From NCBI RefSeq assembly GCF_010500215.1, contig NZ_JAAGOY010000004.1, positions 1,240,001-1,304,000 on the forward strand: a stretch of DNA of 64,000 nt, given 5' to 3'. The notes beneath the pieces were generated by a model. It ran no database searches. It saw nothing but the letters and a program-made list of their open reading frames with translations, and was not told the origin of the DNA. Positions 1 to 64,000 of this stretch are shown here, one piece after another. The DNA is from Aliiroseovarius sp. PrR006 (lineage in GTDB: Bacteria; Pseudomonadota; Alphaproteobacteria; Rhodobacterales; Rhodobacteraceae). The translations under genes and the position numbers were made by a program. Position 1 is the stretch's first letter, and every line of letters begins with the position of its first letter.

Positions 1-1141
1 AGCCATCCTCGCGCAGTTCTTCGGCGGTCTTCTCCGGCATCTGCCAATAGCCCGCAAAGACGTTGTCACCACGCACTTCCAGCACGCCAATCTCGCCTTC
101 GGGCAGCGTCTGGCCGGACGCGGGATCACACACTTTCACCTCAACCCCCGGCAACGGGAAGCCCACCGTACCCGCACGACGCTCACCATCATAGGGGTTC
201 GAGGTGTTCATGTTGGTCTCGGTCATACCATACCGCTCAAGGATCGCGTGGCCTGTCACCTCGCGCCAACGGTCATGGGTCTCGGCCAGCAACGGCGCAG
301 AGCCGGACACGAAAAGCCGCATGCCCTTGGACGCCTCGGCAAGACGATCGTCCTTCAAAAGGCGCGTATAGAAGGTTGGCACGCCCATCAGCGCGGTGGC
401 ATTTGGCATGGCGTCGATGATGGCCTCGGCATCAAAGCCCGGTAGGAACACTGCCGCCCCGCCCGCCATCAGCGTGACATTGGTCGCCACAAACAGCCCG
501 TGCGTGTGGAAGATCGGCAGCGCGTGGATCAGCACGTCCTTATCCGTGAAGCGCCAGTAATCCCGCAGCGTTTCACTGTTCGATGCCAGCGCCCGATGGG
601 TCAGCATCGCGCCTTTTGAGCGCCCCGTGGTGCCCGAGGTATAGAGGATCGCCGCAAGGTCCAGCGCCTCGCGCGCCACGGCTTCAAATCCCGGCTCTTG
701 TGCGTCACGGGCGGGGACCAGTGTCCCCGTCTCACCCGCGCCAAGCGTCAGCACATGCGCCACCTGCGCGTCTTCTGCCATGGGCGTCAGCGCGTCCAGT
801 TTGCCCGGTTCACAGACGAACACGCGCGGGGCAGCGTCGCCTAGGAAATAGGCCACCTCGTCCGGCGTATAGGCCGTGTTCAGCGGCAGAAACACACCGC
901 CCGCCAGCACCGTGCCCACGTAAAGCTCCAACATCGCGGGCTCTTTCGGGGCCTGCACTGCCACGCGGTCCCCCGGCGCAACGCCCAGCGCCACCAAAGC
1001 CGCCGCCATGCGTTCAGCATTGGCCCAGAAGTCACCATAGCTGGTCGCTTTGCCCGTGCGCCCATCGGTCAGGAACGTCGCGTCGTGGCGCCCATCTGAT
1101 GCGCGAGAGATAGCGTGGGCAAGGTGGTTCTGGTCGTACAT
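1..1141 (-). CDS. matB: Malonyl-CoA synthetase, C-terminus cut by window edge
   Basis: ATP-dependent ligation of malonate (and probably methylmalonate) to CoA in the cytoplasm; member of the ANL superfamily of AMP-forming ligases. The visible 380 residues begin MYDQNHLAHAI after an AGGAG ribosome site at 1149-1153. The P-loop-like motif TSGTTGRSKGAMLTH lies at about residues 166-180 (near position 620), and GMTETNMNTSNPYDG at about residues 304-318. That second motif is the signature I associate with MatB rather than generic acyl-CoA ligases. The last ~120 residues, including the catalytic lysine domain, lie outside the window. It follows the amidase gene by 27 nt on the same strand, so the two are probably co-transcribed. 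Confidence 0.88.
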   Translation of the reverse strand, partial: MYDQNHLAHAISRASDGRHDATFLTDGRTGKATSYGDFWANAERMAAALVALGVAPGDRVAVQAPKEPAMLELYVGTVLAGGVFLPLNTAYTPDEVAYFLGDAAPRVFVCEPGKLDALTPMAEDAQVAHVLTLGAGETGTLVPARDAQEPGFEAVAREALDLAAILYTSGTTGRSKGAMLTHRALASNSETLRDYWRFTDKDVLIHALPIFHTHGLFVATNVTLMAGGAAVFLPGFDAEAIIDAMPNATALMGVPTFYTRLLKDDRLAEASKGMRLFVSGSAPLLAETHDRWREVTGHAILERYGMTETNMNTSNPYDGERRAGTVGFPLPGVEVKVCDPASGQTLPEGEIGVLEVRGDNVFAGYWQMPEKTAEELREDG

Positions 1142-1168
1142 GTCGGCTCTCCTAAACTCGCGATTGGC

Positions 1169-2596
1169 TTAGCTTTTAGGCGTGACCGGGTCAATCGGAC
1201 CAAGTGGCCCACCCATCACCATTTCGACCGCACGGGCGGCGGCCAGCAGCTTGGTCTCGCCACGTGGGGGACCGATCAGTTGCAGCCCGACCGGCAGCCC
1301 GTCATCCGACAACCCGACAGGCACGGAAATCGCGGGCAGTCCCGCGGTGGTCGCCAAGAAAGCAAAGCGCAGCCAATCCATATAGCCGGTCAGAGTTTGC
1401 CCGCCGACTTCGCTGACCCATTCCTCGGATTGCGGATGGGGCATGTTGCCGACCACCGGGCAGGCAAGCACGTCGTAGCGGTCAAGGAAGCTGCGCATAT
1501 TGTCATAGATGAGCGAGCGGGACAGCTGCGCCGTGGCGATATCCTCGGCGGTCAGCGACAGCCCGAACGAGAGGTTCTCGGCCAGCGTCGGCTTGAAATG
1601 TTGCGTCAGGCTTTTCGGCGCCTTGATGAAGTTCGCCGCCCACATGCCGCCACGGATCACATGATAGGTGCGTTCAAGATCGGTCAGGTCCGGACAAGCC
1701 TCGTCGACCGTGGCGCCCGCCCCCTCGATCGCCGCCATGGCGCGGGCCAGATAGCGGGCCATATCCGCGTCGACCGGGGCATACCCCCCTAGGTCTGGCG
1801 CAAAGCCGATGCGCAGCTTGGTGTCGGCGCGTTTGACCGCCTCTTGATACGGCGCGTCAGGCGCGGGGAATGAGAGCGGCGCGCGCGGCTCAAAGCCAGC
1901 CATCGCGTCCAGAAACAGCGCGCAATCGGTGACCGACCGCGCCATCGGCCCTTGCACACCTTCACCGATGAACCCGGTCACGGACGCCGAAGCACACAGC
2001 CCCATGCTGGGACGCAAACCCACGATCCCGCAATACGCGGCGGGTGTGCGCAAGCTTCCACCATGGTCCGACCCATGGCTCAGCCACAGCGATCCGGTGG
2101 CCAGTGACACCGCTGCGCCCCCCGACGAGCCGCCCGCGTTCATCCGCGCATTCCAAGGGTTCAGGGTCGCCCCAAACACGTCGTTAAACGTGTTGGCACC
2201 CGCCCCGAATTCGGGCGTGTTGGTCTTGCCCATGACCAAGCCGCCCCGCGCCTCGAGCCGCGTGACGATCGGGTCGCTTTCTTTCGGAATGTTGTCGGCC
2301 AGCGCCTTGGTCCCGAAGGTCGTGCGCACGCCCGCCACGGGGGTCAGGTCTTTGATGCCAATGGGCAGGCCTGCCAGCCATCCGGGATGATCCGTGTCGC
2401 CCTGCAACGCTTTGGCCGCCGCCCGCGCCCGATCTGCGCAGATCACCGGCACCGCATTCACGGCGGGCTCTACCTGCGCCAAGCGCGCCTCGGACGCGTC
2501 GATCAGTTCCTCCGACGACAACTCGCCCTTGCGCAGCAGCGCCACGACCTCGTGCGCTTCCAGTTTGCAGATTTCGGGTCCGGTGAATGTGGTCAT
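1169..2596 (-). CDS. Amidase signature family hydrolase
   Basis: 475-residue amidase of the Ser-cisSer-Lys family, hydrolysing an amide to acid plus ammonia in the cytoplasm. The catalytic set is visible: Lys82 in GIKDLTPVAG, the glycine/serine loop GGSSGG at 155-160 (cis-serine) and the nucleophile Ser181 in GSDHGGSLR. Length is normal for a stand-alone amidase without the extra domains of urea-linked allophanate hydrolases. The ATG at 2596 has a GAGGAG ribosome site. The substrate cannot be read from sequence. Because matB starts 27 nt downstream, a malonamate- or malonamide-type substrate is a reasonable guess, but GatA-like or nitrile-pathway roles are alternatives. Confidence 0.85.
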   Translation of the reverse strand: MTTFTGPEICKLEAHEVVALLRKGELSSEELIDASEARLAQVEPAVNAVPVICADRARAAAKALQGDTDHPGWLAGLPIGIKDLTPVAGVRTTFGTKALADNIPKESDPIVTRLEARGGLVMGKTNTPEFGAGANTFNDVFGATLNPWNARMNAGGSSGGAAVSLATGSLWLSHGSDHGGSLRTPAAYCGIVGLRPSMGLCASASVTGFIGEGVQGPMARSVTDCALFLDAMAGFEPRAPLSFPAPDAPYQEAVKRADTKLRIGFAPDLGGYAPVDADMARYLARAMAAIEGAGATVDEACPDLTDLERTYHVIRGGMWAANFIKAPKSLTQHFKPTLAENLSFGLSLTAEDIATAQLSRSLIYDNMRSFLDRYDVLACPVVGNMPHPQSEEWVSEVGGQTLTGYMDWLRFAFLATTAGLPAISVPVGLSDDGLPVGLQLIGPPRGETKLLAAARAVEMVMGGPLGPIDPVTPKS

Positions 2597-2694
2597 GTGA
2601 TGCTCCTCCGCCGGATTAGATGACCACAGCCAAAGCCCCGTGGGAAGAGATGATTTCGCTTGGAGTACCTGCCGTTTCGCCGCACAGTGGCGGC

Positions 2695-3249
2695 ATGAAA
2701 AAGCTTAGCATTTGCATCCCCTATTTTTCCGGATTTGGACATACGAAACGCATCGCGGAAACCATCGCGGAAGCCATTGGCGACGCAGCCCGGTTATTAG
2801 ACGTGGAGGCTTTGACTGATGCGGATTGGCAAGCGCTGGACCAGACCGACGCCATCATCTTTGGCGCGCCCACTTATATGGGATCCACCGCCGCGCGTTT
2901 CAGTCTGTTTCTGGAGGAAATCGACACCCGCTGGGAGCATGGCCTGTGGAACGATAAGATTGCCGCGGGGTTCACCACGGCCATCCACCCATCCGGAGAC
3001 AAGCTGGCCGCACTGCAACGACTGTCGATCTTCGCAGCTCAGATGGGCATGATCTGGATCGGCCCAAGCGACATTGGCGCCCCGGTTAAGCCCGGTCGTC
3101 CAGGACTGAACCGCGACGGAAGCTGGCTGGGCCTGATGGTGACAGAACAGCTGGGCGCGGACGAAGATCTGCTACCTGAGGATCTGGAAACTGCGCGCCG
3201 CTTTGGGGTGCGCGTGTTGGCTGCAACCCAGCGCTGGAGCGGTCAGTAA
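2695..3249 (+). CDS. Flavodoxin-like NAD(P)H-dependent oxidoreductase
   Basis: 184-residue flavodoxin-fold protein. The N-terminal strand and phosphate loop for FMN (IPYFSGFGHTKRIAETIAEAI) and the second loop GAPTYMGSTAARF are recognisable. The family (WrbA / NADPH-dependent FMN reductase relatives) reduces quinones or flavins with two electrons. The frame stays open upstream to an ATG at 2620, but that adds 25 residues without homology to the fold, so I start at MKKLSIC. It is divergent from the amidase, with about 100 nt between them for promoters, and its 3' end overlaps the tail of the DUF1992 gene by 7 nt. Physiological substrate unknown. Confidence 0.75.
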   Translation: MKKLSICIPYFSGFGHTKRIAETIAEAIGDAARLLDVEALTDADWQALDQTDAIIFGAPTYMGSTAARFSLFLEEIDTRWEHGLWNDKIAAGFTTAIHPSGDKLAALQRLSIFAAQMGMIWIGPSDIGAPVKPGRPGLNRDGSWLGLMVTEQLGADEDLLPEDLETARRFGVRVLAATQRWSGQ

Positions 3250-3548
3250 CGGCCTTTGCGGGCCAGTTCGATCTGCGCGTCCATCATCGACATTTCTTTC
3301 ATGATGTCAGTGCGCCGTGTACGGTCGCCAGTTTCCGCCAGTTCATCGCGCAGCCGCTTTAGTTCACGTGATAGGCGTACAAATTCGGGTACGGCACCAC
3401 TTTCCTGCACCAAACGATTGAAAACGGCGTTTTCGGGGTCATCCACCTTGGGCAGCGGCTTTCCAGCGCCCTCAAGGTTCTCAAACTCGCCAGCTTCTTC
3501 TGCTGCGCGGATTTTCTGTTCAATAAGGTCGAAAAGCGGATGGTCCAT
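3243..3548 (-). CDS. DUF1992 family protein
   Basis: 101-residue cytoplasmic protein starting MDHPLFDLIEQKIRAA. The pattern of an N-terminal helix followed by GEFENLEGAGKPLP matches the DUF1992 family (the conserved domain of DnaJ homolog subfamily C member 28). No J-domain is present here. The charged second half is predicted helical. Function is not established in bacteria. It ends tail-to-tail with the flavodoxin-like gene, overlapping by 7 nt, and a terminator for the next minus-strand gene lies just upstream of its start. Confidence 0.8.
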   Translation of the reverse strand: MDHPLFDLIEQKIRAAEEAGEFENLEGAGKPLPKVDDPENAVFNRLVQESGAVPEFVRLSRELKRLRDELAETGDRTRRTDIMKEMSMMDAQIELARKGRY

Positions 3549-3578
3549 GCGCGTATCTTAACGCGCCTTCGTAAAACG

Positions 3579-3609
3579 AAAAAGCCCCCGGCGGTGTCCC
3601 GTCGGAGGC
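3579..3609 (-). terminator. Rho-independent terminator of the 5'-nucleotidase gene
   Basis: Read on the minus strand, an 11-bp stem (3599-3609 with 3584-3594, one wobble and one mismatch) with a 4-nt loop is followed by TTTTT. It lies 21 nt past the stop of the nucleotidase gene. Confidence 0.75.
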
Positions 3610-3629
3610 CTTCAAAGGATCAGACACCC

Positions 3630-5186
3630 TTATTTTTGCGTAATGCGCCCATCCAGCATCGGCTTAACGGGGCCCATCTTGGCCATGTACTCGGCAGTTA
3701 CATCCGCCAGATCCGGGCCGTAGTCGTACGCATTCTGGGCATCGCGGAACATTTTGTAGCCGTCGCCGCCATTGCGCACATAGTTGTTGGACACAACGCC
3801 GTACATCTTCGCGGGATCAATCGGCGCACCGCCCACCATCACGTCAGAAATCCGGCTGCCCGGCTCTTTCGAGACATCAAACGCGTAGGTCATACCAGCC
3901 ACCTGCGGGAAGCGGCCTGCGCCTTCTTCGTGCTGGCTGACACCGTTTTCAAGCGCCGCGATGATGGTTTCACCCGATACTTGGAATGTGGACAGCGTGT
4001 TCTGGAACGGAAGCACGGTCAGCACTTCGCCCATGGTGACATCGCCCGCATCGATCGAGGCGCGGATCCCGCCGCCGTTCTGGATCGCAATCTGAATACC
4101 CTGATCCTTCACACGGTCCAGCATGGCGTCAGCAATGATGTTGCCCATGGCGCATTCCATCGCCCGGCACGAGCCACGCTCGCCGTCAATCGCTTCGGCA
4201 GTGTTGGCGACCACGCGCTGGCGGATTTCTTCCAGCGGCGCTGCTGCCTCGGCAATGCGCGCCTTGGTGGCGTCGTGTTCGTGCACGCCGCCATCCATGA
4301 TCAACGGCTCACCCTTGGCTTCGGTGATGTTGCCGTTATCGTCAAAGGTCACGTTCAGCTCGCCAAGGAACTTGCCGTATGCATAGGCTGAAACAATTGC
4401 CGTCGAGCCAACCATGGTCGGATACGGACCTTCCGCACGCTCGTTTGTGTTCGAAAGCAGCGTGTTGGTGTGGCCACCCACGATAATATCGACGCCGGTG
4501 GTCTCGGCGGCAACCTTCTGGTCGACGCCATAGCCCGAGTGGCTAAGCACGATGATCTTGTTCACGCCCATCTCGGTCAGCTTGTCGACCTCGCCCTGCA
4601 CCGCCTGAACCGGATCGGTGAAGATTACATTCGGCCCCGGCGAGGCCAGCTCGTCCGTATCTTGCGGTGTCAGGCCGATCAGGCCCAGCTTCTCGCCTCC
4701 ACGTTCAATCACGGTGGATTTCGCCAGCTTGTCATGCAGCAGCGGCTCGCCCGAGACATCTGCGTTCGACATCAGCACCGGGAAGTTCACAGCATCCATG
4801 AAGCCGCGCAGCACCTCGGGACCGTCGTCAAACTCGTGGTTGCCCACGGTCATGGCGTCATAACCCATCTGGTTCATCATCTCGGCCGCCAGTGCGCCTT
4901 TGTAATAGGTGTAGAACAACGTGCCTTGGAATTGGTCGCCGCCATCCACAAGGATTGCGTTGTTGGTGCGCGAACGGGCTTCCTCGATCGCGGTTTGCAG
5001 GCGGGCGGAACCACCAAAACACTTGCCCTCGGTATTGTCCTCGGCCGAGCATCCGCTGTCATATTTGCTGATCGGTTCAAAACGGGCGTGAAAGTCGTTG
5101 GTGTGCAGAACGGTCAGCGAATAATCCGCCATCGCGGTGCCGGTGGTCAGCGCAAGGGCTGCCGCCGTGGTCAAAAATCTGGTCAT
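3630..5186 (-). CDS. Periplasmic bifunctional 5'-nucleotidase / metallophosphatase (UshA family)
   Basis: 518-residue exported enzyme that dephosphorylates extracellular nucleotides (5'-nucleotidase, possibly also 2',3'-cyclic phosphodiesterase), releasing nucleosides and phosphate. A signal peptide spans residues 1-20 (MTRFLTTAAALALTTGTAMA). The metallophosphatase blocks are in order: HTNDFHARFEP, GGDQFQGT, VGNHEFDDG and GGHTNTLLS. The C-terminal nucleotidase domain carries GGGIRASIDAGDVT, PFQNTL and RNGGDGYK. Single gene with its own terminator. A nucleoside salvage operon sits 17 kb away, so the pathway from nucleotide to base is covered in this window. Exact substrate range cannot be decided. 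Confidence 0.88.
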   Translation of the reverse strand: MTRFLTTAAALALTTGTAMADYSLTVLHTNDFHARFEPISKYDSGCSAEDNTEGKCFGGSARLQTAIEEARSRTNNAILVDGGDQFQGTLFYTYYKGALAAEMMNQMGYDAMTVGNHEFDDGPEVLRGFMDAVNFPVLMSNADVSGEPLLHDKLAKSTVIERGGEKLGLIGLTPQDTDELASPGPNVIFTDPVQAVQGEVDKLTEMGVNKIIVLSHSGYGVDQKVAAETTGVDIIVGGHTNTLLSNTNERAEGPYPTMVGSTAIVSAYAYGKFLGELNVTFDDNGNITEAKGEPLIMDGGVHEHDATKARIAEAAAPLEEIRQRVVANTAEAIDGERGSCRAMECAMGNIIADAMLDRVKDQGIQIAIQNGGGIRASIDAGDVTMGEVLTVLPFQNTLSTFQVSGETIIAALENGVSQHEEGAGRFPQVAGMTYAFDVSKEPGSRISDVMVGGAPIDPAKMYGVVSNNYVRNGGDGYKMFRDAQNAYDYGPDLADVTAEYMAKMGPVKPMLDGRITQK

Positions 5187-5371
5187 GACTAATTCTCCCT
5201 AAAGTCTTGTTGTTTTGGCAGTAGCGTGGCGTGAGTCGGCCCGGCTTGTCAAAACTCTCGTGTTTAGGTGGCAAGCTGACGTAACGAGAAGATGACGAAG
5301 GCGCCCACGACAAACGCGGCAAATTGCCAACACCGCTTGACGCAAAGACACCAACGCGGCACATGAGAGCC

Positions 5372-5710
5372 ATGCAAATTTACAAGATACTTCGGGCTGC
5401 CGAGTGGCAAGCCTTCAAGATGGCCGGAAAGACCACGGGCGCACCGGTTGATGTGCAGGACGGGTTTATCCATTTCTCCACGGCGCAGCAGGTGCGTGAA
5501 ACCGCCGCCAAACATTTCGCCGAAGAAGAAGGGCTGGTTCTGGTCGCCTTCGAGGCCGACGCCATGGGTACGATGCTAAAATGGGAACCCTCGCGCGGAG
5601 GCGCCCTGTTCCCGCATCTCTACCGCGAACTGATGCTGTCCGAAGCCTTGTGGAACCGTGATATTCCGCTTGGCCCGGACGGCCATGACTTTCCAGAGGA
5701 TCTGGCATGA
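5372..5710 (+). CDS. DUF952 family protein
   Basis: 112-residue protein beginning [15 protein letters not shown], with [19 protein letters not shown] and [10 protein letters not shown], the conserved blocks of DUF952. The family has an ADP-ribosyltransferase-like fold by published structural classification, but no demonstrated activity. An in-frame ATG nine bases upstream (5363) is possible; I prefer 5372 because the family starts at the IYKI strand. It overlaps pyrD by ATGA and is therefore translationally coupled to it. Confidence 0.78.
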
Positions 5711-6771
5711 ACGTGATCGAAAAACTTGCCCTGAAAGCGCTGCATAAGGTGGACCCAGAACGTTCGCACACGCTAGCGTTGATGGCGATGAAGGCGGGCG
5801 TGGTGCCGATGCCGGGGATTGTGACCTCGGACCGGTTGAAAACCACCTTCTGCGGGATGGAGATGACCAACCCGGTCGGACTGGCCGCTGGCTATGACAA
5901 GAACGCCACCGTAGTGGATGCGCTGACTCAAGCGGGTTTTGGTTTTGTGGAAGTCGGCGCCGTCACCCCACGCCCGCAACCGGGCAACCCCAAACCGCGC
6001 CTGTTTCGCCTGACCGAAGATCAGGCCGTCATCAACCGCTTTGGCTTCAACAACGAAGGGATGGAGGCCGCCGCCGCCCGCCTGACCCGTCGTTCGCGCA
6101 GTCGCCCAGTGCCAGTGGGCCTGAACCTTGGGGCCAACAAGGACAGCGATGATCGCGCGGCTGACTATGTGAAAGTGTTCAACTGCTGCGGGCCATTCGT
6201 GGATTTCGTGACAGTCAATGTCAGCTCGCCCAACACCGAAAAGCTGCGTGATCTGCAGGGGGCGGATGCGCTGCGTGGGCTGTTGCAGGGTGTGCTGGAT
6301 GCGCGCAAGGATCACGACAAATACACCCCCATCTTCCTGAAGATCGCCCCGGATCTGACGGATGAAGAACTGGCCGAGGTGGCCGGTGTCGCGCAGGAAG
6401 TCAAAGTGGACGCGGTGATTGCCACCAACACCACCTTGTCGCGCGAAGGTTTGAAAAGTGTGCATAAGGACGAAGCTGGAGGCCTTTCCGGCCCGCCTTT
6501 GTTCGAAAAGTCCACGCGCGTGTTGGCGCGTCTGTCGCAACTGACCGATGGGCAGATGCCGTTGATCGGCGTCGGCGGCATCGCCTCTGCCGAGGATGCG
6601 TATCAAAAGATCCTCGCGGGCGCGTCGGTGGTGCAGCTCTATTCCTCGCTGGCCTATAAGGGCATCAGCCTTGTGGAAGAGATCGCATGCGGGATTGATA
6701 AGCGGTTAGAGCGTGACGGGTTCAGCAGCGTTGCCGACGCCGTCGGCACCGGACACGAGGCATGGCTATGA
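5707..6771 (+). CDS. pyrD: Dihydroorotate dehydrogenase (quinone), class 2
   Basis: 354-residue FMN enzyme oxidising dihydroorotate to orotate with ubiquinone in de novo pyrimidine synthesis, at the inner face of the membrane. Visible features are the N-terminal helices for membrane contact (residues 1-40), [13 protein letters not shown], the catalytic-loop serine in [15 protein letters not shown], and the FMN phosphate site [19 protein letters not shown] followed by YSSLAYKG. Length and the N-terminal extension fit class 2, not the soluble class 1 enzymes. Operon DUF952-pyrD-arsC, with overlaps of 4 and 10 nt. Confidence 0.95.
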
Positions 6772-7109
6772 CCGAGATCTGGCACAACCCCCGCTGCTCG
6801 AAATCGCGTCAGACGCTGGCGCTGGTTGAAGAGCGCGGCGAAGACGTGACGGTGCGCCGATATCTGGACGATGCACCGAGTGAAGCAGAACTGCAGGCAG
6901 TTCTGACCGCGTTGAAGGCGACGCCGATCCAGATCATGCGCAAGGGCGAGAAGGTGTTTAAGGAATTGGGTCTGTCCGCAGACTCGTCCGAGGATGATCT
7001 GATTGCCGCCATGTTGGCCCATCCGATCCTGATCGAACGCCCCATCGTCTTGAAAGACGGCAAAGCCCGGATCGGGCGTCCGCCGGAAAGCGTGCTGGAA
7101 ATCCTCTGA
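6762..7109 (+). CDS. arsC: ArsC-family arsenate reductase (glutaredoxin type)
   Basis: 115-residue thioredoxin-fold protein. The N-terminal [21 protein letters not shown] contains the catalytic Cys12, and [19 protein letters not shown] is the C-terminal ArsC block. Glutaredoxin-dependent arsenate reductases and the related YfgD-type proteins share this layout. No arsR, arsB or acr3 gene is adjacent, so a role in arsenate resistance is inferred from family only; a generic thiol-redox function is possible. It overlaps the end of pyrD by 10 nt. A start at 6768 is equally plausible. Confidence 0.82.
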
Positions 7110-7113
7110 CGCG

Positions 7114-8424
7114 CTACACAGCCGATCGTTCCAGCGCCGGATAGCGCAGGGCCAGTGTCGCCCCGCGTGCAACGAAGGAAATCAACAGCGCGGCCCACAG
7201 CCCGTGATTGCCCAGACTTGGCATCAGGGCGTAAACAGCTGCGAAATAGATCGCGGCGGACAGGATCATCATGTTGCGCATGTCTCCTGTCCGGGTGGCC
7301 CCGATAAAGATCCCATCCAGCATCCACGCAGGCCAACCCAATAGCGGGGCCAGAATCATATATGGCAGGAAATCCCGCGCGACCTGACGCACATCCGGTG
7401 CGGTGGTCATGACGTCGATGCCCCAGCCGCCGACCAACAGAAAGCCCAACGCCAAGGTGCAGGAGATGCCCGCGCCCCACATACTGCTCATCACGGACGC
7501 GCGCCTGACGGCAAAGCGGTTTCGAGCGCCTAACGCTTGACCGACGAACGCCTCGGCCCCGAAGGCGAAGCCGTCCATCGCGTAAGCCGTCACGTGCAGG
7601 AACTGCATCAGCACCTGATTGGCGGCGAGTTCCATGTCCGACAGGCCCGAGCCATAGAAGGTGAAGCTGGTGAAGATCGCCATGATGAAGAGCGAGCGTA
7701 GCAGGATGTCGATGTTCACCACCGCCATGTTCTTCAATGTCGGCCCATCCAACACCCGCGCGCGGTCACGCCACGCAGGATTGCGGAAGATATCGCGGCA
7801 TAGCCACAGGCCCAGCGCCGCGCCCGAGAATTCAGCCAAGAGGGTGGCAATCGCGACGCCCTCGACCCCCAAGTTCAGGCCGAGCACGAACCACAGGTCC
7901 AACCCGATATTCACGCCATTCATGACGACTTGCAGAACCAGCACCGACCGCGCACGTTCCAGCGCGATCAGCCAGCCGGTGAAAGCATAGACCGAGATGG
8001 CGAAGGGCGCGCCCCAGATGCGGATGGCGAGGTAATCGCGGGCCAGCGTCTCGACCTCATTCGAGGCCGGGGCCACCTGAAAGGCCGCCCAGAACAGCGG
8101 GCCTTGCAGGGTGATTAGCGCCACACCCGCGACGACCGCAATCAGAAGGGCGCGAGTCAACATTGCGGCGACCTCGCCCTGACGTCCAGCACCATGTGCT
8201 TGCGCGGTCAGGCCGGTTGTGCCCATGCGTAAAAATCCAAAAACCCAAAAGAATGTCGACAGGATCACCGCTCCGATGCCAACAGCGCCGATGGGAACAG
8301 CGTCGCCCAACTGGCCGATCACGCCGGTATCGACCAGCCCCAGAATGGGCACGGTCACGTTGGACAGCACAATAGGTCCGGCGACCGCCAGAACGCGCCG
8401 ATGGGTCAGCGCGGGGCCGTTCAC
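7114..8424 (-). CDS. MATE family efflux transporter
   Basis: 436-residue inner-membrane antiporter of the multidrug and toxin extrusion family, with twelve predicted membrane segments; FWVFGFLRMGTTGLTAQAHGAG and the repeat in the second half (DGFAFGAEAFVGQALGA) are typical. MATE proteins use Na+ or H+ gradients to expel cationic or other compounds. The start is GTG at 8424, overlapping the stop of the upstream thioesterase (GTGA), which gives VNGPALTHRRVLAVAGP. No ATG lies near. The longer open frame upstream runs through the thioesterase gene and is not coding. Substrate unknown; third gene of a thioesterase operon. Confidence 0.85.
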   Translation of the reverse strand: MNGPALTHRRVLAVAGPIVLSNVTVPILGLVDTGVIGQLGDAVPIGAVGIGAVILSTFFWVFGFLRMGTTGLTAQAHGAGRQGEVAAMLTRALLIAVVAGVALITLQGPLFWAAFQVAPASNEVETLARDYLAIRIWGAPFAISVYAFTGWLIALERARSVLVLQVVMNGVNIGLDLWFVLGLNLGVEGVAIATLLAEFSGAALGLWLCRDIFRNPAWRDRARVLDGPTLKNMAVVNIDILLRSLFIMAIFTSFTFYGSGLSDMELAANQVLMQFLHVTAYAMDGFAFGAEAFVGQALGARNRFAVRRASVMSSMWGAGISCTLALGFLLVGGWGIDVMTTAPDVRQVARDFLPYMILAPLLGWPAWMLDGIFIGATRTGDMRNMMILSAAIYFAAVYALMPSLGNHGLWAALLISFVARGATLALRYPALERSAV

Positions 8425-8936
8425 GAGCCGGGCATCAGGAAGTGGCCTGTCGCCTGCGCATAAAGCTTCTCGCGCCGGTCCTGCCATGCTTCCACATGCA
8501 CCGACGCATAGCGCCGCCCCTGCCGCACGACACGTGCGCGGGCATAGGCATCGCGCGGCAGGCCCGAGCGCAGATAGTCAATTGATAAATCAATCGTTTT
8601 CGGCAGATACGGCATGTGACCTGGCCCCAGCGTCGAGGGATCCAAACTACCGCTTTCCATATCCTCCCACAGGGTTGACCAACTAAGCTGGATCACCGCA
8701 GCCGTTTCCAGAAACGCGGCGGTCACACCGCCATGGATCGCCGGCAACATCGGGTTGCCGATCAGCTTGTCATCAAAGGGCAAGATGGCGGTCAACTCGT
8801 CCCCATGGCGTTCCACCTGAATACCAAGGAACTGCACATAGGGCACGCCATCCACCAACCCGGACAGGGCCGCGTCGCGGCGTTGCTTTACAACTTCGAC
8901 CGGCTCGGGACGCTTGTGGTTTGGGGGCAATGTCAT
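8421..8936 (-). CDS. PaaI-like hotdog thioesterase (second of two)
   Basis: 171-residue hotdog-fold acyl-CoA thioesterase. The core starts near residue 30 (GVPYVQFLGIQVERHGDEL), with the active-site region PAIHGGVTAAFLETAAV and the closing strand TIDLSIDYLRSGLPRDAYARARVVRQGRR. It probably hydrolyses an acyl-CoA in the cytoplasm; the substrate is not predictable. It starts with ATGA overlapping the stop of the preceding paralogue and ends overlapping the MATE start, so all three genes are translationally coupled. Confidence 0.83.
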   Translation of the reverse strand: MTLPPNHKRPEPVEVVKQRRDAALSGLVDGVPYVQFLGIQVERHGDELTAILPFDDKLIGNPMLPAIHGGVTAAFLETAAVIQLSWSTLWEDMESGSLDPSTLGPGHMPYLPKTIDLSIDYLRSGLPRDAYARARVVRQGRRYASVHVEAWQDRREKLYAQATGHFLMPGS

Positions 8937-9436
8937 GCGGCACCTCCTTCGCTGACATCATCGGTGATGTCATTGGAAATCTCGGTCGAGCGGCGTTTGG
9001 GGTCGCCGTCAGCGGTAAACGCGCCCGAGGCCGTGGCAACAGGGCGCCCCTCGTCCTCGTCCAGCGCCACAGCGCGCACAAACGCGACTGAGCGCGTGAC
9101 GTGGTAACAAGTCGCCTTCGCGGTGATCTTCTGCCCCGGCGTCGCGGGGCGCATATAGTCAATGCGCAGATCAATCGTCGCGGTGATCGCAGGCGCTTTC
9201 GGATGGCTCATCACAGCCGAGCCGCAACACGTATCCAGCAGAGCCGACACCGCCCCGCCATGGATTACGCCGGTGCGCGGGTCCCCGATCAGCTTCTCGT
9301 CATAAGGCATGGACATGATCGCTTCGCCGTCTTCCAGCTTTTCCAGAACCATCCCCAGTGCCTTGCAATGCGGAATCGCCTCGGTGAATTTCCGCGCCAG
9401 TTCGGCCTTCTGTTCGGCCGTCATGCCTTTCATCAT
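8933..9436 (-). CDS. PaaI-like hotdog thioesterase (first of two)
   Basis: 167-residue hotdog protein with the block TGVIHGGAVSALLDTCCG and the strand ATIDLRIDYMRPATPGQKITAKA, typical of PaaI / acyl-CoA thioesterase families. I start at ATG 9436 (MMKGMTAEQ), 8 nt after AAGGA; a TTG two codons upstream is less likely. It is paralogous to the next gene, sharing the EKLIGxP and IHGG blocks. Upstream, 100 nt away, the divergent metal exporter carries an Irr/Fur-type palindrome that could also influence this operon. Confidence 0.83.
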   Translation of the reverse strand: MMKGMTAEQKAELARKFTEAIPHCKALGMVLEKLEDGEAIMSMPYDEKLIGDPRTGVIHGGAVSALLDTCCGSAVMSHPKAPAITATIDLRIDYMRPATPGQKITAKATCYHVTRSVAFVRAVALDEDEGRPVATASGAFTADGDPKRRSTEISNDITDDVSEGGAA

Positions 9437-9508
9437 TGGCAATATCCTTATGCTTTCACGTCTTTTATTGGCGCTTGCAATTCACGCGTCCAGCCCCTAG
9501 TTTCGCAA

Positions 9509-9525
9509 TTAAGAATTATTCTCAA
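9509..9525. promoter_or_regulatory. Irr/Fur-type palindromic operator (iron control element)
   Basis: The palindrome TTAAGAATTATTCTCAA fits the alphaproteobacterial iron control element pattern TTNAGAANNNTTCTNAA exactly, and the symmetry continues for two bases on each side. It ends 14 nt before the exporter start codon, so a bound Irr, Mur or Fur-type protein would block initiation. Confidence 0.6.
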
Positions 9526-9539
9526 TTAAAAGTGCTGAT

Positions 9540-10664
9540 ATGACCGACGCCACAACCATAGCCACACCCTTCGGCGTGAGACGCCCCAAACGCCTACTGG
9601 TGTTGGCCATCATGCTTGCACTGGCCATTGCGCCTGGCCAACTGGGCGAACTAACCCGCGGACTGATGACCGACGCCTATGTGCAGGTCTCGGTTTTTGT
9701 TGCCGCAACGTTACTTCTGTTCTACGGCGCCGAGCGTCTGTTTAACTTCGACATTGGGGAAGTTCTGTCCAACGCCAAGGGTGCACAGGTACCGCTGGCG
9801 GCGTTGCTGGGCGCAACCCCAGGCTGCGGTGGCGCTGTGGTCGTGGTTGCAGCATACAGTTCAGGTCATGTGGGATTCGGTGCAGTCGTTGCCACGCTGA
9901 CAGCGACCATGGGCGACGCGGCATTCCTACTTCTGGCCACACGCCCAGACGCAGCCGCTGTTGTTTTGCCCCTGTCCTTTGCAATCGGCATCCTGTCGGG
10001 CTGGATCGTGGACCGCTTCCACACCGTAGAATATCGCGCTTCGACCTTGGCCAGCTGCGAGCTTGCCCCCCTGATCGGCAAGACCCGCCCTCAGGACGTG
10101 GCTTACCTGCTTCTGGCAATTCCGGGCCTCTATGTTGGCGCCCTGCAGCTGGCACAGATCGAAGTCAGTCACATATTTGGCCTGCCCATCCTGTGGATCG
10201 CCCTTGCTGGCACCTTCCTTGGTCTCAGCATCTGGGCGACGTCCAAAGTGTCGGCCATGACGAATTCCAAAGACAGCCCACTGACCCGCATGGCAGAAGA
10301 AACCAGCTTTATCTCGGTCTGGGTGATCGGTGCCTATCTGGCCTATGACTATGTGGCCGAGTTTGGCGGACTGGACCTTGAATTGCTGTTCCAGTCGATC
10401 GCACCGCTTCTGCCTTTGATGGGCGTGTTGATTGGTTTGATCCCCGGCTGTGGACCTCAGGTTCTGGTCACCACGCTGTATCTGAACGGCATCATTCCGT
10501 TTGCAGCGCTTATGGGCAACGCAGTGTCAAATGATGGCGACGCGCTGTTCCCGGCGATCGCCTTGAACCCGAAGGCAGCAATCGTTGCGACGCTGTATTC
10601 GACGATCCCAGCCATGATCATCGCCTATGCATTCTACATAATCGCACCCGGCTTTATGAATTAA
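9540..10664 (+). CDS. Putative 10-TM metal exporter (ArsP_2-like / putative manganese transporter)
   Basis: 374-residue integral membrane protein built from two related halves: LGATPGCGG at residues 90-98 with GDAAFLLLATRPDAA after it, and LIPGCGPQ at 300-307 with GDALFPAIALNPKAA after it. The duplicated PGCG motif and about ten hydrophobic segments fit the family annotated as putative heavy-metal or manganese exporters. A substrate has not been shown for this protein. The ATG at 9540 has only a weak ribosome site. The palindromic Irr/Fur-type box directly upstream supports a link to iron or manganese. Other polytopic transporter families cannot be excluded. Confidence 0.6.
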   Translation: MTDATTIATPFGVRRPKRLLVLAIMLALAIAPGQLGELTRGLMTDAYVQVSVFVAATLLLFYGAERLFNFDIGEVLSNAKGAQVPLAALLGATPGCGGAVVVVAAYSSGHVGFGAVVATLTATMGDAAFLLLATRPDAAAVVLPLSFAIGILSGWIVDRFHTVEYRASTLASCELAPLIGKTRPQDVAYLLLAIPGLYVGALQLAQIEVSHIFGLPILWIALAGTFLGLSIWATSKVSAMTNSKDSPLTRMAEETSFISVWVIGAYLAYDYVAEFGGLDLELLFQSIAPLLPLMGVLIGLIPGCGPQVLVTTLYLNGIIPFAALMGNAVSNDGDALFPAIALNPKAAIVATLYSTIPAMIIAYAFYIIAPGFMN

Positions 10665-10670
10665 GACCTG

Positions 10671-10693
10671 TTGGGGCCGTGTTTCGGCCCCAA
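10671..10693 (+). terminator. Stem-loop after the metal exporter gene
   Basis: Perfect 9-bp stem TTGGGGCCG / CGGCCCCAA with a 5-nt loop starts 7 nt after the exporter stop. No T-run follows, so it may act as a 3' stabiliser or a weak terminator. Confidence 0.45.
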
Positions 10694-10794
10694 CCACAAT
10701 TCGTAAAATCGCCCGTCAACCGCGTGGTTCTACTGAATTGCACCAATCCGCTCAGTCCTTTACGGTGGACCGAAGTGAAGCCGAGGGGAGCGCT

Positions 10795-11163
10795 ATGTCT
10801 GACGACCGCCTGACATTCAAAGAAATGTGCGCAAAGTTCGATGTTACCCCGCGCACTCTGCGCTACTACGAGTATATCGAGCTTCTGAACCCCGAAAAGG
10901 AAGGCCGGTCGCGCTTCTACACCCCGCGCGAAGTGGCCCGGATGACGCTGATTCTGCGTGGTCGCCGCTTTGGGTTTTCACTGGAAGAACTGCGCCAGTG
11001 GCTTTTGATCTATGATGAAAAAGGCACTGATGCGCAAAACCAGGCTTGGGTCGAGCTGGCGGACCGTCAACTCTCGGCCCTTCGCACCCAGTATGAAGAG
11101 CTGTCTGAAAGCATCACCGACCTGCAGAAACTGCGCGATGACGTTGCTGACGGGCTCGGCTGA
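10795..11163 (+). CDS. MerR family transcriptional regulator (first copy)
   Basis: 122-residue DNA-binding regulator. The N-terminal winged helix-turn-helix reads FKEMCAKFDVTPRTLRYYEYIELL, followed by RFYTPREVARMTLILRGRRFGFSLEELRQWL and a coiled-coil dimer helix (residues 80-120). There are no cysteines for metal binding in the C-terminus, unlike MerR or CueR. The ATG at 10795 follows GAGGGG; upstream in-frame TTG codons lack a ribosome site. It is clearly paralogous to the regulator 270 nt downstream. This subgroup of MerR proteins in alphaproteobacteria usually controls acyl-CoA or branched-chain amino acid breakdown, which fits the operon that follows. Confidence 0.85.
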   Translation: MSDDRLTFKEMCAKFDVTPRTLRYYEYIELLNPEKEGRSRFYTPREVARMTLILRGRRFGFSLEELRQWLLIYDEKGTDAQNQAWVELADRQLSALRTQYEELSESITDLQKLRDDVADGLG

Positions 11164-11210
11164 TCACAGCCCAAGAAGCGATTCGGCGCGAAGAGTTGGG
11201 CTGTTTACTG

Positions 11211-11288
11211 CCCTAAGGTAACCTCGCGCTCCAAAACCCGAAAAAAATTACCTGCCCTTAGGGAAACTGATTTTTGGTTGAAAATCAG
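11211..11288. repeat. Inverted repeat and hairpin between the two merR genes
   Basis: CCCTAAGG (11211-11218) is repeated inverted as CCTTAGGG (11256-11263). Next to it is a perfect 8-bp stem CTGATTTT / AAAATCAG (11267-11288). Together they could form the 3' end of the first merR transcript or a protein-binding region. Confidence 0.4.
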
Positions 11289-11350
11289 CCCCTTGTCGAT
11301 CCCCAGTAAAATCAGGCTTTACGCCACGACAAGAAAAGACGCGACGTCAC

Positions 11351-11380
11351 GTTACATTTACGTAAACGTAAACATATAAT
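11351..11380 (+). promoter_or_regulatory. Promoter with MerR-type operator in the spacer
   Basis: A perfect -10 box TATAAT (11375-11380) is preceded, with an 18-bp spacer, by GTTACA (11351-11356). The spacer is almost filled by the palindrome TTTACGTAAACGTAAA (11357-11372). A long spacer holding a dyad is the hallmark of MerR-controlled promoters. The ACGT-rich palindrome resembles, from memory, the LiuR-type motif described for MerR regulators of acyl-CoA catabolism. Confidence 0.72.
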
Positions 11381-11434
11381 GTAGACGGAACTGGTCAGAT
11401 CCGTGGCCAGTGTCGGAAATGTATGGAGTATCAA

Positions 11435-11824
11435 ATGACCGACGATCTTATGACCATTCGCCAGATGTGCGATGCGTTCGACGTCACCGCGCGGACGCTG
11501 CGCTTCTACGAAGCCAAAGAACTGCTTTCCCCGATCCGGGAAGGCCAGAAGCGCCTGTTCACCAAACGTGACCGTGCGCGGCTGAAACTCATCCTGCGCG
11601 GCAAGCGCTTTGGCTTTGCACTGGAAGAGATCCGCCAACTTTTGGACCTCTATGACATGGGCGACCAGCAGCAGACGCAGCTGATCCGCACTGTCGACGT
11701 GGCCAAAGGGCATCTTGATGACCTCAAGCGTCAGCGCGAGGAACTGGATGAAGCCATTGACGATCTGACCGAACAACTGGAATGGGGCCAAGCGAAAATC
11801 GCCTCGTTCGAAGAAAACAGCTGA
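11435..11824 (+). CDS. MerR family transcriptional regulator of the beta-oxidation operon
   Basis: 129-residue regulator with winged HTH MTIRQMCDAFDVTARTLRFYEAKELL, wing block RLFTKRDRARLKLILRGKRFGFALEEIRQLLDLYD, and a charged coiled-coil C-terminus (residues 75-125). It lacks metal-binding cysteines. The ATG at 11435 has GGAG at the right distance; an in-frame ATG at 11423 precedes that site and is less likely. It is the first gene of a run of five on the plus strand (regulator, acyl-CoA dehydrogenase, GST, thiolase, FadJ), and the MerR-type palindrome in its promoter suggests autoregulation and control of the operon. Confidence 0.87.
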   Translation: MTDDLMTIRQMCDAFDVTARTLRFYEAKELLSPIREGQKRLFTKRDRARLKLILRGKRFGFALEEIRQLLDLYDMGDQQQTQLIRTVDVAKGHLDDLKRQREELDEAIDDLTEQLEWGQAKIASFEENS

Positions 11825-11842
11825 CCGGAAAGGACGCCCGAC

Positions 11843-13615
11843 ATGCCCAGCTATATCGCGCCCACCCAAGACATGGCCTTTCTTCTGCACGATGTGCTGA
11901 AGGCCGAGCAATCTGACATTCCCGGATATGGGGATCTGGAACGTGACTTCACCAGCGCGGTTCTGGAAGAAGCCGGCAAGGTGGCAAGCGAGGTTCTGAC
12001 CCCGCTGAATGTAGTGGGCGATCAGGAAGGCTGCCGGCTGGAGAACGGCGTCGTCTACACACCCACCGGCTTCAAGGCTGCGTTTGAGCAGATGAAAGAA
12101 GGCGGCTGGACCGGGCTGGACATGCCAGAGGAATTCGGCGGCCAGAACATGCCAGTGCTTCTTGGCACTGCGGTGGGCGAGATGTTCTCGGCTGCCAATC
12201 AGGCCTTCACCATGTATCAGGGTCTGACCCACGGCGCGGCCTCGGCCATTCTGGCCCACGGTACAGACGAACAGAAAGCGACCTATCTACCTAAGATGGT
12301 CAGCTGCGAGTGGACCGGCACCATGAACCTGACGGAACCGCATTGTGGCACCGACCTGGGCCTGATGCGCACCAAGGCTGAGCCGCAGGACGATGGGTCG
12401 TACATGGTTTCGGGCCAGAAGATCTTCATCTCGGCCGGCGACCACGACATGTCGGACAACGTCATTCACCTTGTACTGGCGAAGATCCCGGGTGGCCCCG
12501 AGGGCATCAAAGGCGTGTCGCTATTCATCGTGCCGAAATTCAATGTGAACGACGACGGCTCGGTCGGATCGCGCAACGGTGTCTCGGTGGGCAACATCGA
12601 GAAAAAGATGGGCATCCACGGCAACTCGACCTGCGTTATGAACTATGACGAGGCAACGGGGTACCTGCTGGGCGATATGCACAAGGGCATGCGCGCCATG
12701 TTCACCATGATGAACGAGGCTCGTTTGGGCGTGGCGATGCAGGGTCTGGCGCAGGCCGAGGCCGCGTATCAGAACGCCGTCATCTATGCCAAGGACCGCC
12801 TGCAAGGCCGCGACGTAACGGGCGTAAAGAACCCCGATGGCCCCGCCGATCCGCTGATCGTGCATCCGGACATTCGCCGTTCGCTGATGGATCAGAAAAG
12901 TTTCGTCGAAGGCGCGCGTGCGTTCCTTCTGTGGGGGGCACAATTGATCGACCAGGCGCATCGTGCAGATGACAAGGATGCCGATGGCCTCATCAGCCTG
13001 ATGACCCCGGTTCTGAAAGGGTTCCTGACCGATCAGGGCTATGACATGACCGTGCTGGCGCAACAGATCTATGGTGGCCACGGCTATATCGAAGAACACG
13101 GCATGAGCCAGTTCACGCGCGATGCCCGTATCACCCAGATCTATGAAGGTGCCAACGGTGTTCAGGCGTTGGACCTTGTCGGCCGTAAGCTGGCCGCAGA
13201 TGGTGGCAAGCCAATCATGGCGTTCTTTGAGATGGTTAAATCCTATTGCAAAGAACAGGACAGCGACGAGATGAAAGACTTCATCGAACCGCTGAAAACC
13301 GCCTCTAAACACCTGCAAGCCTCGGCCATGTATTTCATGCAATCGGCCGCGAAGAACCCCAACAACGCTTTGGCTGGGTCGTATGATTTCATGCACCTCT
13401 TCGGACATGTCTGCCTTGGTTTCATGTGGGCCCGTCAGGCCCGCGCAGCCCTTGACGCGCTGGAAAGCGGCGAAGGCGACGCGACGTTCTATGAGACCAA
13501 GCTGACCACTGCGCGCTACTATATGGCACGCCGCCTGCCCGCCACGTTGATGCATCTTTCACGGATCGAAAGCGGTGCGGACACGGTGATGGCGCTGGAG
13601 GCAGATCAGTTCTGA
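11843..13615 (+). CDS. Long acyl-CoA dehydrogenase with C-terminal extension
   Basis: 590-residue FAD enzyme of the extended acyl-CoA dehydrogenase family (about 600 residues against about 380 for short ones), catalysing alpha,beta-desaturation of an acyl-CoA. Visible blocks are the FAD/substrate strand [38 protein letters not shown], and [23 protein letters not shown], plus the extra C-terminal helical domain (residues 460-590). The DMSP-pathway enzyme DmdC belongs to the same family, so methylmercaptopropionyl-CoA is a conceivable substrate. The neighbouring thiolase and FadJ favour general fatty-acid oxidation. It starts 18 nt after the regulator. Confidence 0.85.
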
Positions 13616-13703
13616 CCCTAGCCCCCTGACACATTTCTGTGCGCCCTTGCAGCATCTCGCGCGGGGCGCACAGTTCACACCGATAACGCGCCGGGAGGAC
13701 GCC

Positions 13704-14339
13704 ATGACCATCAAACTTTACTGCTTCGGAGAAAGCGGAAACGCCTACAAGGCCGCTTTGGCACTGGAACTGTCCGGGCTGGAGTGGGAACCGGTCTTTG
13801 TCGACTTCTTCAAGGGCGAAACCCGCAGCCCGGAATACCGCGAGATCAACCCGATGGGCGAAGTGCCTGTGATGGTGGACGGAAATGTGACTCTATCGCA
13901 ATCCGGCGCCATTCAGGATTATGTGACGTCAAAATCCGGAAAGTTGGGTGGACGCAGCGCCGAAGAGCGCCGCGAGATCCTGCGCTGGCAGTTCTGGGAC
14001 AATCACAAGATGTCCTCGATGGCTGGCACGACCCGCTTCCTGATGAACTTCCTGCCCGAAGACAAACGCCCGGCCGAGGTGATTGCCTTCAACCAAGCTC
14101 GCCTCAAATCCGCGTACAAGACGCTGGAGGCCGAACTGTCGCGCCGCGACTGGCTGGTCGGAGATCAGATCACGATCGCCGACATCTCGTGCTGCGGCTA
14201 CCTGTTTTATCCCGAACCCTTCGGCTTCGACCGCGCCGAATGGCCCGCAATTGACGCCTGGCTGACCCGGATTTCGGAAACGCCCGGCTGGAAACACCCC
14301 TATGACCTGATGCCCGGATCGCCTGCCGACCGCGCATGA
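13704..14339 (+). CDS. Glutathione S-transferase family protein
   Basis: 211-residue cytoplasmic GST. N-terminal thioredoxin fold MTIKLYCFGESGNAYKAALALELSGLEW, substrate-side block EINPMGEVPVMVDG with QSGAIQDYV, and an all-helical C-terminal domain ending with SRRDWLVGDQITIADISCCGYLF. The start at 13704 follows GGGAGGA. Its placement between the acyl-CoA dehydrogenase and thiolase genes suggests handling of reactive enoyl or aldehyde by-products of beta-oxidation, but this is inference. Substrate unknown. Confidence 0.85.
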   Translation: MTIKLYCFGESGNAYKAALALELSGLEWEPVFVDFFKGETRSPEYREINPMGEVPVMVDGNVTLSQSGAIQDYVTSKSGKLGGRSAEERREILRWQFWDNHKMSSMAGTTRFLMNFLPEDKRPAEVIAFNQARLKSAYKTLEAELSRRDWLVGDQITIADISCCGYLFYPEPFGFDRAEWPAIDAWLTRISETPGWKHPYDLMPGSPADRA

Positions 14340-14356
14340 TTTCGAAAGGATCAACG

Positions 14357-15562
14357 ATGAACGACGCCTATATTTATGACGCCGTGCGCACCCCGCGCGG
14401 CAAGGGCAAGAAAGACGGCACCCTGCACGAAGTGACTTCGGTACGCCTGTCGTCTGTTGCGCTTAACGCGCTGAAAGAGCGCAACAATCTGGACGGTCAC
14501 GCCGTCGAGGATGTGATCTGGGGCAACGTGACCCAGGTGGGCGAACAAGGTGCCTGTCTGGCCCGTTCCGCCGTGCTCTATTCCGATCTGGACGAGCGCA
14601 TTCCCGGTGTCTCGATCAACCGTTTCTGTGCATCCGGTCTTGAGGCCGTAAACATGGCCGCCAACCAAGTGCGTGGCGGAGCGGGTGACGCCTATATCGC
14701 CGGTGGCGTAGAAAGCATGAGCCGTGTGCCGATGGGCATGGACGGGGGTGCGATTGCCGCCGACCCGCATCTGGCGATGAAAGCTTATTTCGTGCCACAA
14801 GGTATTTCGGCAGACATCATCGCGACTGAATACGGTTTCAGCCGCGATGACTGCGACGCCTATGCGGTCGAAAGCCAGAAACGCGCCGCCGCCGCCCGTG
14901 CGGAAGGCCGCTTCAAGTCGATCATCCCCGTTATTGATCAGAACGGCCTGACCGTGATGGCCGAAGACGAGATGATCCGCGAAACCACCATGCAGACGCT
15001 GGGCGGCCTGAACCCCTCGTTCAAGGCGATGGGCGAGGCAATGCCGGGCTTTGATGCCGTGGCCTTGCTGAAATATCCGCATCTGGAAAAGATCAACCAC
15101 GTCCACCACGCTGGCAACTCGTCCGGCATCGCGGATGGTTCGGCTGCGATCCTGATCGGCAACAAAGAGTTCGGCGAGCGTCACGGGTTGAAGCCCCGCG
15201 CGCGCATCAAGGCGACCTCGAAAGTGGGCACTGATCCGACCATCATGCTGACGGGCCCGGTCCCCGCGACCGAACGCGTTCTGGCCGCGGCCGGCATGTC
15301 GATCAGCGACATCGACCTGTTTGAGGTGAACGAAGCCTTCGCATCCGTCGTTCTGCGCTTCATCCAAGCCTTTGACGCCGACACCAACAAGGTGAACGTC
15401 AACGGCGGCGCGATTGCCATGGGTCACCCGTTGGGCGGCACCGGCGCGATGATCCTTGGCGCCCTGCTGGATGAAATGGAGCGCGCCGACAAGGAAACCG
15501 GTCTGGCCACGCTTTGCATTGGCTCGGGCATGGGTGCCGCCACCATTCTGGAACGCGTGTAA
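14357..15562 (+). CDS. fadA: Acetyl-CoA C-acyltransferase (thiolase)
   Basis: 401-residue thiolase that cleaves 3-ketoacyl-CoA with CoA at the last step of beta-oxidation. The nucleophilic Cys91 is in [13 protein letters not shown], the histidine block is [17 protein letters not shown], and the second cysteine is in [21 protein letters not shown] is also conserved. I start at ATG 14357 after AAAGGA; an ATG seven codons upstream is in the tail of the GST gene region and has no ribosome site. It is followed 12 nt later by the FadJ gene, giving a complete FadAJ pair. Confidence 0.92.
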
Positions 15563-15574
15563 GGAGACGTAATC

Positions 15575-17779
15575 ATGGCTGATTTTCACTATTCCGTGGA
15601 CGCCGACGGCGTCGCCACCATCGCTTGGGATGTTCCCGGCAAATCGATGAACGTGCTGTCCTATGCCGCGCTTGAAGAGCTGAACGCACATGTCGACACC
15701 GTTCTGTCCGATGACAATGTGAAGGGTGCGATCATCACCTCGGCGAAGAAAGACTTCGCGGGGGGAATGGACCTGAATGTGATCGCTCAGATGAAATCCG
15801 ACGCGGGCGACAACCCGGCGCAGGGTCTGTTCGACGGCATCATGTCGATGCACGGTGCCCTGCGTAAGATCGAGCGCGCAGGCATGGACCCCAAGACCAA
15901 CAAAGGTGGCAAACCGATTGTCGCCGCCCTGCCCGGCATCGCGCTTGGCATCGGTCTGGAAATCCCGCTGGCCTGTCACCGCATCATCGCGGCGGACAAC
16001 CCCAAGGCCAAGATCGGCCTGCCGGAAATCATGGTCGGCATCTTCCCGGGCGCAGGCGGCACCACCCGTCTGGTGCGCAAGATGGGCGCGATGGCGGCAG
16101 CGCCGTTCCTGCTGGAAGGCAAGACCGTAGCCCCCGCCAAAGCCAAGGCCGCTGGCCTGATTGACGAGGTTGTTCCGGCAGACGAGTTGCAAGCCCGCGC
16201 GAAAGAGTGGGTTATGAACGCCACCGACGCCGACATCGTGAAGCCGTGGGATGCCAAGGGTTATAAGATGCCCGGTGGCGCACCCTATCACCCCGCTGGC
16301 TTCCAGACCTTCGTTGGGGCCGCCGCGATGATCCACGGCAAGACCAATGGCGTTTATCCCGCCGCAAAGGCTCTTCTGGCAGCTGTCTATGAAGGCGCGA
16401 TGGTGCCCTTCGACGATGCGCTGCGCGTGGAATGCCGCTGGTTCGTGAACGTGCTGATGAACCCGTCATCGTCCGCCATGATCCGCTCGCTATTCATCAA
16501 CAAGCAGGCGCTGGAAAAAGGTGCCGTGCGTCCGAAAGATGTCGACGACCAGTCGGTCAAGAAGGTCGGCGTGTTGGGTGCGGGCATGATGGGCGCCGGC
16601 ATCGCGCTGGTATCCGCCATGGCAGGAATGGAAGTCGTTTTGATCGACCAAACGCAGGAAGCCGCAGATCGCGGCAAGGCCTATTCCGAGGGCTATCTGG
16701 ACAAGGGCATCGCCCGCAAGAAAGCCACGCCCGAGAAGAAAGAGGCCGTTCTGTCGGCCATCACCGCGACGACCGATCTTGAGGCGCTGAAGGGCGCCGA
16801 TCTGATCATCGAAGCTGTGTTCGAAGACGTGGGTGTGAAAGCCGAGATGACCAAGAAGGTCGAGGCCGTCGTTGGCCCCGATTGCATCTATGCCACCAAC
16901 ACCTCGACCCTGCCGATCACCGAGCTGGCGAAGGCCTCGGAACGCCCGGATCAGTTCATCGGCATCCACTTCTTCAGCCCCGTTGAGCGCATGATGCTGG
17001 TCGAGATCATCAAAGGCAAAGAAACTGGCCCGCGTGCGGTGGCCAAGGCGCTCGACTATGTGCGCCAGATCCGCAAGACGCCAATCGTGGTGAACGACGC
17101 ACGTTTCTTCTACTGCAACCGCTGCATCATCCCTTACATCAACGAAGGCATGCGCATGGTTGGCGAGGGTGTCTCGCCCGCGCTGGTCGAAGGTGCTGCA
17201 CGCCTGCTGGGTTTTCCTGTTGGGCCGCTTCAGCTGGTCGACGAGACCTCGATCGAGCTGGGTGTAAAAATCGCCAAGGCCACCAAGGCCGCGATGGGTG
17301 CTGACTATCCGGATGACGCGGTTGACGAGATCATCTTCTGGATGGCCGACGAAGGCCGCATGGGCCGCAAGGCAAATGCGGGCTTCTATGACTATGACGA
17401 GAAAGGCAAGCGCAGCGGTCTGTGGGAAGGTCTTGGCGACAAGTTCCCGCTGGCAGACGATCAGCCTGATCTGACCGAAGTCAAACATCGCCTGATGATG
17501 AGCCAGGTTCTGGAAGCCGTCCGCGCGCTGGAAGAAGGTGTGCTGGAAGACATCCGCGAAGGCGATGTCGGCGCAATCCTGGCTTGGGGCTTCGCCCCGT
17601 GGTCGGGCGGTCCCTTCAGCTGGCTGGACATGATCGGCGCGGGCAAAGCGGTCGAGATCTGCGATGGCCTGACCGAAGCGCACGGCACGCGCTTCACAAC
17701 GCCAGCTCTGCTGCGTGATCTGGCTGACAAGGGCGAGACCTTCTATGGCCGCTTCGACAGCGCCCAAGACGCAGCCTGA
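15575..17779 (+). CDS. fadJ: Fatty-acid oxidation multifunctional enzyme (enoyl-CoA hydratase / 3-hydroxyacyl-CoA dehydrogenase)
   Basis: 734-residue fusion. Residues 1-190 form a crotonase domain ([33 protein letters not shown]). An NAD-binding Rossmann fold begins near residue 329 ([21 protein letters not shown]). The dehydrogenase C-terminal domains include [18 protein letters not shown] and the late block [15 protein letters not shown]. It hydrates enoyl-CoA and oxidises the product to 3-ketoacyl-CoA, which the neighbouring thiolase cleaves. Length is normal for alphaproteobacterial FadJ/FadB. Last gene of the operon, closed by a strong terminator. Confidence 0.94.
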
Positions 17780-17788
17780 TCCAAACAA

Positions 17789-17820
17789 AAAACGGCCCGG
17801 ATACACTCCGGGCCGTTTTC
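17789..17820. terminator. Bidirectional terminator after fadJ
   Basis: Stem AACGGCCCGGA (17791-17801) / TCCGGGCCGTT (17807-17817) with a 5-nt loop, T-run to the right and A-run to the left, so it can stop transcription in both directions between the convergent fadJ and DMT transporter genes. Confidence 0.88.
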
Positions 17821-17830
17821 TTATTTTCTT

Positions 17831-17881
17831 GCCTGAAATATCCTGGGGTGAATGCGCGCAGCGCAGAGGGGCAAAGCCCCT
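17831..17881. repeat. Roseobacter-type intergenic repeat element (two hairpins)
   Basis: The block GCCTGAAATATCCTGGGGTG is followed by two small stem-loops: TGCGC/GCGCA (17853-17865) and AGGGGC/GCCCCT (17867-17881). From memory, a very similar sequence recurs downstream of many genes in Rhodobacteraceae genomes. Only one copy is seen in this window. Confidence 0.5.
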
Positions 17882-17886
17882 ATCAG

Positions 17887-18792
17887 TTAACTGTCACGCG
17901 ACCGCAGCGTGATGACGACGCCCGACACCACGATCAACACCATACCCAACACCGCGCTCGACCCCAATCGGTCGCCATACAAGACAAAGCTCCACGCTGC
18001 TGCGAAGCCCAAAAGCGAATACTCATAGATCGCCACCTGCGCCGGATCGCCCAGTTGATAGCCGCGGAACAACAGCCCAACCCCGAGGATCGACCCGAAG
18101 GCCTGCAAGAAGGTGATGAACAGCGCCCAGCCACTGGGCCAGACGAAGCCGCGCAGGATGAAGCCATCCGCGCCCAAAGGCACCTCATGTGGCCAGACCG
18201 TCATGATGACGGTTCCAATCGCACCAAACACGCCCAAGCACAGGAAGAAGGCCGCCAACATGGACAGCGCCGTTTCCCCTTCGCACCATTGCCGCGTCGC
18301 GATGGCCCCCAGTGCATAGAAAAATCCCGCCGCCATCGGCACAACGACCGCCGGGCGAATGCCTTCGCTAAACGGGTCCAGCACGATGACCACGCCGACG
18401 AAGCCCACAAGGGCCGCCCCCATCCGTGTGAACCCAATGGGTTTTCCAAAGAACATAGCCGAGATCAGCATTACCCAGATCGGCGCAGTGAACAGGCCCG
18501 AGGCCACCTGCCCCACCGGCAAAAAGCCCAGCCCGCCGAAGTAAAACAGCATCGCAAGGGCGGCCAAACCTCCGCGCACCATCACCGCCCAGGTCCGAAT
18601 AGGGCGCAACCGGACACGATCGGACAGGGACATCAGCGCAAACAGGCCAAAGGCCATCACGGTCCGCATCAGGTGGAACTGCCACAATCCAAGCTCGGGC
18701 GCGATCTGGCGCACAAGGTTGTCGAAGAACCCAAGAAAGAACATCGCAGCAAAGATAAATCCCGCCGCTGCCAATGGTCTGTCTGCCGCCAT
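17887..18792 (-). CDS. DMT superfamily (EamA) transporter
   Basis: 301-residue inner-membrane protein with ten predicted helices in two five-helix repeats, typical of EamA-domain drug/metabolite exporters. The first repeat starts AAAGFIFAAMFFLGFFDNLVRQIAP and the second starts near VVPMAAGFFYALGAIATRQW. I start at ATG 18792 (MAADRPLAA) with AAGGA upstream; the frame is open further but has no better start. It is divergent from the acyl-CoA synthetase. Substrate unknown; relatives export amino acids or nucleoside-like metabolites. Confidence 0.8.
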   Translation of the reverse strand: MAADRPLAAAGFIFAAMFFLGFFDNLVRQIAPELGLWQFHLMRTVMAFGLFALMSLSDRVRLRPIRTWAVMVRGGLAALAMLFYFGGLGFLPVGQVASGLFTAPIWVMLISAMFFGKPIGFTRMGAALVGFVGVVIVLDPFSEGIRPAVVVPMAAGFFYALGAIATRQWCEGETALSMLAAFFLCLGVFGAIGTVIMTVWPHEVPLGADGFILRGFVWPSGWALFITFLQAFGSILGVGLLFRGYQLGDPAQVAIYEYSLLGFAAAWSFVLYGDRLGSSAVLGMVLIVVSGVVITLRSRDS

Positions 18793-18906
18793 GTCGTTTT
18801 CCTTGTTCGAAAAGCCTCTTGAAGCCATTGACCACGGGGCAACACTGGGGTCCACTCGGAAAACGACACAGGTTAAGAAAACACATCGCTTTTGGGAGGA
18901 GTGAGA

Positions 18907-20547
18907 ATGGGTTGGATGGCAGACGAACGCGGGTTGGATAAATGTGCGGCAAACTTTGTGCCGTTGACCCCGCTTTCACATCTTCAACGTGCCGCGAAGG
19001 TGTTTCCCAACCGCGAGGCCGTCATCGACGGTAATCGCCGCCTGACCTATCGTGAATACCACGGGCGTGTCAGCCGCTTGGCCTCGGCGTTGGCGGCGCG
19101 CGGGATCCAGCCCGGTGACGTGGTGGGGACGCTTCTACACAACACGCTGGCCCATGTGGAAGCCAGCTTTGGCATCCCGGCCTGCGGCGCCATTCTGAAC
19201 ACGATCAACACGCGGCTGGATGTGGACACGGTCGCCTACATTTTTGGTCACGGCGCAGCAAAAGCCATTCTGGTCGATAGCGAACTGATCCCCTTGGCCG
19301 AAGCTGCTTGCAAGCTGATGTCAGAAGACGGATCAGCGCAGCCCGAGATCATCGAGGTCGCCGCCCCCGACGCGGGCTTCCCGGCTTCGGGCCGCTATCA
19401 GGAATACGAAGACCTGCTTGCCAGCGGCGATCCGGATTTCGACTGGATCATGCCGCAGGACGAATGGGAAAGCCTTGCGCTGAACTATACCTCTGGCACC
19501 ACCGGACGGCCCAAAGGTGTGGTCTATCACCATCGCGGCGCGTACCTGATGACGATGGGCACGCCGATCAGCTGGAACATGCAGCTTTATCCGCGCTACC
19601 TGACCATCGTCCCGCTGTTTCACTGCAACAACTGGAACCACACGTGGATGATGCCGGTTCTGGGCGGCACCGTTGTGTGCTGCCGCGCGATCACCGCGAA
19701 GGCCGTCTACGATGCCATCGCGGACGAGGGCGTAACCCATTTCGGCGGCGCACCGATCGTCTTGAACATGATCGTAAACGCGCCCGAGGAACACCACCGC
19801 AGCTTCGATCACGTGGTCGAGGTGTTCACAGCCGGTGCGCCCCCCGCCGCAGCGACACTCGCCGCCATCGAACCCTTGGGCTTCAACGTCACACAGGTTT
19901 ACGGCCTAACCGAAACCTATGGTCACGTGACCGAATGCCTGTGGAACGGCCCCGAATGGGACGATCTTCCGCAAGAGGAACGCGCCGCGATCAAAGCCCG
20001 CACGGGCGTCGCCTTCCCGCAAATGGAAGACATCACCGTATTGGACGAGACCATGGCGCAGGTGCCGCTGGACGGCGAAACCACCGGCGAGATCATGATC
20101 CGCGGAAACTCGGTCATGAAAGGCTATCTGAAGAACCCCGAGGCCACCGCCGAGGCGTTTCAGGGTGGCTATTTCCACTCGGGCGACGTCGCCTATCAAA
20201 CGCCGGACGGGTACATTAAGATCACCGACCGTTCGAAAGACATCATCATCTCGGGCGGCGAAAATGTCAGCTCGGTCGAGGTCGAGGGCGTGTTGATGCA
20301 CCATCCCGCCGTCAGCCTGTGTGCCGTTGTCGCAAAGCCGGATGACAAATGGGGCGAAATCCCCTGCGCTTATGTCGAACTGAAGGACGGCAGCGATGTC
20401 AGCGAGGCGGACCTGATCGCCTTCGCCCGTGAACGCCTGGCCGGGTTCAAGACGCCAAAGCGGATTGAGTTCTGCGAGCTTCCCAAAACCTCGACGGGAA
20501 AAATCCAGAAGTTCCAGCTGCGTGACTGGGCGCGTTCAGGCGACTAA
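18907..20547 (+). CDS. AMP-forming acyl-CoA synthetase
   Basis: 546-residue ANL ligase activating a carboxylic acid as acyl-adenylate and then acyl-CoA. Motifs in order: YTSGTTGRPKGVVYHHRG (about residues 195-212), VYGLTETYGHVTECLWNG, GEIMIRGNSVMKGYLKNPEA, YIKITDRSKDIIISGGENVSSVEVE, and the catalytic lysine in TSTGKIQKFQLR. It lacks the long-chain FadD pattern and resembles the medium-chain/plant AAE-like group that includes DmdB of the DMSP demethylation pathway. The start at 18907 follows GGGAGGA. Substrate chain length is not decided by sequence. It sits 1.1 kb from the beta-oxidation operon. Confidence 0.85.
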   Translation: MGWMADERGLDKCAANFVPLTPLSHLQRAAKVFPNREAVIDGNRRLTYREYHGRVSRLASALAARGIQPGDVVGTLLHNTLAHVEASFGIPACGAILNTINTRLDVDTVAYIFGHGAAKAILVDSELIPLAEAACKLMSEDGSAQPEIIEVAAPDAGFPASGRYQEYEDLLASGDPDFDWIMPQDEWESLALNYTSGTTGRPKGVVYHHRGAYLMTMGTPISWNMQLYPRYLTIVPLFHCNNWNHTWMMPVLGGTVVCCRAITAKAVYDAIADEGVTHFGGAPIVLNMIVNAPEEHHRSFDHVVEVFTAGAPPAAATLAAIEPLGFNVTQVYGLTETYGHVTECLWNGPEWDDLPQEERAAIKARTGVAFPQMEDITVLDETMAQVPLDGETTGEIMIRGNSVMKGYLKNPEATAEAFQGGYFHSGDVAYQTPDGYIKITDRSKDIIISGGENVSSVEVEGVLMHHPAVSLCAVVAKPDDKWGEIPCAYVELKDGSDVSEADLIAFARERLAGFKTPKRIEFCELPKTSTGKIQKFQLRDWARSGD

Positions 20548-20625
20548 GGCGGTTCCGATTGCCGGGCGGGCGGGGAAGCGCTATTCTGTGCGCAATTAAG
20601 AACGAGCAGAAAGCACCGTCCGAAC

Positions 20626-21642
20626 ATGACGGCCCTGACCAAATACGAGCGGCTTGAGGCCACGGCCCTTTGGCGTCCTGAAGAAGGCGCGCAGAGGATG
20701 GATGTCCTATTGTCCCTTGGGGATGCAACGCTAACGATCTCGGACATGCGCGAGAACGTGTTGAACCATTGGTCCCTGCCCGCGATCCAGCGCGTCAATC
20801 CCGGCGAACGTCCCGCCATTTTCCGCCCCGGCGATGATGCCACGGAAGAGCTGGAAACCGAGGATGACGACATGATCCGCGCGCTGGAAAAGGTGCGTAA
20901 GCTGATCGAGCGTCGTCGCCCCCATCCCGGTCGACTACGTCACTTGGTGACGGCGGGTGTGCTGGTGTCCTTGCTGCTGCTCGCGGTCTTCTGGTTGCCG
21001 GGTGCGCTGCGCAATTACACGGTCTCGGTCGTGCCCGAGCCCACACGTGCCGCCATTGGGCAGCAAATCCTGACGCGGATCGGGCGGATCACCGGACAGG
21101 AATGCCGTGGGCGCGAGGGGCGTTCGGTGTTGACCCGGCTGGCCCGGAACACGACCGGAAATCCAAACCTGCGGGTGGTCGTACTGTCGTCCGGCGTGCA
21201 AAGCTCCAAGCATTTGCCCGGAAATATCACCCTTCTGAACCGCGCCTTAATTGAAGATTTCGAACATCCCGAGGTGCTGGCAGGCTTCCTTTTGGCCGAA
21301 GAGCTGCGTCGCGATAGCACAGATCCGATAATCCCACTTCTGAACCATGTTGGCCTGCGCGGCACAGTGCAGTTGCTGACAACCGGCTATCTGCCCGAGG
21401 CTGCAATTGATGAGTATGCAGAAGATCTTCTGACCACGCCGCAAACCGAGGTCCAAACAACAGCGCTTCTGGAACGGTTCAAGACACATGGCGTCAGCGC
21501 GACACCCTATGCCTATGCGCTGGACCTGACGGGCGAGACCACGCTGGACCTGATCGAGGCCGACCCGGTGCCCGAAGACATCGCGAAACCCCTTCTGTCT
21601 GATGGCGATTGGATCAGGCTGCAGGGCGTTTGCGGCGAATAA
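20626..21642 (+). CDS. Single-pass membrane protein resembling an inactive M48 peptidase
   Basis: 338-residue protein I cannot assign to a named family with certainty. An N-terminal cytoplasmic region (1-100, acidic TEELETEDDDM at 73-83) leads to one membrane helix at about 107-127 and an extracytoplasmic domain. In that domain, LPGNITLLNRALIEDFEHPEVLAGFLLAEELRRD (197-230) has the layout around the zinc site of M48 peptidases, but the HExxH site reads AEELR at 224-228. A later DEYAED (262-267) falls where the third ligand would be. Both zinc histidines are therefore gone. It could be a structural or binding pseudo-enzyme. Convergent with upp. Confidence 0.6.
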   Translation: MTALTKYERLEATALWRPEEGAQRMDVLLSLGDATLTISDMRENVLNHWSLPAIQRVNPGERPAIFRPGDDATEELETEDDDMIRALEKVRKLIERRRPHPGRLRHLVTAGVLVSLLLLAVFWLPGALRNYTVSVVPEPTRAAIGQQILTRIGRITGQECRGREGRSVLTRLARNTTGNPNLRVVVLSSGVQSSKHLPGNITLLNRALIEDFEHPEVLAGFLLAEELRRDSTDPIIPLLNHVGLRGTVQLLTTGYLPEAAIDEYAEDLLTTPQTEVQTTALLERFKTHGVSATPYAYALDLTGETTLDLIEADPVPEDIAKPLLSDGDWIRLQGVCGE

Positions 21643-21670
21643 AAACGCCCGTCTGACATGCAGACGGGCG
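21640..21670 (-). terminator. Terminator of the cdd-deoB-add-upp operon
   Basis: Perfect 10-bp stem CGCCCGTCTG (21646-21655) / CAGACGGGCG (21661-21670) with a 5-nt loop. Read on the minus strand it is followed by TTTTT. It lies 27 nt past the upp stop. Confidence 0.85.
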
Positions 21671-21697
21671 CTCGTCACACAGCGATTGCCGTGTATT

Positions 21698-22330
21698 TTA
21701 CTTGGTGCCGAACATCCGGTCGCCCGCGTCACCCAGACCCGGAACGATATAGCCTTTTTCGTTCAGTCTCTCATCCAGCGAGGCCGTGATGATCGGAACA
21801 TCAGGATGGGCCTCTTTCATGCGCGCGACACCTTCCGGGGCCGCCAGCAAGCACAAGAAGCGGATGTTCTTCGCGCCCGATTTTTTCAGCATATCAATCG
21901 CCGCAACCGAGCTGTTGCCGGTGGCCAGCATCGGGTCCACCGCGATTACCAGACGTTCGTCCATATGCTCGGGAACCTTGAAGTAATACTCGACCGGCTC
22001 CAGCGTTTCTTCGTCACGGTAAAGACCGACAAAACCCACACGCGCCGAGGGGATCAGCTCTAGCACGCCATCCAGCAAGCCATTGCCTGCGCGCAGGATC
22101 GACACCAGTGCCAATTTACGTCCCGCTAGGGTCGGTGCCTCCATGTCCTCCATCGGCGTGGTGACGGTTTTCGTGGTCATCGGCAATTCGCGGGTGATCT
22201 CATAGGCCAGAAGCTGGCTGATTTCGCGCAGAAGCTGGCGGAACAGGCTGGTGGGCGTGGCTTCGTCCCGCATCAAGGTCAGCTTGTGCTGGATCAGGGG
22301 GTGATCAACAACGGTCAGGTGATCATACAT
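21698..22330 (-). CDS. upp: Uracil phosphoribosyltransferase
   Basis: 210-residue cytoplasmic enzyme making UMP from uracil and PRPP. It starts [17 protein letters not shown], carries [18 protein letters not shown], the PRPP-binding loop [19 protein letters not shown], and the uracil-site block [20 protein letters not shown] at the C-terminus. The start overlaps the end of add by 8 nt. It is the last gene of the salvage operon, so bases released or made upstream in the pathway can be recaptured as nucleotides. Confidence 0.95.
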
Positions 22331-23315
22331 CTTGCGTCTCCAATTCTTTGCGGATGCGGGTGCGGGTGGCGTCGTCGCAGAAAGCCGCGTCAATGGCAAC
22401 CACGTTCAGATCGCGAAAATCTTCGGCTGTCCAGCCGAACTGGCGCGATAGGTCTTCATATTCCTTGTTCATATCCGTCCGGAAGAACGGGGGATCATCC
22501 GTCGAAACGGTCACATTCACCCCACGCTCGCGCAGCTTTGCGATCGGGTGCGAGGCGAGGTTGGGATACACGCCAAGAAACACATTCGAGCCGGGGCAGA
22601 CTTCCAACGTCACACCGTCTTCAGCCAGCCGATCCACCAGCGCCAAGTCCTCGATCGCACGTACGCCGTGGCCGATGCGTTCAACCTTCAAATCGTCCAG
22701 CGCAGCGCGGACCTCATCGGGTCCGTTCCATTCGCCTGCATGGGTGGTCAGGCGAAGCCCTGCCTCGCGCGCCATGTCATAGGCATAGGCGAAATCGCCC
22801 TGGCTGCCGGACTTTTCGTCCCCGCCCATGCCGAAGCCGGTCAGAAAACCACCGGCCGTTTCCTGCGCACAAAGCGCGGTTTCGCGGGCCATCTCCGGGC
22901 CGAAATGGCGGATGCAGGTGGCAATCCCGCGCAGAGTGATGCCCATGTCGCGCTCGGCCTCGTCGGCAGCGTCTTGAATGGCCGCCAGATAGTCCTTCCA
23001 CGCGGCAACATCACGCCCACCGCAGAAATCCGGCGACAAAAAGGTTTCGGCATAGACCACGCCCTTTTCGGCGCAGGCCTCCAAGACAGCTTTGGTCAGG
23101 CGGCGAAATTCCTCGGGGCCCGTGAGGACCGAGGTCGCGGCCTCATACACTTCAAGGAAATGCCAGAAATCGCGATAGGCATAACCGCCATCTTCGGTAA
23201 AAATCCCCGACAGATCGACGGATTTTTCCTTGGCCACAGATCGGATGAACGCGGGCGGTGCAGCCCCTTCAATATGCAGGTGTAGTTCGACCTTTTTTAG
23301 CTCACTGAAACTCAT
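22323..23315 (-). CDS. add: Adenosine deaminase
   Basis: 330-residue zinc hydrolase converting adenosine (and deoxyadenosine) to inosine. Metal ligands are in [13 protein letters not shown] (residues 10-22); further blocks are [45 protein letters not shown] and the catalytic aspartates in [10 protein letters not shown]. Length fits bacterial Add rather than the adenine deaminase subgroup, though that subgroup is close. ATGA overlap with deoB upstream and an 8-nt overlap with upp downstream show tight coupling. Confidence 0.9.
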
Positions 23316-24526
23316 AAAAACGACCCTCCTGCGCCACGCGTGTCCAGCCTCAGATGGGCCGCGACCGAGGCGCCAATATCAGAAAACCCAACCAAACCGA
23401 TCTCGCGGCAGCCCATTCCAGCAGCAACGACAGGCACGCGTTCACGGGTGTGATCAGTGCCGACCCAGCTGGGATCGTTGCCATGATCGGCAGTAAACAA
23501 CACCAAGTCGCCCGCACGCATTTTACCGAGGATGCGCGGCATCTGACTGTCAAACCATTCCAACGCACGGGCATAGCCCGAGATGTCGCGGCGGTGGCCA
23601 TAGATTGCGTCAAACTCGACAAAATTCGCGAAGACCAGATCGCCATCCCGCGCATCATCGAACGAGGTCACCAGATACTCCATCAGGTCCGAATCCGCCC
23701 CTTTCTGGACAGAGGTGATCCCGCGGTGTGCAAAGATATCGCCGATCTTACCAATAGCATGCACCTTGCCGCCCGCATCCGTCACCCAGTCACACAGGGT
23801 CGGTTCCGGCGGGGTCATCGCATAGTCGCGGCGGTTGGTGGTGCGGGTGAACCCCTCGGCTTCCGAGCCCACAAAGGGGCGCGCGATGACGCGGCCGACG
23901 CGCATGTCATGCACCATCGGCGCAACCGCTTCGCACAGCGCATAGAGGCGCTCTAGACCGAAATGCTCTTCATGTGCGGCGATCTGAACGACACTATCGG
24001 CCGAGGTATAGACGATCGGACGCCCGGTGCGGATGTGCTCGGCCCCAAGTTCATCCAGCACCGCCGTGCCCGACGCATGTTTATCACCCAGAATGCCGTC
24101 CACATCTGCCGCCGCGCAAATGGCAGCGGTCAGGTCTTCGGGAAAAGTCGGCGTGGCGTCCGGGAAATAGCCCCAGTCCCACGGCAGCGGGACGCCGGCG
24201 ATCTCCCAATGCCCGGTGGGCGTGTCCTTGCCCGGAGAGACCTCCTGCGCTGCGCCCCACAGCCCGGCGGGCGTGGCATCTAAACCTGGAGTGTCGTCCC
24301 CCGAGGCCAAACGGATCGCCGCCCCCAACCCCAGAGCATCCAGATTTGGCAGGGAAAGCGGCCCCGAGCGCCCCTCTACCGCGTGACCTTCCGCACAGGC
24401 TTGCGCGATATGGGCCAGCGTGTTGGCACCGGTGTCCGGCACGGTTTTGTCGTTGAAGAACTTATGTGCATCAGGGGCGCCGCCGCAGCCGACGCTGTCC
24501 AGCACGATTAGGAAGGCGCGGGTCAT
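23312..24526 (-). CDS. deoB: Phosphopentomutase
   Basis: 404-residue metalloenzyme of the alkaline phosphatase superfamily, interconverting (deoxy)ribose 1- and 5-phosphate. Visible: N-terminal MTRAFLIVLDSVGCGGAPDA with metal ligands, DTGANTLAHIAQ with the active-site threonine, KDTPTGHWEIAG, and the C-terminal metal site LFTADHGNDPSWVGTDHTRE. The frame is open for 140 codons upstream, but that runs through cdd; the ATG at 24526 overlaps the cdd stop (ATGA). It connects nucleoside breakdown to the pentose phosphate pathway. No deoA or punA gene is present in this operon. Confidence 0.94.
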   Translation of the reverse strand: MTRAFLIVLDSVGCGGAPDAHKFFNDKTVPDTGANTLAHIAQACAEGHAVEGRSGPLSLPNLDALGLGAAIRLASGDDTPGLDATPAGLWGAAQEVSPGKDTPTGHWEIAGVPLPWDWGYFPDATPTFPEDLTAAICAAADVDGILGDKHASGTAVLDELGAEHIRTGRPIVYTSADSVVQIAAHEEHFGLERLYALCEAVAPMVHDMRVGRVIARPFVGSEAEGFTRTTNRRDYAMTPPEPTLCDWVTDAGGKVHAIGKIGDIFAHRGITSVQKGADSDLMEYLVTSFDDARDGDLVFANFVEFDAIYGHRRDISGYARALEWFDSQMPRILGKMRAGDLVLFTADHGNDPSWVGTDHTRERVPVVAAGMGCREIGLVGFSDIGASVAAHLRLDTRGAGGSFL

Positions 24527-24915
24527 GTGTTCTCCATATGCGCGGCCCCAAATGCGCCGGGTAGAAGCTCCGCCATAGTCATGGTCAGGCTTTCGCCCCC
24601 CATCGTCATCATAGTGATCTTGACATCCGGCCCCGAGAACTCGGCCAGTTTCTGACGGCACCCGCCACACGGCGTCACCGGCAAAGGCGCGTCCGCGATC
24701 ACCAGTGCTTCGGCGATCTCGCGTTCGCCCGCCGCGCACATGGCGGCAATTGCGCCGGCTTCGGCACAGGTCCCTTCGGGATAGGCGATGTTTTCGACAT
24801 TGCACCCGACATGCACAACGCCCGCGCTTGTGCGCAGCGCGGCACCGACCTTGAAATTCGAATACGGGGCATGCGCATTTTCGCGCACGGCTTTGGCAGC
24901 TTCCAACAGCGACAT
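24523..24915 (-). CDS. cdd: Cytidine deaminase
   Basis: 130-residue zinc enzyme deaminating cytidine and deoxycytidine. It begins MSLLEAAKAVRENAHAPYSNFKVGAAL; the zinc site comprises CAEAGAI (with the catalytic glutamate) and PCGGCRQKL. Length fits the tetrameric short form. ATG 24915 follows AGGAG; the longer open frame upstream lacks homology. First gene of the cdd-deoB-add-upp operon, so the promoter should lie in 24916-25100, divergent from maeB. Confidence 0.93.
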   Translation of the reverse strand: MSLLEAAKAVRENAHAPYSNFKVGAALRTSAGVVHVGCNVENIAYPEGTCAEAGAIAAMCAAGEREIAEALVIADAPLPVTPCGGCRQKLAEFSGPDVKITMMTMGGESLTMTMAELLPGAFGAAHMENT

Positions 24916-25085
24916 GGTCCGCTCCTGCAAAAATTCTATCCAGCAACCCTGAACCTCTGCATACGCGGATGCAAGCGCAATCGGTGCATCAAAGGGCTGG
25001 CCGCAAGGTAATGCCATGCTAATGTACACACTGCAGACTTGATTGCCCTTGCATAGCTGGTGTATCGGGGTGATGGAGGATGATG

Positions 25086-25099
25086 GTTTAAAGTTAAAC
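25086..25099. promoter_or_regulatory. Palindrome upstream of maeB
   Basis: GTTTAAAGTTAAAC has perfect 6-bp arms (GTTTAA / TTAAAC) and ends 28 nt before the maeB start, a position fit for an operator. No regulator is named by it. Confidence 0.4.
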
Positions 25100-25127
25100 T
25101 ATCTGAAAAACACCTTGGGAGGCCTCG

Positions 25128-27401
25128 ATGTCCGAAGACAGCTATTTGCGCAAACGCGCATTGGATTATCACGAATTTCCACAGCCCGGAAAGCTTGAAA
25201 TCCGCGCGACAAAGCCGATGGCGAACGGGCGTGACCTAAGCCTTGCTTACTCTCCCGGAGTGGCTGAAGCCTGCGTTGAGATCTCAAAAGATCCTTCTGT
25301 TGCAAGCCGTTATACTGCGCGCGGCAATCTGGTCGCCGTGGTCTCGAACGGATCTGCGGTACTAGGGCTAGGTAATATCGGAGCACTGGCCTCGAAGCCT
25401 GTAATGGAAGGCAAGGCGGTACTCTTTAAGAAGTTCGCCAATATCGACTGCTTCGACATCGAACTGAACGAATCTGATCCCGAAAAGCTGGCCGAGATCG
25501 TCTGCGCGATGGAGCCGAGCTTTGGCGCGATCAACCTAGAAGACATCAAGGCACCCGATTGTTTCATCGTTGAACAAATTTGCCGCGAACGGATGAACAT
25601 CCCCGTTTTTCACGATGATCAGCACGGAACCGCTATCGTGGTCGGGGCCGCAGCCACCAATGCATTGAAAGTGGCGGGCAAGTCCTTCGAAGACATCAAG
25701 GTCGTCTCGACCGGCGGCGGGGCTGCCGGCATTGCCTGCCTGAATATGCTTCTGAAGCTGGGCGTGAAGCGCGAGAATGTCTGGCTCTGCGACATCGAAG
25801 GCCTGGTTTATGAGGGCCGCGAAAAAGACATGACGCCTCAGAAAGCGAATTACGCACAAGGCGACAGCCCGGCCAGTCTGGATGACGTGATTGAAGGCGC
25901 AGACCTGTTCCTTGGCTTGTCGGGCCCCGGCGTTTTGAAGCCCGAGATGGTGGCCAAGATGGCCGATCGTCCGATCGTGTTTGCCCTTGCCAACCCGACA
26001 CCGGAAATCATGCCTGACGAGGTGCGCAAGGTTGCTCCGAATGCGATCATCGCCACCGGGCGTTCGGATTTTCCAAATCAGGTAAACAACGTTCTGTGCT
26101 TCCCTTTCATCTTCCGGGGCGCTCTGGATGTCGGCGCAACCGAGATCAACGACGCCATGCAGCTGGGCTGCATCGAAGGCATCGCAGCATTGGCCCGCGC
26201 CACAACGTCTGCTGAGGCCGCCGCCGCCTATAAGGGCGAGCAGCTGACCTTTGGTGAAGACTACCTGATCCCCAAACCGTTCGATCCGCGCCTGATGGGC
26301 GTGGTCGCCAGCGCCGTTGCCAAGGCAGCGATGGACAGCGGTGTGGCCACGCGCCCCGTTGACGATCTGGACGCCTACAAGGCGAAACTGGACGGGTCGG
26401 TCTTCAAATCTGCGCTGATCATGCGCCCTGTCTTCGAAGCTGCCGGCACCGCCGAACGCCGCATTGTCTTTGCCGAGGGCGAAGACGAACGCGTATTGCG
26501 CGCCGCCAACGCGATGATCGAAGAAACCACGGACGCACCGATCCTGATTGGCCGCCCGGACGTGATCGCGCGCCGTGCCGAACGGGCTGGTCTGTCAATT
26601 ATTCCCGGTCGTGATTTCGAGGTCGTTAATCCCGAACGCGACGACCGCTACCGCGAGTACTGGGGCGCCTATCACGAGCTGATGGCCCGCAAGGGCGTGA
26701 CGCCTGATCTGGCCAAGGCTATCTTGCGCACAAACACCACAGCCATCGGTGGCATCATGGTGCATTTGGGCCATGCGGACAGTTTGATCGCTGGTACGTT
26801 CGGGCAGTATCTGTGGCACCTGAACTATATTCAACAGATTCTGGGCAACACCGAATTGCACCCGGTTGGCGCACTCAGCCTGATGATCCTACAGGATGGC
26901 CCTCTGTTCATCGCCGACACCCATGTGCACAACACGCCCAGTGCCGAGCAGATCGCCGAAACCGTTTGCGCCGCCGCGCGCCATGTGCGTCGTTTCGGTG
27001 TAGAACCAAAGATCGCAGTCTGCTCGTATTCGCAATTCGGCAACCACGGCGGAGACAGCGGTGCGCGTGCGCGTGGAGCACTTGAAATTCTGGACGCCAC
27101 CCCGCGTGACTTTGCCTACGAGGGCGAAATGCACGTGGACGCAGCCCTTGATCCCGAGGTGCGTCGCCGCCTGTTCCCCGCCGCGCGTTTTGACGGCCCC
27201 GCCAACGTTCTGGTTTTTGCCAACACGGATGCGGCCAGCGCCGTGCGCAATACGCTGAAGGTGAAAGGTGGCGGGCTTGAGGTCGGACCGATCCTGATGG
27301 GCATGGGCAACCGTGCGCATATCGTTACGCCCTCTATCACCGCACGCGGGCTTCTGAACATGTCGGCCATCGCCGGGACACCGGTCGCGCATTACGGCTA
27401 A
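25128..27401 (+). CDS. maeB: NADP-dependent malic enzyme with phosphotransacetylase-like tail
   Basis: 757-residue hybrid enzyme that decarboxylates malate to pyruvate and makes NADPH. Residues 1-160 are the malic N-terminal domain ([55 protein letters not shown]). Residues 160-430 are the NAD(P)-binding domain ([17 protein letters not shown]). From about 430 the phosphate acetyltransferase-like domain follows ([34 protein letters not shown]), which in such hybrids is regulatory rather than catalytic. The ribosome site is GGGAGG. A monocistronic unit is likely, because a long regulatory gap separates it from prpE. Confidence 0.94.
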
Positions 27402-27418
27402 ACGATTCCCTGCGAAAC

Positions 27419-27529
27419 TTTGCAAGGCAAGGTTTGCAATTTTGCAAATCTCGCCTTTTTCAAACTCAGCCCCCTCAAAACACAGGGGTTTGCAAAAATT
27501 TGCAGGTGATTTTCCGCCACCCTGCAAAT
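27419..27529 (+). promoter_or_regulatory. Array of TTTGCAAA half-sites upstream of prpE
   Basis: Six copies of the motif occur: TTTGCAAG (27419), TTTGCAAT (27433), TTTGCAAA (27441), TTTGCAAA (27489), TTTGCAGG (27499) and inverted CTGCAAAT (27522-27529). The last lies just upstream of a likely -10 GATAAT (27537-27542). From memory, TTTGCAAA pairs are the binding box of PccR, a short-chain acyl-CoA regulator of propionyl-CoA assimilation in Rhodobacter, and of the related RamB. Confidence 0.68.
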
Positions 27530-27627
27530 TTTCCGCGATAATGTGACGCTACGTCCAACACGGTTCTTGCCCGGATAGGTCGTAGGGGCGTAACACATTC
27601 TTCAAGGGAAATTGGAGGATGTGCACC

Positions 27628-29511
27628 ATGGCATACAAAGACGTTTACGCAGCGTGGCAGGCGAACCCGGAAGCATTCTGGATGGACGCGGCCCAAGCGA
27701 TCAGCTGGGACAAGGCCCCCACCAAGGCGCTCTTTGACGGCAACGCCCCGATCTACGAATGGTTCTCGGACGGGATGGTCAACACCTGCTACAACGCAGT
27801 GGACCGCCACGTAGAAAACGGACGCGCCGATCAGGTCGCCATCATCTATGACAGCCCCATCACAGGCCGTCAGTCGAAAACCACCTATGCCGAACTGAAA
27901 TCGCGGGTCGAGAAAGTCGCGGGCGCTCTGGTCGAAAAGGGCGTCACCAAGGGCGACCGCGTCATCATCTATATGCCGATGGTCACCGAAGCCCTGATCG
28001 CCATGTTGGCTGTCACCCGTATTGGTGCAGTGCACTCGGTCGTATTTGGCGGCTTTGCCTCGAACGAACTGGCCGTACGTATCGACGACGCCAAACCCAA
28101 GGCGATCATCGCCGCCTCTTGCGGGTTGGAGCCGGGCCGCGTCGTGGCTTACAAGCCGCTTCTGGATGGCGCCATTGACCTGTCCGAACACAAACCCGAC
28201 TTTACCCTGATCCTGCAGCGTGAAGAGCATCCCGCCGAGCTGATCGACGGACGCGACTATGACTGGGCCGAGATGGAAGCGAACGCTACCCCTGCTGCCT
28301 GTGTGCCTGTCGAAGGCAACCACCCAGCCTATATCCTCTACACCTCGGGTACCACGGGTCAGCCGAAGGGCGTTATCCGCCACACTGGCGGCCATCTGGT
28401 TGCACTGAACTGGACCATGAAGAACCTGTACAACGTCGATCCGGGCGATGTGTTCTGGGCCGCGTCTGACGTGGGTTGGGTCGTTGGTCACTCTTACATC
28501 ACCTATGGTCCGCTGGTGCACGGCAACACGACCATTGTATTTGAAGGCAAACCCGTTGGCACACCGGACGCAGGCACCTTCTGGCGCGTGATTTCCGAGC
28601 ACAACGTGAAGTCGTTCTTCACTGCCCCGACCGCCTTCCGCGCCGTGAAGCGCGAGGACCCGAAGGGTGAGTTCGTGAAGAAATACGACCTGTCCTGCCT
28701 GAAACAGGTCTATCTGGCTGGTGAGCGTGCCGACCCCGACACCATCGTCTGGGCGCAGGAGCAGCTGAACGTGCCCGTGGTGGACCACTGGTGGCAGACC
28801 GAAACCGGCTTCGCCATCGCCGCCAACCCAATTGGCATCGAAGAACTGCCGATCAAACTGGGTTCGCCCTCGGTCCCAATGCCGGGCTTCGATGTGCAGA
28901 TCCTCGACGAAGGCGGACACCCGATGCCAGCTGGCGAGCTGGGCGCGATCGCCATCAAACTTCCCCTGCCTCCGGGTACGTTGCCGACCCTGTGGAACGC
29001 GGAAGAGCGTTACAAGTCGAGCTATCTGAACACCTTCCCTGGCTACTATGAGACCGGTGATGCGGGGTACATTGATGAAGATGGATACGTCTACATCATG
29101 GCGCGCACCGATGACGTGATCAACGTGGCCGGTCACCGTCTGTCGACCGGCGGCATGGAAGAGGTTCTGGCCTCGCACCCCGACGTGGCCGAATGTGCCG
29201 TGATTGGTGTGACCGACCAACTGAAAGGCCAACTGCCGCTGGGCATGGTCTGTCTGAACGCGGGCACCGACCGCCCGGATGAAGAGATCACCGCCGAATG
29301 CGTCAAGCTGGTCCGCGAGAAGATCGGCCCGGTTGCCGCCTTCAAACTTTGCGTGGTGGTGGATCGCCTACCCAAAACGCGCTCGGGCAAGATCCTACGT
29401 GCGACCATGGTGTCGATCGCGGACGGCAAGGAATACAAGATGCCTGCAACCATCGACGATCCAGCCATTCTGGACGAAATCAAAGAGGCGCTGGCCTCGC
29501 TCGGCTACTAA
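27628..29511 (+). CDS. prpE: Propionyl-CoA synthetase
   Basis: 627-residue AMP-forming ligase activating propionate. The whole chain follows E. coli PrpE: NLCxNAxDRH-like opening (here TCYNAVDRHVENG), GAVHSVVFGGFASNELAVRIDDAKP, YTSGTTGQPKGVIRHTGGH, SDVGWVVGHSYITYGPL, WWQTETGFAIA, MARTDDVINVAGHRLSTG, and the catalytic Lys588 in TRSGKILRATM. The last third matches PrpE rather than Acs. I start at 27628, 9 nt after GGAGG; an ATG at 27619 touches that site directly. The propionyl-CoA-type regulatory motifs upstream support the assignment. A terminator follows. Confidence 0.9.
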   Translation: MAYKDVYAAWQANPEAFWMDAAQAISWDKAPTKALFDGNAPIYEWFSDGMVNTCYNAVDRHVENGRADQVAIIYDSPITGRQSKTTYAELKSRVEKVAGALVEKGVTKGDRVIIYMPMVTEALIAMLAVTRIGAVHSVVFGGFASNELAVRIDDAKPKAIIAASCGLEPGRVVAYKPLLDGAIDLSEHKPDFTLILQREEHPAELIDGRDYDWAEMEANATPAACVPVEGNHPAYILYTSGTTGQPKGVIRHTGGHLVALNWTMKNLYNVDPGDVFWAASDVGWVVGHSYITYGPLVHGNTTIVFEGKPVGTPDAGTFWRVISEHNVKSFFTAPTAFRAVKREDPKGEFVKKYDLSCLKQVYLAGERADPDTIVWAQEQLNVPVVDHWWQTETGFAIAANPIGIEELPIKLGSPSVPMPGFDVQILDEGGHPMPAGELGAIAIKLPLPPGTLPTLWNAEERYKSSYLNTFPGYYETGDAGYIDEDGYVYIMARTDDVINVAGHRLSTGGMEEVLASHPDVAECAVIGVTDQLKGQLPLGMVCLNAGTDRPDEEITAECVKLVREKIGPVAAFKLCVVVDRLPKTRSGKILRATMVSIADGKEYKMPATIDDPAILDEIKEALASLGY

Positions 29512-29530
29512 GCCAGACCAAAGAAACAGA

Positions 29531-29557
29531 AACGCCCCCAAATGTCGGGGGCGTTTT
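29531..29557 (+). terminator. Terminator after prpE
   Basis: Stem AACGCCCCC (29531-29539) / GGGGGCGTT (29547-29555) with a 7-nt loop and a T-run, 20 nt past the prpE stop and just before the convergent nadK end. Confidence 0.85.
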
Positions 29558-29560
29558 CTA

Positions 29561-30322
29561 TTAGACGAACTGTTCGCGGATCAACCGTTCTTCAAGCCCG
29601 TGACCGGGATCAAAGAGAATGCGGTGCTTAATGTTACTGCACGATCGGATCTCGACCGATACGACATCAGACACCGACCGACTGTCCGCATCTGCCATCA
29701 CTGGGCGCTTTTCGTGCTGCAACACGTCAAAGCGCACAACCGCGTTCTTTGGCAGAAGCGCGCCGCGCCAGCGACGGGGCCGGAATGCAGCCATCGCGGT
29801 CAGCGCTAAAACATCAGACCCGATCGGCAAAATCGGTCCGTGAGCCGAATAGTTATAGGCGGTCGAGCCTGCAGGCGTACACAGAAGCGCGCCATCGCAG
29901 ACCAGTTCATCCAGACGGACCCGCCCATCGACACTGATCTGAAGCTTCGCGGCCTGTGGACCTGCGCGCAGCAAGCTGACCTCGTTGATTGCCAACGCCT
30001 CGTAGACGGCGCCCTTGGCTGTTTCCGCGCGCATGGACAGCGGGTTAATGACCTCTTCTTCCGCGACAATCAGTCGGTCGATCAGCCCCTCGGCCGCGTA
30101 TTCGTTCATCAGGAAGCCGACCGTGCCACAGTTCATGCCATAAACCGGGGCAGGAAGATGCTGCGTATTGTGGAGCGTGTGCAGCATGAACCCGTCGCCG
30201 CCCAAAGCGACAATAATATCGGCCTGGTCCTCGGCGACATTCCCATAGCGCGACACCAACTCGTCAAGTGCTGCCTGCGCGATGGTCGTGTCACTGGCAA
30301 GAAACGCGATTTTTCGACTCAT
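29561..30322 (-). CDS. nadK: NAD kinase
   Basis: 253-residue enzyme phosphorylating NAD to NADP. The nucleotide loop ALGGDGFMLHTLH, the block GMNCGTVGFLMNEY, NEVSLLR and the diagnostic CTPAGSTAYNYSAHGPILP are all present. ATG 30322 begins MSRKIAFLASDT; the frame is open far upstream through glyA but that is antisense. It is divergent from glyA with 168 nt between, which must hold both promoters. Its product supplies NADP for MaeB and biosynthesis. Confidence 0.93.
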   Translation of the reverse strand: MSRKIAFLASDTTIAQAALDELVSRYGNVAEDQADIIVALGGDGFMLHTLHNTQHLPAPVYGMNCGTVGFLMNEYAAEGLIDRLIVAEEEVINPLSMRAETAKGAVYEALAINEVSLLRAGPQAAKLQISVDGRVRLDELVCDGALLCTPAGSTAYNYSAHGPILPIGSDVLALTAMAAFRPRRWRGALLPKNAVVRFDVLQHEKRPVMADADSRSVSDVVSVEIRSCSNIKHRILFDPGHGLEERLIREQFV

Positions 30323-30348
30323 GCTAAATGTCCCGATTGACGGCCTTC

Positions 30349-30446
30349 GTTTCCGAAACAACCACATGTTTCCACAAATCACCAGATAATGCCGCGTCTT
30401 TCCGTCGCCGCGTCGCTTTCTGGTCTTTGCGACATGGAATGTTTCC
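30349..30446. repeat. GTTTCC repeats in the nadK-glyA divergent region
   Basis: GTTTCC occurs at 30349, 30368 and 30441. The first is half of the palindrome GTTTCCGAAAC (30349-30359) and the last starts GTTTCCGATAGGAAAT. They may be regulator sites for one or both divergent genes. Confidence 0.35.
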
Positions 30447-30490
30447 GATAGGAAATCGAGAAATCGGACCTTAATTGAAGGAATACGCGC

Positions 30491-31783
30491 ATGACTGCCA
30501 CCCGTGACCAAGGTTTCTTTACCGAATCCCTCGCGACCCGCGACCCCGAGCTTTGGGGCTCGATCACCAATGAGCTGGGCCGTCAGCGCGACGAGATCGA
30601 GCTGATCGCATCGGAAAATATCGTTTCCGCCGCAGTGATGGAAGCTCAGGGCTCGGTCCTGACCAACAAATATGCCGAAGGCTATCCCGGACGTCGTTAC
30701 TATGGCGGTTGCCAGTATGTCGACGTGGCCGAGAACCTGGCCATCGACCGCGCCAAGGAACTGTTTGGCTGTGAATTTGCCAACGTTCAGCCGAACTCGG
30801 GTTCGCAAGCCAACCAAGGTGTGTTCCAGGCGCTGATCAAACCCGGCGACACCATTCTGGGCATGGACCTGTCGGCTGGTGGTCACCTGACCCACGGCGC
30901 ACGTCCGAACCAGTCGGGCAAGTGGTTCAACGCCGTGCACTATGGTGTGCGTCGCGAAGACAGCCTGATCGACTATGACCAGATCCAAGAACTGGCCAAC
31001 GAACACAAGCCCCAGATGATCATCGCCGGTGGTTCCGCCATTCCGCGTCAGATCGATTTCGCCAAGTTCCGCGAAATTGCAGATTCGGTTGGCGCCTATT
31101 TGCTGGTCGACATGGCTCACATCGCGGGTCTGATCGCCGCTGGCGAACACCCCTCGCCCTTCCCGCACGCCCACGTGGCCACCACGACCACCCACAAAAC
31201 CCTGCGCGGTCCGCGCGGTGGTATGATCGTGACCAATGACGCGGATATCGCGAAGAAGGTGAACTCGGCAATTTTCCCCGGCATTCAGGGTGGCCCCTTG
31301 ATGCACGTGATTGCTGGTAAAGCGGCTGCTTTTGGTGAAGCACTGCGCCCTGAATTCAAAGAGTACCAGAAACAAGTACGCGCGAACGCTGTAGCCTTGG
31401 CTGATCAGCTGATCAAAGGTGGTCTGGACATCGTGTCCGGCGGCACCGACACTCACCTGATGCTGGTAGACCTGCGCCCGAAAGGCGTAACCGGCAACAT
31501 TGTGGACGCAGCCCTTGGTCGTGCGCATATCACTTGCAACAAGAACGGCATCCCGTTTGACCCGGAAAAGCCCATGGTCACATCGGGCATCCGTCTGGGC
31601 ACACCCGCTGGTACCACCCGCGGCTTCGGTGAAGCCGAGTTCCGCGAAATCGCTGACCTGATCATCGAAGTCGTTGACGGTCTGGCCGCCAACGGTCCGG
31701 AGGGTAACGCCGACGCCGAAGCTTCGGTCCGCGAAAAAGTGGCCGCCCTCTGCGCCCGCTTCCCGCTGTACCCGAACCTGTAA
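30491..31783 (+). CDS. glyA: Serine hydroxymethyltransferase
   Basis: 430-residue PLP enzyme converting serine and tetrahydrofolate to glycine and 5,10-methylene-THF. Visible: [56 protein letters not shown], and the PLP lysine in [13 protein letters not shown] (about residue 235). Length is typical for bacteria. The start follows GAAGGA. Single gene, closed by a strong terminator. In Roseobacter relatives it also feeds the serine cycle-like handling of C1 units, but this is general housekeeping here. Confidence 0.97.
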
Positions 31784-31811
31784 TCCCACTGGGAACAGAG
31801 TTGAGCTGACT

Positions 31812-31840
31812 AACGCCCCCGGAAACGGGGGCGTTTTTTT
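31812..31840 (+). terminator. Terminator after glyA
   Basis: Perfect 9-bp stem AACGCCCCC (31812-31820) / GGGGGCGTT (31827-31835), 6-nt loop, then a seven-T run. It separates glyA from the convergent small membrane protein gene. Confidence 0.92.
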
Positions 31841-31849
31841 ATTGCGAGG

Positions 31850-32212
31850 TCACAACAGACCGCGCCACACCAGGAACCCAAAAACCAGAAGCGCCAAGAG
31901 CAGAAGGTTGAACAGCAGCCCCGCGCTGAGGTTCACCGCTATCCCCTTGCGGCGCTCCCACGGGTCGATGCTTAGCAGATAACGTTCCAGATCCGCCGCC
32001 GCCAAATCCAGCGCGGCTTCGTCCAGCTGGCGCAGAAGTCGGGGATGATCGGCACGCGCGGTCGCATCAACAAGCATCTGCCCCTTCATGCGCAAATGGC
32101 GTGGCAGAAGCCGCCCTGCCCGACGCAGCTTCGTGTCAAACCCTTTGCCACGCACGTCCAGCCGCTCTTCCAGCAACTGTGCAAGCCGATCTGTACGCGC
32201 CGCGATGTCCAA
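31850..32212 (-). CDS. Conserved hypothetical protein with C-terminal membrane anchor
   Basis: 120-residue protein: a charged helical N-terminal region (residues 1-85, with RLAQLLEERLDVRGKGFDTKLRRAGRLLP), then one hydrophobic segment at about 94-117 (GLLFNLLLLALLVFGFLVW). It looks tail-anchored in the inner membrane. The frame has no ATG before residue 43; the best start is TTG at 32212, preceded by GGGGA, with an in-frame stop 9 codons upstream. I do not recognise a family. It lies head-to-head with the alpha/beta hydrolase. Confidence 0.65.
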   Translation of the reverse strand: MDIAARTDRLAQLLEERLDVRGKGFDTKLRRAGRLLPRHLRMKGQMLVDATARADHPRLLRQLDEAALDLAAADLERYLLSIDPWERRKGIAVNLSAGLLFNLLLLALLVFGFLVWRGLL

Positions 32213-32340
32213 CTCAATCCCCGATATTTCCGGTCGCTAATATCACAACCATAGCTTCAAGAACGGGGGTTTCGAAAGCCCAAACCGGCCCATCGACAAT
32301 TCCGGGTTCAATCCAAGCGCCCGTCACGCTATCAGGGCAT

Positions 32341-33099
32341 ATGCTTACGATGCAGACATTCGGGGACGATACATCCCGCCCGCCAATCCTGATCGTGCAC
32401 GGGCTGTTTGGCTCGGGGCGCAACTGGAACGTTATTGCCAAACGCCTGTCGGATGACCGGCGTGTGGTGTCTGTCGACATGCGCAATCACGGCGAAAGCC
32501 CGTGGTTTGACACGCAAAATTATCACGACATGGCGGGCGATCTTGCGCGAGTGATCCGAGAGATCGGCGGAGAGGCGGATGTGATCGGGCATTCCATGGG
32601 CGGGAAAGCGTCGATGATCCTGGCGCTGCAGGATGCGGCTTTGGTGAACAAGCTTCTGGTCGCTGACATCGCCCCCATCGCCTATCGACACAGCCAGCAA
32701 TCTATGATCGAGGCCATGCGCACGATTGATCTGGATCTTGTGAACACGCGCGGGGACGCTGACCGCCAACTGGCGGAAGTACTGGACGAAGCCTCGGTCC
32801 GGGCGTTTTTGCTGCAATCCCTGAATGTGAAAGAGCGGACGTGGCGGCTTAATCTAGATGTCCTGCAATCCGAGATGGCCAAAATCGTCGGCTTCCCCGA
32901 GGTATCGGGATCCTTCGACGGTCCGACCCTGTTTTTGGCAGGCGCGAACTCGGACTATGTCCTGCCGGAGCATCGCCCCACGATCAAAGCGCTGTTCCCG
33001 GCAGCCAAACAGGCCAAGATTCCTGGTGCGGGCCACTGGCTTCACGCGGAAAAACCGCGCGAGTTCGAGGCCGCAACGCGAAGCTTCCTGAACCTCTAA
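32341..33099 (+). CDS. Alpha/beta fold hydrolase (YbfF-like esterase)
   Basis: 252-residue hydrolase. Oxyanion region ILIVHGLFGSGRNW, nucleophile Ser85 in VIGHSMGGKASM, DIAPIAYRH, and catalytic His232 in GAGHWLHAEKP form the expected triad framework. The sequence pattern resembles the YbfF group of acyl-CoA/carboxyl esterases. The frame is open for 80 codons upstream over the divergent gene, but AGGG before ATG 32341 and the fold start at MQTFG decide the shorter form. Substrate unknown. Terminator follows. Confidence 0.85.
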   Translation: MLTMQTFGDDTSRPPILIVHGLFGSGRNWNVIAKRLSDDRRVVSVDMRNHGESPWFDTQNYHDMAGDLARVIREIGGEADVIGHSMGGKASMILALQDAALVNKLLVADIAPIAYRHSQQSMIEAMRTIDLDLVNTRGDADRQLAEVLDEASVRAFLLQSLNVKERTWRLNLDVLQSEMAKIVGFPEVSGSFDGPTLFLAGANSDYVLPEHRPTIKALFPAAKQAKIPGAGHWLHAEKPREFEAATRSFLNL

Positions 33100-33111
33100 C
33101 CCTAGAAAACC

Positions 33112-33137
33112 AAAACCCCGCAACGAAGCGGGGTTTT
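33112..33137. terminator. Bidirectional terminator after the alpha/beta hydrolase
   Basis: Perfect 10-bp stem AAAACCCCGC (33112-33121) / GCGGGGTTTT (33128-33137) with loop AACGAA, between convergent genes. Confidence 0.9.
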
Positions 33138-33156
33138 CAGGATTGTCCGGAATGGC

Positions 33157-33468
33157 TCAGTGCGTCCAGGGGCCGCGGCGGTTGGTGGCGAAGTTTTCGC
33201 CGTATCCGCCCGACCGAATATTCGGCTTACGCTTGTGCGGATCGGTCACCGTGGCTTCGATGCCGTGCTCTTTGGCATAGTCCAGCGCGGCCTCTTTGCT
33301 TTGGAATTTCAGGCGTACCTGACTTTGCGTGTCCGACGATCCGGTCCAGCCCATCAGAGGGTCAAGTTCACGCGCCGCATCGGCTGCATATTCCAGAACC
33401 CAGACCTTGGTTTTTCCCATGCCCGACGACATTGCATTGCGGGCGGGCTGATAGATACGAGCACGCAT
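33157..33468 (-). CDS. NADH dehydrogenase accessory subunit (NDUFS4-like, ETC complex I subunit family)
   Basis: 103-residue protein starting [21 protein letters not shown] after AAGGAGA. The core [43 protein letters not shown] is the ETC complex I subunit (NDUFS4) domain, found in alphaproteobacteria and mitochondria and attached to the peripheral arm of complex I near NuoE/F/G. The family tail with [17 protein letters not shown] is present. It stands alone here, away from a nuo operon, which is usual. Role in stability of complex I is inferred from the mitochondrial counterpart. Confidence 0.88.
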
Positions 33469-33542
33469 TCGGTATCTCCTTCCAAAACTAGGACGGTTAT
33501 CCGTCATGCGGCCCGGCAATTCAAGGCGGAATCAGGGATGTA

Positions 33543-33692
33543 CAGCAGCCGAACGTACACTCTGCAAGGATCTCATTCCGTTAGATGTCCGTGAGTGTGG
33601 CAGTGGAGGAGGAGCAGGGAGACTGCCGGTAATCGACGAGGGAGCGAGGGGTGGGGTGGGTGTTTCGTCGACACCGGCAGTCCGTTCTGCTG
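33543..33692. ncRNA. Candidate structured RNA (unassigned) with G-quadruplex motif
   Basis: An outer pairing CAGCAG..AACG (33543-33555, 3-nt bulge) / CGTTCTGCTG (33683-33692) encloses a perfect 9-bp stem ACTGCCGGT (33622-33630) / ACCGGCAGT (33673-33681) and an inner 6-bp stem CGACGA / TCGTCG (33634-33639, 33665-33670). The apical loop contains four G-runs (33640-33660). It does not match 4.5S, tmRNA or RNase P RNA hallmarks I know. Strand and expression unknown. Confidence 0.3.
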
Positions 33693-33837
33693 CTTGCCCA
33701 TTTACGCTATCGCAGAGAAAGGGGTGCAGCAAGAAAAAAATACACTTTCAATTGCATTATTTTAGAAAAAATCACATCGATTCATTATTTATTTACAAAA
33801 ACTTAGCGGACTTATGGGTTTTTTTCATATGCTGAAA

Positions 33838-33998
33838 TACAATCAAGAGATACTCTCTCTGATTGTAAATTCGAAATGTGTTTTCGGGCACATTTCGGGT
33901 ATATGACGAACCTCTCAAAAAGTGCTTAACACTACAACTCACCAATTCTGGGGAGATTCTTGTTCTTCAAGCGTTAAGCCCCCCTTGAAGAAGAACAA
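33838..33998. repeat. Three tandem hairpins upstream of uvrB
   Basis: Hairpin 1: TACAATCA / TGATTGTA (33838-33867). Hairpin 2: perfect CGAAATGTG / CACATTTCG (33872-33897). Hairpin 3: TTGTTCTTCAAG (33960-33971) with CTTGAAGAAGAACAA (33984-33998), one 3-nt bulge. They lie 35-195 nt before the uvrB start. Confidence 0.55.
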
Positions 33999-34032
33999 AA
34001 AGTGACCATTCTTGGGGAACGGAGAGATTCGC

Positions 34033-36219
34033 ATGCCCCATGACCAAACCCCGCACAGCCCGCTGACCAACCCGACGATGGCCCCTGTGGCCCGCCCCAA
34101 GCTGGAAGGCGGCAAGCGGTTCGTAATGCATACGCCGTTTCAGCCGGCGGGCGATCAGCCCACGGCGATTGCCGAACTGAAAAGCGGCATTGAAAATGGC
34201 GAGCGGGATCAGGTGCTGCTGGGCGCGACTGGCACCGGCAAAACCTTCACGATGGCCAAGATCATCGAGGAAACCCAGCGCCCTGCGATCATCCTTGCCC
34301 CGAACAAAACCCTCGCCGCGCAGCTTTACGGCGAGATGAAGGGATTCTTCCCGGAAAACTCGGTCGAGTATTTCGTCAGCTACTACGACTACTACCAGCC
34401 CGAAGCCTATGTCGCGCGGTCTGACACCTTCATCGAGAAGGAAAGCCAGATCAACGAACAGATTGACCGAATGCGCCACTCGGCCACGCGCGCGCTTCTG
34501 GAACGCGATGACGTGATCATCGTGGCGTCCGTGTCCTGTATCTATGGTATCGGCTCGCCTGAAACCTACACCGCCATGACACAGGACATCACGGTCGGCG
34601 AGGAATACGATCAGCGCTCGGTCATGCGCGATCTGGTGGCGCAGCAATACAAGCGCAATGACAACGCGTTCCAGCGCGGCTCGTTCCGGGTGCGTGGCGA
34701 CAGTCTGGAAATCTGGCCCAGCCACCTTGAAGATCGCGGTTGGCGGCTGTCCTTCTTTGGCGAAGAACTGGAAAGTATCACCGAATTTGACACCCTGACC
34801 GGGGCCAAGACCGACACTCTGGAAAAGGTCCGCGTCTATGCGAACTCACACTATGTGACGCCCACGCCGACGCTGAAACAGGCCATTCAAAGCATCAAGC
34901 AAGAGCTCGCCGTCCGCCTGAAACAGTTCGAGGATGAAGGAAAGCTTCTGGAGGCCCAGCGACTTGAGCAACGCACCAAGTTCGACCTTGAGATGCTTGA
35001 GGCCGCCGGGTTCTGCAGCGGGATCGAAAACTACTCGCGCTATCTGACGGGCCGCGCGCCCGGCGAACCGCCCCCCACGCTGTTCGAATACATCCCAGAC
35101 AACGCGATTGTCTTTGCCGATGAAAGCCACGTCTCGGTGCCGCAGATCGGCGGCATGTACCGGGGCGACTATCGTCGTAAATTCACGCTGGCCGAACACG
35201 GGTTCCGCCTGCCCAGCTGCATGGACAACCGCCCCCTGAAGTTCGAGGAATGGGACGCGATGCGTCCGCAATCGGTCTTTGTGTCCGCGACACCGTCCAA
35301 CTGGGAACTGGAGCAGACCGGCGGTGTCTTCGCTGAACAGGTCATCCGTCCTACGGGCCTTCTGGACCCCGAGGTCGAAATCCGCCCGGTCGAGATGCAG
35401 GTGGACGACCTGCTGGACGAGGTGCGCAAAGTCTCTGCCAATGACATGCGCACGCTGGTCACGACGCTGACCAAACGCATGGCCGAGGACCTGACCGAAT
35501 ACCTGCACGAACAGGGCATCCGCGTGCGGTACATGCACTCGGACATCGACACGATCGAACGGATCGAGATCCTTCGCGACCTGCGTCTGGGCGCGTTCGA
35601 CGTGTTGGTCGGCATCAACCTTTTGCGTGAAGGCTTGGACATCCCGGAATGCGGGCTGGTCGCCATTCTGGACGCGGATAAAGAGGGCTTCCTGCGCTCG
35701 GAAACCTCGCTGATCCAGACCATCGGCCGCGCCGCGCGGAATGCCGAGGGTCGCGTCATCATGTATGCCGACCGCATCACCGGCTCGATGGAGCGGGCAC
35801 TGAAAGAAACCGAACGGCGGCGCGAGAAACAACATGCCTACAACGTCGAACACGGGATCACACCCGAGACGGTGAAAAAGAATGTCGAGGACGTTCTGGC
35901 CGGGCTCTACGACGGCGACACCGACATGTCCCGCGTCACCGCCACCATCGACAAACCCATGGTCGGCGACAACCTTCTGGCGCATCTGGAGGGCCTCAAG
36001 GCCGAAATGCGCAAAGCTGCCGAGAACCTCGAGTTCGAAGAAGCCGCCCGCCTGCGGGACGAGGTGCACCGATTGGAAGCCGTGGAACTGGCCGTGGCGG
36101 ATGATCCGTTGGCACGGCAATCCGCGATTGAGGCGGCTGGCGAGGCTGCACAGAAGGCCAAGGGGCGGTCCACGGCAGGGAAGCCGGGGCAGCGGGCTGG
36201 ACGAAGAGGTCGGAAATAA
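34033..36219 (+). CDS. uvrB: Excinuclease ABC subunit B
   Basis: 728-residue DNA damage recognition subunit of the UvrABC nucleotide excision repair complex. Walker [16 protein letters not shown], the damage-verifying beta-hairpin region [26 protein letters not shown], helicase motifs VSATPSNWE and IGRAARN, and the C-terminal UVR domain for UvrC contact ([24 protein letters not shown]) are all in order. I start at ATG 34033 (MPHDQTPH) after GGAG; a TTG 7 codons upstream lacks a ribosome site. The residues before about 30 are a variable N-terminal extension. Possible LexA control is discussed under findings. Confidence 0.97.
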
Positions 36220-36222
36220 GAA

Positions 36223-36248
36223 ATGCACGCGCCACAAGGCGCGTGCAT
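36223..36248. terminator. Stem-loop after uvrB
   Basis: Perfect 11-bp stem ATGCACGCGCC / GGCGCGTGCAT with a 4-nt loop, 3 nt past the uvrB stop, between convergent genes. It lacks a T-run. Confidence 0.6.
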
Positions 36249-36277
36249 GTGTCTAACATCCGTGTGTGGTAGTATGG

Positions 36278-38512
36278 TTAGACGAATGTAAAAGCATTCC
36301 CAAACGGCATCTCAACCGGCCTTTCCCCCGTCGCCCGGAAAATCGCCTCAGCCAAGGCTGGCGCAGCTGGCGGGACGGGCGGTTCGCCGACGCCGGTGAC
36401 GTAGTCTCGGTTCTCCATCCCGCGCACGATGATCTCGGGCGTTTGATAGTTCCGCAGCCCTTCGAAATCCCAGAAGTTCTCTTGCTCGGCCATGCCGTCG
36501 GCATAGGTGATCTGGCTGTTGATCGCGTGGCCAAGGCCCCAGATCACGCCGCCTGCGACGAGGTTTTCGAAATTCACCGGGTCGACCACTTTGCCCACTT
36601 CGGCAGCGACCCAGACCTTGTCCAGTTTGATGCCATCCTCACCATTGGTGATCTCGATGATCTGTGCACATGGGGTGCCGAAGGACAGGCAGAAGGCCAC
36701 GCCGCGGGCTTTGTTTGCGGCCAGTTCTCCGCCCCAGCCCGACATCTCGGCCACGGCTTCCAGCACCTTGCGGGACGAGTCATCGGTCATCAGGCGCAAG
36801 CGTTCCTCGACCGGATCGGCCCCGGCCTCGTGGATCAGCGCATTCAGGAAGTTCTCATGGAAGAACCCGTTTTGCGACGATCCGACTGAACGCCACGAGC
36901 TGACCGGGCCGAGCTTCGGCGCGCGATAGCCCGTCACGCGGTAGTTCGGGATCGCATAGGGCTGGTCCCACAGACTTTGGGTGATGGTCGTATCGGGTCC
37001 GGGCACAGGGAAGCCCTGACGCTCGGCCATCTGACTATCCATGATCGAAGGCGCGGCGACTTGGATGTCCATCGCGGTCACTTTGCCATCGGCAACAGCC
37101 CCACGCCCGCGCATCAGCGCCAACGGACGGGTGAAATCCTGAAGCGTGTCTTCCTCGCGCTTATAGGTCAGTTTGACGGGCGTGCCTTTCATGGCCATCG
37201 CCAGTTCGGTCGTGCGTTTGACCGCCTCGTCTTCCAGACGGTGCCCGAAGCTGCCGCCCATCATCAAGATGTGGACGTGTACGTCGTCCAAATCCATGCC
37301 GGTCATCTTGGCGACACTGGCTTGCGTCATGCGCGGGATCTGGTTGCCGGTCCAGACGTCGACGCGGTTGTCGGTGACCAGCACGGTGGCATTCATCGGC
37401 TCCAACGGCGCGTGGGCCAGATAGGGCGCGCGGAACTCGGCTTCGACTGTGGCGGCAATCCCGTCCACGTCTCCATCATCACGGGGCGTGGCGTCGGCGT
37501 CACCGGCCTCAATCGTGTCGACCAACGCCTGCCAATGTTCGGATTGCTCGGCCGGATACGGGGCAGCGCCCCATTCGACGTCGATCGCATCCACAGCCTG
37601 AAACGCGCGCCAAGTGTTGTCGGCAATCACGCCCACGCCACCAGTGACCGGGATCACCTTCTGCACGCCACGCATGCCTTCAGCCTCGGAAGCATCAAAG
37701 GACAGCATCTCGCCACCCTTGCGCGGGTTCACACGGACCGCAGCATGCACCATGCCTTCCATCCGCAAGTCGATGCCATAGGCCTGCGTCCCGGTAGACT
37801 TCGCCACCATGTCGACACGCTGCATGGGCTTGCCAACCAGACGCCACTGGGTCGAGGGGCGCAGAGTTACGTCGGTCACGGGGTCGATCTCGGCGGCTTT
37901 CGCGGCGAGTGCCTCGTAAGGAATGCGCTTTCCGTCCGGCAACACAACCGCGCCGCGTTCCGTCTTCAGCTGCGTGACCGAGAGGCCAGATACCTCTGCC
38001 GCTGCGGCCTTCAAGGTCTCACGCGCGACAGCACCAGCCACGCGCAGTTTTTCAAACCCGTCCGGCACTGTGGTCGAGCCGCCGGTAATCTGCATCCCCA
38101 TCAGCTTGATCACCGCGCCCATGAAGCCGCGCATGGTCTCGGCTGCCATGCCCCGGTCGGTCGAGGGGAAGGGCACCCCCTCATCAGCAATCGCGGTGTT
38201 CCAATAGGCTGCCGACGGTGGGCCGGGATCGACCTTGATCTGGTCCAGCTCCACGTCCAGTTCCTCGGCAATCAACGCCGCCTGAACCGAGTACGCCCCC
38301 TGCCCCTTATCTGCACGCGGAGTAATCAGCGTGACACCATCCGCGTTGATCAAAACATATGGCGTCAGGGCTGCTTCGCCCTGTGCCAGATCGTCGTCCA
38401 GCGGATTGTCCACGGGCTGTTTGTATTTGTAGTACCCAAAGGCCACGCCACCCAGAAGGGCCGCCGAGCCGACAAGAAAAGTGCGTCGCGCAATTGTTCC
38501 GATACGTCCCAT
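36278..38512 (-). CDS. Molybdopterin-binding subunit of a Tat-exported xanthine dehydrogenase-family oxidoreductase (IorB-like)
   Basis: 744-residue large subunit of a molybdenum hydroxylase. A twin-arginine signal occupies residues 1-30 (ARRTFLVGSAALLGGVAFG), so the enzyme is periplasmic or membrane-bound. Domains resemble isoquinoline 1-oxidoreductase beta and other two-subunit aldehyde/xanthine dehydrogenases: MMGGSFGHRLEDEAVKRTTELA, RSVGSSQNGFFHENFLNAL and the C-terminal GVGEPPVPPAAPALAEAIFRATG. No FAD subunit is present, so electrons probably pass to a cytochrome through the 2Fe-2S partner. It follows that partner by 3 nt. Substrate (aldehyde, N-heterocycle) not predictable. Confidence 0.87.
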   Translation of the reverse strand: MGRIGTIARRTFLVGSAALLGGVAFGYYKYKQPVDNPLDDDLAQGEAALTPYVLINADGVTLITPRADKGQGAYSVQAALIAEELDVELDQIKVDPGPPSAAYWNTAIADEGVPFPSTDRGMAAETMRGFMGAVIKLMGMQITGGSTTVPDGFEKLRVAGAVARETLKAAAAEVSGLSVTQLKTERGAVVLPDGKRIPYEALAAKAAEIDPVTDVTLRPSTQWRLVGKPMQRVDMVAKSTGTQAYGIDLRMEGMVHAAVRVNPRKGGEMLSFDASEAEGMRGVQKVIPVTGGVGVIADNTWRAFQAVDAIDVEWGAAPYPAEQSEHWQALVDTIEAGDADATPRDDGDVDGIAATVEAEFRAPYLAHAPLEPMNATVLVTDNRVDVWTGNQIPRMTQASVAKMTGMDLDDVHVHILMMGGSFGHRLEDEAVKRTTELAMAMKGTPVKLTYKREEDTLQDFTRPLALMRGRGAVADGKVTAMDIQVAAPSIMDSQMAERQGFPVPGPDTTITQSLWDQPYAIPNYRVTGYRAPKLGPVSSWRSVGSSQNGFFHENFLNALIHEAGADPVEERLRLMTDDSSRKVLEAVAEMSGWGGELAANKARGVAFCLSFGTPCAQIIEITNGEDGIKLDKVWVAAEVGKVVDPVNFENLVAGGVIWGLGHAINSQITYADGMAEQENFWDFEGLRNYQTPEIIVRGMENRDYVTGVGEPPVPPAAPALAEAIFRATGERPVEMPFGNAFTFV

Positions 38513-38515
38513 GTC

Positions 38516-38974
38516 TTAGCTCACCTTCAGGGTTTCAGCGGCAGTTTTCACGGCGTCGCGAATACGGGGATAGGTGCCACAACGGCACAGGTTGCCGGAC
38601 ATCGCATCGTCAATGTCTGCGTCAGTGGGGTTGGGATTGTTCGCCAGCAAATCCGCGGCCTGCATCATCTGCCCGCCCTGGCAGTAACCGCATTGCGCCA
38701 CCTGATGCTTCAACCAAGCCGCCTGCACCGCGTGCATTTCATCGGGATTGCCTAGACCCTCGATCGTGGTCACCGGTCCATCCACGTCGCCCACCATCGT
38801 TTGACACGATCGCACGGCCACGCCGTCCACATGCACCGTACACGCCCCGCAGGCTGCGACCCCGCAACCATATTTCGGGCCGTCCAGTTTCAACTCGTCC
38901 CTCAGAACCCACAGAAGCGGCATGTCCTCTTCGACATCCACATCATGGGCAACACCGTTCACAGTAAGCTTCAT
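38516..38974 (-). CDS. 2Fe-2S subunit of the molybdenum hydroxylase (IorA-like)
   Basis: 152-residue protein with two 2Fe-2S clusters. The plant-type ferredoxin motif is in [18 protein letters not shown] (with a further cysteine in VRSCQTM), and the second helical cluster domain has [11 protein letters not shown] and [12 protein letters not shown]. It has no signal peptide of its own and is probably carried through the Tat system with the large subunit. First gene of the two-gene operon, with a TetR-type palindrome 57 nt upstream of its start. Confidence 0.9.
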
Positions 38975-39281
38975 CGCGTAGGTCCTTTGACTGGTGGCAA
39001 CTCACGTTACGTCAACCCGACGCGCCTTAATGACCGTCGGTCAGTTATGTAGGCCACAGAAAAATTGCCGGTACAACCCCAAAAACCGCGGCTTTTTTGA
39101 TCAAGCCTGCCTATGGGCTGAAAATTGGATCCAGAAATGCGCGACAATCGCCTCAGCGGTGCGGTTAAGCTTGAAATGTTCACGTTTCGATAGGCTACGA
39201 TCCTGATTGAAGTGGTCGAAGGCGACCGATATCATCGAAACGAGATATCCTGACCCTGCCCGCTAGGAAGAGGAGCGTGGG
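38975..39281. other. 307-bp noncoding region upstream of the molybdenum hydroxylase operon
   Basis: It holds the promoter of the minus-strand operon and the palindrome at 39031-39043. The rest (39050-39270) has lower GC than its flanks and no supported gene; GATATC occurs twice near 39227-39249. An excellent ribosome site (GGAAGAGGAG) at the right end serves the broken gene that follows. Confidence 0.55.
39031..39043. promoter_or_regulatory. TetR-type operator palindrome
   Basis: TGACCGTCGGTCA is a perfect 13-bp palindrome (arms TGACCG / CGGTCA), the common pattern of TetR/AcrR operators. It lies 57 nt upstream of the molybdenum hydroxylase operon start. No TetR gene is in this window. Confidence 0.55.
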
Positions 39282-39753
39282 ATGGCGGAAGCTGCAGCCA
39301 TCTTTGAAGGTAAGCCGACAGACGCTGACGATGACGGACAAGAAGCGTCAGAAGGTGCCCCGAATACGCTTCTGCAAATGGTGAAGAAATTTATCAACGT
39401 GCGCGAGATCGACGTCGATCTGATTGACAGTGTGAATGCCTTCCAGGAGCGATTCCAAGTCGCTTTATGCGCAGTTGCTGCAGCACGTCCAGTCAGCCAA
39501 TTGTGCACTCATCAGCTAGCGAACCAATCGAACAATTGGGGCAAAACCTCGTTCTGTCTATATCGCGGAACGTGCTGAAGAGATCGGGATTGGAGGCGAA
39601 GAAGTCAGTCGGCGTCTACGATCGCACGCGATACCCGTGGAGGAATTGTCATCTGGTAACTACAGCGAGTTCTTGGACGCGAGGGCGGGGATGATTGAGG
39701 GGATCATGCTGAAACTTTGTAATGGTGAAATCGTTAGCATGCATGATGCGTAG
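39282..39753 (+). pseudogene. Frameshifted gene remnant of unknown function
   Basis: A normal-looking start (ATG 39282, GGAAGAGGAG upstream) opens MAEAAAIFEGKPTDADDDGQ and runs sensibly to about residue 60 (VNAFQERFQVAL). The reading then becomes incoherent. From about 39541 a third frame resumes sensible coding, AKPRSVYIAERAEEIGIGG then RRLRSHAIPVEELSSG and MIEGIMLKLCNGEIV, to a TAG at 39751-39753, without any start codon of its own. At least two frameshifts or a small deletion are needed to join them. I do not recognise the family. GC is lower than in the neighbours and tRNA-Ser is close, suggesting imported DNA. Confidence 0.55.
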
Positions 39754-39803
39754 GCGATATTTTGAGCCCACTTTCCCAGGTGCATCGTGATTTGGGCATC
39801 TTC

Positions 39804-39868
39804 GCCTCGTTGATCTGAGCGACTTTACTCATGGAGACTATGAACAAACTCCCTCAAATCAACGAGGC
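39804..39868. repeat. 16-bp inverted repeat in the islet
   Basis: GCCTCGTTGATCTGAG (39804-39819) is repeated inverted as CTCAAATCAACGAGGC (39853-39868), 15 of 16 bases matching, 33 nt apart. It could be the terminal repeats of a vanished element or a stem-loop. Confidence 0.5.
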
Positions 39869-40035
39869 GAGAAATCTCAGATCACGAAACGATTGGGAGG
39901 GTCGGGTCAAAACACCGCTTACTTTGAGTTTCTCCGTCAGGAGTTTACGGCAGCGCACTGCACTTCATTTTTGTGGGGTATTATGTGGGGCATGCCGCCC
40001 AGATTGAATATTAATCCAACAATATCAAAGCCTAG

Positions 40036-40125
40036 TGGCGGAGACGAAGGGATTCGAACCCTCGAGACGGTTTCCCGCCTACTCCCTTAGCAGGGGAGCG
40101 CCTTCGACCACTCGGCCACGTCTCC
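40036..40125 (-). tRNA. tRNA-Ser (GCT anticodon)
   Basis: 90-nt class II tRNA. Acceptor stem GGAGACG / CGTCTCC, anticodon loop CTGCTAA (anticodon GCT, reading AGC/AGT), long variable arm, T-loop GGTTCGAATCC, discriminator G and encoded CCA. The DNA 3' of it (39750-40035) is a low-GC stretch next to a broken gene, the usual place for integrated elements. Confidence 0.96.
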
Positions 40126-40316
40126 GTTGACCCGTTTAGCTTTGTCATCCAGCAGGGGCAAGGGTCAAAAGTGCTTTTTCGGTCGGTTTTCCATGCGACC
40201 GCCACCTCTGCCGAAACGGCCCTTGCTTGACCTGCCACCCTTGGAACGCTTTTCTAGTGACATCGCCCAACGCGAACAGGGCATATTTTTACGAAGTTAC
40301 CGATTGCGAGGGCACC

Positions 40317-42206
40317 ATGACCGCTGAATTCATGCTGATTACATTCACTTTGTTTCTGGCCGGGGTGATTGCGGTTCCCATCGCGTCGCGCTTCGGGTTG
40401 GGATCTGTGTTGGGCTATCTTGTGGCCGGCATCTCGATCAGTCCAATTTTACATTGGGCCGGGGCAGACGTCATTGCGCTTCAGCATTTTGCTGAGTTCG
40501 GTGTGGTGATGATGCTGTTCATTGTCGGGCTCGAAATGAACCCGAAATCCCTGTGGGAGATGCGCAGCCGCATTTTTGTTCTGGGGGGGCTTCAGATTGC
40601 CATCACGACCGGTGCCGTGCTGGCCGTATCGCTTGCGTTCGGGCAGCCCATGACGGTCGGGCTGGGGATTGGGCTGGTACTGGCCCTTTCCTCGACCGCG
40701 ATTGTGAACCAGACTCTGCGGGAAAAAGGACTTTTGCGCTCGGACGGAGGTCAGGCGAGTTTCTCGGTTCTGTTGATGCAGGACATCGCAGTGATTCCCA
40801 TGCTGGCGCTGATCCCACTGCTGGCAATGCCGGAACTGGTCGACGCTCTGTCACACGGCGGCGGACACGGCGGGGGTCCTGATGACGGGCATGGCGGCGG
40901 GCTGAACCTGAGCCTGGTCGATGGGTTGAATGGTTGGCAAACGGGGCTGGTCACGCTGGCAGCGATTGCGGGCGTGATCTTCATTGGCACCTATCTGACC
41001 ACTCCGATCTTCCGTTTCGTTGCCAAAGCGCGACTGCGTGAGCTGTTCGTCACCACCGCCTTGATGATGGTTCTGGGAATTGCTCTTCTGATGACCATGG
41101 TGGGCCTTTCACCTGCGCTGGGGACTTTCCTAGCAGGCGTCGTCATGGCGGGCAGCGAATACCGGCACGAGCTGGAAAGCGACATCGATCCGTTCAAAGG
41201 CATCTTCCTTGGTGTCTTTTTCATCACCGTGGGGGCCGGGATCAACTTTGGCCTGCTGGGCAGCAATCTCGGCCTGATCATCGGGCTGACCCTTGGTCTG
41301 ATCCTGTTGAAAGCAACCATCCTGATGGTGCTGGGACGCGCCTTCAAACTGCAAGGTGGCGACAAATGGTTGTTCGCCCTTGGGCTGGCGCAAGCGGGCG
41401 AGTTTGGTTTCGTGCTTCTGTCGTTCACCGTCGCCAACGCGGTGATCCCGCAGGACATCGCAGACCTTCTGCTTCTGGTCGTCGCCCTGTCGATGCTTCT
41501 AACCCCTGCCCTGTTCATCCTCTACGACCGTGTGATTGCTCCGAAATACAGCGCGCAGGAAGAACGCGAGGCGGACGAGATCGAGGGCGAAGCCCCCATC
41601 ATCATCGCAGGCCACGGTCGGTTCGGTGGCATCGTAAACCGTGCGCTGCGAGGGGCTGGGTATGATACGACGGTACTGGACTACTCGTCCGAGCAGCTGG
41701 AAATGCTGCGTCGCTTCCACATTAGCGTCCATTTCGGAGACGCCACCCGTCCCGACCTACTTCATGCGGCGGGCATTGATGAAGCCAAGGTGCTGGTCAT
41801 CGCCATTGATGACAAAGAGGCCATCACGGAACTGGTCCGCTATATGGTCGAACATCACCCGAACGTGCATCTGGTCGCCCGCGCCATCGACCGTAACCAT
41901 GTCTATGACCTGTGGTCCGTCGGCTGCCGCGACATCATACGCGAGACCTATGACAGCTCGATCCGGGCAAGCCGCTCGGTTTTCGAAGCGCTGGGTCACA
42001 CACGCACTCAAGCGGAAAAGCTGTTGGGAGAGTTCGAAGCTGCCGACCGTGAGGTGATGCTGGATCTGGCGGGACTATACGACATCAACATCCCTCCATT
42101 CGAGAATGAACCCTATATGGACCGCGTCGACGAGATGATGGAGGAATGGCAGGAACAACTGCGTGGACGGATGCAGGACGCCAAGTCCGACCAACCTGCC
42201 GAGTAG
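40317..42206 (+). CDS. CPA2 family monovalent cation:proton antiporter with RCK domain (KefB/KefC-like)
   Basis: 629-residue inner-membrane K+/H+ (or Na+/H+) antiporter. About twelve membrane segments in residues 1-400 (opening FTLFLAGVIAVPIASRFGLGSVLGYLVAG; conserved LLMQDIAVIPMLALIP and QAGEFGFVLLSF), then an RCK_N/TrkA-N domain from about 418 (IIIAGHGRFGGIVNRALRGAGYDTTVLD). A His/Gly-rich loop at about 179-195 (SHGGGHGGGPDDGHGGG) is unusual and might bind metal. I start at ATG 40317 after GAGGG. No glutathione-linked KefF/KefG partner is adjacent. Confidence 0.9.
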   Translation: MTAEFMLITFTLFLAGVIAVPIASRFGLGSVLGYLVAGISISPILHWAGADVIALQHFAEFGVVMMLFIVGLEMNPKSLWEMRSRIFVLGGLQIAITTGAVLAVSLAFGQPMTVGLGIGLVLALSSTAIVNQTLREKGLLRSDGGQASFSVLLMQDIAVIPMLALIPLLAMPELVDALSHGGGHGGGPDDGHGGGLNLSLVDGLNGWQTGLVTLAAIAGVIFIGTYLTTPIFRFVAKARLRELFVTTALMMVLGIALLMTMVGLSPALGTFLAGVVMAGSEYRHELESDIDPFKGIFLGVFFITVGAGINFGLLGSNLGLIIGLTLGLILLKATILMVLGRAFKLQGGDKWLFALGLAQAGEFGFVLLSFTVANAVIPQDIADLLLLVVALSMLLTPALFILYDRVIAPKYSAQEEREADEIEGEAPIIIAGHGRFGGIVNRALRGAGYDTTVLDYSSEQLEMLRRFHISVHFGDATRPDLLHAAGIDEAKVLVIAIDDKEAITELVRYMVEHHPNVHLVARAIDRNHVYDLWSVGCRDIIRETYDSSIRASRSVFEALGHTRTQAEKLLGEFEAADREVMLDLAGLYDINIPPFENEPYMDRVDEMMEEWQEQLRGRMQDAKSDQPAE

Positions 42207-42237
42207 AGCGGTGGGGTCTTCTTTCAGAACTGTATCT

Positions 42238-42346
42238 GGGGTATGGTGCCAAGGGTGCCCAAATACCCCTGTCGTCGCGCCCAGAACTGAAACTTCGGCG
42301 CGCTACACCTATACAAACCCCTCGTCACCCGATAGAGGGCACCCTT
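42238..42346 (+). promoter_or_regulatory. Structured leader upstream of the DEAD-box helicase
   Basis: Stem GGGGTAT / ATACCCC (42238-42269) holds in its loop AAGGGTGCCC (42251-42260), which is perfectly complementary to GGGCACCCTT at 42337-42346, about 60 nt before the GTG start. The two pairings could form a pseudoknot or compete. Confidence 0.4.
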
Positions 42347-42408
42347 AACCTAGGACAAGGCACAGGCATCCGGCTTGCGCCAGCCAGGACATACAAAGAA
42401 CCTTACTC

Positions 42409-44376
42409 GTGAAAAAAACCATCGCAGATGCGCTTGCCCGCAAGGGCTATGACACTTTGACCCCCGTTCAGCAGGCGGTCACCAATCCGGATCTTGAAGG
42501 CCGTGACCTGTTGGTGTCGGCCCAAACTGGATCGGGCAAGACGATTGGGTTCGGACTGGCCATTGCTCCGACGGTTCTTGGGGACGAAGACACATTCGGT
42601 ACATCCGGTGCGCCGCTTGCATTGGTCATCGCTCCGACACGTGAACTGGCCATGCAGGTGAAGCGTGAACTGAGCTGGCTTTATGCTGACGCAGGTGCCT
42701 TTCTGGCGTCCTGTGTGGGCGGTATGGATATGCGCGACGAACGCCGCGCCCTGGCGCGTGGAGCACATGTGGTTGTCGCCACACCGGGACGCCTGCGCGA
42801 CCATATCATGCGCGGCTCGATCGACCTGACCCAGATCCGCGCCGTTGTTCTGGACGAAGCGGACGAGATGCTGGATCTGGGCTTCCGCGAAGACCTCGAG
42901 TTCATTCTGGAAGAAACACCGTCTGAACGTCAGACACTGCTGTTCTCGGCCACTGTTCCCAACGCCATTACCAAGCTTGCCAAAAGCTATCAGCGCGACG
43001 CCGAACGCGTGTCGACTGTTGGGGAAAAGAAACAGCACAGCGATATTGAATACCGCGCCATGACGGTCGCTGGCCGTGACGGCGAAAACGCGATCATCAA
43101 CGTGCTGCGCTATTACGAAGCGCCGAACTCGATCGTGTTCTGCAACACCCGCGCAATGGTGTCGCGCCTGACCGCGCGCCTGTCGAACCGGGGCTTCTCG
43201 GTTGTGGCCCTGTCGGGCGAACTGACCCAAAGCGAACGCTCCAACGCGCTTCAGGCGATGCGTGACGGACGCGCGCGGGTCTGCGTGGCGACTGATGTGG
43301 CCGCACGCGGCATTGACCTGCCCAACCTTGATCTTGTCGTGCATGCCGAACTGCCCAGCAGCCACGAAACACTTTTGCACCGCTCGGGCCGGACAGGCCG
43401 GGCTGGACGCAAGGGTGTGAGTGCGCTGGTTGTGGTGCCTGCGTCGCGCAAAAAGGCCGAACGCATTTTGAAGTTCGCCAAACTGAATGCGGAATGGGGC
43501 CCTGCCCCTTCGGCCGAGGCTGTGAATGGCCGCGACGAAGAGCGGATGCTGGCCTCGGATGACTGGGCAGTCGAGATCGCTGAAAGCGAGCAGTCCGCCA
43601 TCACGCAGTTGGTCGAGAACTTCTCGCCCGAGCAACTGGCCGCTGCCTATCTGCGCCAATACAAAACGCGCCACGCGCCCGCTGAAGAATTGCAGGAAGT
43701 CACGGATCAGAAGCGGACGCCCAAGGCGCCGTTCGGTCCCAGCGTCTGGTTCTCGGTTTCGGAAGGTCGCAACCAGAACGCTTCGCCGCGTTTCCTGCTG
43801 CCGATGATCTGCAAGGCAGGTGATATCACCAAGGACGATATCGGCGCCATTCGCATCGCGGACGAACAGTCGTATATCGAAATTCGCGAACAAGCTGTCG
43901 ACGGGTTCGTAGCTGCCATCGGTCCAAACATGCGGATCGAGAAAACGAAAGAAATTGTGCGGCTTGAGGGCGCACCTGATGTGCCAGAATTCAAGCGACC
44001 AAAGCGTGATCGTGATTTTTCGGGAAAGCCGCGTCACCGCAAGGGCAACACGCCCCCGGTTGATTGGAATGACGATCCCGCGCCCAAGCGTCGCAAGCCC
44101 AAGCCCGAAGATCGCAAGCCGTACAACAAGGGCCCCAAGAAACGGGACACCGACGACGGCGCCCATACGGCCGCTGCCCCCCGGCGTTCGTCCGAGAGCA
44201 CGTATAAGGGTAAACCAAAGAAGGCGTCTGGCGCGCCCGAACGTGGAAAGCCAAAATCCCGCACGGACGGCCCCAAAGGCCCCCCGCCGCCCAAGGGCAA
44301 GCCGAGCAGCAAGAAAAACCGCGCCCGCGCCGCGGCGGCGCGCAGTGGCAATGAAGCTCCGAAACGTCGGAAGTAA
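42409..44376 (+). CDS. deaD: DEAD-box RNA helicase with DbpA-type RNA-binding domain
   Basis: 655-residue ATP-dependent RNA helicase. Motifs: TPVQQAV (Q motif), AQTGSGKT, PTRELAMQV, TPGRLRDH, VLDEADEMLDLGF, FSATVPN, ATDVAARGIDLPNL and HRSGRTGRAG. A DbpA-like RNA-binding domain follows at about 445-525 (VWFSVSEGRNQNASPRFLLPMICKAG). The last ~110 residues are a lysine/arginine/proline-rich tail. The start is GTG 42409 with a weak ribosome site; no ATG fits. Probably acts in ribosome assembly or cold adaptation. deaD versus another deaD-like paralogue cannot be settled. Confidence 0.88.
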   Translation: MKKTIADALARKGYDTLTPVQQAVTNPDLEGRDLLVSAQTGSGKTIGFGLAIAPTVLGDEDTFGTSGAPLALVIAPTRELAMQVKRELSWLYADAGAFLASCVGGMDMRDERRALARGAHVVVATPGRLRDHIMRGSIDLTQIRAVVLDEADEMLDLGFREDLEFILEETPSERQTLLFSATVPNAITKLAKSYQRDAERVSTVGEKKQHSDIEYRAMTVAGRDGENAIINVLRYYEAPNSIVFCNTRAMVSRLTARLSNRGFSVVALSGELTQSERSNALQAMRDGRARVCVATDVAARGIDLPNLDLVVHAELPSSHETLLHRSGRTGRAGRKGVSALVVVPASRKKAERILKFAKLNAEWGPAPSAEAVNGRDEERMLASDDWAVEIAESEQSAITQLVENFSPEQLAAAYLRQYKTRHAPAEELQEVTDQKRTPKAPFGPSVWFSVSEGRNQNASPRFLLPMICKAGDITKDDIGAIRIADEQSYIEIREQAVDGFVAAIGPNMRIEKTKEIVRLEGAPDVPEFKRPKRDRDFSGKPRHRKGNTPPVDWNDDPAPKRRKPKPEDRKPYNKGPKKRDTDDGAHTAAAPRRSSESTYKGKPKKASGAPERGKPKSRTDGPKGPPPPKGKPSSKKNRARAAAARSGNEAPKRRK

Positions 44377-44401
44377 TCACGGCTGAACGGGCTGGGCAGT
44401 T

Positions 44402-45352
44402 CTAGTAACTTTCTAGCCGGCAGCGCTCTAACAGGGCTTCGGCCGCGGCAAGATCACACAGCGCAGTTCCCTCGGTGCTGACGGTCGCAGCAGCGGCCGC
44501 CACGCCCCATTGCAACGCTTTCTCGGGCGGATCGCCACGGGAAAGCGACAGCGTGAATGCGCCGACCAACGCATCACCGGCGCCGATCTTGCTGAGTTCT
44601 GGAACTTTGGGTGCGTGGCAAAAGAACTTCTTGCCATTGGCCACCATGCAGGACCCTGTCGCGCCATGCCCCGCCACAACAGTTTTTGCGACGCCACGGC
44701 GGACAAGCTCTTCGGCGAAAAACAGATTGTCGGCGATTGACTGCAACGATGTGCCGAATGCCGTCTCGATTTCGCTCCGGTCCAGCCGCAATACATCCAC
44801 CGGTGCGTGCGGGTTGTCGATCATGCGTTGCAGCGGTGCTTTAGAGGTATCGACGATCAGACGCGAGTCGTGGCGTTGAACAACCTTCTGCACCTCTTGC
44901 CCGAATTCATCCGCAAGTCCCGCCGCCATTCCACCGCTGAGGACGACAAGACCGTTCGCGGGTGCCACGCGCGCGATCTGGTCGAGCAGCATCTGGCCTT
45001 CACCCGCATTCATCAGCGCGCCCGGCAGCGAAAACCGATACTGCTTTTGCGTTTCCTCATCGGTGACGGCCAAGCTGTATCCCGTTTCCCCGGACACGCG
45101 GCATTCAAGAACTGGTACGTTCTCTTCCGCAAGCAACTCCAGCAAAAGATCCCCCATGGATCCTCCAGCGGCCACAAACGCCGTCGCGCGCCCCCCCAGC
45201 TTGAGGATCGCCCGCGCGACATTTACGCCGCCTCCACCGGGATCAAGTCTCGGCGCCTGACAGTAAAGTTTTGGCCCAGCAATCACGCGCTCGGTCGAGG
45301 TTGCGTAGTCGACTGCAGGTTTAAGGGTGATGGTCAGGATTTCGGAGGGAAT
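44402..45352 (-). CDS. PfkB-family hexose phosphate kinase with atypical start
   Basis: Carbohydrate kinase of the 1-phosphofructokinase / 6-phosphofructokinase-2 group. Substrate block RLDPGGGGVNVARAILKLGG, VLSGGMAAGL, and the ATP/catalytic block KIGAGDALVGAFTLSL with the aspartate base. The N-terminal strand expected in the family (EILTITLKPAVDYATSTERV) is encoded upstream of the first GTG (45286), but no ATG, GTG or TTG precedes it before a stop. An ATT at 45352, preceded by GGAG at 7 nt, gives 316 residues, the normal length. The usual TLNPAxD reads TLKPAVD. Convergent with the helicase; sugar specificity uncertain. Confidence 0.75.
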   Translation of the reverse strand: MPSEILTITLKPAVDYATSTERVIAGPKLYCQAPRLDPGGGGVNVARAILKLGGRATAFVAAGGSMGDLLLELLAEENVPVLECRVSGETGYSLAVTDEETQKQYRFSLPGALMNAGEGQMLLDQIARVAPANGLVVLSGGMAAGLADEFGQEVQKVVQRHDSRLIVDTSKAPLQRMIDNPHAPVDVLRLDRSEIETAFGTSLQSIADNLFFAEELVRRGVAKTVVAGHGATGSCMVANGKKFFCHAPKVPELSKIGAGDALVGAFTLSLSRGDPPEKALQWGVAAAAATVSTEGTALCDLAAAEALLERCRLESY

Positions 45353-45680
45353 GGTCTTTCTCCATTTTCGTCGTCATCAAGCGGAAGATGATTAAAGTTA
45401 TACCAGATGGACCAAAAGTGTATGCGGGTATTACAAACGCGCTCGAAACTTGCCTTCTAACAAGCAGTGTGCGCTGTTTCATGGCACCGTCAAGCAGGCA
45501 AAAAAGTCCGAGCCCCCAAAGAAGATTAAACGCGTGATGTTTGCAGAAAGTGGAAGCCATATTCTGAAAACGTCAAAAACGTGCCGCTCTTTCGCTTGAA
45601 ACCGACGTGGAATAAAGTTCTGTAAGTCCGGCGATGTCCCCGAAGTAGAACGTCGGGGCTTTTTGAGTGAGGGCGCAGAA
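45353..45680. other. 328-bp intergenic region between pfkB and the hydantoinase gene
   Basis: No supported gene. Short frames on either strand lack ribosome sites and family resemblance. GC is lower than average. The right end contains a terminator/antiterminator-like leader (45602-45664). Promoters for both divergent genes must lie here. Confidence 0.5.
45638..45664 (+). terminator. Terminator in the hydantoinase leader (possible attenuator)
   Basis: Stem CCCCGA (45638-45643) / TCGGGG (45653-45658) followed by CTTTTT ends 16 nt before the hydantoinase start. CCGACGT at 45602-45608 can instead pair with ACGTCGG at 45650-45656, which overlaps the terminator's 3' arm. Confidence 0.5.
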
Positions 45681-47684
45681 ATGGTATTGTCTTTGGGGGT
45701 CGACACGGGCGGAACCTATACCGATGCGGTATTGATCCGGGACGAGGCAAAGGTCATCGCCAGCGCGAAATCGCTGACCACCCGCACGGACCTGGCCATT
45801 GGCGTTGGAAAAGCCATTCAGGCGGTTCTTGAAAAGGCCGCTGTCGCGCCAGCAGATGTTGCAATGGCATCGCTATCCACAACCCTCGCGACGAATGCTT
45901 TGGTTGAAGGGCAAGGCGGGCGTGTCGCGCTGATTTATATTGGCTTTCGCGAAAGCGACCTTGGCAAGCATGGTTTGCATGACGCGCTGAAGGGCGATCC
46001 TGCGCTTGTGATCTCAGGCGGACACAACCATGCGGGCGGTCCAGCGGCGGAACTGGATCTTGATGCGCTTCGCGAGTTTCTGGCAACCCATGAAGGTATC
46101 TCGGGCTTTGCAGTCGCTGCACAATTTGCCACCCGCAATCCCGCACATGAGCTTGAAGTCGCGCGGATCATCACCGAGGTCACCGGCGCGCCTGTGACTT
46201 GCTCTCACCAGCTATCGTCCAAGCTAAATGGCCCCAAACGCGCCGTGACCGCAGTTCTGAACGCACGGCTGATCGGGATGATCGACAGGTTGATTGGTCG
46301 CGCACAGGACGCCTTATGTGACATCGGGATTGATGCGCCCATGATGGTCGTCCGAGGCGACGGCGCATTGATGAGCGCCGAGCAAGCCCGCGAGCGTCCG
46401 ATTGAAACCATCCTCAGCGGTCCTGCTGCCTCGATCGTCGGAGCGCGCTGGTTGACCAATGTGGACAATGCGCTGGTCTCGGACATTGGGGGGACGACCA
46501 CGGATATAGCGCTGATCCGCGACGGCAAACCGATGATCGACCCCGCCGGCGCACAGGTCGGGGGCTTCCGCACCATGGTCGAGGCCGTTGCCATGCGCAC
46601 CCATGGGTTGGGCGGAGACAGTCAGGTTCATCCCGTCAGCGAGGGCCTGACGGGTGGTGTCACCTTGGGTCCGCGCCGCGTTCTACCTGTGTCGTTGATT
46701 GCAGCGGAAGCGCCCGAGGCCGTCCACGCTGCGCTGGACGAGCAATTGCGCATGACGGCTCCGGGCGAACATGATGCCCGCTTCGCGCGCCGCGTGCCAA
46801 ACGTGCCAACCGACGGCATCGACGCGCGGGCGGAAACTTTGCTTGGTCGCCTAGGTGACGCTGTCCTGCCCCTGAACAAACTTCTGCAGTCCCGTCTGGA
46901 AAGCAGCGCGCTGACCCGGTTGATTGATCGCGGGATCGTTCAGGTTTCGGGCGTGACGCCATCGGATGCGAGCCACGTACTGGGCCGTTTGGACGCGTGG
47001 GACAGCGGGGCCGCGCTGAAAGGGCTCGAGCTATTCTCGCGCAAGCGTAGCGGCAGCGGCGCGCGGTTGGCCACCACGCCGGATGACATGGCGCAGAAGA
47101 TCATTAATCAAATGACCGAGCAGACCGCGCTGACCCTGCTGGAGACCGCCTTCGCCGAGGAAGCCGAGGATTTCGGACTGCCCCCCCAAACCCTCGCACG
47201 CCACGTATTGACCCAGCGCGGGTTGGCCAATCACCGTGGTCTGCTGGCGCTGGACGCGGCGTTGAACGTCGAAGTCGTGGGTCTGGGGGCATCCGCGCCA
47301 AGCTATTACCCTGCTGTTGGCGAGCGGTTGCACTGCAAGATGCGGCTGCCCGAACATGCGGGCGTCGCCAATGCCGTGGGGGCCGTTGTTGGCCGCGTGA
47401 CCTTCCGTCGCTCGGGCACCGTGACCTCGCCCGCCGAGGGGAAATTCCGCGTGCATCTGGAAACTGGACCCGAGGATTATCAGGACGCCGAACTGGCCAT
47501 GACGGCATTGGAAAAGCATCTACGCGAAGTTTCGCAGGATGCGGCAAGAACTGCGGGCGCAACGGATATCCACTTTGTCACCGAACGCGACGTCCGCTCC
47601 GCCCAGATCGAGGGGCAGAACGTGTTTGTCGAAGGCACCATTATGGTCGAGGCGAGCGGTCGACCGCGGGTTGCGGTGGGATAG
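45681..47684 (+). CDS. Hydantoinase/oxoprolinase family protein (HyuA-like)
   Basis: 667-residue ATP-dependent amidohydrolase-type protein. The N-terminal phosphate loop SLGVDTGGTYTDAVLIRDE and the mid-protein ALVSDIGGTTTDIALIRDGKP are the two actin-like ATP motifs of the family, and MMVVRGDGALMSAEQARERP and TILSGPAASIVGAR lie between. Members open 5-oxoproline, hydantoin or N-methylhydantoin rings, or belong to acetone carboxylase-like complexes. There is no HyuB partner next to it, so activity is uncertain. I start at ATG 45681 after GAGGG. It is convergent with the HlyD-like gene, only 2 nt apart. Confidence 0.82.
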   Translation: MVLSLGVDTGGTYTDAVLIRDEAKVIASAKSLTTRTDLAIGVGKAIQAVLEKAAVAPADVAMASLSTTLATNALVEGQGGRVALIYIGFRESDLGKHGLHDALKGDPALVISGGHNHAGGPAAELDLDALREFLATHEGISGFAVAAQFATRNPAHELEVARIITEVTGAPVTCSHQLSSKLNGPKRAVTAVLNARLIGMIDRLIGRAQDALCDIGIDAPMMVVRGDGALMSAEQARERPIETILSGPAASIVGARWLTNVDNALVSDIGGTTTDIALIRDGKPMIDPAGAQVGGFRTMVEAVAMRTHGLGGDSQVHPVSEGLTGGVTLGPRRVLPVSLIAAEAPEAVHAALDEQLRMTAPGEHDARFARRVPNVPTDGIDARAETLLGRLGDAVLPLNKLLQSRLESSALTRLIDRGIVQVSGVTPSDASHVLGRLDAWDSGAALKGLELFSRKRSGSGARLATTPDDMAQKIINQMTEQTALTLLETAFAEEAEDFGLPPQTLARHVLTQRGLANHRGLLALDAALNVEVVGLGASAPSYYPAVGERLHCKMRLPEHAGVANAVGAVVGRVTFRRSGTVTSPAEGKFRVHLETGPEDYQDAELAMTALEKHLREVSQDAARTAGATDIHFVTERDVRSAQIEGQNVFVEGTIMVEASGRPRVAVG

Positions 47685-47686
47685 AC

Positions 47687-48916
47687 CTATTGCCTGCTTT
47701 CGACCTTACTGCCGTCTTCCACAAGTGCGGACGGGTACAAGATCACGGTGTCGCCTTCAGCCAACCCTTGGCGCAGTTCCGTGAACACCCCATTGCTGTT
47801 GGCGATCTCGACACGGGTCAGCGCGGCCACGCCGTCAGTCACTTTGAACACCGACCAATCCCCATTGGTGCGGAACAGTGCGCTGGTCGGCACCGACAAA
47901 ACATCCTCGGCCTGCCACACGACAATGGCAGCCTCTAGCCGATAGCCATGCCCCAGCCCCGCGCGATCTTTCGGTGGGCTTTGGATTTCGATCTCGACCC
48001 GCACGCGCTGTTCCTCGATCCCCAAGGCCGAGGCTTTGGTGACGCCAAACGGATCCACCCGCGTGACGGCGCCAAACAACTCATTGTCCTGCCCCCAATC
48101 GCGCAGGATTACCGTATCGCCGACCGAAACTCGAACCGCGTCTGACGATATCAGGTTCACGATGACCTCAAGATCGGATGCGATGTCGCCAATCTCCATG
48201 ATCGGTGCACCTGCGGGCAAGACGGTTTCGCTTTCCTGGAACACCTGCAAGATGCGGCCGTCGATGGGGGACAGAAGCGGGATTTCCGGCAGGTTGCTGT
48301 TCGCCCCCGTGGATCCAAGATCGTCCTGCCCCACAAGAATGGCCTGCGCATTTGCCAGCTCTGCTTCGCGCATTGCGATCGAGGCCTCTGCCGTCGCGCG
48401 GCTTGCCCGGCTGGCCCGCCACGCGCTTTCTGCGCGGTCCAGCGTGGCTTTGCTTGCGATGCCACTATCAAACAGCGCACGCGAGCGTTCGACTTCAGAG
48501 TTCGCCAATTCTTCGTTTGCGAGCGCCGCCTCCAGACTGGCACGGGCCAGTTGAACGGCAGCGGACGCGGCTTCGACTGCGGCAACGGCTTGTTCACGCG
48601 TGCGACTATCAAGGACGGCCGGGTTGGTGGGTAGCATCCGCGCCACCACCGTTTCACCACTTGCCACCACGTCCCCGGGATGCACGCGCACACGCAACAG
48701 CCTGCCTGCAACCGGCGTCGACACGATATAGGTTTCCCGAACGCTAGTGCGCCCTTCTTCGACAATCGTGACCTCCATCGGTCCTTGCTGCACGGTGCCG
48801 AAATCCACCGGGATCGGCTTTGGCATGAGCAGCGCAATGATTGCAGCGCCGATAAAGCCGACAACCGCAAAGATCAGGACGCTCCGAGAGAGTTTCGCTT
48901 TTTTTTGCATTCCCAT
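47687..48916 (-). CDS. HlyD-family periplasmic adaptor of the ABC exporter
   Basis: 409-residue membrane fusion protein. An N-terminal anchor at about 12-30 (VLIFAVVGFIGAAIIALLM) is followed by a lipoyl half (VSTPVAGRLLRVRVHPGDVVASG), a long coiled coil (about 100-200, rich in Ala/Glu/Arg) and the second lipoyl half with beta-barrel (PLLSPIDGRILQVFQ). It should connect the ABC permease to an outer-membrane channel. The ATG overlaps the permease stop by one base (TAATG) with AAGGGAG before it. Third gene of the ATPase-permease-adaptor operon. Substrate unknown. Confidence 0.87.
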   Translation of the reverse strand: MGMQKKAKLSRSVLIFAVVGFIGAAIIALLMPKPIPVDFGTVQQGPMEVTIVEEGRTSVRETYIVSTPVAGRLLRVRVHPGDVVASGETVVARMLPTNPAVLDSRTREQAVAAVEAASAAVQLARASLEAALANEELANSEVERSRALFDSGIASKATLDRAESAWRASRASRATAEASIAMREAELANAQAILVGQDDLGSTGANSNLPEIPLLSPIDGRILQVFQESETVLPAGAPIMEIGDIASDLEVIVNLISSDAVRVSVGDTVILRDWGQDNELFGAVTRVDPFGVTKASALGIEEQRVRVEIEIQSPPKDRAGLGHGYRLEAAIVVWQAEDVLSVPTSALFRTNGDWSVFKVTDGVAALTRVEIANSNGVFTELRQGLAEGDTVILYPSALVEDGSKVESRQ

Positions 48917-51279
48917 TACTCCCTTGTTTTAAGGGCTAGAGTGATATCTGTAGACCGAATTTTGCGCTGCACAAGCCAACCGGACACCCCGGCGGCGCAG
49001 ACAACGACCGAGATCGAGCTGCCATAGGCTTTCGGCGCGAAGACAACCGGCACTTGGTAAAGATCCGTCGAAAAGCCCTGCGCGATCAGATGGGACAATC
49101 CTGTCCCCATCCACAAGCCAAGCGGCAGGGCCACAAGGACGACGACGGCCAGTTCGCCCAGCAGCACAAACGCGGCCTCCGAATGCCTGAAGCCCAACAC
49201 CCGCAGGCTGGCCAGATCGCGCGCACTTTCGTCCTGCGCGACACGGGCTACGTTGTAGACAATCCCGAATGTGATGGCGAAGGCCATAACCCCCATGATG
49301 AAGCGGGCCGAGCCCGCGCCTTCGTCCATGACCCGCTGAAAGGCTTCTTCGGCTTCGCTGCGCAAGCTGATCCCGGCCACTGCGGGCATATCTTTGAGGT
49401 CTGCGTAGACCTCAGACTGCGACCCATCCCGCATTGAAATATATGCCGCCGAGAACCGGTTTGGTTCGCCGATTTGACGCCCCAGCGCGTCCAGATCCAT
49501 ATAGGCGGGCGCACCCAACAGACTTTCAGCGATCCCTGCCACTTGTGTCACAACTGTTTGTTGACGCCCCTCGCGGATTTCCAACATCAGGGTATCGCCA
49601 ACCCCGACGTCTAGAACGTCCGCCAGCGGCGTGGACAGAACGATGCCTCGCTCGGGCAGCGCAATCGGTCGCAGGTCTTTATCCAAGGCGCGGTGAAGTA
49701 CGGGATCTGGGGTCAATCCTGTGATACTGCCCTTGTAGCTTCGCAAGCCATTGCGGAACACCACGGGCACAAAGCGGACGGGTTCGGCTTGCGATATCCC
49801 TTCCATCCCGCTCAGATCATAGATCGTCCGGCTGGGCACATTCTGAACAAAACTGACCGTTGCATCGGAGCGATCCACGACATTGAACGTCCGGTCGATG
49901 GCGACGTCAAACCCGTCATAGATGATCAACATCGCGAGGCTTAACGCCATGCCCGAGGCGATCCCAATCACAGCGCCCAGCATCCGCCACGGTTGGCGCA
50001 TCAGACGCCTAAGAACCATGCGGGTGGGTTGGTCCAGCCGCGCGAATACGCCCTTCTTGAAGGAAATCGAATGCGAGAAGTCCGGCGGTGTCGGTGGGCG
50101 CATGGCTTGGGCAGGTGTTAGCCGGAAAATCCCGCGCAAGGCCCAAACCCCGCCCAAGGTGGCAACGGCAATGCTGAGCAGCAGGCCCGATGCGAAGGAC
50201 GCGAATTCCAGCCGGAACAGCAGGAACGGCAGTTTGTAATAGGTCGTGTAGACCGGCACCATTGCGCGCCCCAAAAGCACGCCAAGAAGGCAGCCCAACG
50301 CGGCGCCAGTGACGGCGATGAACAGGGCGAGCTCCAGATAATGCGCCGCGACTTCCCGTTTCGAGTAGCCGAAGGCCCGGACCAGCCCGATCTCTTCCCG
50401 TTCGGCGGTGATCATGCGGCTAGTGACGATGTACAGAAGGAACGCTGCGACCATCATGAAAACGGGCGGCACGGTACTGGACGTGACCTCGAGCCCCGAG
50501 ATTTCCTCGCTTAGGAAACGATCTGAGGCAAAATCCTCGAGCCCATAGGATCCCGGTGCGCCAAACGGATCCAGAACTTGGTCGATCTGGTCCAGCACCG
50601 CGTCTTTGTTGGCCCCGCGCAGAAGCGACACCAAGGCCTCGTTGAAGGCGCCTTCAAGGTCGAGCGCCGCAGCAAGGGCAGGCCGCCCCATCCAGATCAC
50701 GCCAAACCGCGCGTCGTCTGGGATGAATTCGCCGGGGGCAGCAAAATAGATGAACTCGGGCGATTGCGCGGTGCCCACGACGCTGTACCAGCGGCGCACG
50801 CCGTGCAGCGTGACCTCAAGTTGCGCGCCCGGCAGAATGCCGTGGGCTGTCGCAAAGCTTTCCAACAGCAGGATTTCATCGGGTCGCTGCGCATCGGGCA
50901 TCCGCCCCTGCGTCAGGCGCACCTCGTTCAGATGCCGCCGCCCATGCAGCGGCAAAGACAGCACTTGCATGGAAATCGAGAACTCGCGGGTGTCCACCTT
51001 GGCGGACGCCATACTGTTCAACCGCGTCTCGACCGTCCGGATGCCGGGAATGTCGGCCAGTCGGCTTTCCACGTAGTTGGGCGCACGCACGACCGGCGCG
51101 AAGATATCGGCCAATTGGTGACGTTCGTAATAGGCGTCCCGGGTCAGGGTCAGCGAGGACACGAAACCCGACATCATAATCTGCAAGCCAACGCCGATCG
51201 CGATCACCACCATAATCGCAGCAGCCTGCGCTTTGATCCGCCACAGATCGCGCATGAGCTTGGCGTGAAGCGGAGTCAC
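48916..51279 (-). CDS. ABC transporter permease, FtsX-like
   Basis: 787-residue inner-membrane protein with two FtsX (MacB-type) permease units. The first hydrophobic helix is at about 14-36, followed by a large periplasmic domain, a three-helix block around 270-395 ([43 protein letters not shown]), a repeated unit from about 425, and a final block ending near the C-terminus ([35 protein letters not shown]). Such proteins work by mechanotransmission rather than classical import. ATGA overlap with the ATPase gene. Likely partner of the HlyD adaptor. Confidence 0.87.
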
Positions 51280-52004
51280 CAGTGGATCTCCTCGGCCGAA
51301 ACGCGGTTTTTGTTCAGCTCGACCTTCTGGATTTGACCGTCCGCGAAGTGAATCACCCGATCGGCCATCGCCGCCGTCGCCGCGGCATGGGTGATCAGCA
51401 GAACGGTCGTGCCCAGCGCCTCGTTCACATCTTGGATAACCCGCAAAACAGCGCGGCCTGTTGCACTATCCAGCGCGCCCGTAGGTTCGTCGCAAAACAA
51501 CACATCCGGTTGCTTCGCCACGGCGCGCGCGATGGCGACTCGTTGCTGCTCGCCCCCGGACAGTTGCGCCGGAAAGTGGTCAATGCGCTTGGTCAGCCCA
51601 ACAAGTTCAAGCGCGTGTTCGGCGGTGATGGGATTCTCGGAGATCTCGGTCACCAGCTCGACATTTTCGCGCGCGGTCAAGCTTGGCATCAAGTTATAAA
51701 ACTGAAAGACAAACCCCACATGGCGCCGCCGATAATTAGTCAGCCCACGGTCATCCAGATCCGTCAGAATCTGGTCGCGAAACTGGACCGTTCCGGACGA
51801 GGCGCGATCCAGCCCGCCCAAGATGTTCAAAAGCGTGGACTTTCCGCTGCCGGACGGCCCAAGCAGCACGACAATCTCACCATCGCCAATTTCAAGATCA
51901 GCCCCCCGCAGCGCATGCACCGCCGAGTGGCCCTCGCCATATGTCTTGGTCAGGTCCTGAACCTTGAAGGCGTGGTTTATGTCTGTGTCATGCGCCGATG
52001 TCAT
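51276..52004 (-). CDS. ABC transporter ATP-binding protein (MacB/LolD type)
   Basis: 242-residue ATPase. Walker [21 protein letters not shown]-loop [19 protein letters not shown], signature [19 protein letters not shown], Walker [18 protein letters not shown] and the H-loop in LLITHAAA. This layout is typical of the MacB/LolD/FtsE group that pairs with FtsX-like permeases. First gene of the operon. A short N-terminal acidic stretch precedes the nucleotide domain. Cytoplasmic face of the inner membrane. Confidence 0.93.
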
Positions 52005-52115
52005 GACTTACAGTAACATGAGCCGCGCGATTGGAATATTGATCAATGTCAACAACTCGGCCCATCTGCAGACCACATGCCAACAGCTTACGCGTCATGA
52101 ATTTTCGGGGGTAAA

Positions 52116-52202
52116 TGGTGCGGTCGGCGGGACTCGAACCCGCACGAGTGTTACCTCACAGCGACCTCAACGCTGCGCGTCTACCAATTCCGCCACGACC
52201 GC
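52116..52202 (-). tRNA. tRNA-Leu (GAG anticodon)
   Basis: 87-nt class II tRNA. Acceptor GCGGTCG / CGACCGC, D-arm with GGAATTGGTAGACGC, anticodon stem CAGCG / CGCTG with loop TTGAGGT (anticodon GAG, reading CTC/CTT), long variable arm, T-loop GGTTCGAGTCC, discriminator A and encoded CCA. Confidence 0.96.
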
Positions 52203-52317
52203 ATGTCAGGCTAGGTGACGCGCTTCATAGCGAAGGGGCTGGATATTGTGAAGACCAAAACCGACGCGTGAAAAGAATTTCCGCGTGCTTTTTGACAAGC
52301 GACCATTCAGGTGCCAC

Positions 52318-53010
52318 ATGACGGTCATGGACAACGCTTTGGATATGCCCCCCGTCACATGGGAAGTCGCCTCGGATCTTGTAGAGTACGAGACTGCCGT
52401 CGCCCGAATGGAAGCCCATGCCGACGCCATGGCGCGTGGCGAAGCAGGCGAGCTGATCTGGCTTTTGGAACATCCGCCCCTTTATACGGCGGGCACCTCG
52501 GCCAATCCGCGCGATCTGGTCGCACCGGATCGCTTCCCTGTCTATGAAAGCAAGCGCGGCGGGCAGTATACCTATCACGGCCCCGGCCAGCGCGTGGCTT
52601 ATGTCATGCTGGATGTAGGTAAACGCGGGCGGGATGTGCGGGCGTTCGTCGCCGCGCTGGAAGAATGGGTCATCAAAACCCTTGCCGAGTTCAACGTGAC
52701 CGGCGAACGGCGCGAAGGGCGCGTGGGTGTCTGGGTCGTGCGCGATGACAAGCCACTGACCGCGTTGGGGCAGCCGCCCGAGGACAAGATCGCCGCCATC
52801 GGCGTGCGCCTACGCAAGTGGATCAGCTTCCACGGCATCTCGATCAATGTCGAACCGGACCTTGAACATTTCTCGGGTATTGTGCCTTGCGGGATCTCCG
52901 AACACGGCGTGACCAGCCTGGTAGATCTGGGTCTTCCGGTCACGATGGATGATCTGGATGTGGCCCTGCGTCGTGTCTTTGACGAGGTATTTGGCCCAGA
53001 CCAGCGTTAA
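52318..53010 (+). CDS. lipB: Lipoyl(octanoyl) transferase
   Basis: 230-residue enzyme moving octanoyl groups from acyl carrier protein to lipoyl domains. Visible: [22 protein letters not shown], the substrate loop [46 protein letters not shown], and the active-site cysteine in [14 protein letters not shown] with the conserved lysine upstream in RLRKW. The start is ambiguous between ATG 52318 (AGGTG upstream) and ATG 52327. Single gene after tRNA-Leu. Confidence 0.95.
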
Positions 53011-53125
53011 TTTGCAGCTTTTCACACCTGCGACATAGGTACCCCTTCCCTTTGGGGCGAAATTAAAGCAGGTTCCCCCCTGAATTCGCGTCATCTGGCG
53101 CATGTGATCAAGCAAGAGGACTACT

Positions 53126-53599
53126 ATGAAAACGATTCTCTCATCCGCAGCCATGATCATCGCACTGTCCGGCACTGCGTTTGCCGAAGGCGATGCCGCA
53201 AAAGGCGAAAAAGACTTCAAGAAGTGCAAATCGTGCCACACCATCGTTGATGACGCAGGCGAAGTGATCTTCAAAGGCGGCAAAACCGGCCCGAACCTGT
53301 ACGGTGTTGTTGGCCGTCAGGCTGGTACCGTGGAAGGCTTCAAATACGGTAACTCGATCGTAGATGCCGGTGCTGCTGGTCTGGTTTGGGACGCAGATTC
53401 GCTGGCTTCCTATATCAAAGACCCCAAAGGCTTCATGAAAGAAGTCACCGGCGACAGTTCCGCCAAGTCGAAGATGACTTTCAAATGGGGCAAGCCGGAA
53501 AACATCATCGCCTATCTGGCCACCTTCACACCTGAAATGCCGGCAGAAGAAGCCGCTGAAGGCGAGGCAGCCGAAGCCGAATCGACGACCACCAACTAA
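53126..53599 (+). CDS. cycA: Periplasmic cytochrome c (c2 type)
   Basis: 157-residue precursor. Signal peptide 1-20 (MKTILSSAAMIIALSGTAFA), haem attachment CKSCH (about residues 34-38), GGKTGPNLYGVVGRQAGT, and the axial methionine in SKSKMTFKWG. The C-terminus is an acidic Glu/Ala-rich tail (EEAAEGEAAEAEST). It carries electrons from the bc1 complex to the oxidase, and ctaD follows 195 nt later. It begins after GAGGA. The symbol follows the Rhodobacter/Roseobacter habit for the c2 gene. Confidence 0.88.
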   Translation: MKTILSSAAMIIALSGTAFAEGDAAKGEKDFKKCKSCHTIVDDAGEVIFKGGKTGPNLYGVVGRQAGTVEGFKYGNSIVDAGAAGLVWDADSLASYIKDPKGFMKEVTGDSSAKSKMTFKWGKPENIIAYLATFTPEMPAEEAAEGEAAEAESTTTN

Positions 53600-53636
53600 G
53601 AAACTCGACCAACAGGTCGTGTTATTGCGCTAACGG

Positions 53637-53679
53637 TGCGTCCCGCATGGAATTTATGTCCGCGGGACGCATTTTTTTT
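53637..53679 (+). terminator. Terminator after the cytochrome c gene
   Basis: Perfect 10-bp stem TGCGTCCCGC (53637-53646) / GCGGGACGCA (53662-53671), 15-nt loop, then eight T. Confidence 0.92.
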
Positions 53680-53743
53680 GGCAATTCGTTGCAATGCAGC
53701 GTTGCCCCTGACCCTTCCTGCATATTAAACACGTTAAAAAGCC

Positions 53744-53764
53744 GGGCAGGGTGACTCCCTGCCC
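53744..53764 (+). promoter_or_regulatory. Hairpin in the ctaD leader
   Basis: Perfect stem GGGCAGGG / CCCTGCCC with a 5-nt loop, ending 30 nt before the ctaD start codon. Purpose unknown; mRNA stability or a control element are possible. Confidence 0.4.
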
Positions 53765-53794
53765 TGTCCTCGTTAACCCCAAAGGGAGGGATAC

Positions 53795-55468
53795 ATGGCG
53801 GACGCAGCCATCCACGACCACGACCACCACGACGATCGTGGTTTCTTTACACGGTGGTTCATGTCGACCAACCACAAGGACATCGGTATCCTGTACCTGT
53901 TCCTTGCTGGTCTGACCGGCCTCATCTCGGTTACTTTCACTGTCTACATGCGCATGGAGCTTATGGATCCGGGCGTTCAGTACATGTGCCTTGAAGGCGC
54001 ACGACTGATTGCCGATTCTGCGGCTGAATGTACGCCCAACGGCCACCTCTGGAACGTGATGATCACCTATCACGGCGTCCTGATGATGTTCTTCGTCGTC
54101 ATTCCCGCCCTGTTTGGTGGTTTCGGCAACTACTTCATGCCGCTGCAGATCGGTGCGCCGGACATGGCGTTCCCACGCATGAACAACCTGTCGTTCTGGC
54201 TGTATGCCACGGGTGTTGCACTTGGCGTTGCCTCGCTGCTGGCACCGGGTGGTAACGACCAGCTGGGTTCGGGCGTTGGTTGGGTTCTATACCCGCCGCT
54301 GTCCACGACCGAGGGCGGATACTCGATGGATCTGGCGATCTTCGCCGTTCACGTCTCGGGTGCGTCGTCGATCCTGGGTGCGATCAACATCATCACCACC
54401 TTCCTGAACATGCGTGCCCCGGGCATGACCCTGTTCAAGGTGCCTCTGTTCGCTTGGTCGATCTTCGTGACTGCATGGCTGATCCTTCTGTCGCTGCCGG
54501 TTCTGGCAGGCGCCATCACCATGCTGCTGATCGACCGTAACTTCGGCGGGACCTTCTTTGACCCCGCTGGCGGTGGCGACCCGATCCTGTACCAGCACAT
54601 CCTGTGGTTCTTCGGCCACCCGGAAGTGTACATCGTGATCCTGCCTGGCTTCGGCCTGATCAGCCACGTCATCGGCACCTTCGCCCGCAAACCGATCTTC
54701 GGCTATCTGCCGATGGTCTGGGCGCTGATCGCCATCGGCGTTATCGGCTTCGTCGTGTGGGCACACCACATGTACACCGTTGGCATGTCGCTGCAGCAGC
54801 AGTCCTACTTCATGCTGGCCACGATGGTCATCGCGGTTCCGACCGGCGTTAAGATCTTCTCGTGGATCGCAACGATGTGGGGAGGCTCGATCGAGTTCAA
54901 AACCCCGATGCTGTTCGCTTTCGGCTTCCTGTTCCTGTTCACCATCGGTGGTGTAACCGGAGTTGTGCTGTCGCAGGCTGGTGTCGACCGTCTGTACCAC
55001 GACACCTACTATGTTGTGGCGCACTTCCACTACACCATGTCCATGGGCGCGGCCTTCTGTATCTTCGCAGGCATCTATTTCTGGTTTGCCAAGATGTCAG
55101 GCCGTCAGTACCCGGAATGGGCGGGTAAGCTTCACTTCTGGATGTTCTTCATCGGTGTGAACGTGACCTTCTTCCCGCAGCACTTCCTGGGCCGTCAGGG
55201 CATGCCGCGTCGTTACATCGACTATCCGGAAGCTTTCGCCTACTGGAACAAGATCAGCTCGATCGGCGCTATGATCTCGTTCGCTTCGTTCCTGCTGTTC
55301 ATCGGCATCGTGTTCTACACTCTGCTGGCTGGTCGCCGTGAAAACCGCGCCAACTACTGGAACGAATATGCGGATACGCTGGAATGGACCCTGCCCAGCC
55401 CGCCGCCGGAGCACACCTTTGAAATCCTGCCGAAGCAGGAAGAGTGGGACAAAGGCCACTCGCACTAA
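53795..55468 (+). CDS. ctaD: Cytochrome c oxidase subunit I (aa3 type)
   Basis: 557-residue catalytic subunit with twelve membrane segments. Landmarks: [18 protein letters not shown] near the start, haem a histidine in [12 protein letters not shown], CuB/haem a3 centre [17 protein letters not shown] (His-Tyr cross-link region), [12 protein letters not shown], the K-channel region and [17 protein letters not shown] with the haem ligands. The E of PEVY and the D-channel block fit the type A1 oxidases. An N-terminal His/Asp run (HDHDHHDDR) is a local oddity. Ribosome site GGGAGGG. Subunits II and III are not adjacent. Terminator follows. Confidence 0.97.
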
Positions 55469-55485
55469 GGTGAGACTGAATAAAG

Positions 55486-55514
55486 AAAAGGCCCGGATCT
55501 TCCGGGCCTTTTTT
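55486..55514. terminator. Terminator after ctaD
   Basis: Perfect 12-bp stem AAAAGGCCCGGA (55486-55497) / TCCGGGCCTTTT (55501-55512), 3-nt loop, T-run; bidirectional between convergent genes. Confidence 0.92.
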
Positions 55515-55528
55515 GTTGCGGATGAGGT

Positions 55529-55879
55529 TCAGGGCAAATCCAACTGGAACCGTTCCTGCCCCCAGCCATCCACACTTGTCCTCGCCCGGATCCAGACAGT
55601 GCTTACACCCTCCGGTACATCAACGTCCGACAAGCTGCGGGTAAAGGGCTGTTCGTTCACGTGAGGATGCGCCAGAACGCGGGTGCCCAATACCATGCCC
55701 GCCTCGGTCTCGACCCGCCAGCCATCGGCATAGTCATCCCATCCCACTTCGGCATGGGTCAGTGTCACGCTAAAGGACCAGCCAGAACCGTCGCTTCGCG
55801 CGGTCGCTCCATCGATCACCGCGTCATGAGCCCACACAGGCCCGGCCATCAGAAGCAGCCCCACTATATATGTGCGCAT
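55529..55879 (-). CDS. Exported hypothetical protein
   Basis: 116-residue protein with a signal peptide at 1-17 (MRTYIVGLLLMAGPVWA) and a small predicted beta-sandwich: SGWSFSVTLTHAEVGWDDYADGW, GTRVLAHPHVNEQPFTRSL and VWIRARTSVDGWGQERFQLDL. Likely periplasmic. I do not recognise the family; the HPHxNEQPF block looks conserved and could be ligand binding. It lies alone between the ctaD terminator and the divergent DUF2244 gene. Confidence 0.7.
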   Translation of the reverse strand: MRTYIVGLLLMAGPVWAHDAVIDGATARSDGSGWSFSVTLTHAEVGWDDYADGWRVETEAGMVLGTRVLAHPHVNEQPFTRSLSDVDVPEGVSTVWIRARTSVDGWGQERFQLDLP

Positions 55880-56018
55880 CGCGCCCTCCTATCGCTGAGA
55901 CAAGACTGCGCCCATCGCGACAGAAACGCCAATCACATGGCAGCGAGCACGCCCTGCGCCTCTTGCCAAGCCCGCCCGTGATTTGCGAAAATTTCCCTGT
56001 TCAGAAAGAGGTTCCCCG

Positions 56019-56522
56019 ATGCCCTATGAATGGGTCCGACCCGATGGGCCAGACGCCCCCAAAGCCGAGCTGCACCTGTGGCCCTACCGGTCCCTGCCCC
56101 GGCGTGGCTTTGTCTGGATCATGGGGATGGGATTCGGACTGATGCTGCTGCCCCTGTTGGGCGTGATCGGGACGATTGCCCTGTGGGGCTTGCTTCCCTT
56201 CGGGCTCGCCGCCTTGGGCGCGCTGTGGTTCTTCATCGAGAAGAGCTACAAGGACGGTGAAATCCTGGAAGAACTGCGCATCTGGTCCGACCACATGACC
56301 CTGACCCGCCACGGCCCACGCGGTGATCTGCAGGAATGGGAGGCCAACCCCCATTGGGTGTCGATCCAGCTTCACAAAACCAGCGGCCCGGTGCCGGATT
56401 ATGTGACCCTGAAAGGCAATGGGCGCGAGGTCGAGTTGGGCGCCTTCCTGTCCGAGGACGAACGCCCTCTGCTACATGAAGAGTTGTCGCAAAAACTGAT
56501 GCAGCTAAAGTCGCACCAATAA
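56019..56522 (+). CDS. DUF2244 family membrane protein
   Basis: 167-residue protein. Two hydrophobic segments at about 31-70 (GFVWIMGMGFGLMLLPLLGVIG and LWGLLPFGLAALGALWFFI) form a hairpin, followed by a soluble domain with LRIWSDHMTLTRHGPRGDLQEWEANPHWV. This matches DUF2244, often found near cytochrome oxidase genes in alphaproteobacteria. I start at ATG 56019 after AGAGG. Function unknown. Confidence 0.82.
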   Translation: MPYEWVRPDGPDAPKAELHLWPYRSLPRRGFVWIMGMGFGLMLLPLLGVIGTIALWGLLPFGLAALGALWFFIEKSYKDGEILEELRIWSDHMTLTRHGPRGDLQEWEANPHWVSIQLHKTSGPVPDYVTLKGNGREVELGAFLSEDERPLLHEELSQKLMQLKSHQ

Positions 56523-56523
56523 A

Positions 56524-56549
56524 AAATGCGAGGCCAAGGCCCCGCATTT
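56524..56549. terminator. Bidirectional terminator between DUF2244 and yqeY
   Basis: Stem AAATGCGAGGCC / GGCCCCGCATTT with one mismatch and a 2-nt loop; T-run towards the minus strand and TTTCTT on the plus strand. Confidence 0.75.
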
Positions 56550-56572
56550 CTTCTAATCGGTTTTTGAAGTGT

Positions 56573-57031
56573 TCAGCCCAGCTTGGCTTTCACCATCGGG
56601 CCGACCTTGCCAAAGTCCATCTGGCCGGTGAACTTGGCTTTTAGCTCGCCCATCACCTTACCCATGTCACGGATGCTTTCCGCGCCCACGGCGGCGATGG
56701 CCGCAGCAACAGCGGCCTCGGCCTCGTCTTCCGACAGCTGCTTGGGCAGGAAATCCTCGATCACTTTGATCTCGGCCAGTTCCTTCTCGGCCAGTTCCAG
56801 ACGTCCGCCCTCTTCATAAGCGCGTGCGCTTTCCTGACGCTGTTTGACCATCTTACCAAGAATGGCCAGCACGTCGGCGTCCGACACCTGAGCGTCTTCG
56901 CCTTTTCCCCGCAGGGCGATGTCCTGATCCTTGATCGCGGCATTGATCAGCCGCAGCGTCGTCAACCGCTCGGCGTCCTTGTTTTTCATTGCCGTCTTCA
57001 GGGCGTCATTCACCCGGCTGCGCATGTCCAT
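56573..57031 (-). CDS. yqeY: GatB/YqeY domain protein
   Basis: 152-residue all-helical protein: RSRVNDALKTAMKNKDAERLTTLRLINAAIKDQDIA, MVKQRQESARAYEEGGR, IKVIEDFLPKQLSEDEAEAAV and GKVMGELKAKFTGQMDFGKVGPMVKAKLG. It is the free-standing form of the GatB tail domain, thought to interact with tRNA. The start is uncertain; I use ATG 57031 (MDMRSRV), but ATG 57055 or 57025 are possible. Divergent from carA. Confidence 0.88.
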   Translation of the reverse strand: MDMRSRVNDALKTAMKNKDAERLTTLRLINAAIKDQDIALRGKGEDAQVSDADVLAILGKMVKQRQESARAYEEGGRLELAEKELAEIKVIEDFLPKQLSEDEAEAAVAAAIAAVGAESIRDMGKVMGELKAKFTGQMDFGKVGPMVKAKLG

Positions 57032-57160
57032 GGGTCCATCCATATTCTGTGGCATTCACAAAGACGGGGTTTTACCCAAAAGCCGCAGGGCAATCAACCA
57101 ATCTGTCAGGCGCTAACAGAGTAAAAATTAACACCCGTGCTTTTTCGGCACATTGCGGCC

Positions 57161-57189
57161 TTGACCCGCCCCGACCGCGACACTAGGTT
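57161..57189 (+). promoter_or_regulatory. Candidate sigma-70 promoter of carA
   Basis: TTGACC (57161-57166) and TAGGTT (57184-57189) with a 17-bp spacer, about 30 nt before the carA start. Confidence 0.5.
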
Positions 57190-57219
57190 CGCGCCAATTT
57201 GTCGATCGGGAGTCGCCCA

Positions 57220-58392
57220 ATGTCCGCTGCCACCGCCCCTTCTCAGGAAAATGCCAAACCCACCGCCTGTCTTGTCCTTGCTGACGGCACGATCTTCTAC
57301 GGTCAGGGGTTCGGAGCCACCGGTATCACCACCGCCGAGCTGTGCTTCAACACCGCCATGACCGGGTATCAAGAGATCATGACCGATCCGTCCTATGCCG
57401 GACAGGTTGTCACCTTCACCTTCCCCCATGTTGGGAATGTGGGTGTGAACCCAGAAGATGACGAGACCACAAACCCAGTTGCTGCCGGGATGGTCGTCAA
57501 GTGGGATCCAACCGAGCCGTCGAACTGGCGCTCGACCGAACGTCTGGTAGATTGGCTTGCCAAAACCGGCCGCATCGGTATCGGCGGTATTGATACCCGC
57601 CGTCTGACCCGCGCGATCCGCCAGCAAGGCGCACCGCATGTGGCGATCGCCCATGATCCGGACGGAAACTTCGATATCGAGCTTCTGATTGCTGAAGCCC
57701 GTGGGTTCTCGGGCCTTGAGGGGCTGGATCTGGCGAAGGAAGTCACCTGCGCCCAAAGCTATAAATGGGACGAGATGCGTTGGGCGTGGCCGGATGGCTA
57801 CCCCAAGCAGGACAAACCGCGCCACAAAGTCGTCGCGCTGGACTTCGGTGCCAAGCGCAACATCCTGCGCTGCCTTGCCTCGGCTGGCTGTGACGTCACC
57901 GTCCTTCCCGCCACCGCAACTGCGGAAGAGGTTCTGGCCCACAATCCTGACGGCGTCTTCCTGTCGAACGGCCCCGGCGACCCGGCAGCCACCGGCGAAT
58001 ACGCCGTGCCGATGATCAAGACCATTCTGGACACCACGGATCTGCCCGTCTTCGGGATCTGCCTTGGCCACCAGATGCTGGCTCTGGCCCTTGGTGCACG
58101 TACGATCAAGATGAACCACGGCCACCATGGTGCAAACCACCCGGTCAAAGACAACGACACCGGCAAGGTCGAAATCACCTCGATGAACCACGGTTTCGCC
58201 GTGGACGCAGCCAGCCTGCCCGAAGGCGTTCTGGAAACCCACGTGTCGCTGTTTGACGGATCGAACTGCGGGATCCGCATGGAAACCCGCCCGGTCTTCT
58301 CGGTGCAGTACCACCCCGAAGCCAGCCCGGGCCCGATGGACAGCTACTATCTGTTCGAACGGTTCTCGGACGCGATGGACGCACGCGCCTGA
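57220..58392 (+). CDS. carA: Carbamoyl-phosphate synthase small subunit
   Basis: 390-residue glutaminase subunit providing ammonia for carbamoyl phosphate in arginine and pyrimidine synthesis. N-terminal domain LADGTIFYGQGFGATG, TGYQEIMTDPSYAGQ; C-terminal class I amidotransferase with SNGPGDPAA, the nucleophile cysteine in VFGICLGHQMLALALGA, KMNHGHHGANHPV and the His-Glu pair in VQYHPEASPGP. ATG 57220 follows GGGAG. carB is not next to it, which is common in this order. A hairpin terminator follows. Confidence 0.96.
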   Translation: MSAATAPSQENAKPTACLVLADGTIFYGQGFGATGITTAELCFNTAMTGYQEIMTDPSYAGQVVTFTFPHVGNVGVNPEDDETTNPVAAGMVVKWDPTEPSNWRSTERLVDWLAKTGRIGIGGIDTRRLTRAIRQQGAPHVAIAHDPDGNFDIELLIAEARGFSGLEGLDLAKEVTCAQSYKWDEMRWAWPDGYPKQDKPRHKVVALDFGAKRNILRCLASAGCDVTVLPATATAEEVLAHNPDGVFLSNGPGDPAATGEYAVPMIKTILDTTDLPVFGICLGHQMLALALGARTIKMNHGHHGANHPVKDNDTGKVEITSMNHGFAVDAASLPEGVLETHVSLFDGSNCGIRMETRPVFSVQYHPEASPGPMDSYYLFERFSDAMDARA

Positions 58393-58420
58393 TCCACGGC
58401 GCTACGCCCCTGAGGCGTGG

Positions 58421-58470
58421 TTAAATTGCACTTAAGAAACGGAATGGCGGGTTGGTTAACCCGCCATTAA
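58421..58470 (+). promoter_or_regulatory. Two perfect CtrA-type boxes
   Basis: TTAAATTGCACTTAA (58421-58435) and TTAACCCGCCATTAA (58456-58470) both fit TTAA-N7-TTAA exactly. They lie 49-98 nt upstream of the glycosyltransferase start. A third, partial site TTAAACGAGCATAAA is at 58504-58518. Confidence 0.65.
58443..58468 (+). terminator. Stem-loop after carA
   Basis: Perfect 11-bp stem AATGGCGGGTT (58443-58453) / AACCCGCCATT (58458-58468) with loop GGTT, 51 nt after the carA stop. It lacks a T-run and overlaps the second CtrA-type box. Confidence 0.6.
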
Positions 58471-58518
58471 CCATTCTGCACCCAAGCTCGTCTGGTCTGA
58501 CAGTTAAACGAGCATAAA

Positions 58519-60519
58519 ATGCCATCTCCAGATTTACGTATCATCCACACGAATGATGCGGCTTCGGTTCAGGCAGGGATCGAAGAACACCGCGCATTCG
58601 GATCGCACACGGCCCGACCGGTCGCCCCGATTCGCCCAACCGCCGCGCCCGCGCGCCGCAAGCCTTTGGGCCAAGTGCTGGTGGAAATGGGCGCGCTGTC
58701 CCCCGAAAACTTGTCATTGGCCGTGGCCCTGATGGCCCGCGAAGATGCGCGCTTTGGTGACATCCTTCTGGCCAATGGTTGGGTCAGCCGATCCGACCTC
58801 TATTCCGCCTTGGCGCTTCAATATAGATGCGAGATCGCGGACCTGACCGCGCAACGCCCTGATGTGCGCCTGATCGACCAGATAGGGGCCGAGTTCTGCA
58901 TTCGAAACGGCATCGTCCCGTGGAAACGGGCAGGCGGAGCCACCATCATCATCTGCGCGCGCCCCGACCAGTTCGAAAGTCTCTCTAAAAGTTTTCCGGC
59001 CTCGTGGGGCAAATGCTATCTGGCCATCGCCCCCGAGGAAGACATCCACTCGGCCCTCGTAGACCTGCGCCACCGCAGCCTCGCCCAGCGCGCGGAAAGC
59101 CGTGTAGCGGCAGAAGACAGCTGCCGGACATGGAGCCAAACCGCCGTGATGCGGTTCGGATTATCCTTGGTACTAGCCGTCAGTGCGGTTTTCGTCGTCT
59201 CAAGATTCGCCGGTTTTGCGGTGCTTGTCGGTTGGGCGGTCCTGACACTGATCCTGAATTCGTCCCTCAAAGCCATCGCCGCGTGGCAATTCTGGCGCGC
59301 GAAACGAGACGACAGCGGGGCGTTCATTTCATCACGTTCTCCGCAGGGTTTTCTGAAGCTGCCGACCGTATCCATCCTCGTCCCGCTCTACAAAGAACGC
59401 GAGATCGCCGGGCGGCTGGTGAAGCGGCTGGAGCGTCTCTCCTATCCGCGCGAGCTGTTGGATATTTGTCTGGTGGTCGAAGAGGACGATACGCTGACCC
59501 AGCAAACGCTCGCACGCTCTGACTTGCCCCGCTGGATGCGCCAAATCGTGGTGCCGCGCGGGGTCGTGAAAACCAAACCCCGCGCGATGAATTTCGCGCT
59601 GGATTTCTGCAAGGGCGCGATCATCGGCGTCTACGATGCCGAGGACGCCCCCGCCCCCGATCAGATCCACAAGGTCGTACGCCGTTTTTCCGAGCGCGGA
59701 CCCGAGGTCGCCTGCCTGCAAGGCAAGCTGGATTTCTACAACGCCCGCACCAACTGGCTGAGCCGCTGTTTCACTGTGGAATACGCAACTTGGTGGGGGC
59801 TGGTCCTGCCGGGGGTCGAGCGTATGGGCTTTGCCATTCCACTGGGCGGAACCACGCTGTTCTTCCGTCGCAATGCGCTTGAAGCACTCGGTGGCTGGGA
59901 CGCCCATAACGTGACCGAGGACGCGGATCTTGGCATCCGCCTGGCCCGACGCGGCTATCGCACCGAACTGATCGACACGGTGACCGAGGAAGAAGCCAAT
60001 TGTCGCGTCTGGCCGTGGATCAAGCAGCGTTCACGCTGGATCAAGGGCTATGCGATGACTTATGGCGTCCACATGCGCAACCCGCGCCAGCTGCGCCGCG
60101 AACTTGGCTGGTGGAAATTTACTGGCTTCCAGATTCTATTTCTGGGGGCACTGTCGCAATTCCTGCTCGCCCCGATCCTGTGGACCTTCTGGGCCTTCCC
60201 GCTGGGCCTGCCCCACCCCCTGCGAGGTGTTGCACCGCATAATCTTTTGGTCGTGCTTGGCACAGTGTTCATGGCAGCCGAGCTGTTGACGATCACGGTC
60301 GGCGTGCAAGCGGTCAGCACCCCAAAACATCGCTGGCTCAGATACTGGGTGCCGACCCTGCATTTCTATTATCCGTTGGCATCACTGGCCGCGATGAAAG
60401 GGTTCTTCGAGATCATGACCAAACCGTTTTACTGGGACAAAACCCAGCACGGGAAATTTGATCAGCCGACAGCAAGCGATGACGCGCCGATCAATCCGAC
60501 AGCGTCGAATCCAGTTTGA
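58519..60519 (+). CDS. Family 2 glycosyltransferase with N-terminal MshEN-like domain
   Basis: 666-residue membrane glycosyltransferase. Residues 48-72 and 77-101 form two similar 25-residue motifs (PLGQVLVEMGALSPENLSL; RFGDILLANGWVSRSDLYSA), the pattern of MshEN, a c-di-GMP-binding fold. Two membrane helices at about 215-250 precede the GT-A catalytic domain: SILVPLYKEREIAGRLV, Asp373-Asp376 (DAED), TEDADLG (466-472) and QRSRW (503-507), as in processive polysaccharide synthases. Three further helices follow from about 535. It probably builds a secreted or surface glycan. Target polymer unknown. It overlaps the end of the GntR gene by 29 nt, tail-to-tail. Confidence 0.85.
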   Translation: MPSPDLRIIHTNDAASVQAGIEEHRAFGSHTARPVAPIRPTAAPARRKPLGQVLVEMGALSPENLSLAVALMAREDARFGDILLANGWVSRSDLYSALALQYRCEIADLTAQRPDVRLIDQIGAEFCIRNGIVPWKRAGGATIIICARPDQFESLSKSFPASWGKCYLAIAPEEDIHSALVDLRHRSLAQRAESRVAAEDSCRTWSQTAVMRFGLSLVLAVSAVFVVSRFAGFAVLVGWAVLTLILNSSLKAIAAWQFWRAKRDDSGAFISSRSPQGFLKLPTVSILVPLYKEREIAGRLVKRLERLSYPRELLDICLVVEEDDTLTQQTLARSDLPRWMRQIVVPRGVVKTKPRAMNFALDFCKGAIIGVYDAEDAPAPDQIHKVVRRFSERGPEVACLQGKLDFYNARTNWLSRCFTVEYATWWGLVLPGVERMGFAIPLGGTTLFFRRNALEALGGWDAHNVTEDADLGIRLARRGYRTELIDTVTEEEANCRVWPWIKQRSRWIKGYAMTYGVHMRNPRQLRRELGWWKFTGFQILFLGALSQFLLAPILWTFWAFPLGLPHPLRGVAPHNLLVVLGTVFMAAELLTITVGVQAVSTPKHRWLRYWVPTLHFYYPLASLAAMKGFFEIMTKPFYWDKTQHGKFDQPTASDDAPINPTASNPV

Positions 60520-61138
60520 TCCGAGTCTCGAACGCCAGCGAAATGTGCTTTCTCAGGGCTGTGCGGGCTGCTTCCTGATCGCGAGCCTCGATGGCAGTAA
60601 CGATCGCGTCATGCTCTGAAATCGCATCCTCGCTACGCCCTTCTGCGGCAAGTGACGTCGTCGCCAAAAGCGCCATTGACCGGTGGACCAAATCCAGTTG
60701 CTGCACCAGATAGCGGTTGTGCGACGCCAGATGAAGCTGCTTGTGGAAACGGCGATTGGCGCGGGCCAAAGCAGACGGATTGTCCAACAACTGTCGATCT
60801 TCCTCGACCATCTCACGCAGCACGCGGATTTCTTCGGGGGCGGCGTGTTGGGCCGCCAGCGACGCGGCCAGACCTTCCAGTTCCGCGCGCACAACATAAA
60901 GCTCGGCCAATTGGCTGTGGTCCAGCGACGCCACGATCAGGCTGCGACCGTCGCGGGTCAGAAGCGACTGCGTCTCGAGCCTCTGAAGTGCCTCGCGGAT
61001 CGGGGTGCGGGACACGCCAAATCGCTCGGCCAGCTCGTTTTCAACCAGCCGGTCGCCGGGCTTATACGTGCCCGTATCAATCGCATCGAGGATCATCTCA
61101 TACGCGTCGCGTTGTCCCTGTTTACCCTCAGCCACCAT
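60491..61138 (-). CDS. GntR family regulator, FCD (FadR-like) subgroup
   Basis: 215-residue regulator. Winged HTH at residues 10-75 (YKPGDRLVENELAERFGVSRTPIREALQRLETQSLL) and an FCD effector domain (ELYVVRAELEGLAASLAA, NRRFHKQLHLASHNRYL, SEHDAIVTAIEARDQEAART) with the metal-binding histidines of that domain. ATG 61138 (MVAEGKQGQ) follows AGGA. It lies divergent from the HAD nucleotidase. Effectors are usually small organic acids; target genes cannot be named. Confidence 0.88.
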   Translation of the reverse strand: MVAEGKQGQRDAYEMILDAIDTGTYKPGDRLVENELAERFGVSRTPIREALQRLETQSLLTRDGRSLIVASLDHSQLAELYVVRAELEGLAASLAAQHAAPEEIRVLREMVEEDRQLLDNPSALARANRRFHKQLHLASHNRYLVQQLDLVHRSMALLATTSLAAEGRSEDAISEHDAIVTAIEARDQEAARTALRKHISLAFETRIKLDSTLSD

Positions 61139-61284
61139 TCTGTCCTTCCGGCCTTTATTGATCCGCTCAGATAAGCATGCTGCCATGAACATGGCAAACA
61201 ACAACCACGCGTCGCGACGTCGCAGAGTCCGTTTTCGTCGATTAAGACCTTTAACCTGCCCAGTCGGCGGTCTACTTTCCCCCC

Positions 61285-61932
61285 ATGGTCGCCGATCTGT
61301 TCTCTCACGTCAGTCACTGGGTTTTTGACTTGGACAACACGCTTTACCCGCCGCGGGTACGGCTGTTTGACCAGATCGAAGTGCGCATGACCAACTGGGT
61401 GATGGAAGAGCTTGGCGTTGAGCGGGCCGAGGCGGATCGCCTACGCAACAAGTACTGGCGCGAGCACGGCACCACGCTTGCCGGATTGATGCGCGAGCAC
61501 GGTGTGGATCCCGACCCCTATCTGCACGACGTACACGACATTTCCTTCGATGCGCTGGAACCAGATCACGATCTGGCCAGCCACATCACCAACCTGCCAG
61601 GGCGCAAGATCGTCTACACCAACGGCTCGGCCCCCTATGCCGAACAGGTGCTTGCCGCGCGGGGTTTGTCTGGGCTGTTTGATGCGGTTTATGGCGTGGA
61701 ACACGCAGATTTCCATCCCAAGCCTGACCGCGCCGCCTTTGACGCCGTGTTTGCCCGCGACGGCGTGAAGCCTGATGTCGCTGCGATGTTCGAAGACGAC
61801 CCGCGCAATCTGGCCGTGCCGCACGCGTTGGGCATGAAAACCGTCCATGTCGCGCCAACGCCCGAACCCGCCGATCACATTCACCACCACACCGACGACC
61901 TGACCGCGTTTCTGGAGCGGCTGGTGAAGTAA
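61285..61932 (+). CDS. HAD-family pyrimidine 5'-nucleotidase
   Basis: 215-residue HAD phosphatase of the SDT1/Phm8 type. Motif I WVFDLDNTLYPP (nucleophile aspartates), motif II YTNGSAPYAE, motif III lysine in HPKPDRAAFDAV and motif IV FEDDPRNL. In yeast this type dephosphorylates pyrimidine nucleotides. A His run (DHIHHHTDD) near the C-terminus is notable. It starts at ATG 61285. 14 nt separate it from the ubiquinone hydroxylase, so both are likely in one transcript. Confidence 0.86.
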   Translation: MVADLFSHVSHWVFDLDNTLYPPRVRLFDQIEVRMTNWVMEELGVERAEADRLRNKYWREHGTTLAGLMREHGVDPDPYLHDVHDISFDALEPDHDLASHITNLPGRKIVYTNGSAPYAEQVLAARGLSGLFDAVYGVEHADFHPKPDRAAFDAVFARDGVKPDVAAMFEDDPRNLAVPHALGMKTVHVAPTPEPADHIHHHTDDLTAFLERLVK

Positions 61933-61946
61933 CCAAAGGACACACC

Positions 61947-63146
61947 ATGACCGAACATCGTGCTGACATTTTCATCTCGGGCGGCGGGATCGCCGGTCAG
62001 GTGTCGGCAGCCGCCTTTGCCGCTGCCGGATTCAGCGTGGTCATGGCCGACCCCTTCGTCCCCGTGACCACAGCGAACGAGGAAAAATCCGACCTGCGGT
62101 CGACCGCCTTCTTGCGCCCCGCCCGACAGCTGTTTGACCGTATCGGGTTGTGGCCACATCTGAAAGATCATGCCAAACCGCTAGACCAACTGGCGGTGAT
62201 CGACACAACCGGCTGGCCGCCCGAAGTGCGTGACCGGCGCGTGTTCCGTTCGGACGATATGGGCGACGAGCCTTTTGGCTGGAACCTGATGAACTGGGTC
62301 GTTCGGCGTGAAATTTGGGCCTATCTGCAGAATCAACCGCTGATCACGCCGCTTTACGGCACGGGCTTTCGCTCGATGGTCCAACGCACCGGCGAAATCA
62401 TCGTCACCCTGACCAACGGAGACCGCGTCCGCGCCCGGATGGGCATCGCGGCGGATGGCAAATTCTCGCCCCTGCGCGAAGCCGCGGGGATCACTGTTTC
62501 GACCACACGCTATGGACAGAAATCGCTGGCCTTCACGGTCACGCACGACCTGCCGCACGGCAATATCTCGACAGAGATCTATAACGAGGGCGGCCCCTTC
62601 ACCATCGTACCGCTGCCTGACATGGACGGTAAACATGCCTCTGCCATCGTGTGGATGAACCAAGGCCCGCGTGCAGTTGAGCTGATGAATATGGACGTGA
62701 CCGAGTTCGAGGATGTGATGTTTCAGCGCTCGACCGGACTGTTGGGTCGGATGCATCTGGAAGGCAACCGCTCGGTCTGGCCGATCATCACACAGACGGC
62801 GGATCAGCTGGTCTCGGGCCGTGTGGCCGTGGTGGCTGAAGCCGCCCACGCCCTGCCCCCGATTGGCGCGCAGGGGCTGAACACCTCGCTGAATGACGTG
62901 ATCGCCCTGCTGGAACTGGCCGAGGCCGATCCAAGCGCCCTTGGCAATCCTGCTATGATGAAGGCCTATGACGCCGCTCGCATGACCGACATCGCACGTC
63001 GCGCCCGTGCCATCGACTTGTTCAACCGCGTCACGCGGTCTGGGGATGGCGTGATGCAAACCGTGCGTCTTCTGGGGTTGAAAGCGGTGCATGATGTGGC
63101 CCCGATGCGCAAGCGCGTGATGCGTGCTGGGCTCGGACCAAACTGA
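61947..63146 (+). CDS. UbiH/UbiF/COQ6-type FAD monooxygenase
   Basis: 399-residue flavoprotein hydroxylase of ubiquinone synthesis. FAD-binding DIFISGGGIAGQVSAAAFAAAG at the N-terminus, middle strand MGIAADGKFSPLREAAGI, and the second FAD block VAVVAEAAHALPPIGAQGLNTSLNDV. Alphaproteobacteria often use UbiL or UbiM for several ring positions, so I do not choose a letter. Ribosome site AAAGGA. Membrane-associated with the Ubi complex. Confidence 0.9.
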   Translation: MTEHRADIFISGGGIAGQVSAAAFAAAGFSVVMADPFVPVTTANEEKSDLRSTAFLRPARQLFDRIGLWPHLKDHAKPLDQLAVIDTTGWPPEVRDRRVFRSDDMGDEPFGWNLMNWVVRREIWAYLQNQPLITPLYGTGFRSMVQRTGEIIVTLTNGDRVRARMGIAADGKFSPLREAAGITVSTTRYGQKSLAFTVTHDLPHGNISTEIYNEGGPFTIVPLPDMDGKHASAIVWMNQGPRAVELMNMDVTEFEDVMFQRSTGLLGRMHLEGNRSVWPIITQTADQLVSGRVAVVAEAAHALPPIGAQGLNTSLNDVIALLELAEADPSALGNPAMMKAYDAARMTDIARRARAIDLFNRVTRSGDGVMQTVRLLGLKAVHDVAPMRKRVMRAGLGPN

Positions 63147-63259
63147 CCCGACGCCTGAATGCTGCACTGCGGCATGGCGCCACATGACAGGATTGTCGCA
63201 TTCCGCGTCCTGAACACATGCAGGATACCCATCCCGCAACGTGAACAGGAGACCTCATC

Positions 63260-63460
63260 ATGGCAACCGAACTGACCCCGGAACAGAAAGCCAAAGACGC
63301 ACGCGCCGAAAAAATCGCCTTTATGATCATTGGCGCAGTCATCGCGACCCTTGCCGCCGGCTTTCTTCTAAATGGCATCGTGGGCGTAGGGCTTGTGGCC
63401 CTGTCGACCGTCCCGGTGATCTACCTGCTGCTGGTCACTATGGCAGGCGGCAAAGGGTAG
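63260..63460 (+). CDS. Small membrane protein
   Basis: 66-residue protein with two predicted membrane segments (FMIIGAVIATLAAGFLLNGIVG and LVALSTVPVIYLLLVTMAG) after a charged N-terminus MATELTPEQKAKDARAEK. Strong ribosome site CAGGAG. Not recognised; terminator follows directly. Confidence 0.68.
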   Translation: MATELTPEQKAKDARAEKIAFMIIGAVIATLAAGFLLNGIVGVGLVALSTVPVIYLLLVTMAGGKG

Positions 63461-63486
63461 TCACACCAGCCTTCGGAATAAAAAAT

Positions 63487-63514
63487 ACGGCGCGCAGATT
63501 CTGCGCGCCGTTTT
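63487..63514. terminator. Bidirectional terminator
   Basis: Perfect 11-bp stem ACGGCGCGCAG (63487-63497) / CTGCGCGCCGT (63501-63511), 3-nt loop, T-run; A-run on the other side. Separates convergent genes. Confidence 0.9.
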
Positions 63515-63518
63515 GATT

Positions 63519-64000
63519 TTAAAGAACCTTCTTCAGCACGTCCTCAAGCCGGGCCACGCTGGCATCGACATCATAGAGCTTGTCGAGGCCAAAGAGCCCA
63601 AGACGGAAGGACGAATACTCGTCGCCCTCATCCACCATCAACGGCACACCCGCCGCGATCTGAACACCCTCAGCCGCAAAGGCTTTCCCCGCCTTGATGT
63701 CGGGATTTGCGGTATAGGACACGACTACACCCGGCGCTTCGAACCCCTCGGCAGCCACGGATTTGATGCCGTTCTCGGCAAGCAATGCACGCACGCGGCG
63801 ACCTTGTTCCCATTGGGCATCGCGTAGTTTTTCGAACCCGTATTCCTTGGTTTCCAACATGGTATCGCGGAAGGCGCGCAGTGCGTCAGTCGGCATCGTC
63901 GCGTGATAGGCATGCCCGCCGCCCTCATAGGCCTCCATGATCGACAGCCACTTGCCCAAATCCACCGCGAACGAGGTCGAGGTCGCGGCTTTCGCCATGT
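63519..64000 (-). CDS. Class V aminotransferase (alanine/serine-glyoxylate type), N-terminus outside the window
   Basis: C-terminal ~160 residues of a PLP-dependent fold type I enzyme. YHATMPTDALRAFRDTMLE, EGFEAPGVVVSYTANPDIK, GVQIAAGVPLMVDEGDEYSSFRLGLFGLDKL match the small domain of alanine-glyoxylate / serine-glyoxylate aminotransferases. The PLP lysine lies beyond the right edge, so activity cannot be checked. The coding frame is open to position 64000, and the ATG-like codon at 63998 is internal. Convergent with the small membrane protein. Confidence 0.78.
   Translation of the reverse strand, partial: MAKAATSTSFAVDLGKWLSIMEAYEGGGHAYHATMPTDALRAFRDTMLETKEYGFEKLRDAQWEQGRRVRALLAENGIKSVAAEGFEAPGVVVSYTANPDIKAGKAFAAEGVQIAAGVPLMVDEGDEYSSFRLGLFGLDKLYDVDASVARLEDVLKKVL

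Follow-up and report, generated by a model that had tools for sequence, protein, structure and literature searches.

A conserved multi-site array of TTTGCAAA-type boxes in front of prpE in Aliiroseovarius and related Rhodobacteraceae, a probable operator of PccR

The PccR operator upstream of pccB in Rhodobacter (Cereibacter) sphaeroides was reportedly described by Carter and Alber in 2015 as paired TTTGCAAA, arranged as one tight pair. The locus described here resembles this operator in its TTTGCAAA octamers, in the presence of a PccR orthologue and in the connection to propionyl-CoA assimilation. It differs from the R. sphaeroides site as reported in that the target is prpE and that several boxes are distributed over 110 bp.

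Two further operators of ScfR-family regulators are comparable. MtPrpR from M. tuberculosis is described as a ScfR-family tetramer responding to CoA esters, which is a probable likeness to PccR, and its operator at prpDC and icl1 as TTTGCAAA and TTTGCgAA 1 bp apart, where the gap between boxes B and B' of the prpE array is 2 bp. In contrast to the array, the MtPrpR operator is a 17-bp single composite site and serves genes of the methylcitrate cycle together with icl1 (PMC6765138). The class 2 operator of RamB in P. denitrificans, located at the glyoxylate operon, is alike in having a ScfR activator, two boxes and CoA-ester ligands, and both boxes are reported to be needed in a reporter; it differs by its 18-bp spacer and by belonging to another ScfR subclass and pathway (PMC10370305). 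In the literature searched, no published link between PccR and prpE was found; the one paper there that names both deals with Mycobacterium and mentions PccR in its references alone. The primary PccR paper may predict prpE as a target. The prpE array carries a known kind of regulation over to another target, and its multi-site layout is unusual. It would link the propionate-activating step to the regulator of propionyl-CoA carboxylase via a precise conserved site.

An array of short repeated sites is indeed present before prpE. In the window, which is the whole analysed stretch of 64,000 nucleotides, the gap between maeB and prpE contains six TTTGCA/TGCAAA cores within 110 bp (27419-27528), with TTTGCA starting at 27419, 27433, 27441, 27489 and 27499 and TGCAAA at 27523 (Table 1). 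This agrees with an earlier note on this DNA, which had counted six half-sites in 111 bp. The gaps of 6, 0 and 2 bp given in that note are correct as well, whereas the larger ones, 40 bp between both full octamers and 14 bp before the last box, were omitted there. The two exact octamers, boxes A and B, are the only ones in the window. Since 39 of 100 whole-window shuffles contain two or more octamers, their number is within chance and the unusual feature is the clustering. The 217-bp gap comprises 8 TTTGC/GCAAA in comparison to 1.77 in dinucleotide shuffles, and none of 5000 shuffles reaches 8. When one mismatch is allowed, there are 5 octamers versus 0.58 (reached by 1/5000 shuffles), and of exact octamers 2 versus 0.05 (5/5000). 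The genome as a whole (3.22 Mb on 15 contigs) contains 46 TTTGCAAA octamers versus 20 for the reversed-pattern control, a frequency above the background level that the note had regarded as an argument against its proposal.

Table 1. Features of the maeB-prpE region; positions are those of the window.
Feature	Position	Strand	Remark
maeB, NADP-malic enzyme with phosphotransacetylase-like C-terminus	25128..27401	+	upstream neighbour, also in relatives
maeB-prpE intergenic region	27402..27618		search region; ORF limits
Box A'' TTTGCAAG	27419..27426	+	outside the conserved core; variable in relatives
Hairpin of boxes A'/A with a T run behind it	27424..27457	+	possible maeB terminator in this species
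Box A' TTTGCAAT	27433..27440	+	abuts box A
Box A, exact TTTGCAAA	27441..27448		first conserved octamer
Box B, exact TTTGCAAA	27489..27496		second octamer of the conserved core, 48 bp past A
Box B' half-site TTTGCAGG	27499..27506	+	10 bp (about one helical turn) past B
Box C CCTGCAAA	27521..27528	-	consensus YTGCAAA; 32 bp past B
Likely prpE promoter	27567..27596	+	TTGCCC (27567-27572), 18 bp, TAACAC (27591-27596)
Ribosome binding site GGAGGA	27614..27619	+	sequence
prpE, propionate--CoA ligase type	27628..29511	+	start MAYKDVY set by comparison with relatives

The prpE product was identified as a propionate-activating enzyme in the earlier note, and it is indeed PrpE-like. Its best NCBIfam models are propionate--CoA ligases with 727 and 679 bits, yet it stays below the equivalog cut-offs of these models (955 and 827 bits, respectively). 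Models of acetate--CoA ligases score lower (632 and 626 bits). Among solved structures, 5gxd (listed as AMP-dependent synthetase and ligase) is the closest with 1135 bits; the next match is an acetyl-CoA synthetase with 443 bits. We rejected acetyl-CoA synthetase as the identity of prpE, as a distinct acsA gene (acetate--CoA ligase, above cut-off with 1008 bits) is located on another contig. In one study PrpE from Dinoroseobacter shibae served as acrylate-CoA ligase (PMC5651017), and PrpE from Ruegeria is described as converting acrylate from DMSP cleavage to acryloyl-CoA (PMC7157515). A switch at prpE may therefore affect the handling of DMSP by marine bacteria.

The family set used for comparison comprised 61 genomes, 58 of which contain prpE and 46 a PccR orthologue (at least 57% identity); 56 upstream regions were counted, with the partial matches G009 and G040 omitted. 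Before prpE, the 43 PccR-positive genomes contain on average 1.79 octamers with at most one mismatch versus 0.26 in shuffled sequences, the 13 PccR-negative genomes 0.62 versus 0.18. The strict pair TTTGCAAA-N40-42-TTTGCAAA is found in 22/43 PccR-positive genomes as compared to 0/13 PccR-negative ones (Fisher p 0.0007, kinship ignored). Like this comparison, the other genome counts are not free of phylogenetic dependence. The strict pair is missing in 21/43 PccR-positive genomes with prpE, and in 17/43 the 300 bp before prpE are devoid of octamers also when one mismatch is allowed. The draft genome G028 (86% complete), which is PccR-negative, has a near-array before prpE. In an alignment of 23 upstream regions, boxes A, B and C are all seen, and a half-site follows 10 bp past B. 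The relatives keep 48-50 bp between the octamers, the half-site 10 bp on and the third box 31-33 bp on, ranges which in the scan loci described below are bounded by the search pattern.

Another element was seen in the same upstream regions. A LacI-type palindrome, GTTASCGSTAAC, occurs with at most two mismatches in the 200 bp before prpE, close to the promoter, in 8/33 array-free and 4/23 array genomes and in about 1% of shuffles; the region of the window is not among the matches. It is possibly the site of a second carbon regulator, for which we take CceR to be a candidate. As a substitute for the array in array-free relatives, the LacI-type site is only suggestive.

The three-box pattern TTTGCAAA-N40-42-TTTGCAAA-N25-27-TGCAAA was searched in one genome each of 84,980 species and yielded at least 118 stretches, of which 80 loci with 81 matches were listed. 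Among the matches listed, 78/80 loci belong to Rhodobacteraceae/Paracoccaceae genera or to unplaced Alphaproteobacteria, and the remaining two to a cyanobacterial MAG and a Bacillus. The array is located 84-120 bp before prpE in 71/81 listed matches: in 70 of the 81 a PrpE with 60-90% identity follows at this distance (median 97), and at L136 a shorter PrpE hit is found 100 bp downstream. Seven of the 81 are situated 10-146 bp from the locus end, with maeB present and the prpE side beyond that end. L153 gave a second reading of one site on the other strand, and two unrelated matches of the 81 listed, L138 and L183, have no PrpE. These two and the second L153 reading were omitted from the locus counts, for which 78, 76 or 77 loci were used. 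Outside the search pattern, TTTGC at +10 from box B is present in 55/78 of the listed loci. Upstream of box A, 34/78 of them have a half-site at a distance of up to 12 bp, a number obtained without a control. The PrpE proteins most similar to that of the window are encoded at L154 (an Aliiroseovarius MAG) and L182 (an unplaced MAG), both with 90% identity among the loci listed.

From the 80 listed loci 40, mostly named isolates, were chosen for a PccR search, and 39 genomes were searched (L169 was left out). PccR is encoded in all 37 rhodobacterial array genomes searched, with 71-91% identity, and in neither of the two outliers, again among the matches listed. The most similar one among the genomes searched is that of Aliiroseovarius sp. 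S1339 (L136, 91%).

The genome of the window itself encodes a PccR orthologue; the absence of any PccR or RamB homologue would, according to the earlier note, have refuted its proposal. A profile search with PF09856 revealed two genes with a ScfR domain, and only the PccR orthologue is a strong match (237 bits, cut-off 24). It aligns to MtPrpR with 292 bits over residues 67-465 of 466. Four cysteines, of the kind that serve as cluster ligands, are aligned between both proteins. A Trp residue of PccR aligns with the position of Phe155 in MtPrpR, a numbering which we inferred from the construct MtPrpR81-486. PccR from R. sphaeroides is reported to have a Trp at that position as well (PMC6765138). 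The pccR gene is divergent from pccB, and pccA and mcm follow further along on the pccB strand; the names pccB, pccA and mcm were read from the sequences and not from a family search.

The same boxes are present at this locus. The pccB-pccR gap of this genome contains TTTGCAAA and GCAAATTGCAAA. Of the 46 genomes that encode an orthologue, 30 were sampled for their pccR locus and 29 of these loci analysed (G060 was left out). In all 29, the 300 bp upstream of pccR include an octamer that deviates at one position at most, and in 25 an exact one, while shuffles would give one in about 4/29. Two or more octamers within 130 bp upstream of pccR occur in 20/29. The boxes at pccR are mostly 20-22 or 30-32 bp apart and thereby differ in spacing from those at prpE (48-50, 10 and 31-33 bp).

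Close pairs, defined as TTTGCAAA-N4-34-TTTGCAAA, were searched in the genome of the window plus 30 relatives and detected in 14/31, of which nine belong to the 18 relatives from the same genus, in comparison to 1/31 for the reversed control; the window genome has no exact pair at this spacing. Of 16 close-pair loci examined, nine originate from the genus of the window (L235-L243) and seven from other families. Eight of the nine genus loci contain pccR or pccB, and for the ninth as well as for the seven loci from other families no link to pccR/pccB was seen. At L235-L242 a gene for an MFS transporter-like protein is situated between pccB and pccR, and TTTGCAAA octamers flank it on both sides, as exact pairs at L236, L238, L239 and L240. 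In the window genome pccB and pccR are adjacent, without an MFS-like gene between them.

The likely promoter of prpE is located downstream of all boxes. Among the matches listed, TTGC-N17-23-TA is found at 67/75 array loci, with spacers of 19 or 20 in 63, and TTGC-N18-21-TAWC occurs in 28/56 family upstream regions versus about 0.4 in base-shuffled ones. A promoter finder using a strict consensus called no promoter at the array. Most of the alphaproteobacterial promoters analysed in one study are reported to be without T at -7 (PMC8407463). Judged from the sequence, transcription probably starts near 27603, and relative to this position box C is centred at about -79, B' at about -101, B at about -111 and A at about -159. 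The conserved promoter places all boxes upstream, which favours activation from upstream. Between box C and the promoter lies TGACGCTACGTC (27544-27555), which with at most two mismatches was also observed in 9/23 array genomes versus 0/33 others.

Taken as a whole, the array is probably a multi-site PccR operator which activates prpE as propionyl-CoA rises. PccR, tetrameric if it is like its structural homologue MtPrpR, would occupy box A and the B-B' site and touch box C as well. With rising propionyl-CoA, or a related CoA ester, the bound PccR would recruit RNA polymerase to TTGCCC-N18-TAACAC and prpE would be switched on. A positive feedback is proposed because PrpE itself makes propionyl-CoA, and this feedback would raise the entry enzyme along with carboxylase and mutase. 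The ligand, the oligomeric state and the feedback are assumed in analogy to MtPrpR and RamB. The suggestion of the earlier note that prpE is preceded by a PccR-type operator is therefore well supported, as PccR is present, the octamer occurs at pccR, the layout is conserved and the array co-occurs with PccR in the 37 rhodobacterial genomes. In C. sphaeroides PccR is reported to control the propionyl-CoA carboxylase genes including pccB (PMC12632250), and deletion of pccR in R. capsulatus is reported to impair growth on propionate (PMC10370305). Both results fit the PccR reading, and they concern the carboxylase genes and growth rather than prpE. The PccR-positive genomes devoid of the strict pair or of any octamer, the near-array of G028 and the deviating box spacing at pccR speak against this reading.

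More tentatively, PccR tetramers could bridge A, B-B' and C at their fixed spacings to form one nucleoprotein switch with a steep prpE response to PrpE-made propionyl-CoA, an idea that we regard as possible and rather doubtful. If it were true, many Rhodobacteraceae would possess a self-reinforcing on-switch for propionate and, where PrpE activates acrylate, also for DMSP-derived acrylate, and the array would have been gained or lost among lineages which keep PccR.

The same boxes and the same PccR could also act with the opposite sign, in that ligand-free PccR represses prpE and CoA esters derepress it, or with both signs. RamB from P. denitrificans is reported to have both roles and to change its oligomeric state with CoA esters (PMC10370305), and for icl1 repression by MtRamB and activation by MtPrpR are reported (PMC6765138). 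Were GATAAT at 27537 the -10 element, box C would be near the -35 region. The earlier note had indeed seen a -10 box beside the last site; GATAAT is present there, but it is poorly conserved, since GRTAAT past box C occurs in only 12/78 of the listed scan loci and in 5/23 family genomes. All boxes precede the conserved promoter, and as box C ends 38 bp before its -35 element (27528 vs 27567), no box covers -35. A dual activation and repression had also been derived in the note from the small gaps between the copies, which is unsupported as the relatives keep the long spacings described above. Repression, alone or along with activation, is unlikely.

Activation by PccR also has to be weighed against another regulator which shares or mimics the octamer. 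The octamer is reported to be common to MtPrpR and MtRamB (PMC6765138), and since it is thus shared within the ScfR family, the motif alone cannot name the regulator. Candidates are PhaR, the second ScfR-domain protein and a LacI-type regulator. In many relatives without octamers, prpE and a similar promoter are retained, in some of them together with the LacI-type palindrome. The second ScfR-domain gene (L002:1483-2823) adjoins a response-regulator gene, and in P. denitrificans a ScfR relative is reported to be clustered with a two-component system (PMC10370305). However, the encoded protein is divergent and reaches 62 bits versus 237 for PccR, pccR carries the same boxes, and among the matches listed the array was accompanied by PccR in every rhodobacterial genome searched. 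We consider a regulator other than PccR very unlikely. PhaR was rejected, as its site in R. sphaeroides is CTGCNNNGCAG (cited in PMC12542648), which is absent from 27402-27627.

It is still less probable, to a degree that leaves little room for it, that the palindromes are a terminator of maeB or structural repeats. The A'/A hairpin of the window has -17.4 kcal/mol and is followed by a T run, and boxes B' and C make up a perfect inverted repeat of 12 nt. However, TTTT within 22 nt past box A is found in 10/77 homologous loci among those listed versus 7/78 for a control interval, while the octamers are kept, and octamers also occur at pccR, far from maeB. A terminator or structural RNA was rejected: the relatives do not keep the box A hairpin in terminator form, and the only two hits in Rfam remained far under the gathering scores (21.3 vs 100 and 19.5 vs 50 bits). 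Mere chance clustering of an AT-rich octamer has a negligible probability, for although two octamers per 64 kb window are within chance, the clustering beyond shuffles and the layout before prpE in 71/81 listed matches already refute it.

Apart from the array and pccR, seven other paired cores were found in the genome. Five of them fall within the longest reading frame of their surroundings, in the case of L020 at the extreme 5' end of the frame, and two in gaps; at none of the seven was a link to propionate seen among the neighbours, which were inspected without a family search. At L016:9185-9202, the AT-rich TTTGCAATATTTTTTGCA, followed by AA, lies in the gap between two minus-strand reading frames of 344 and 361 aa.
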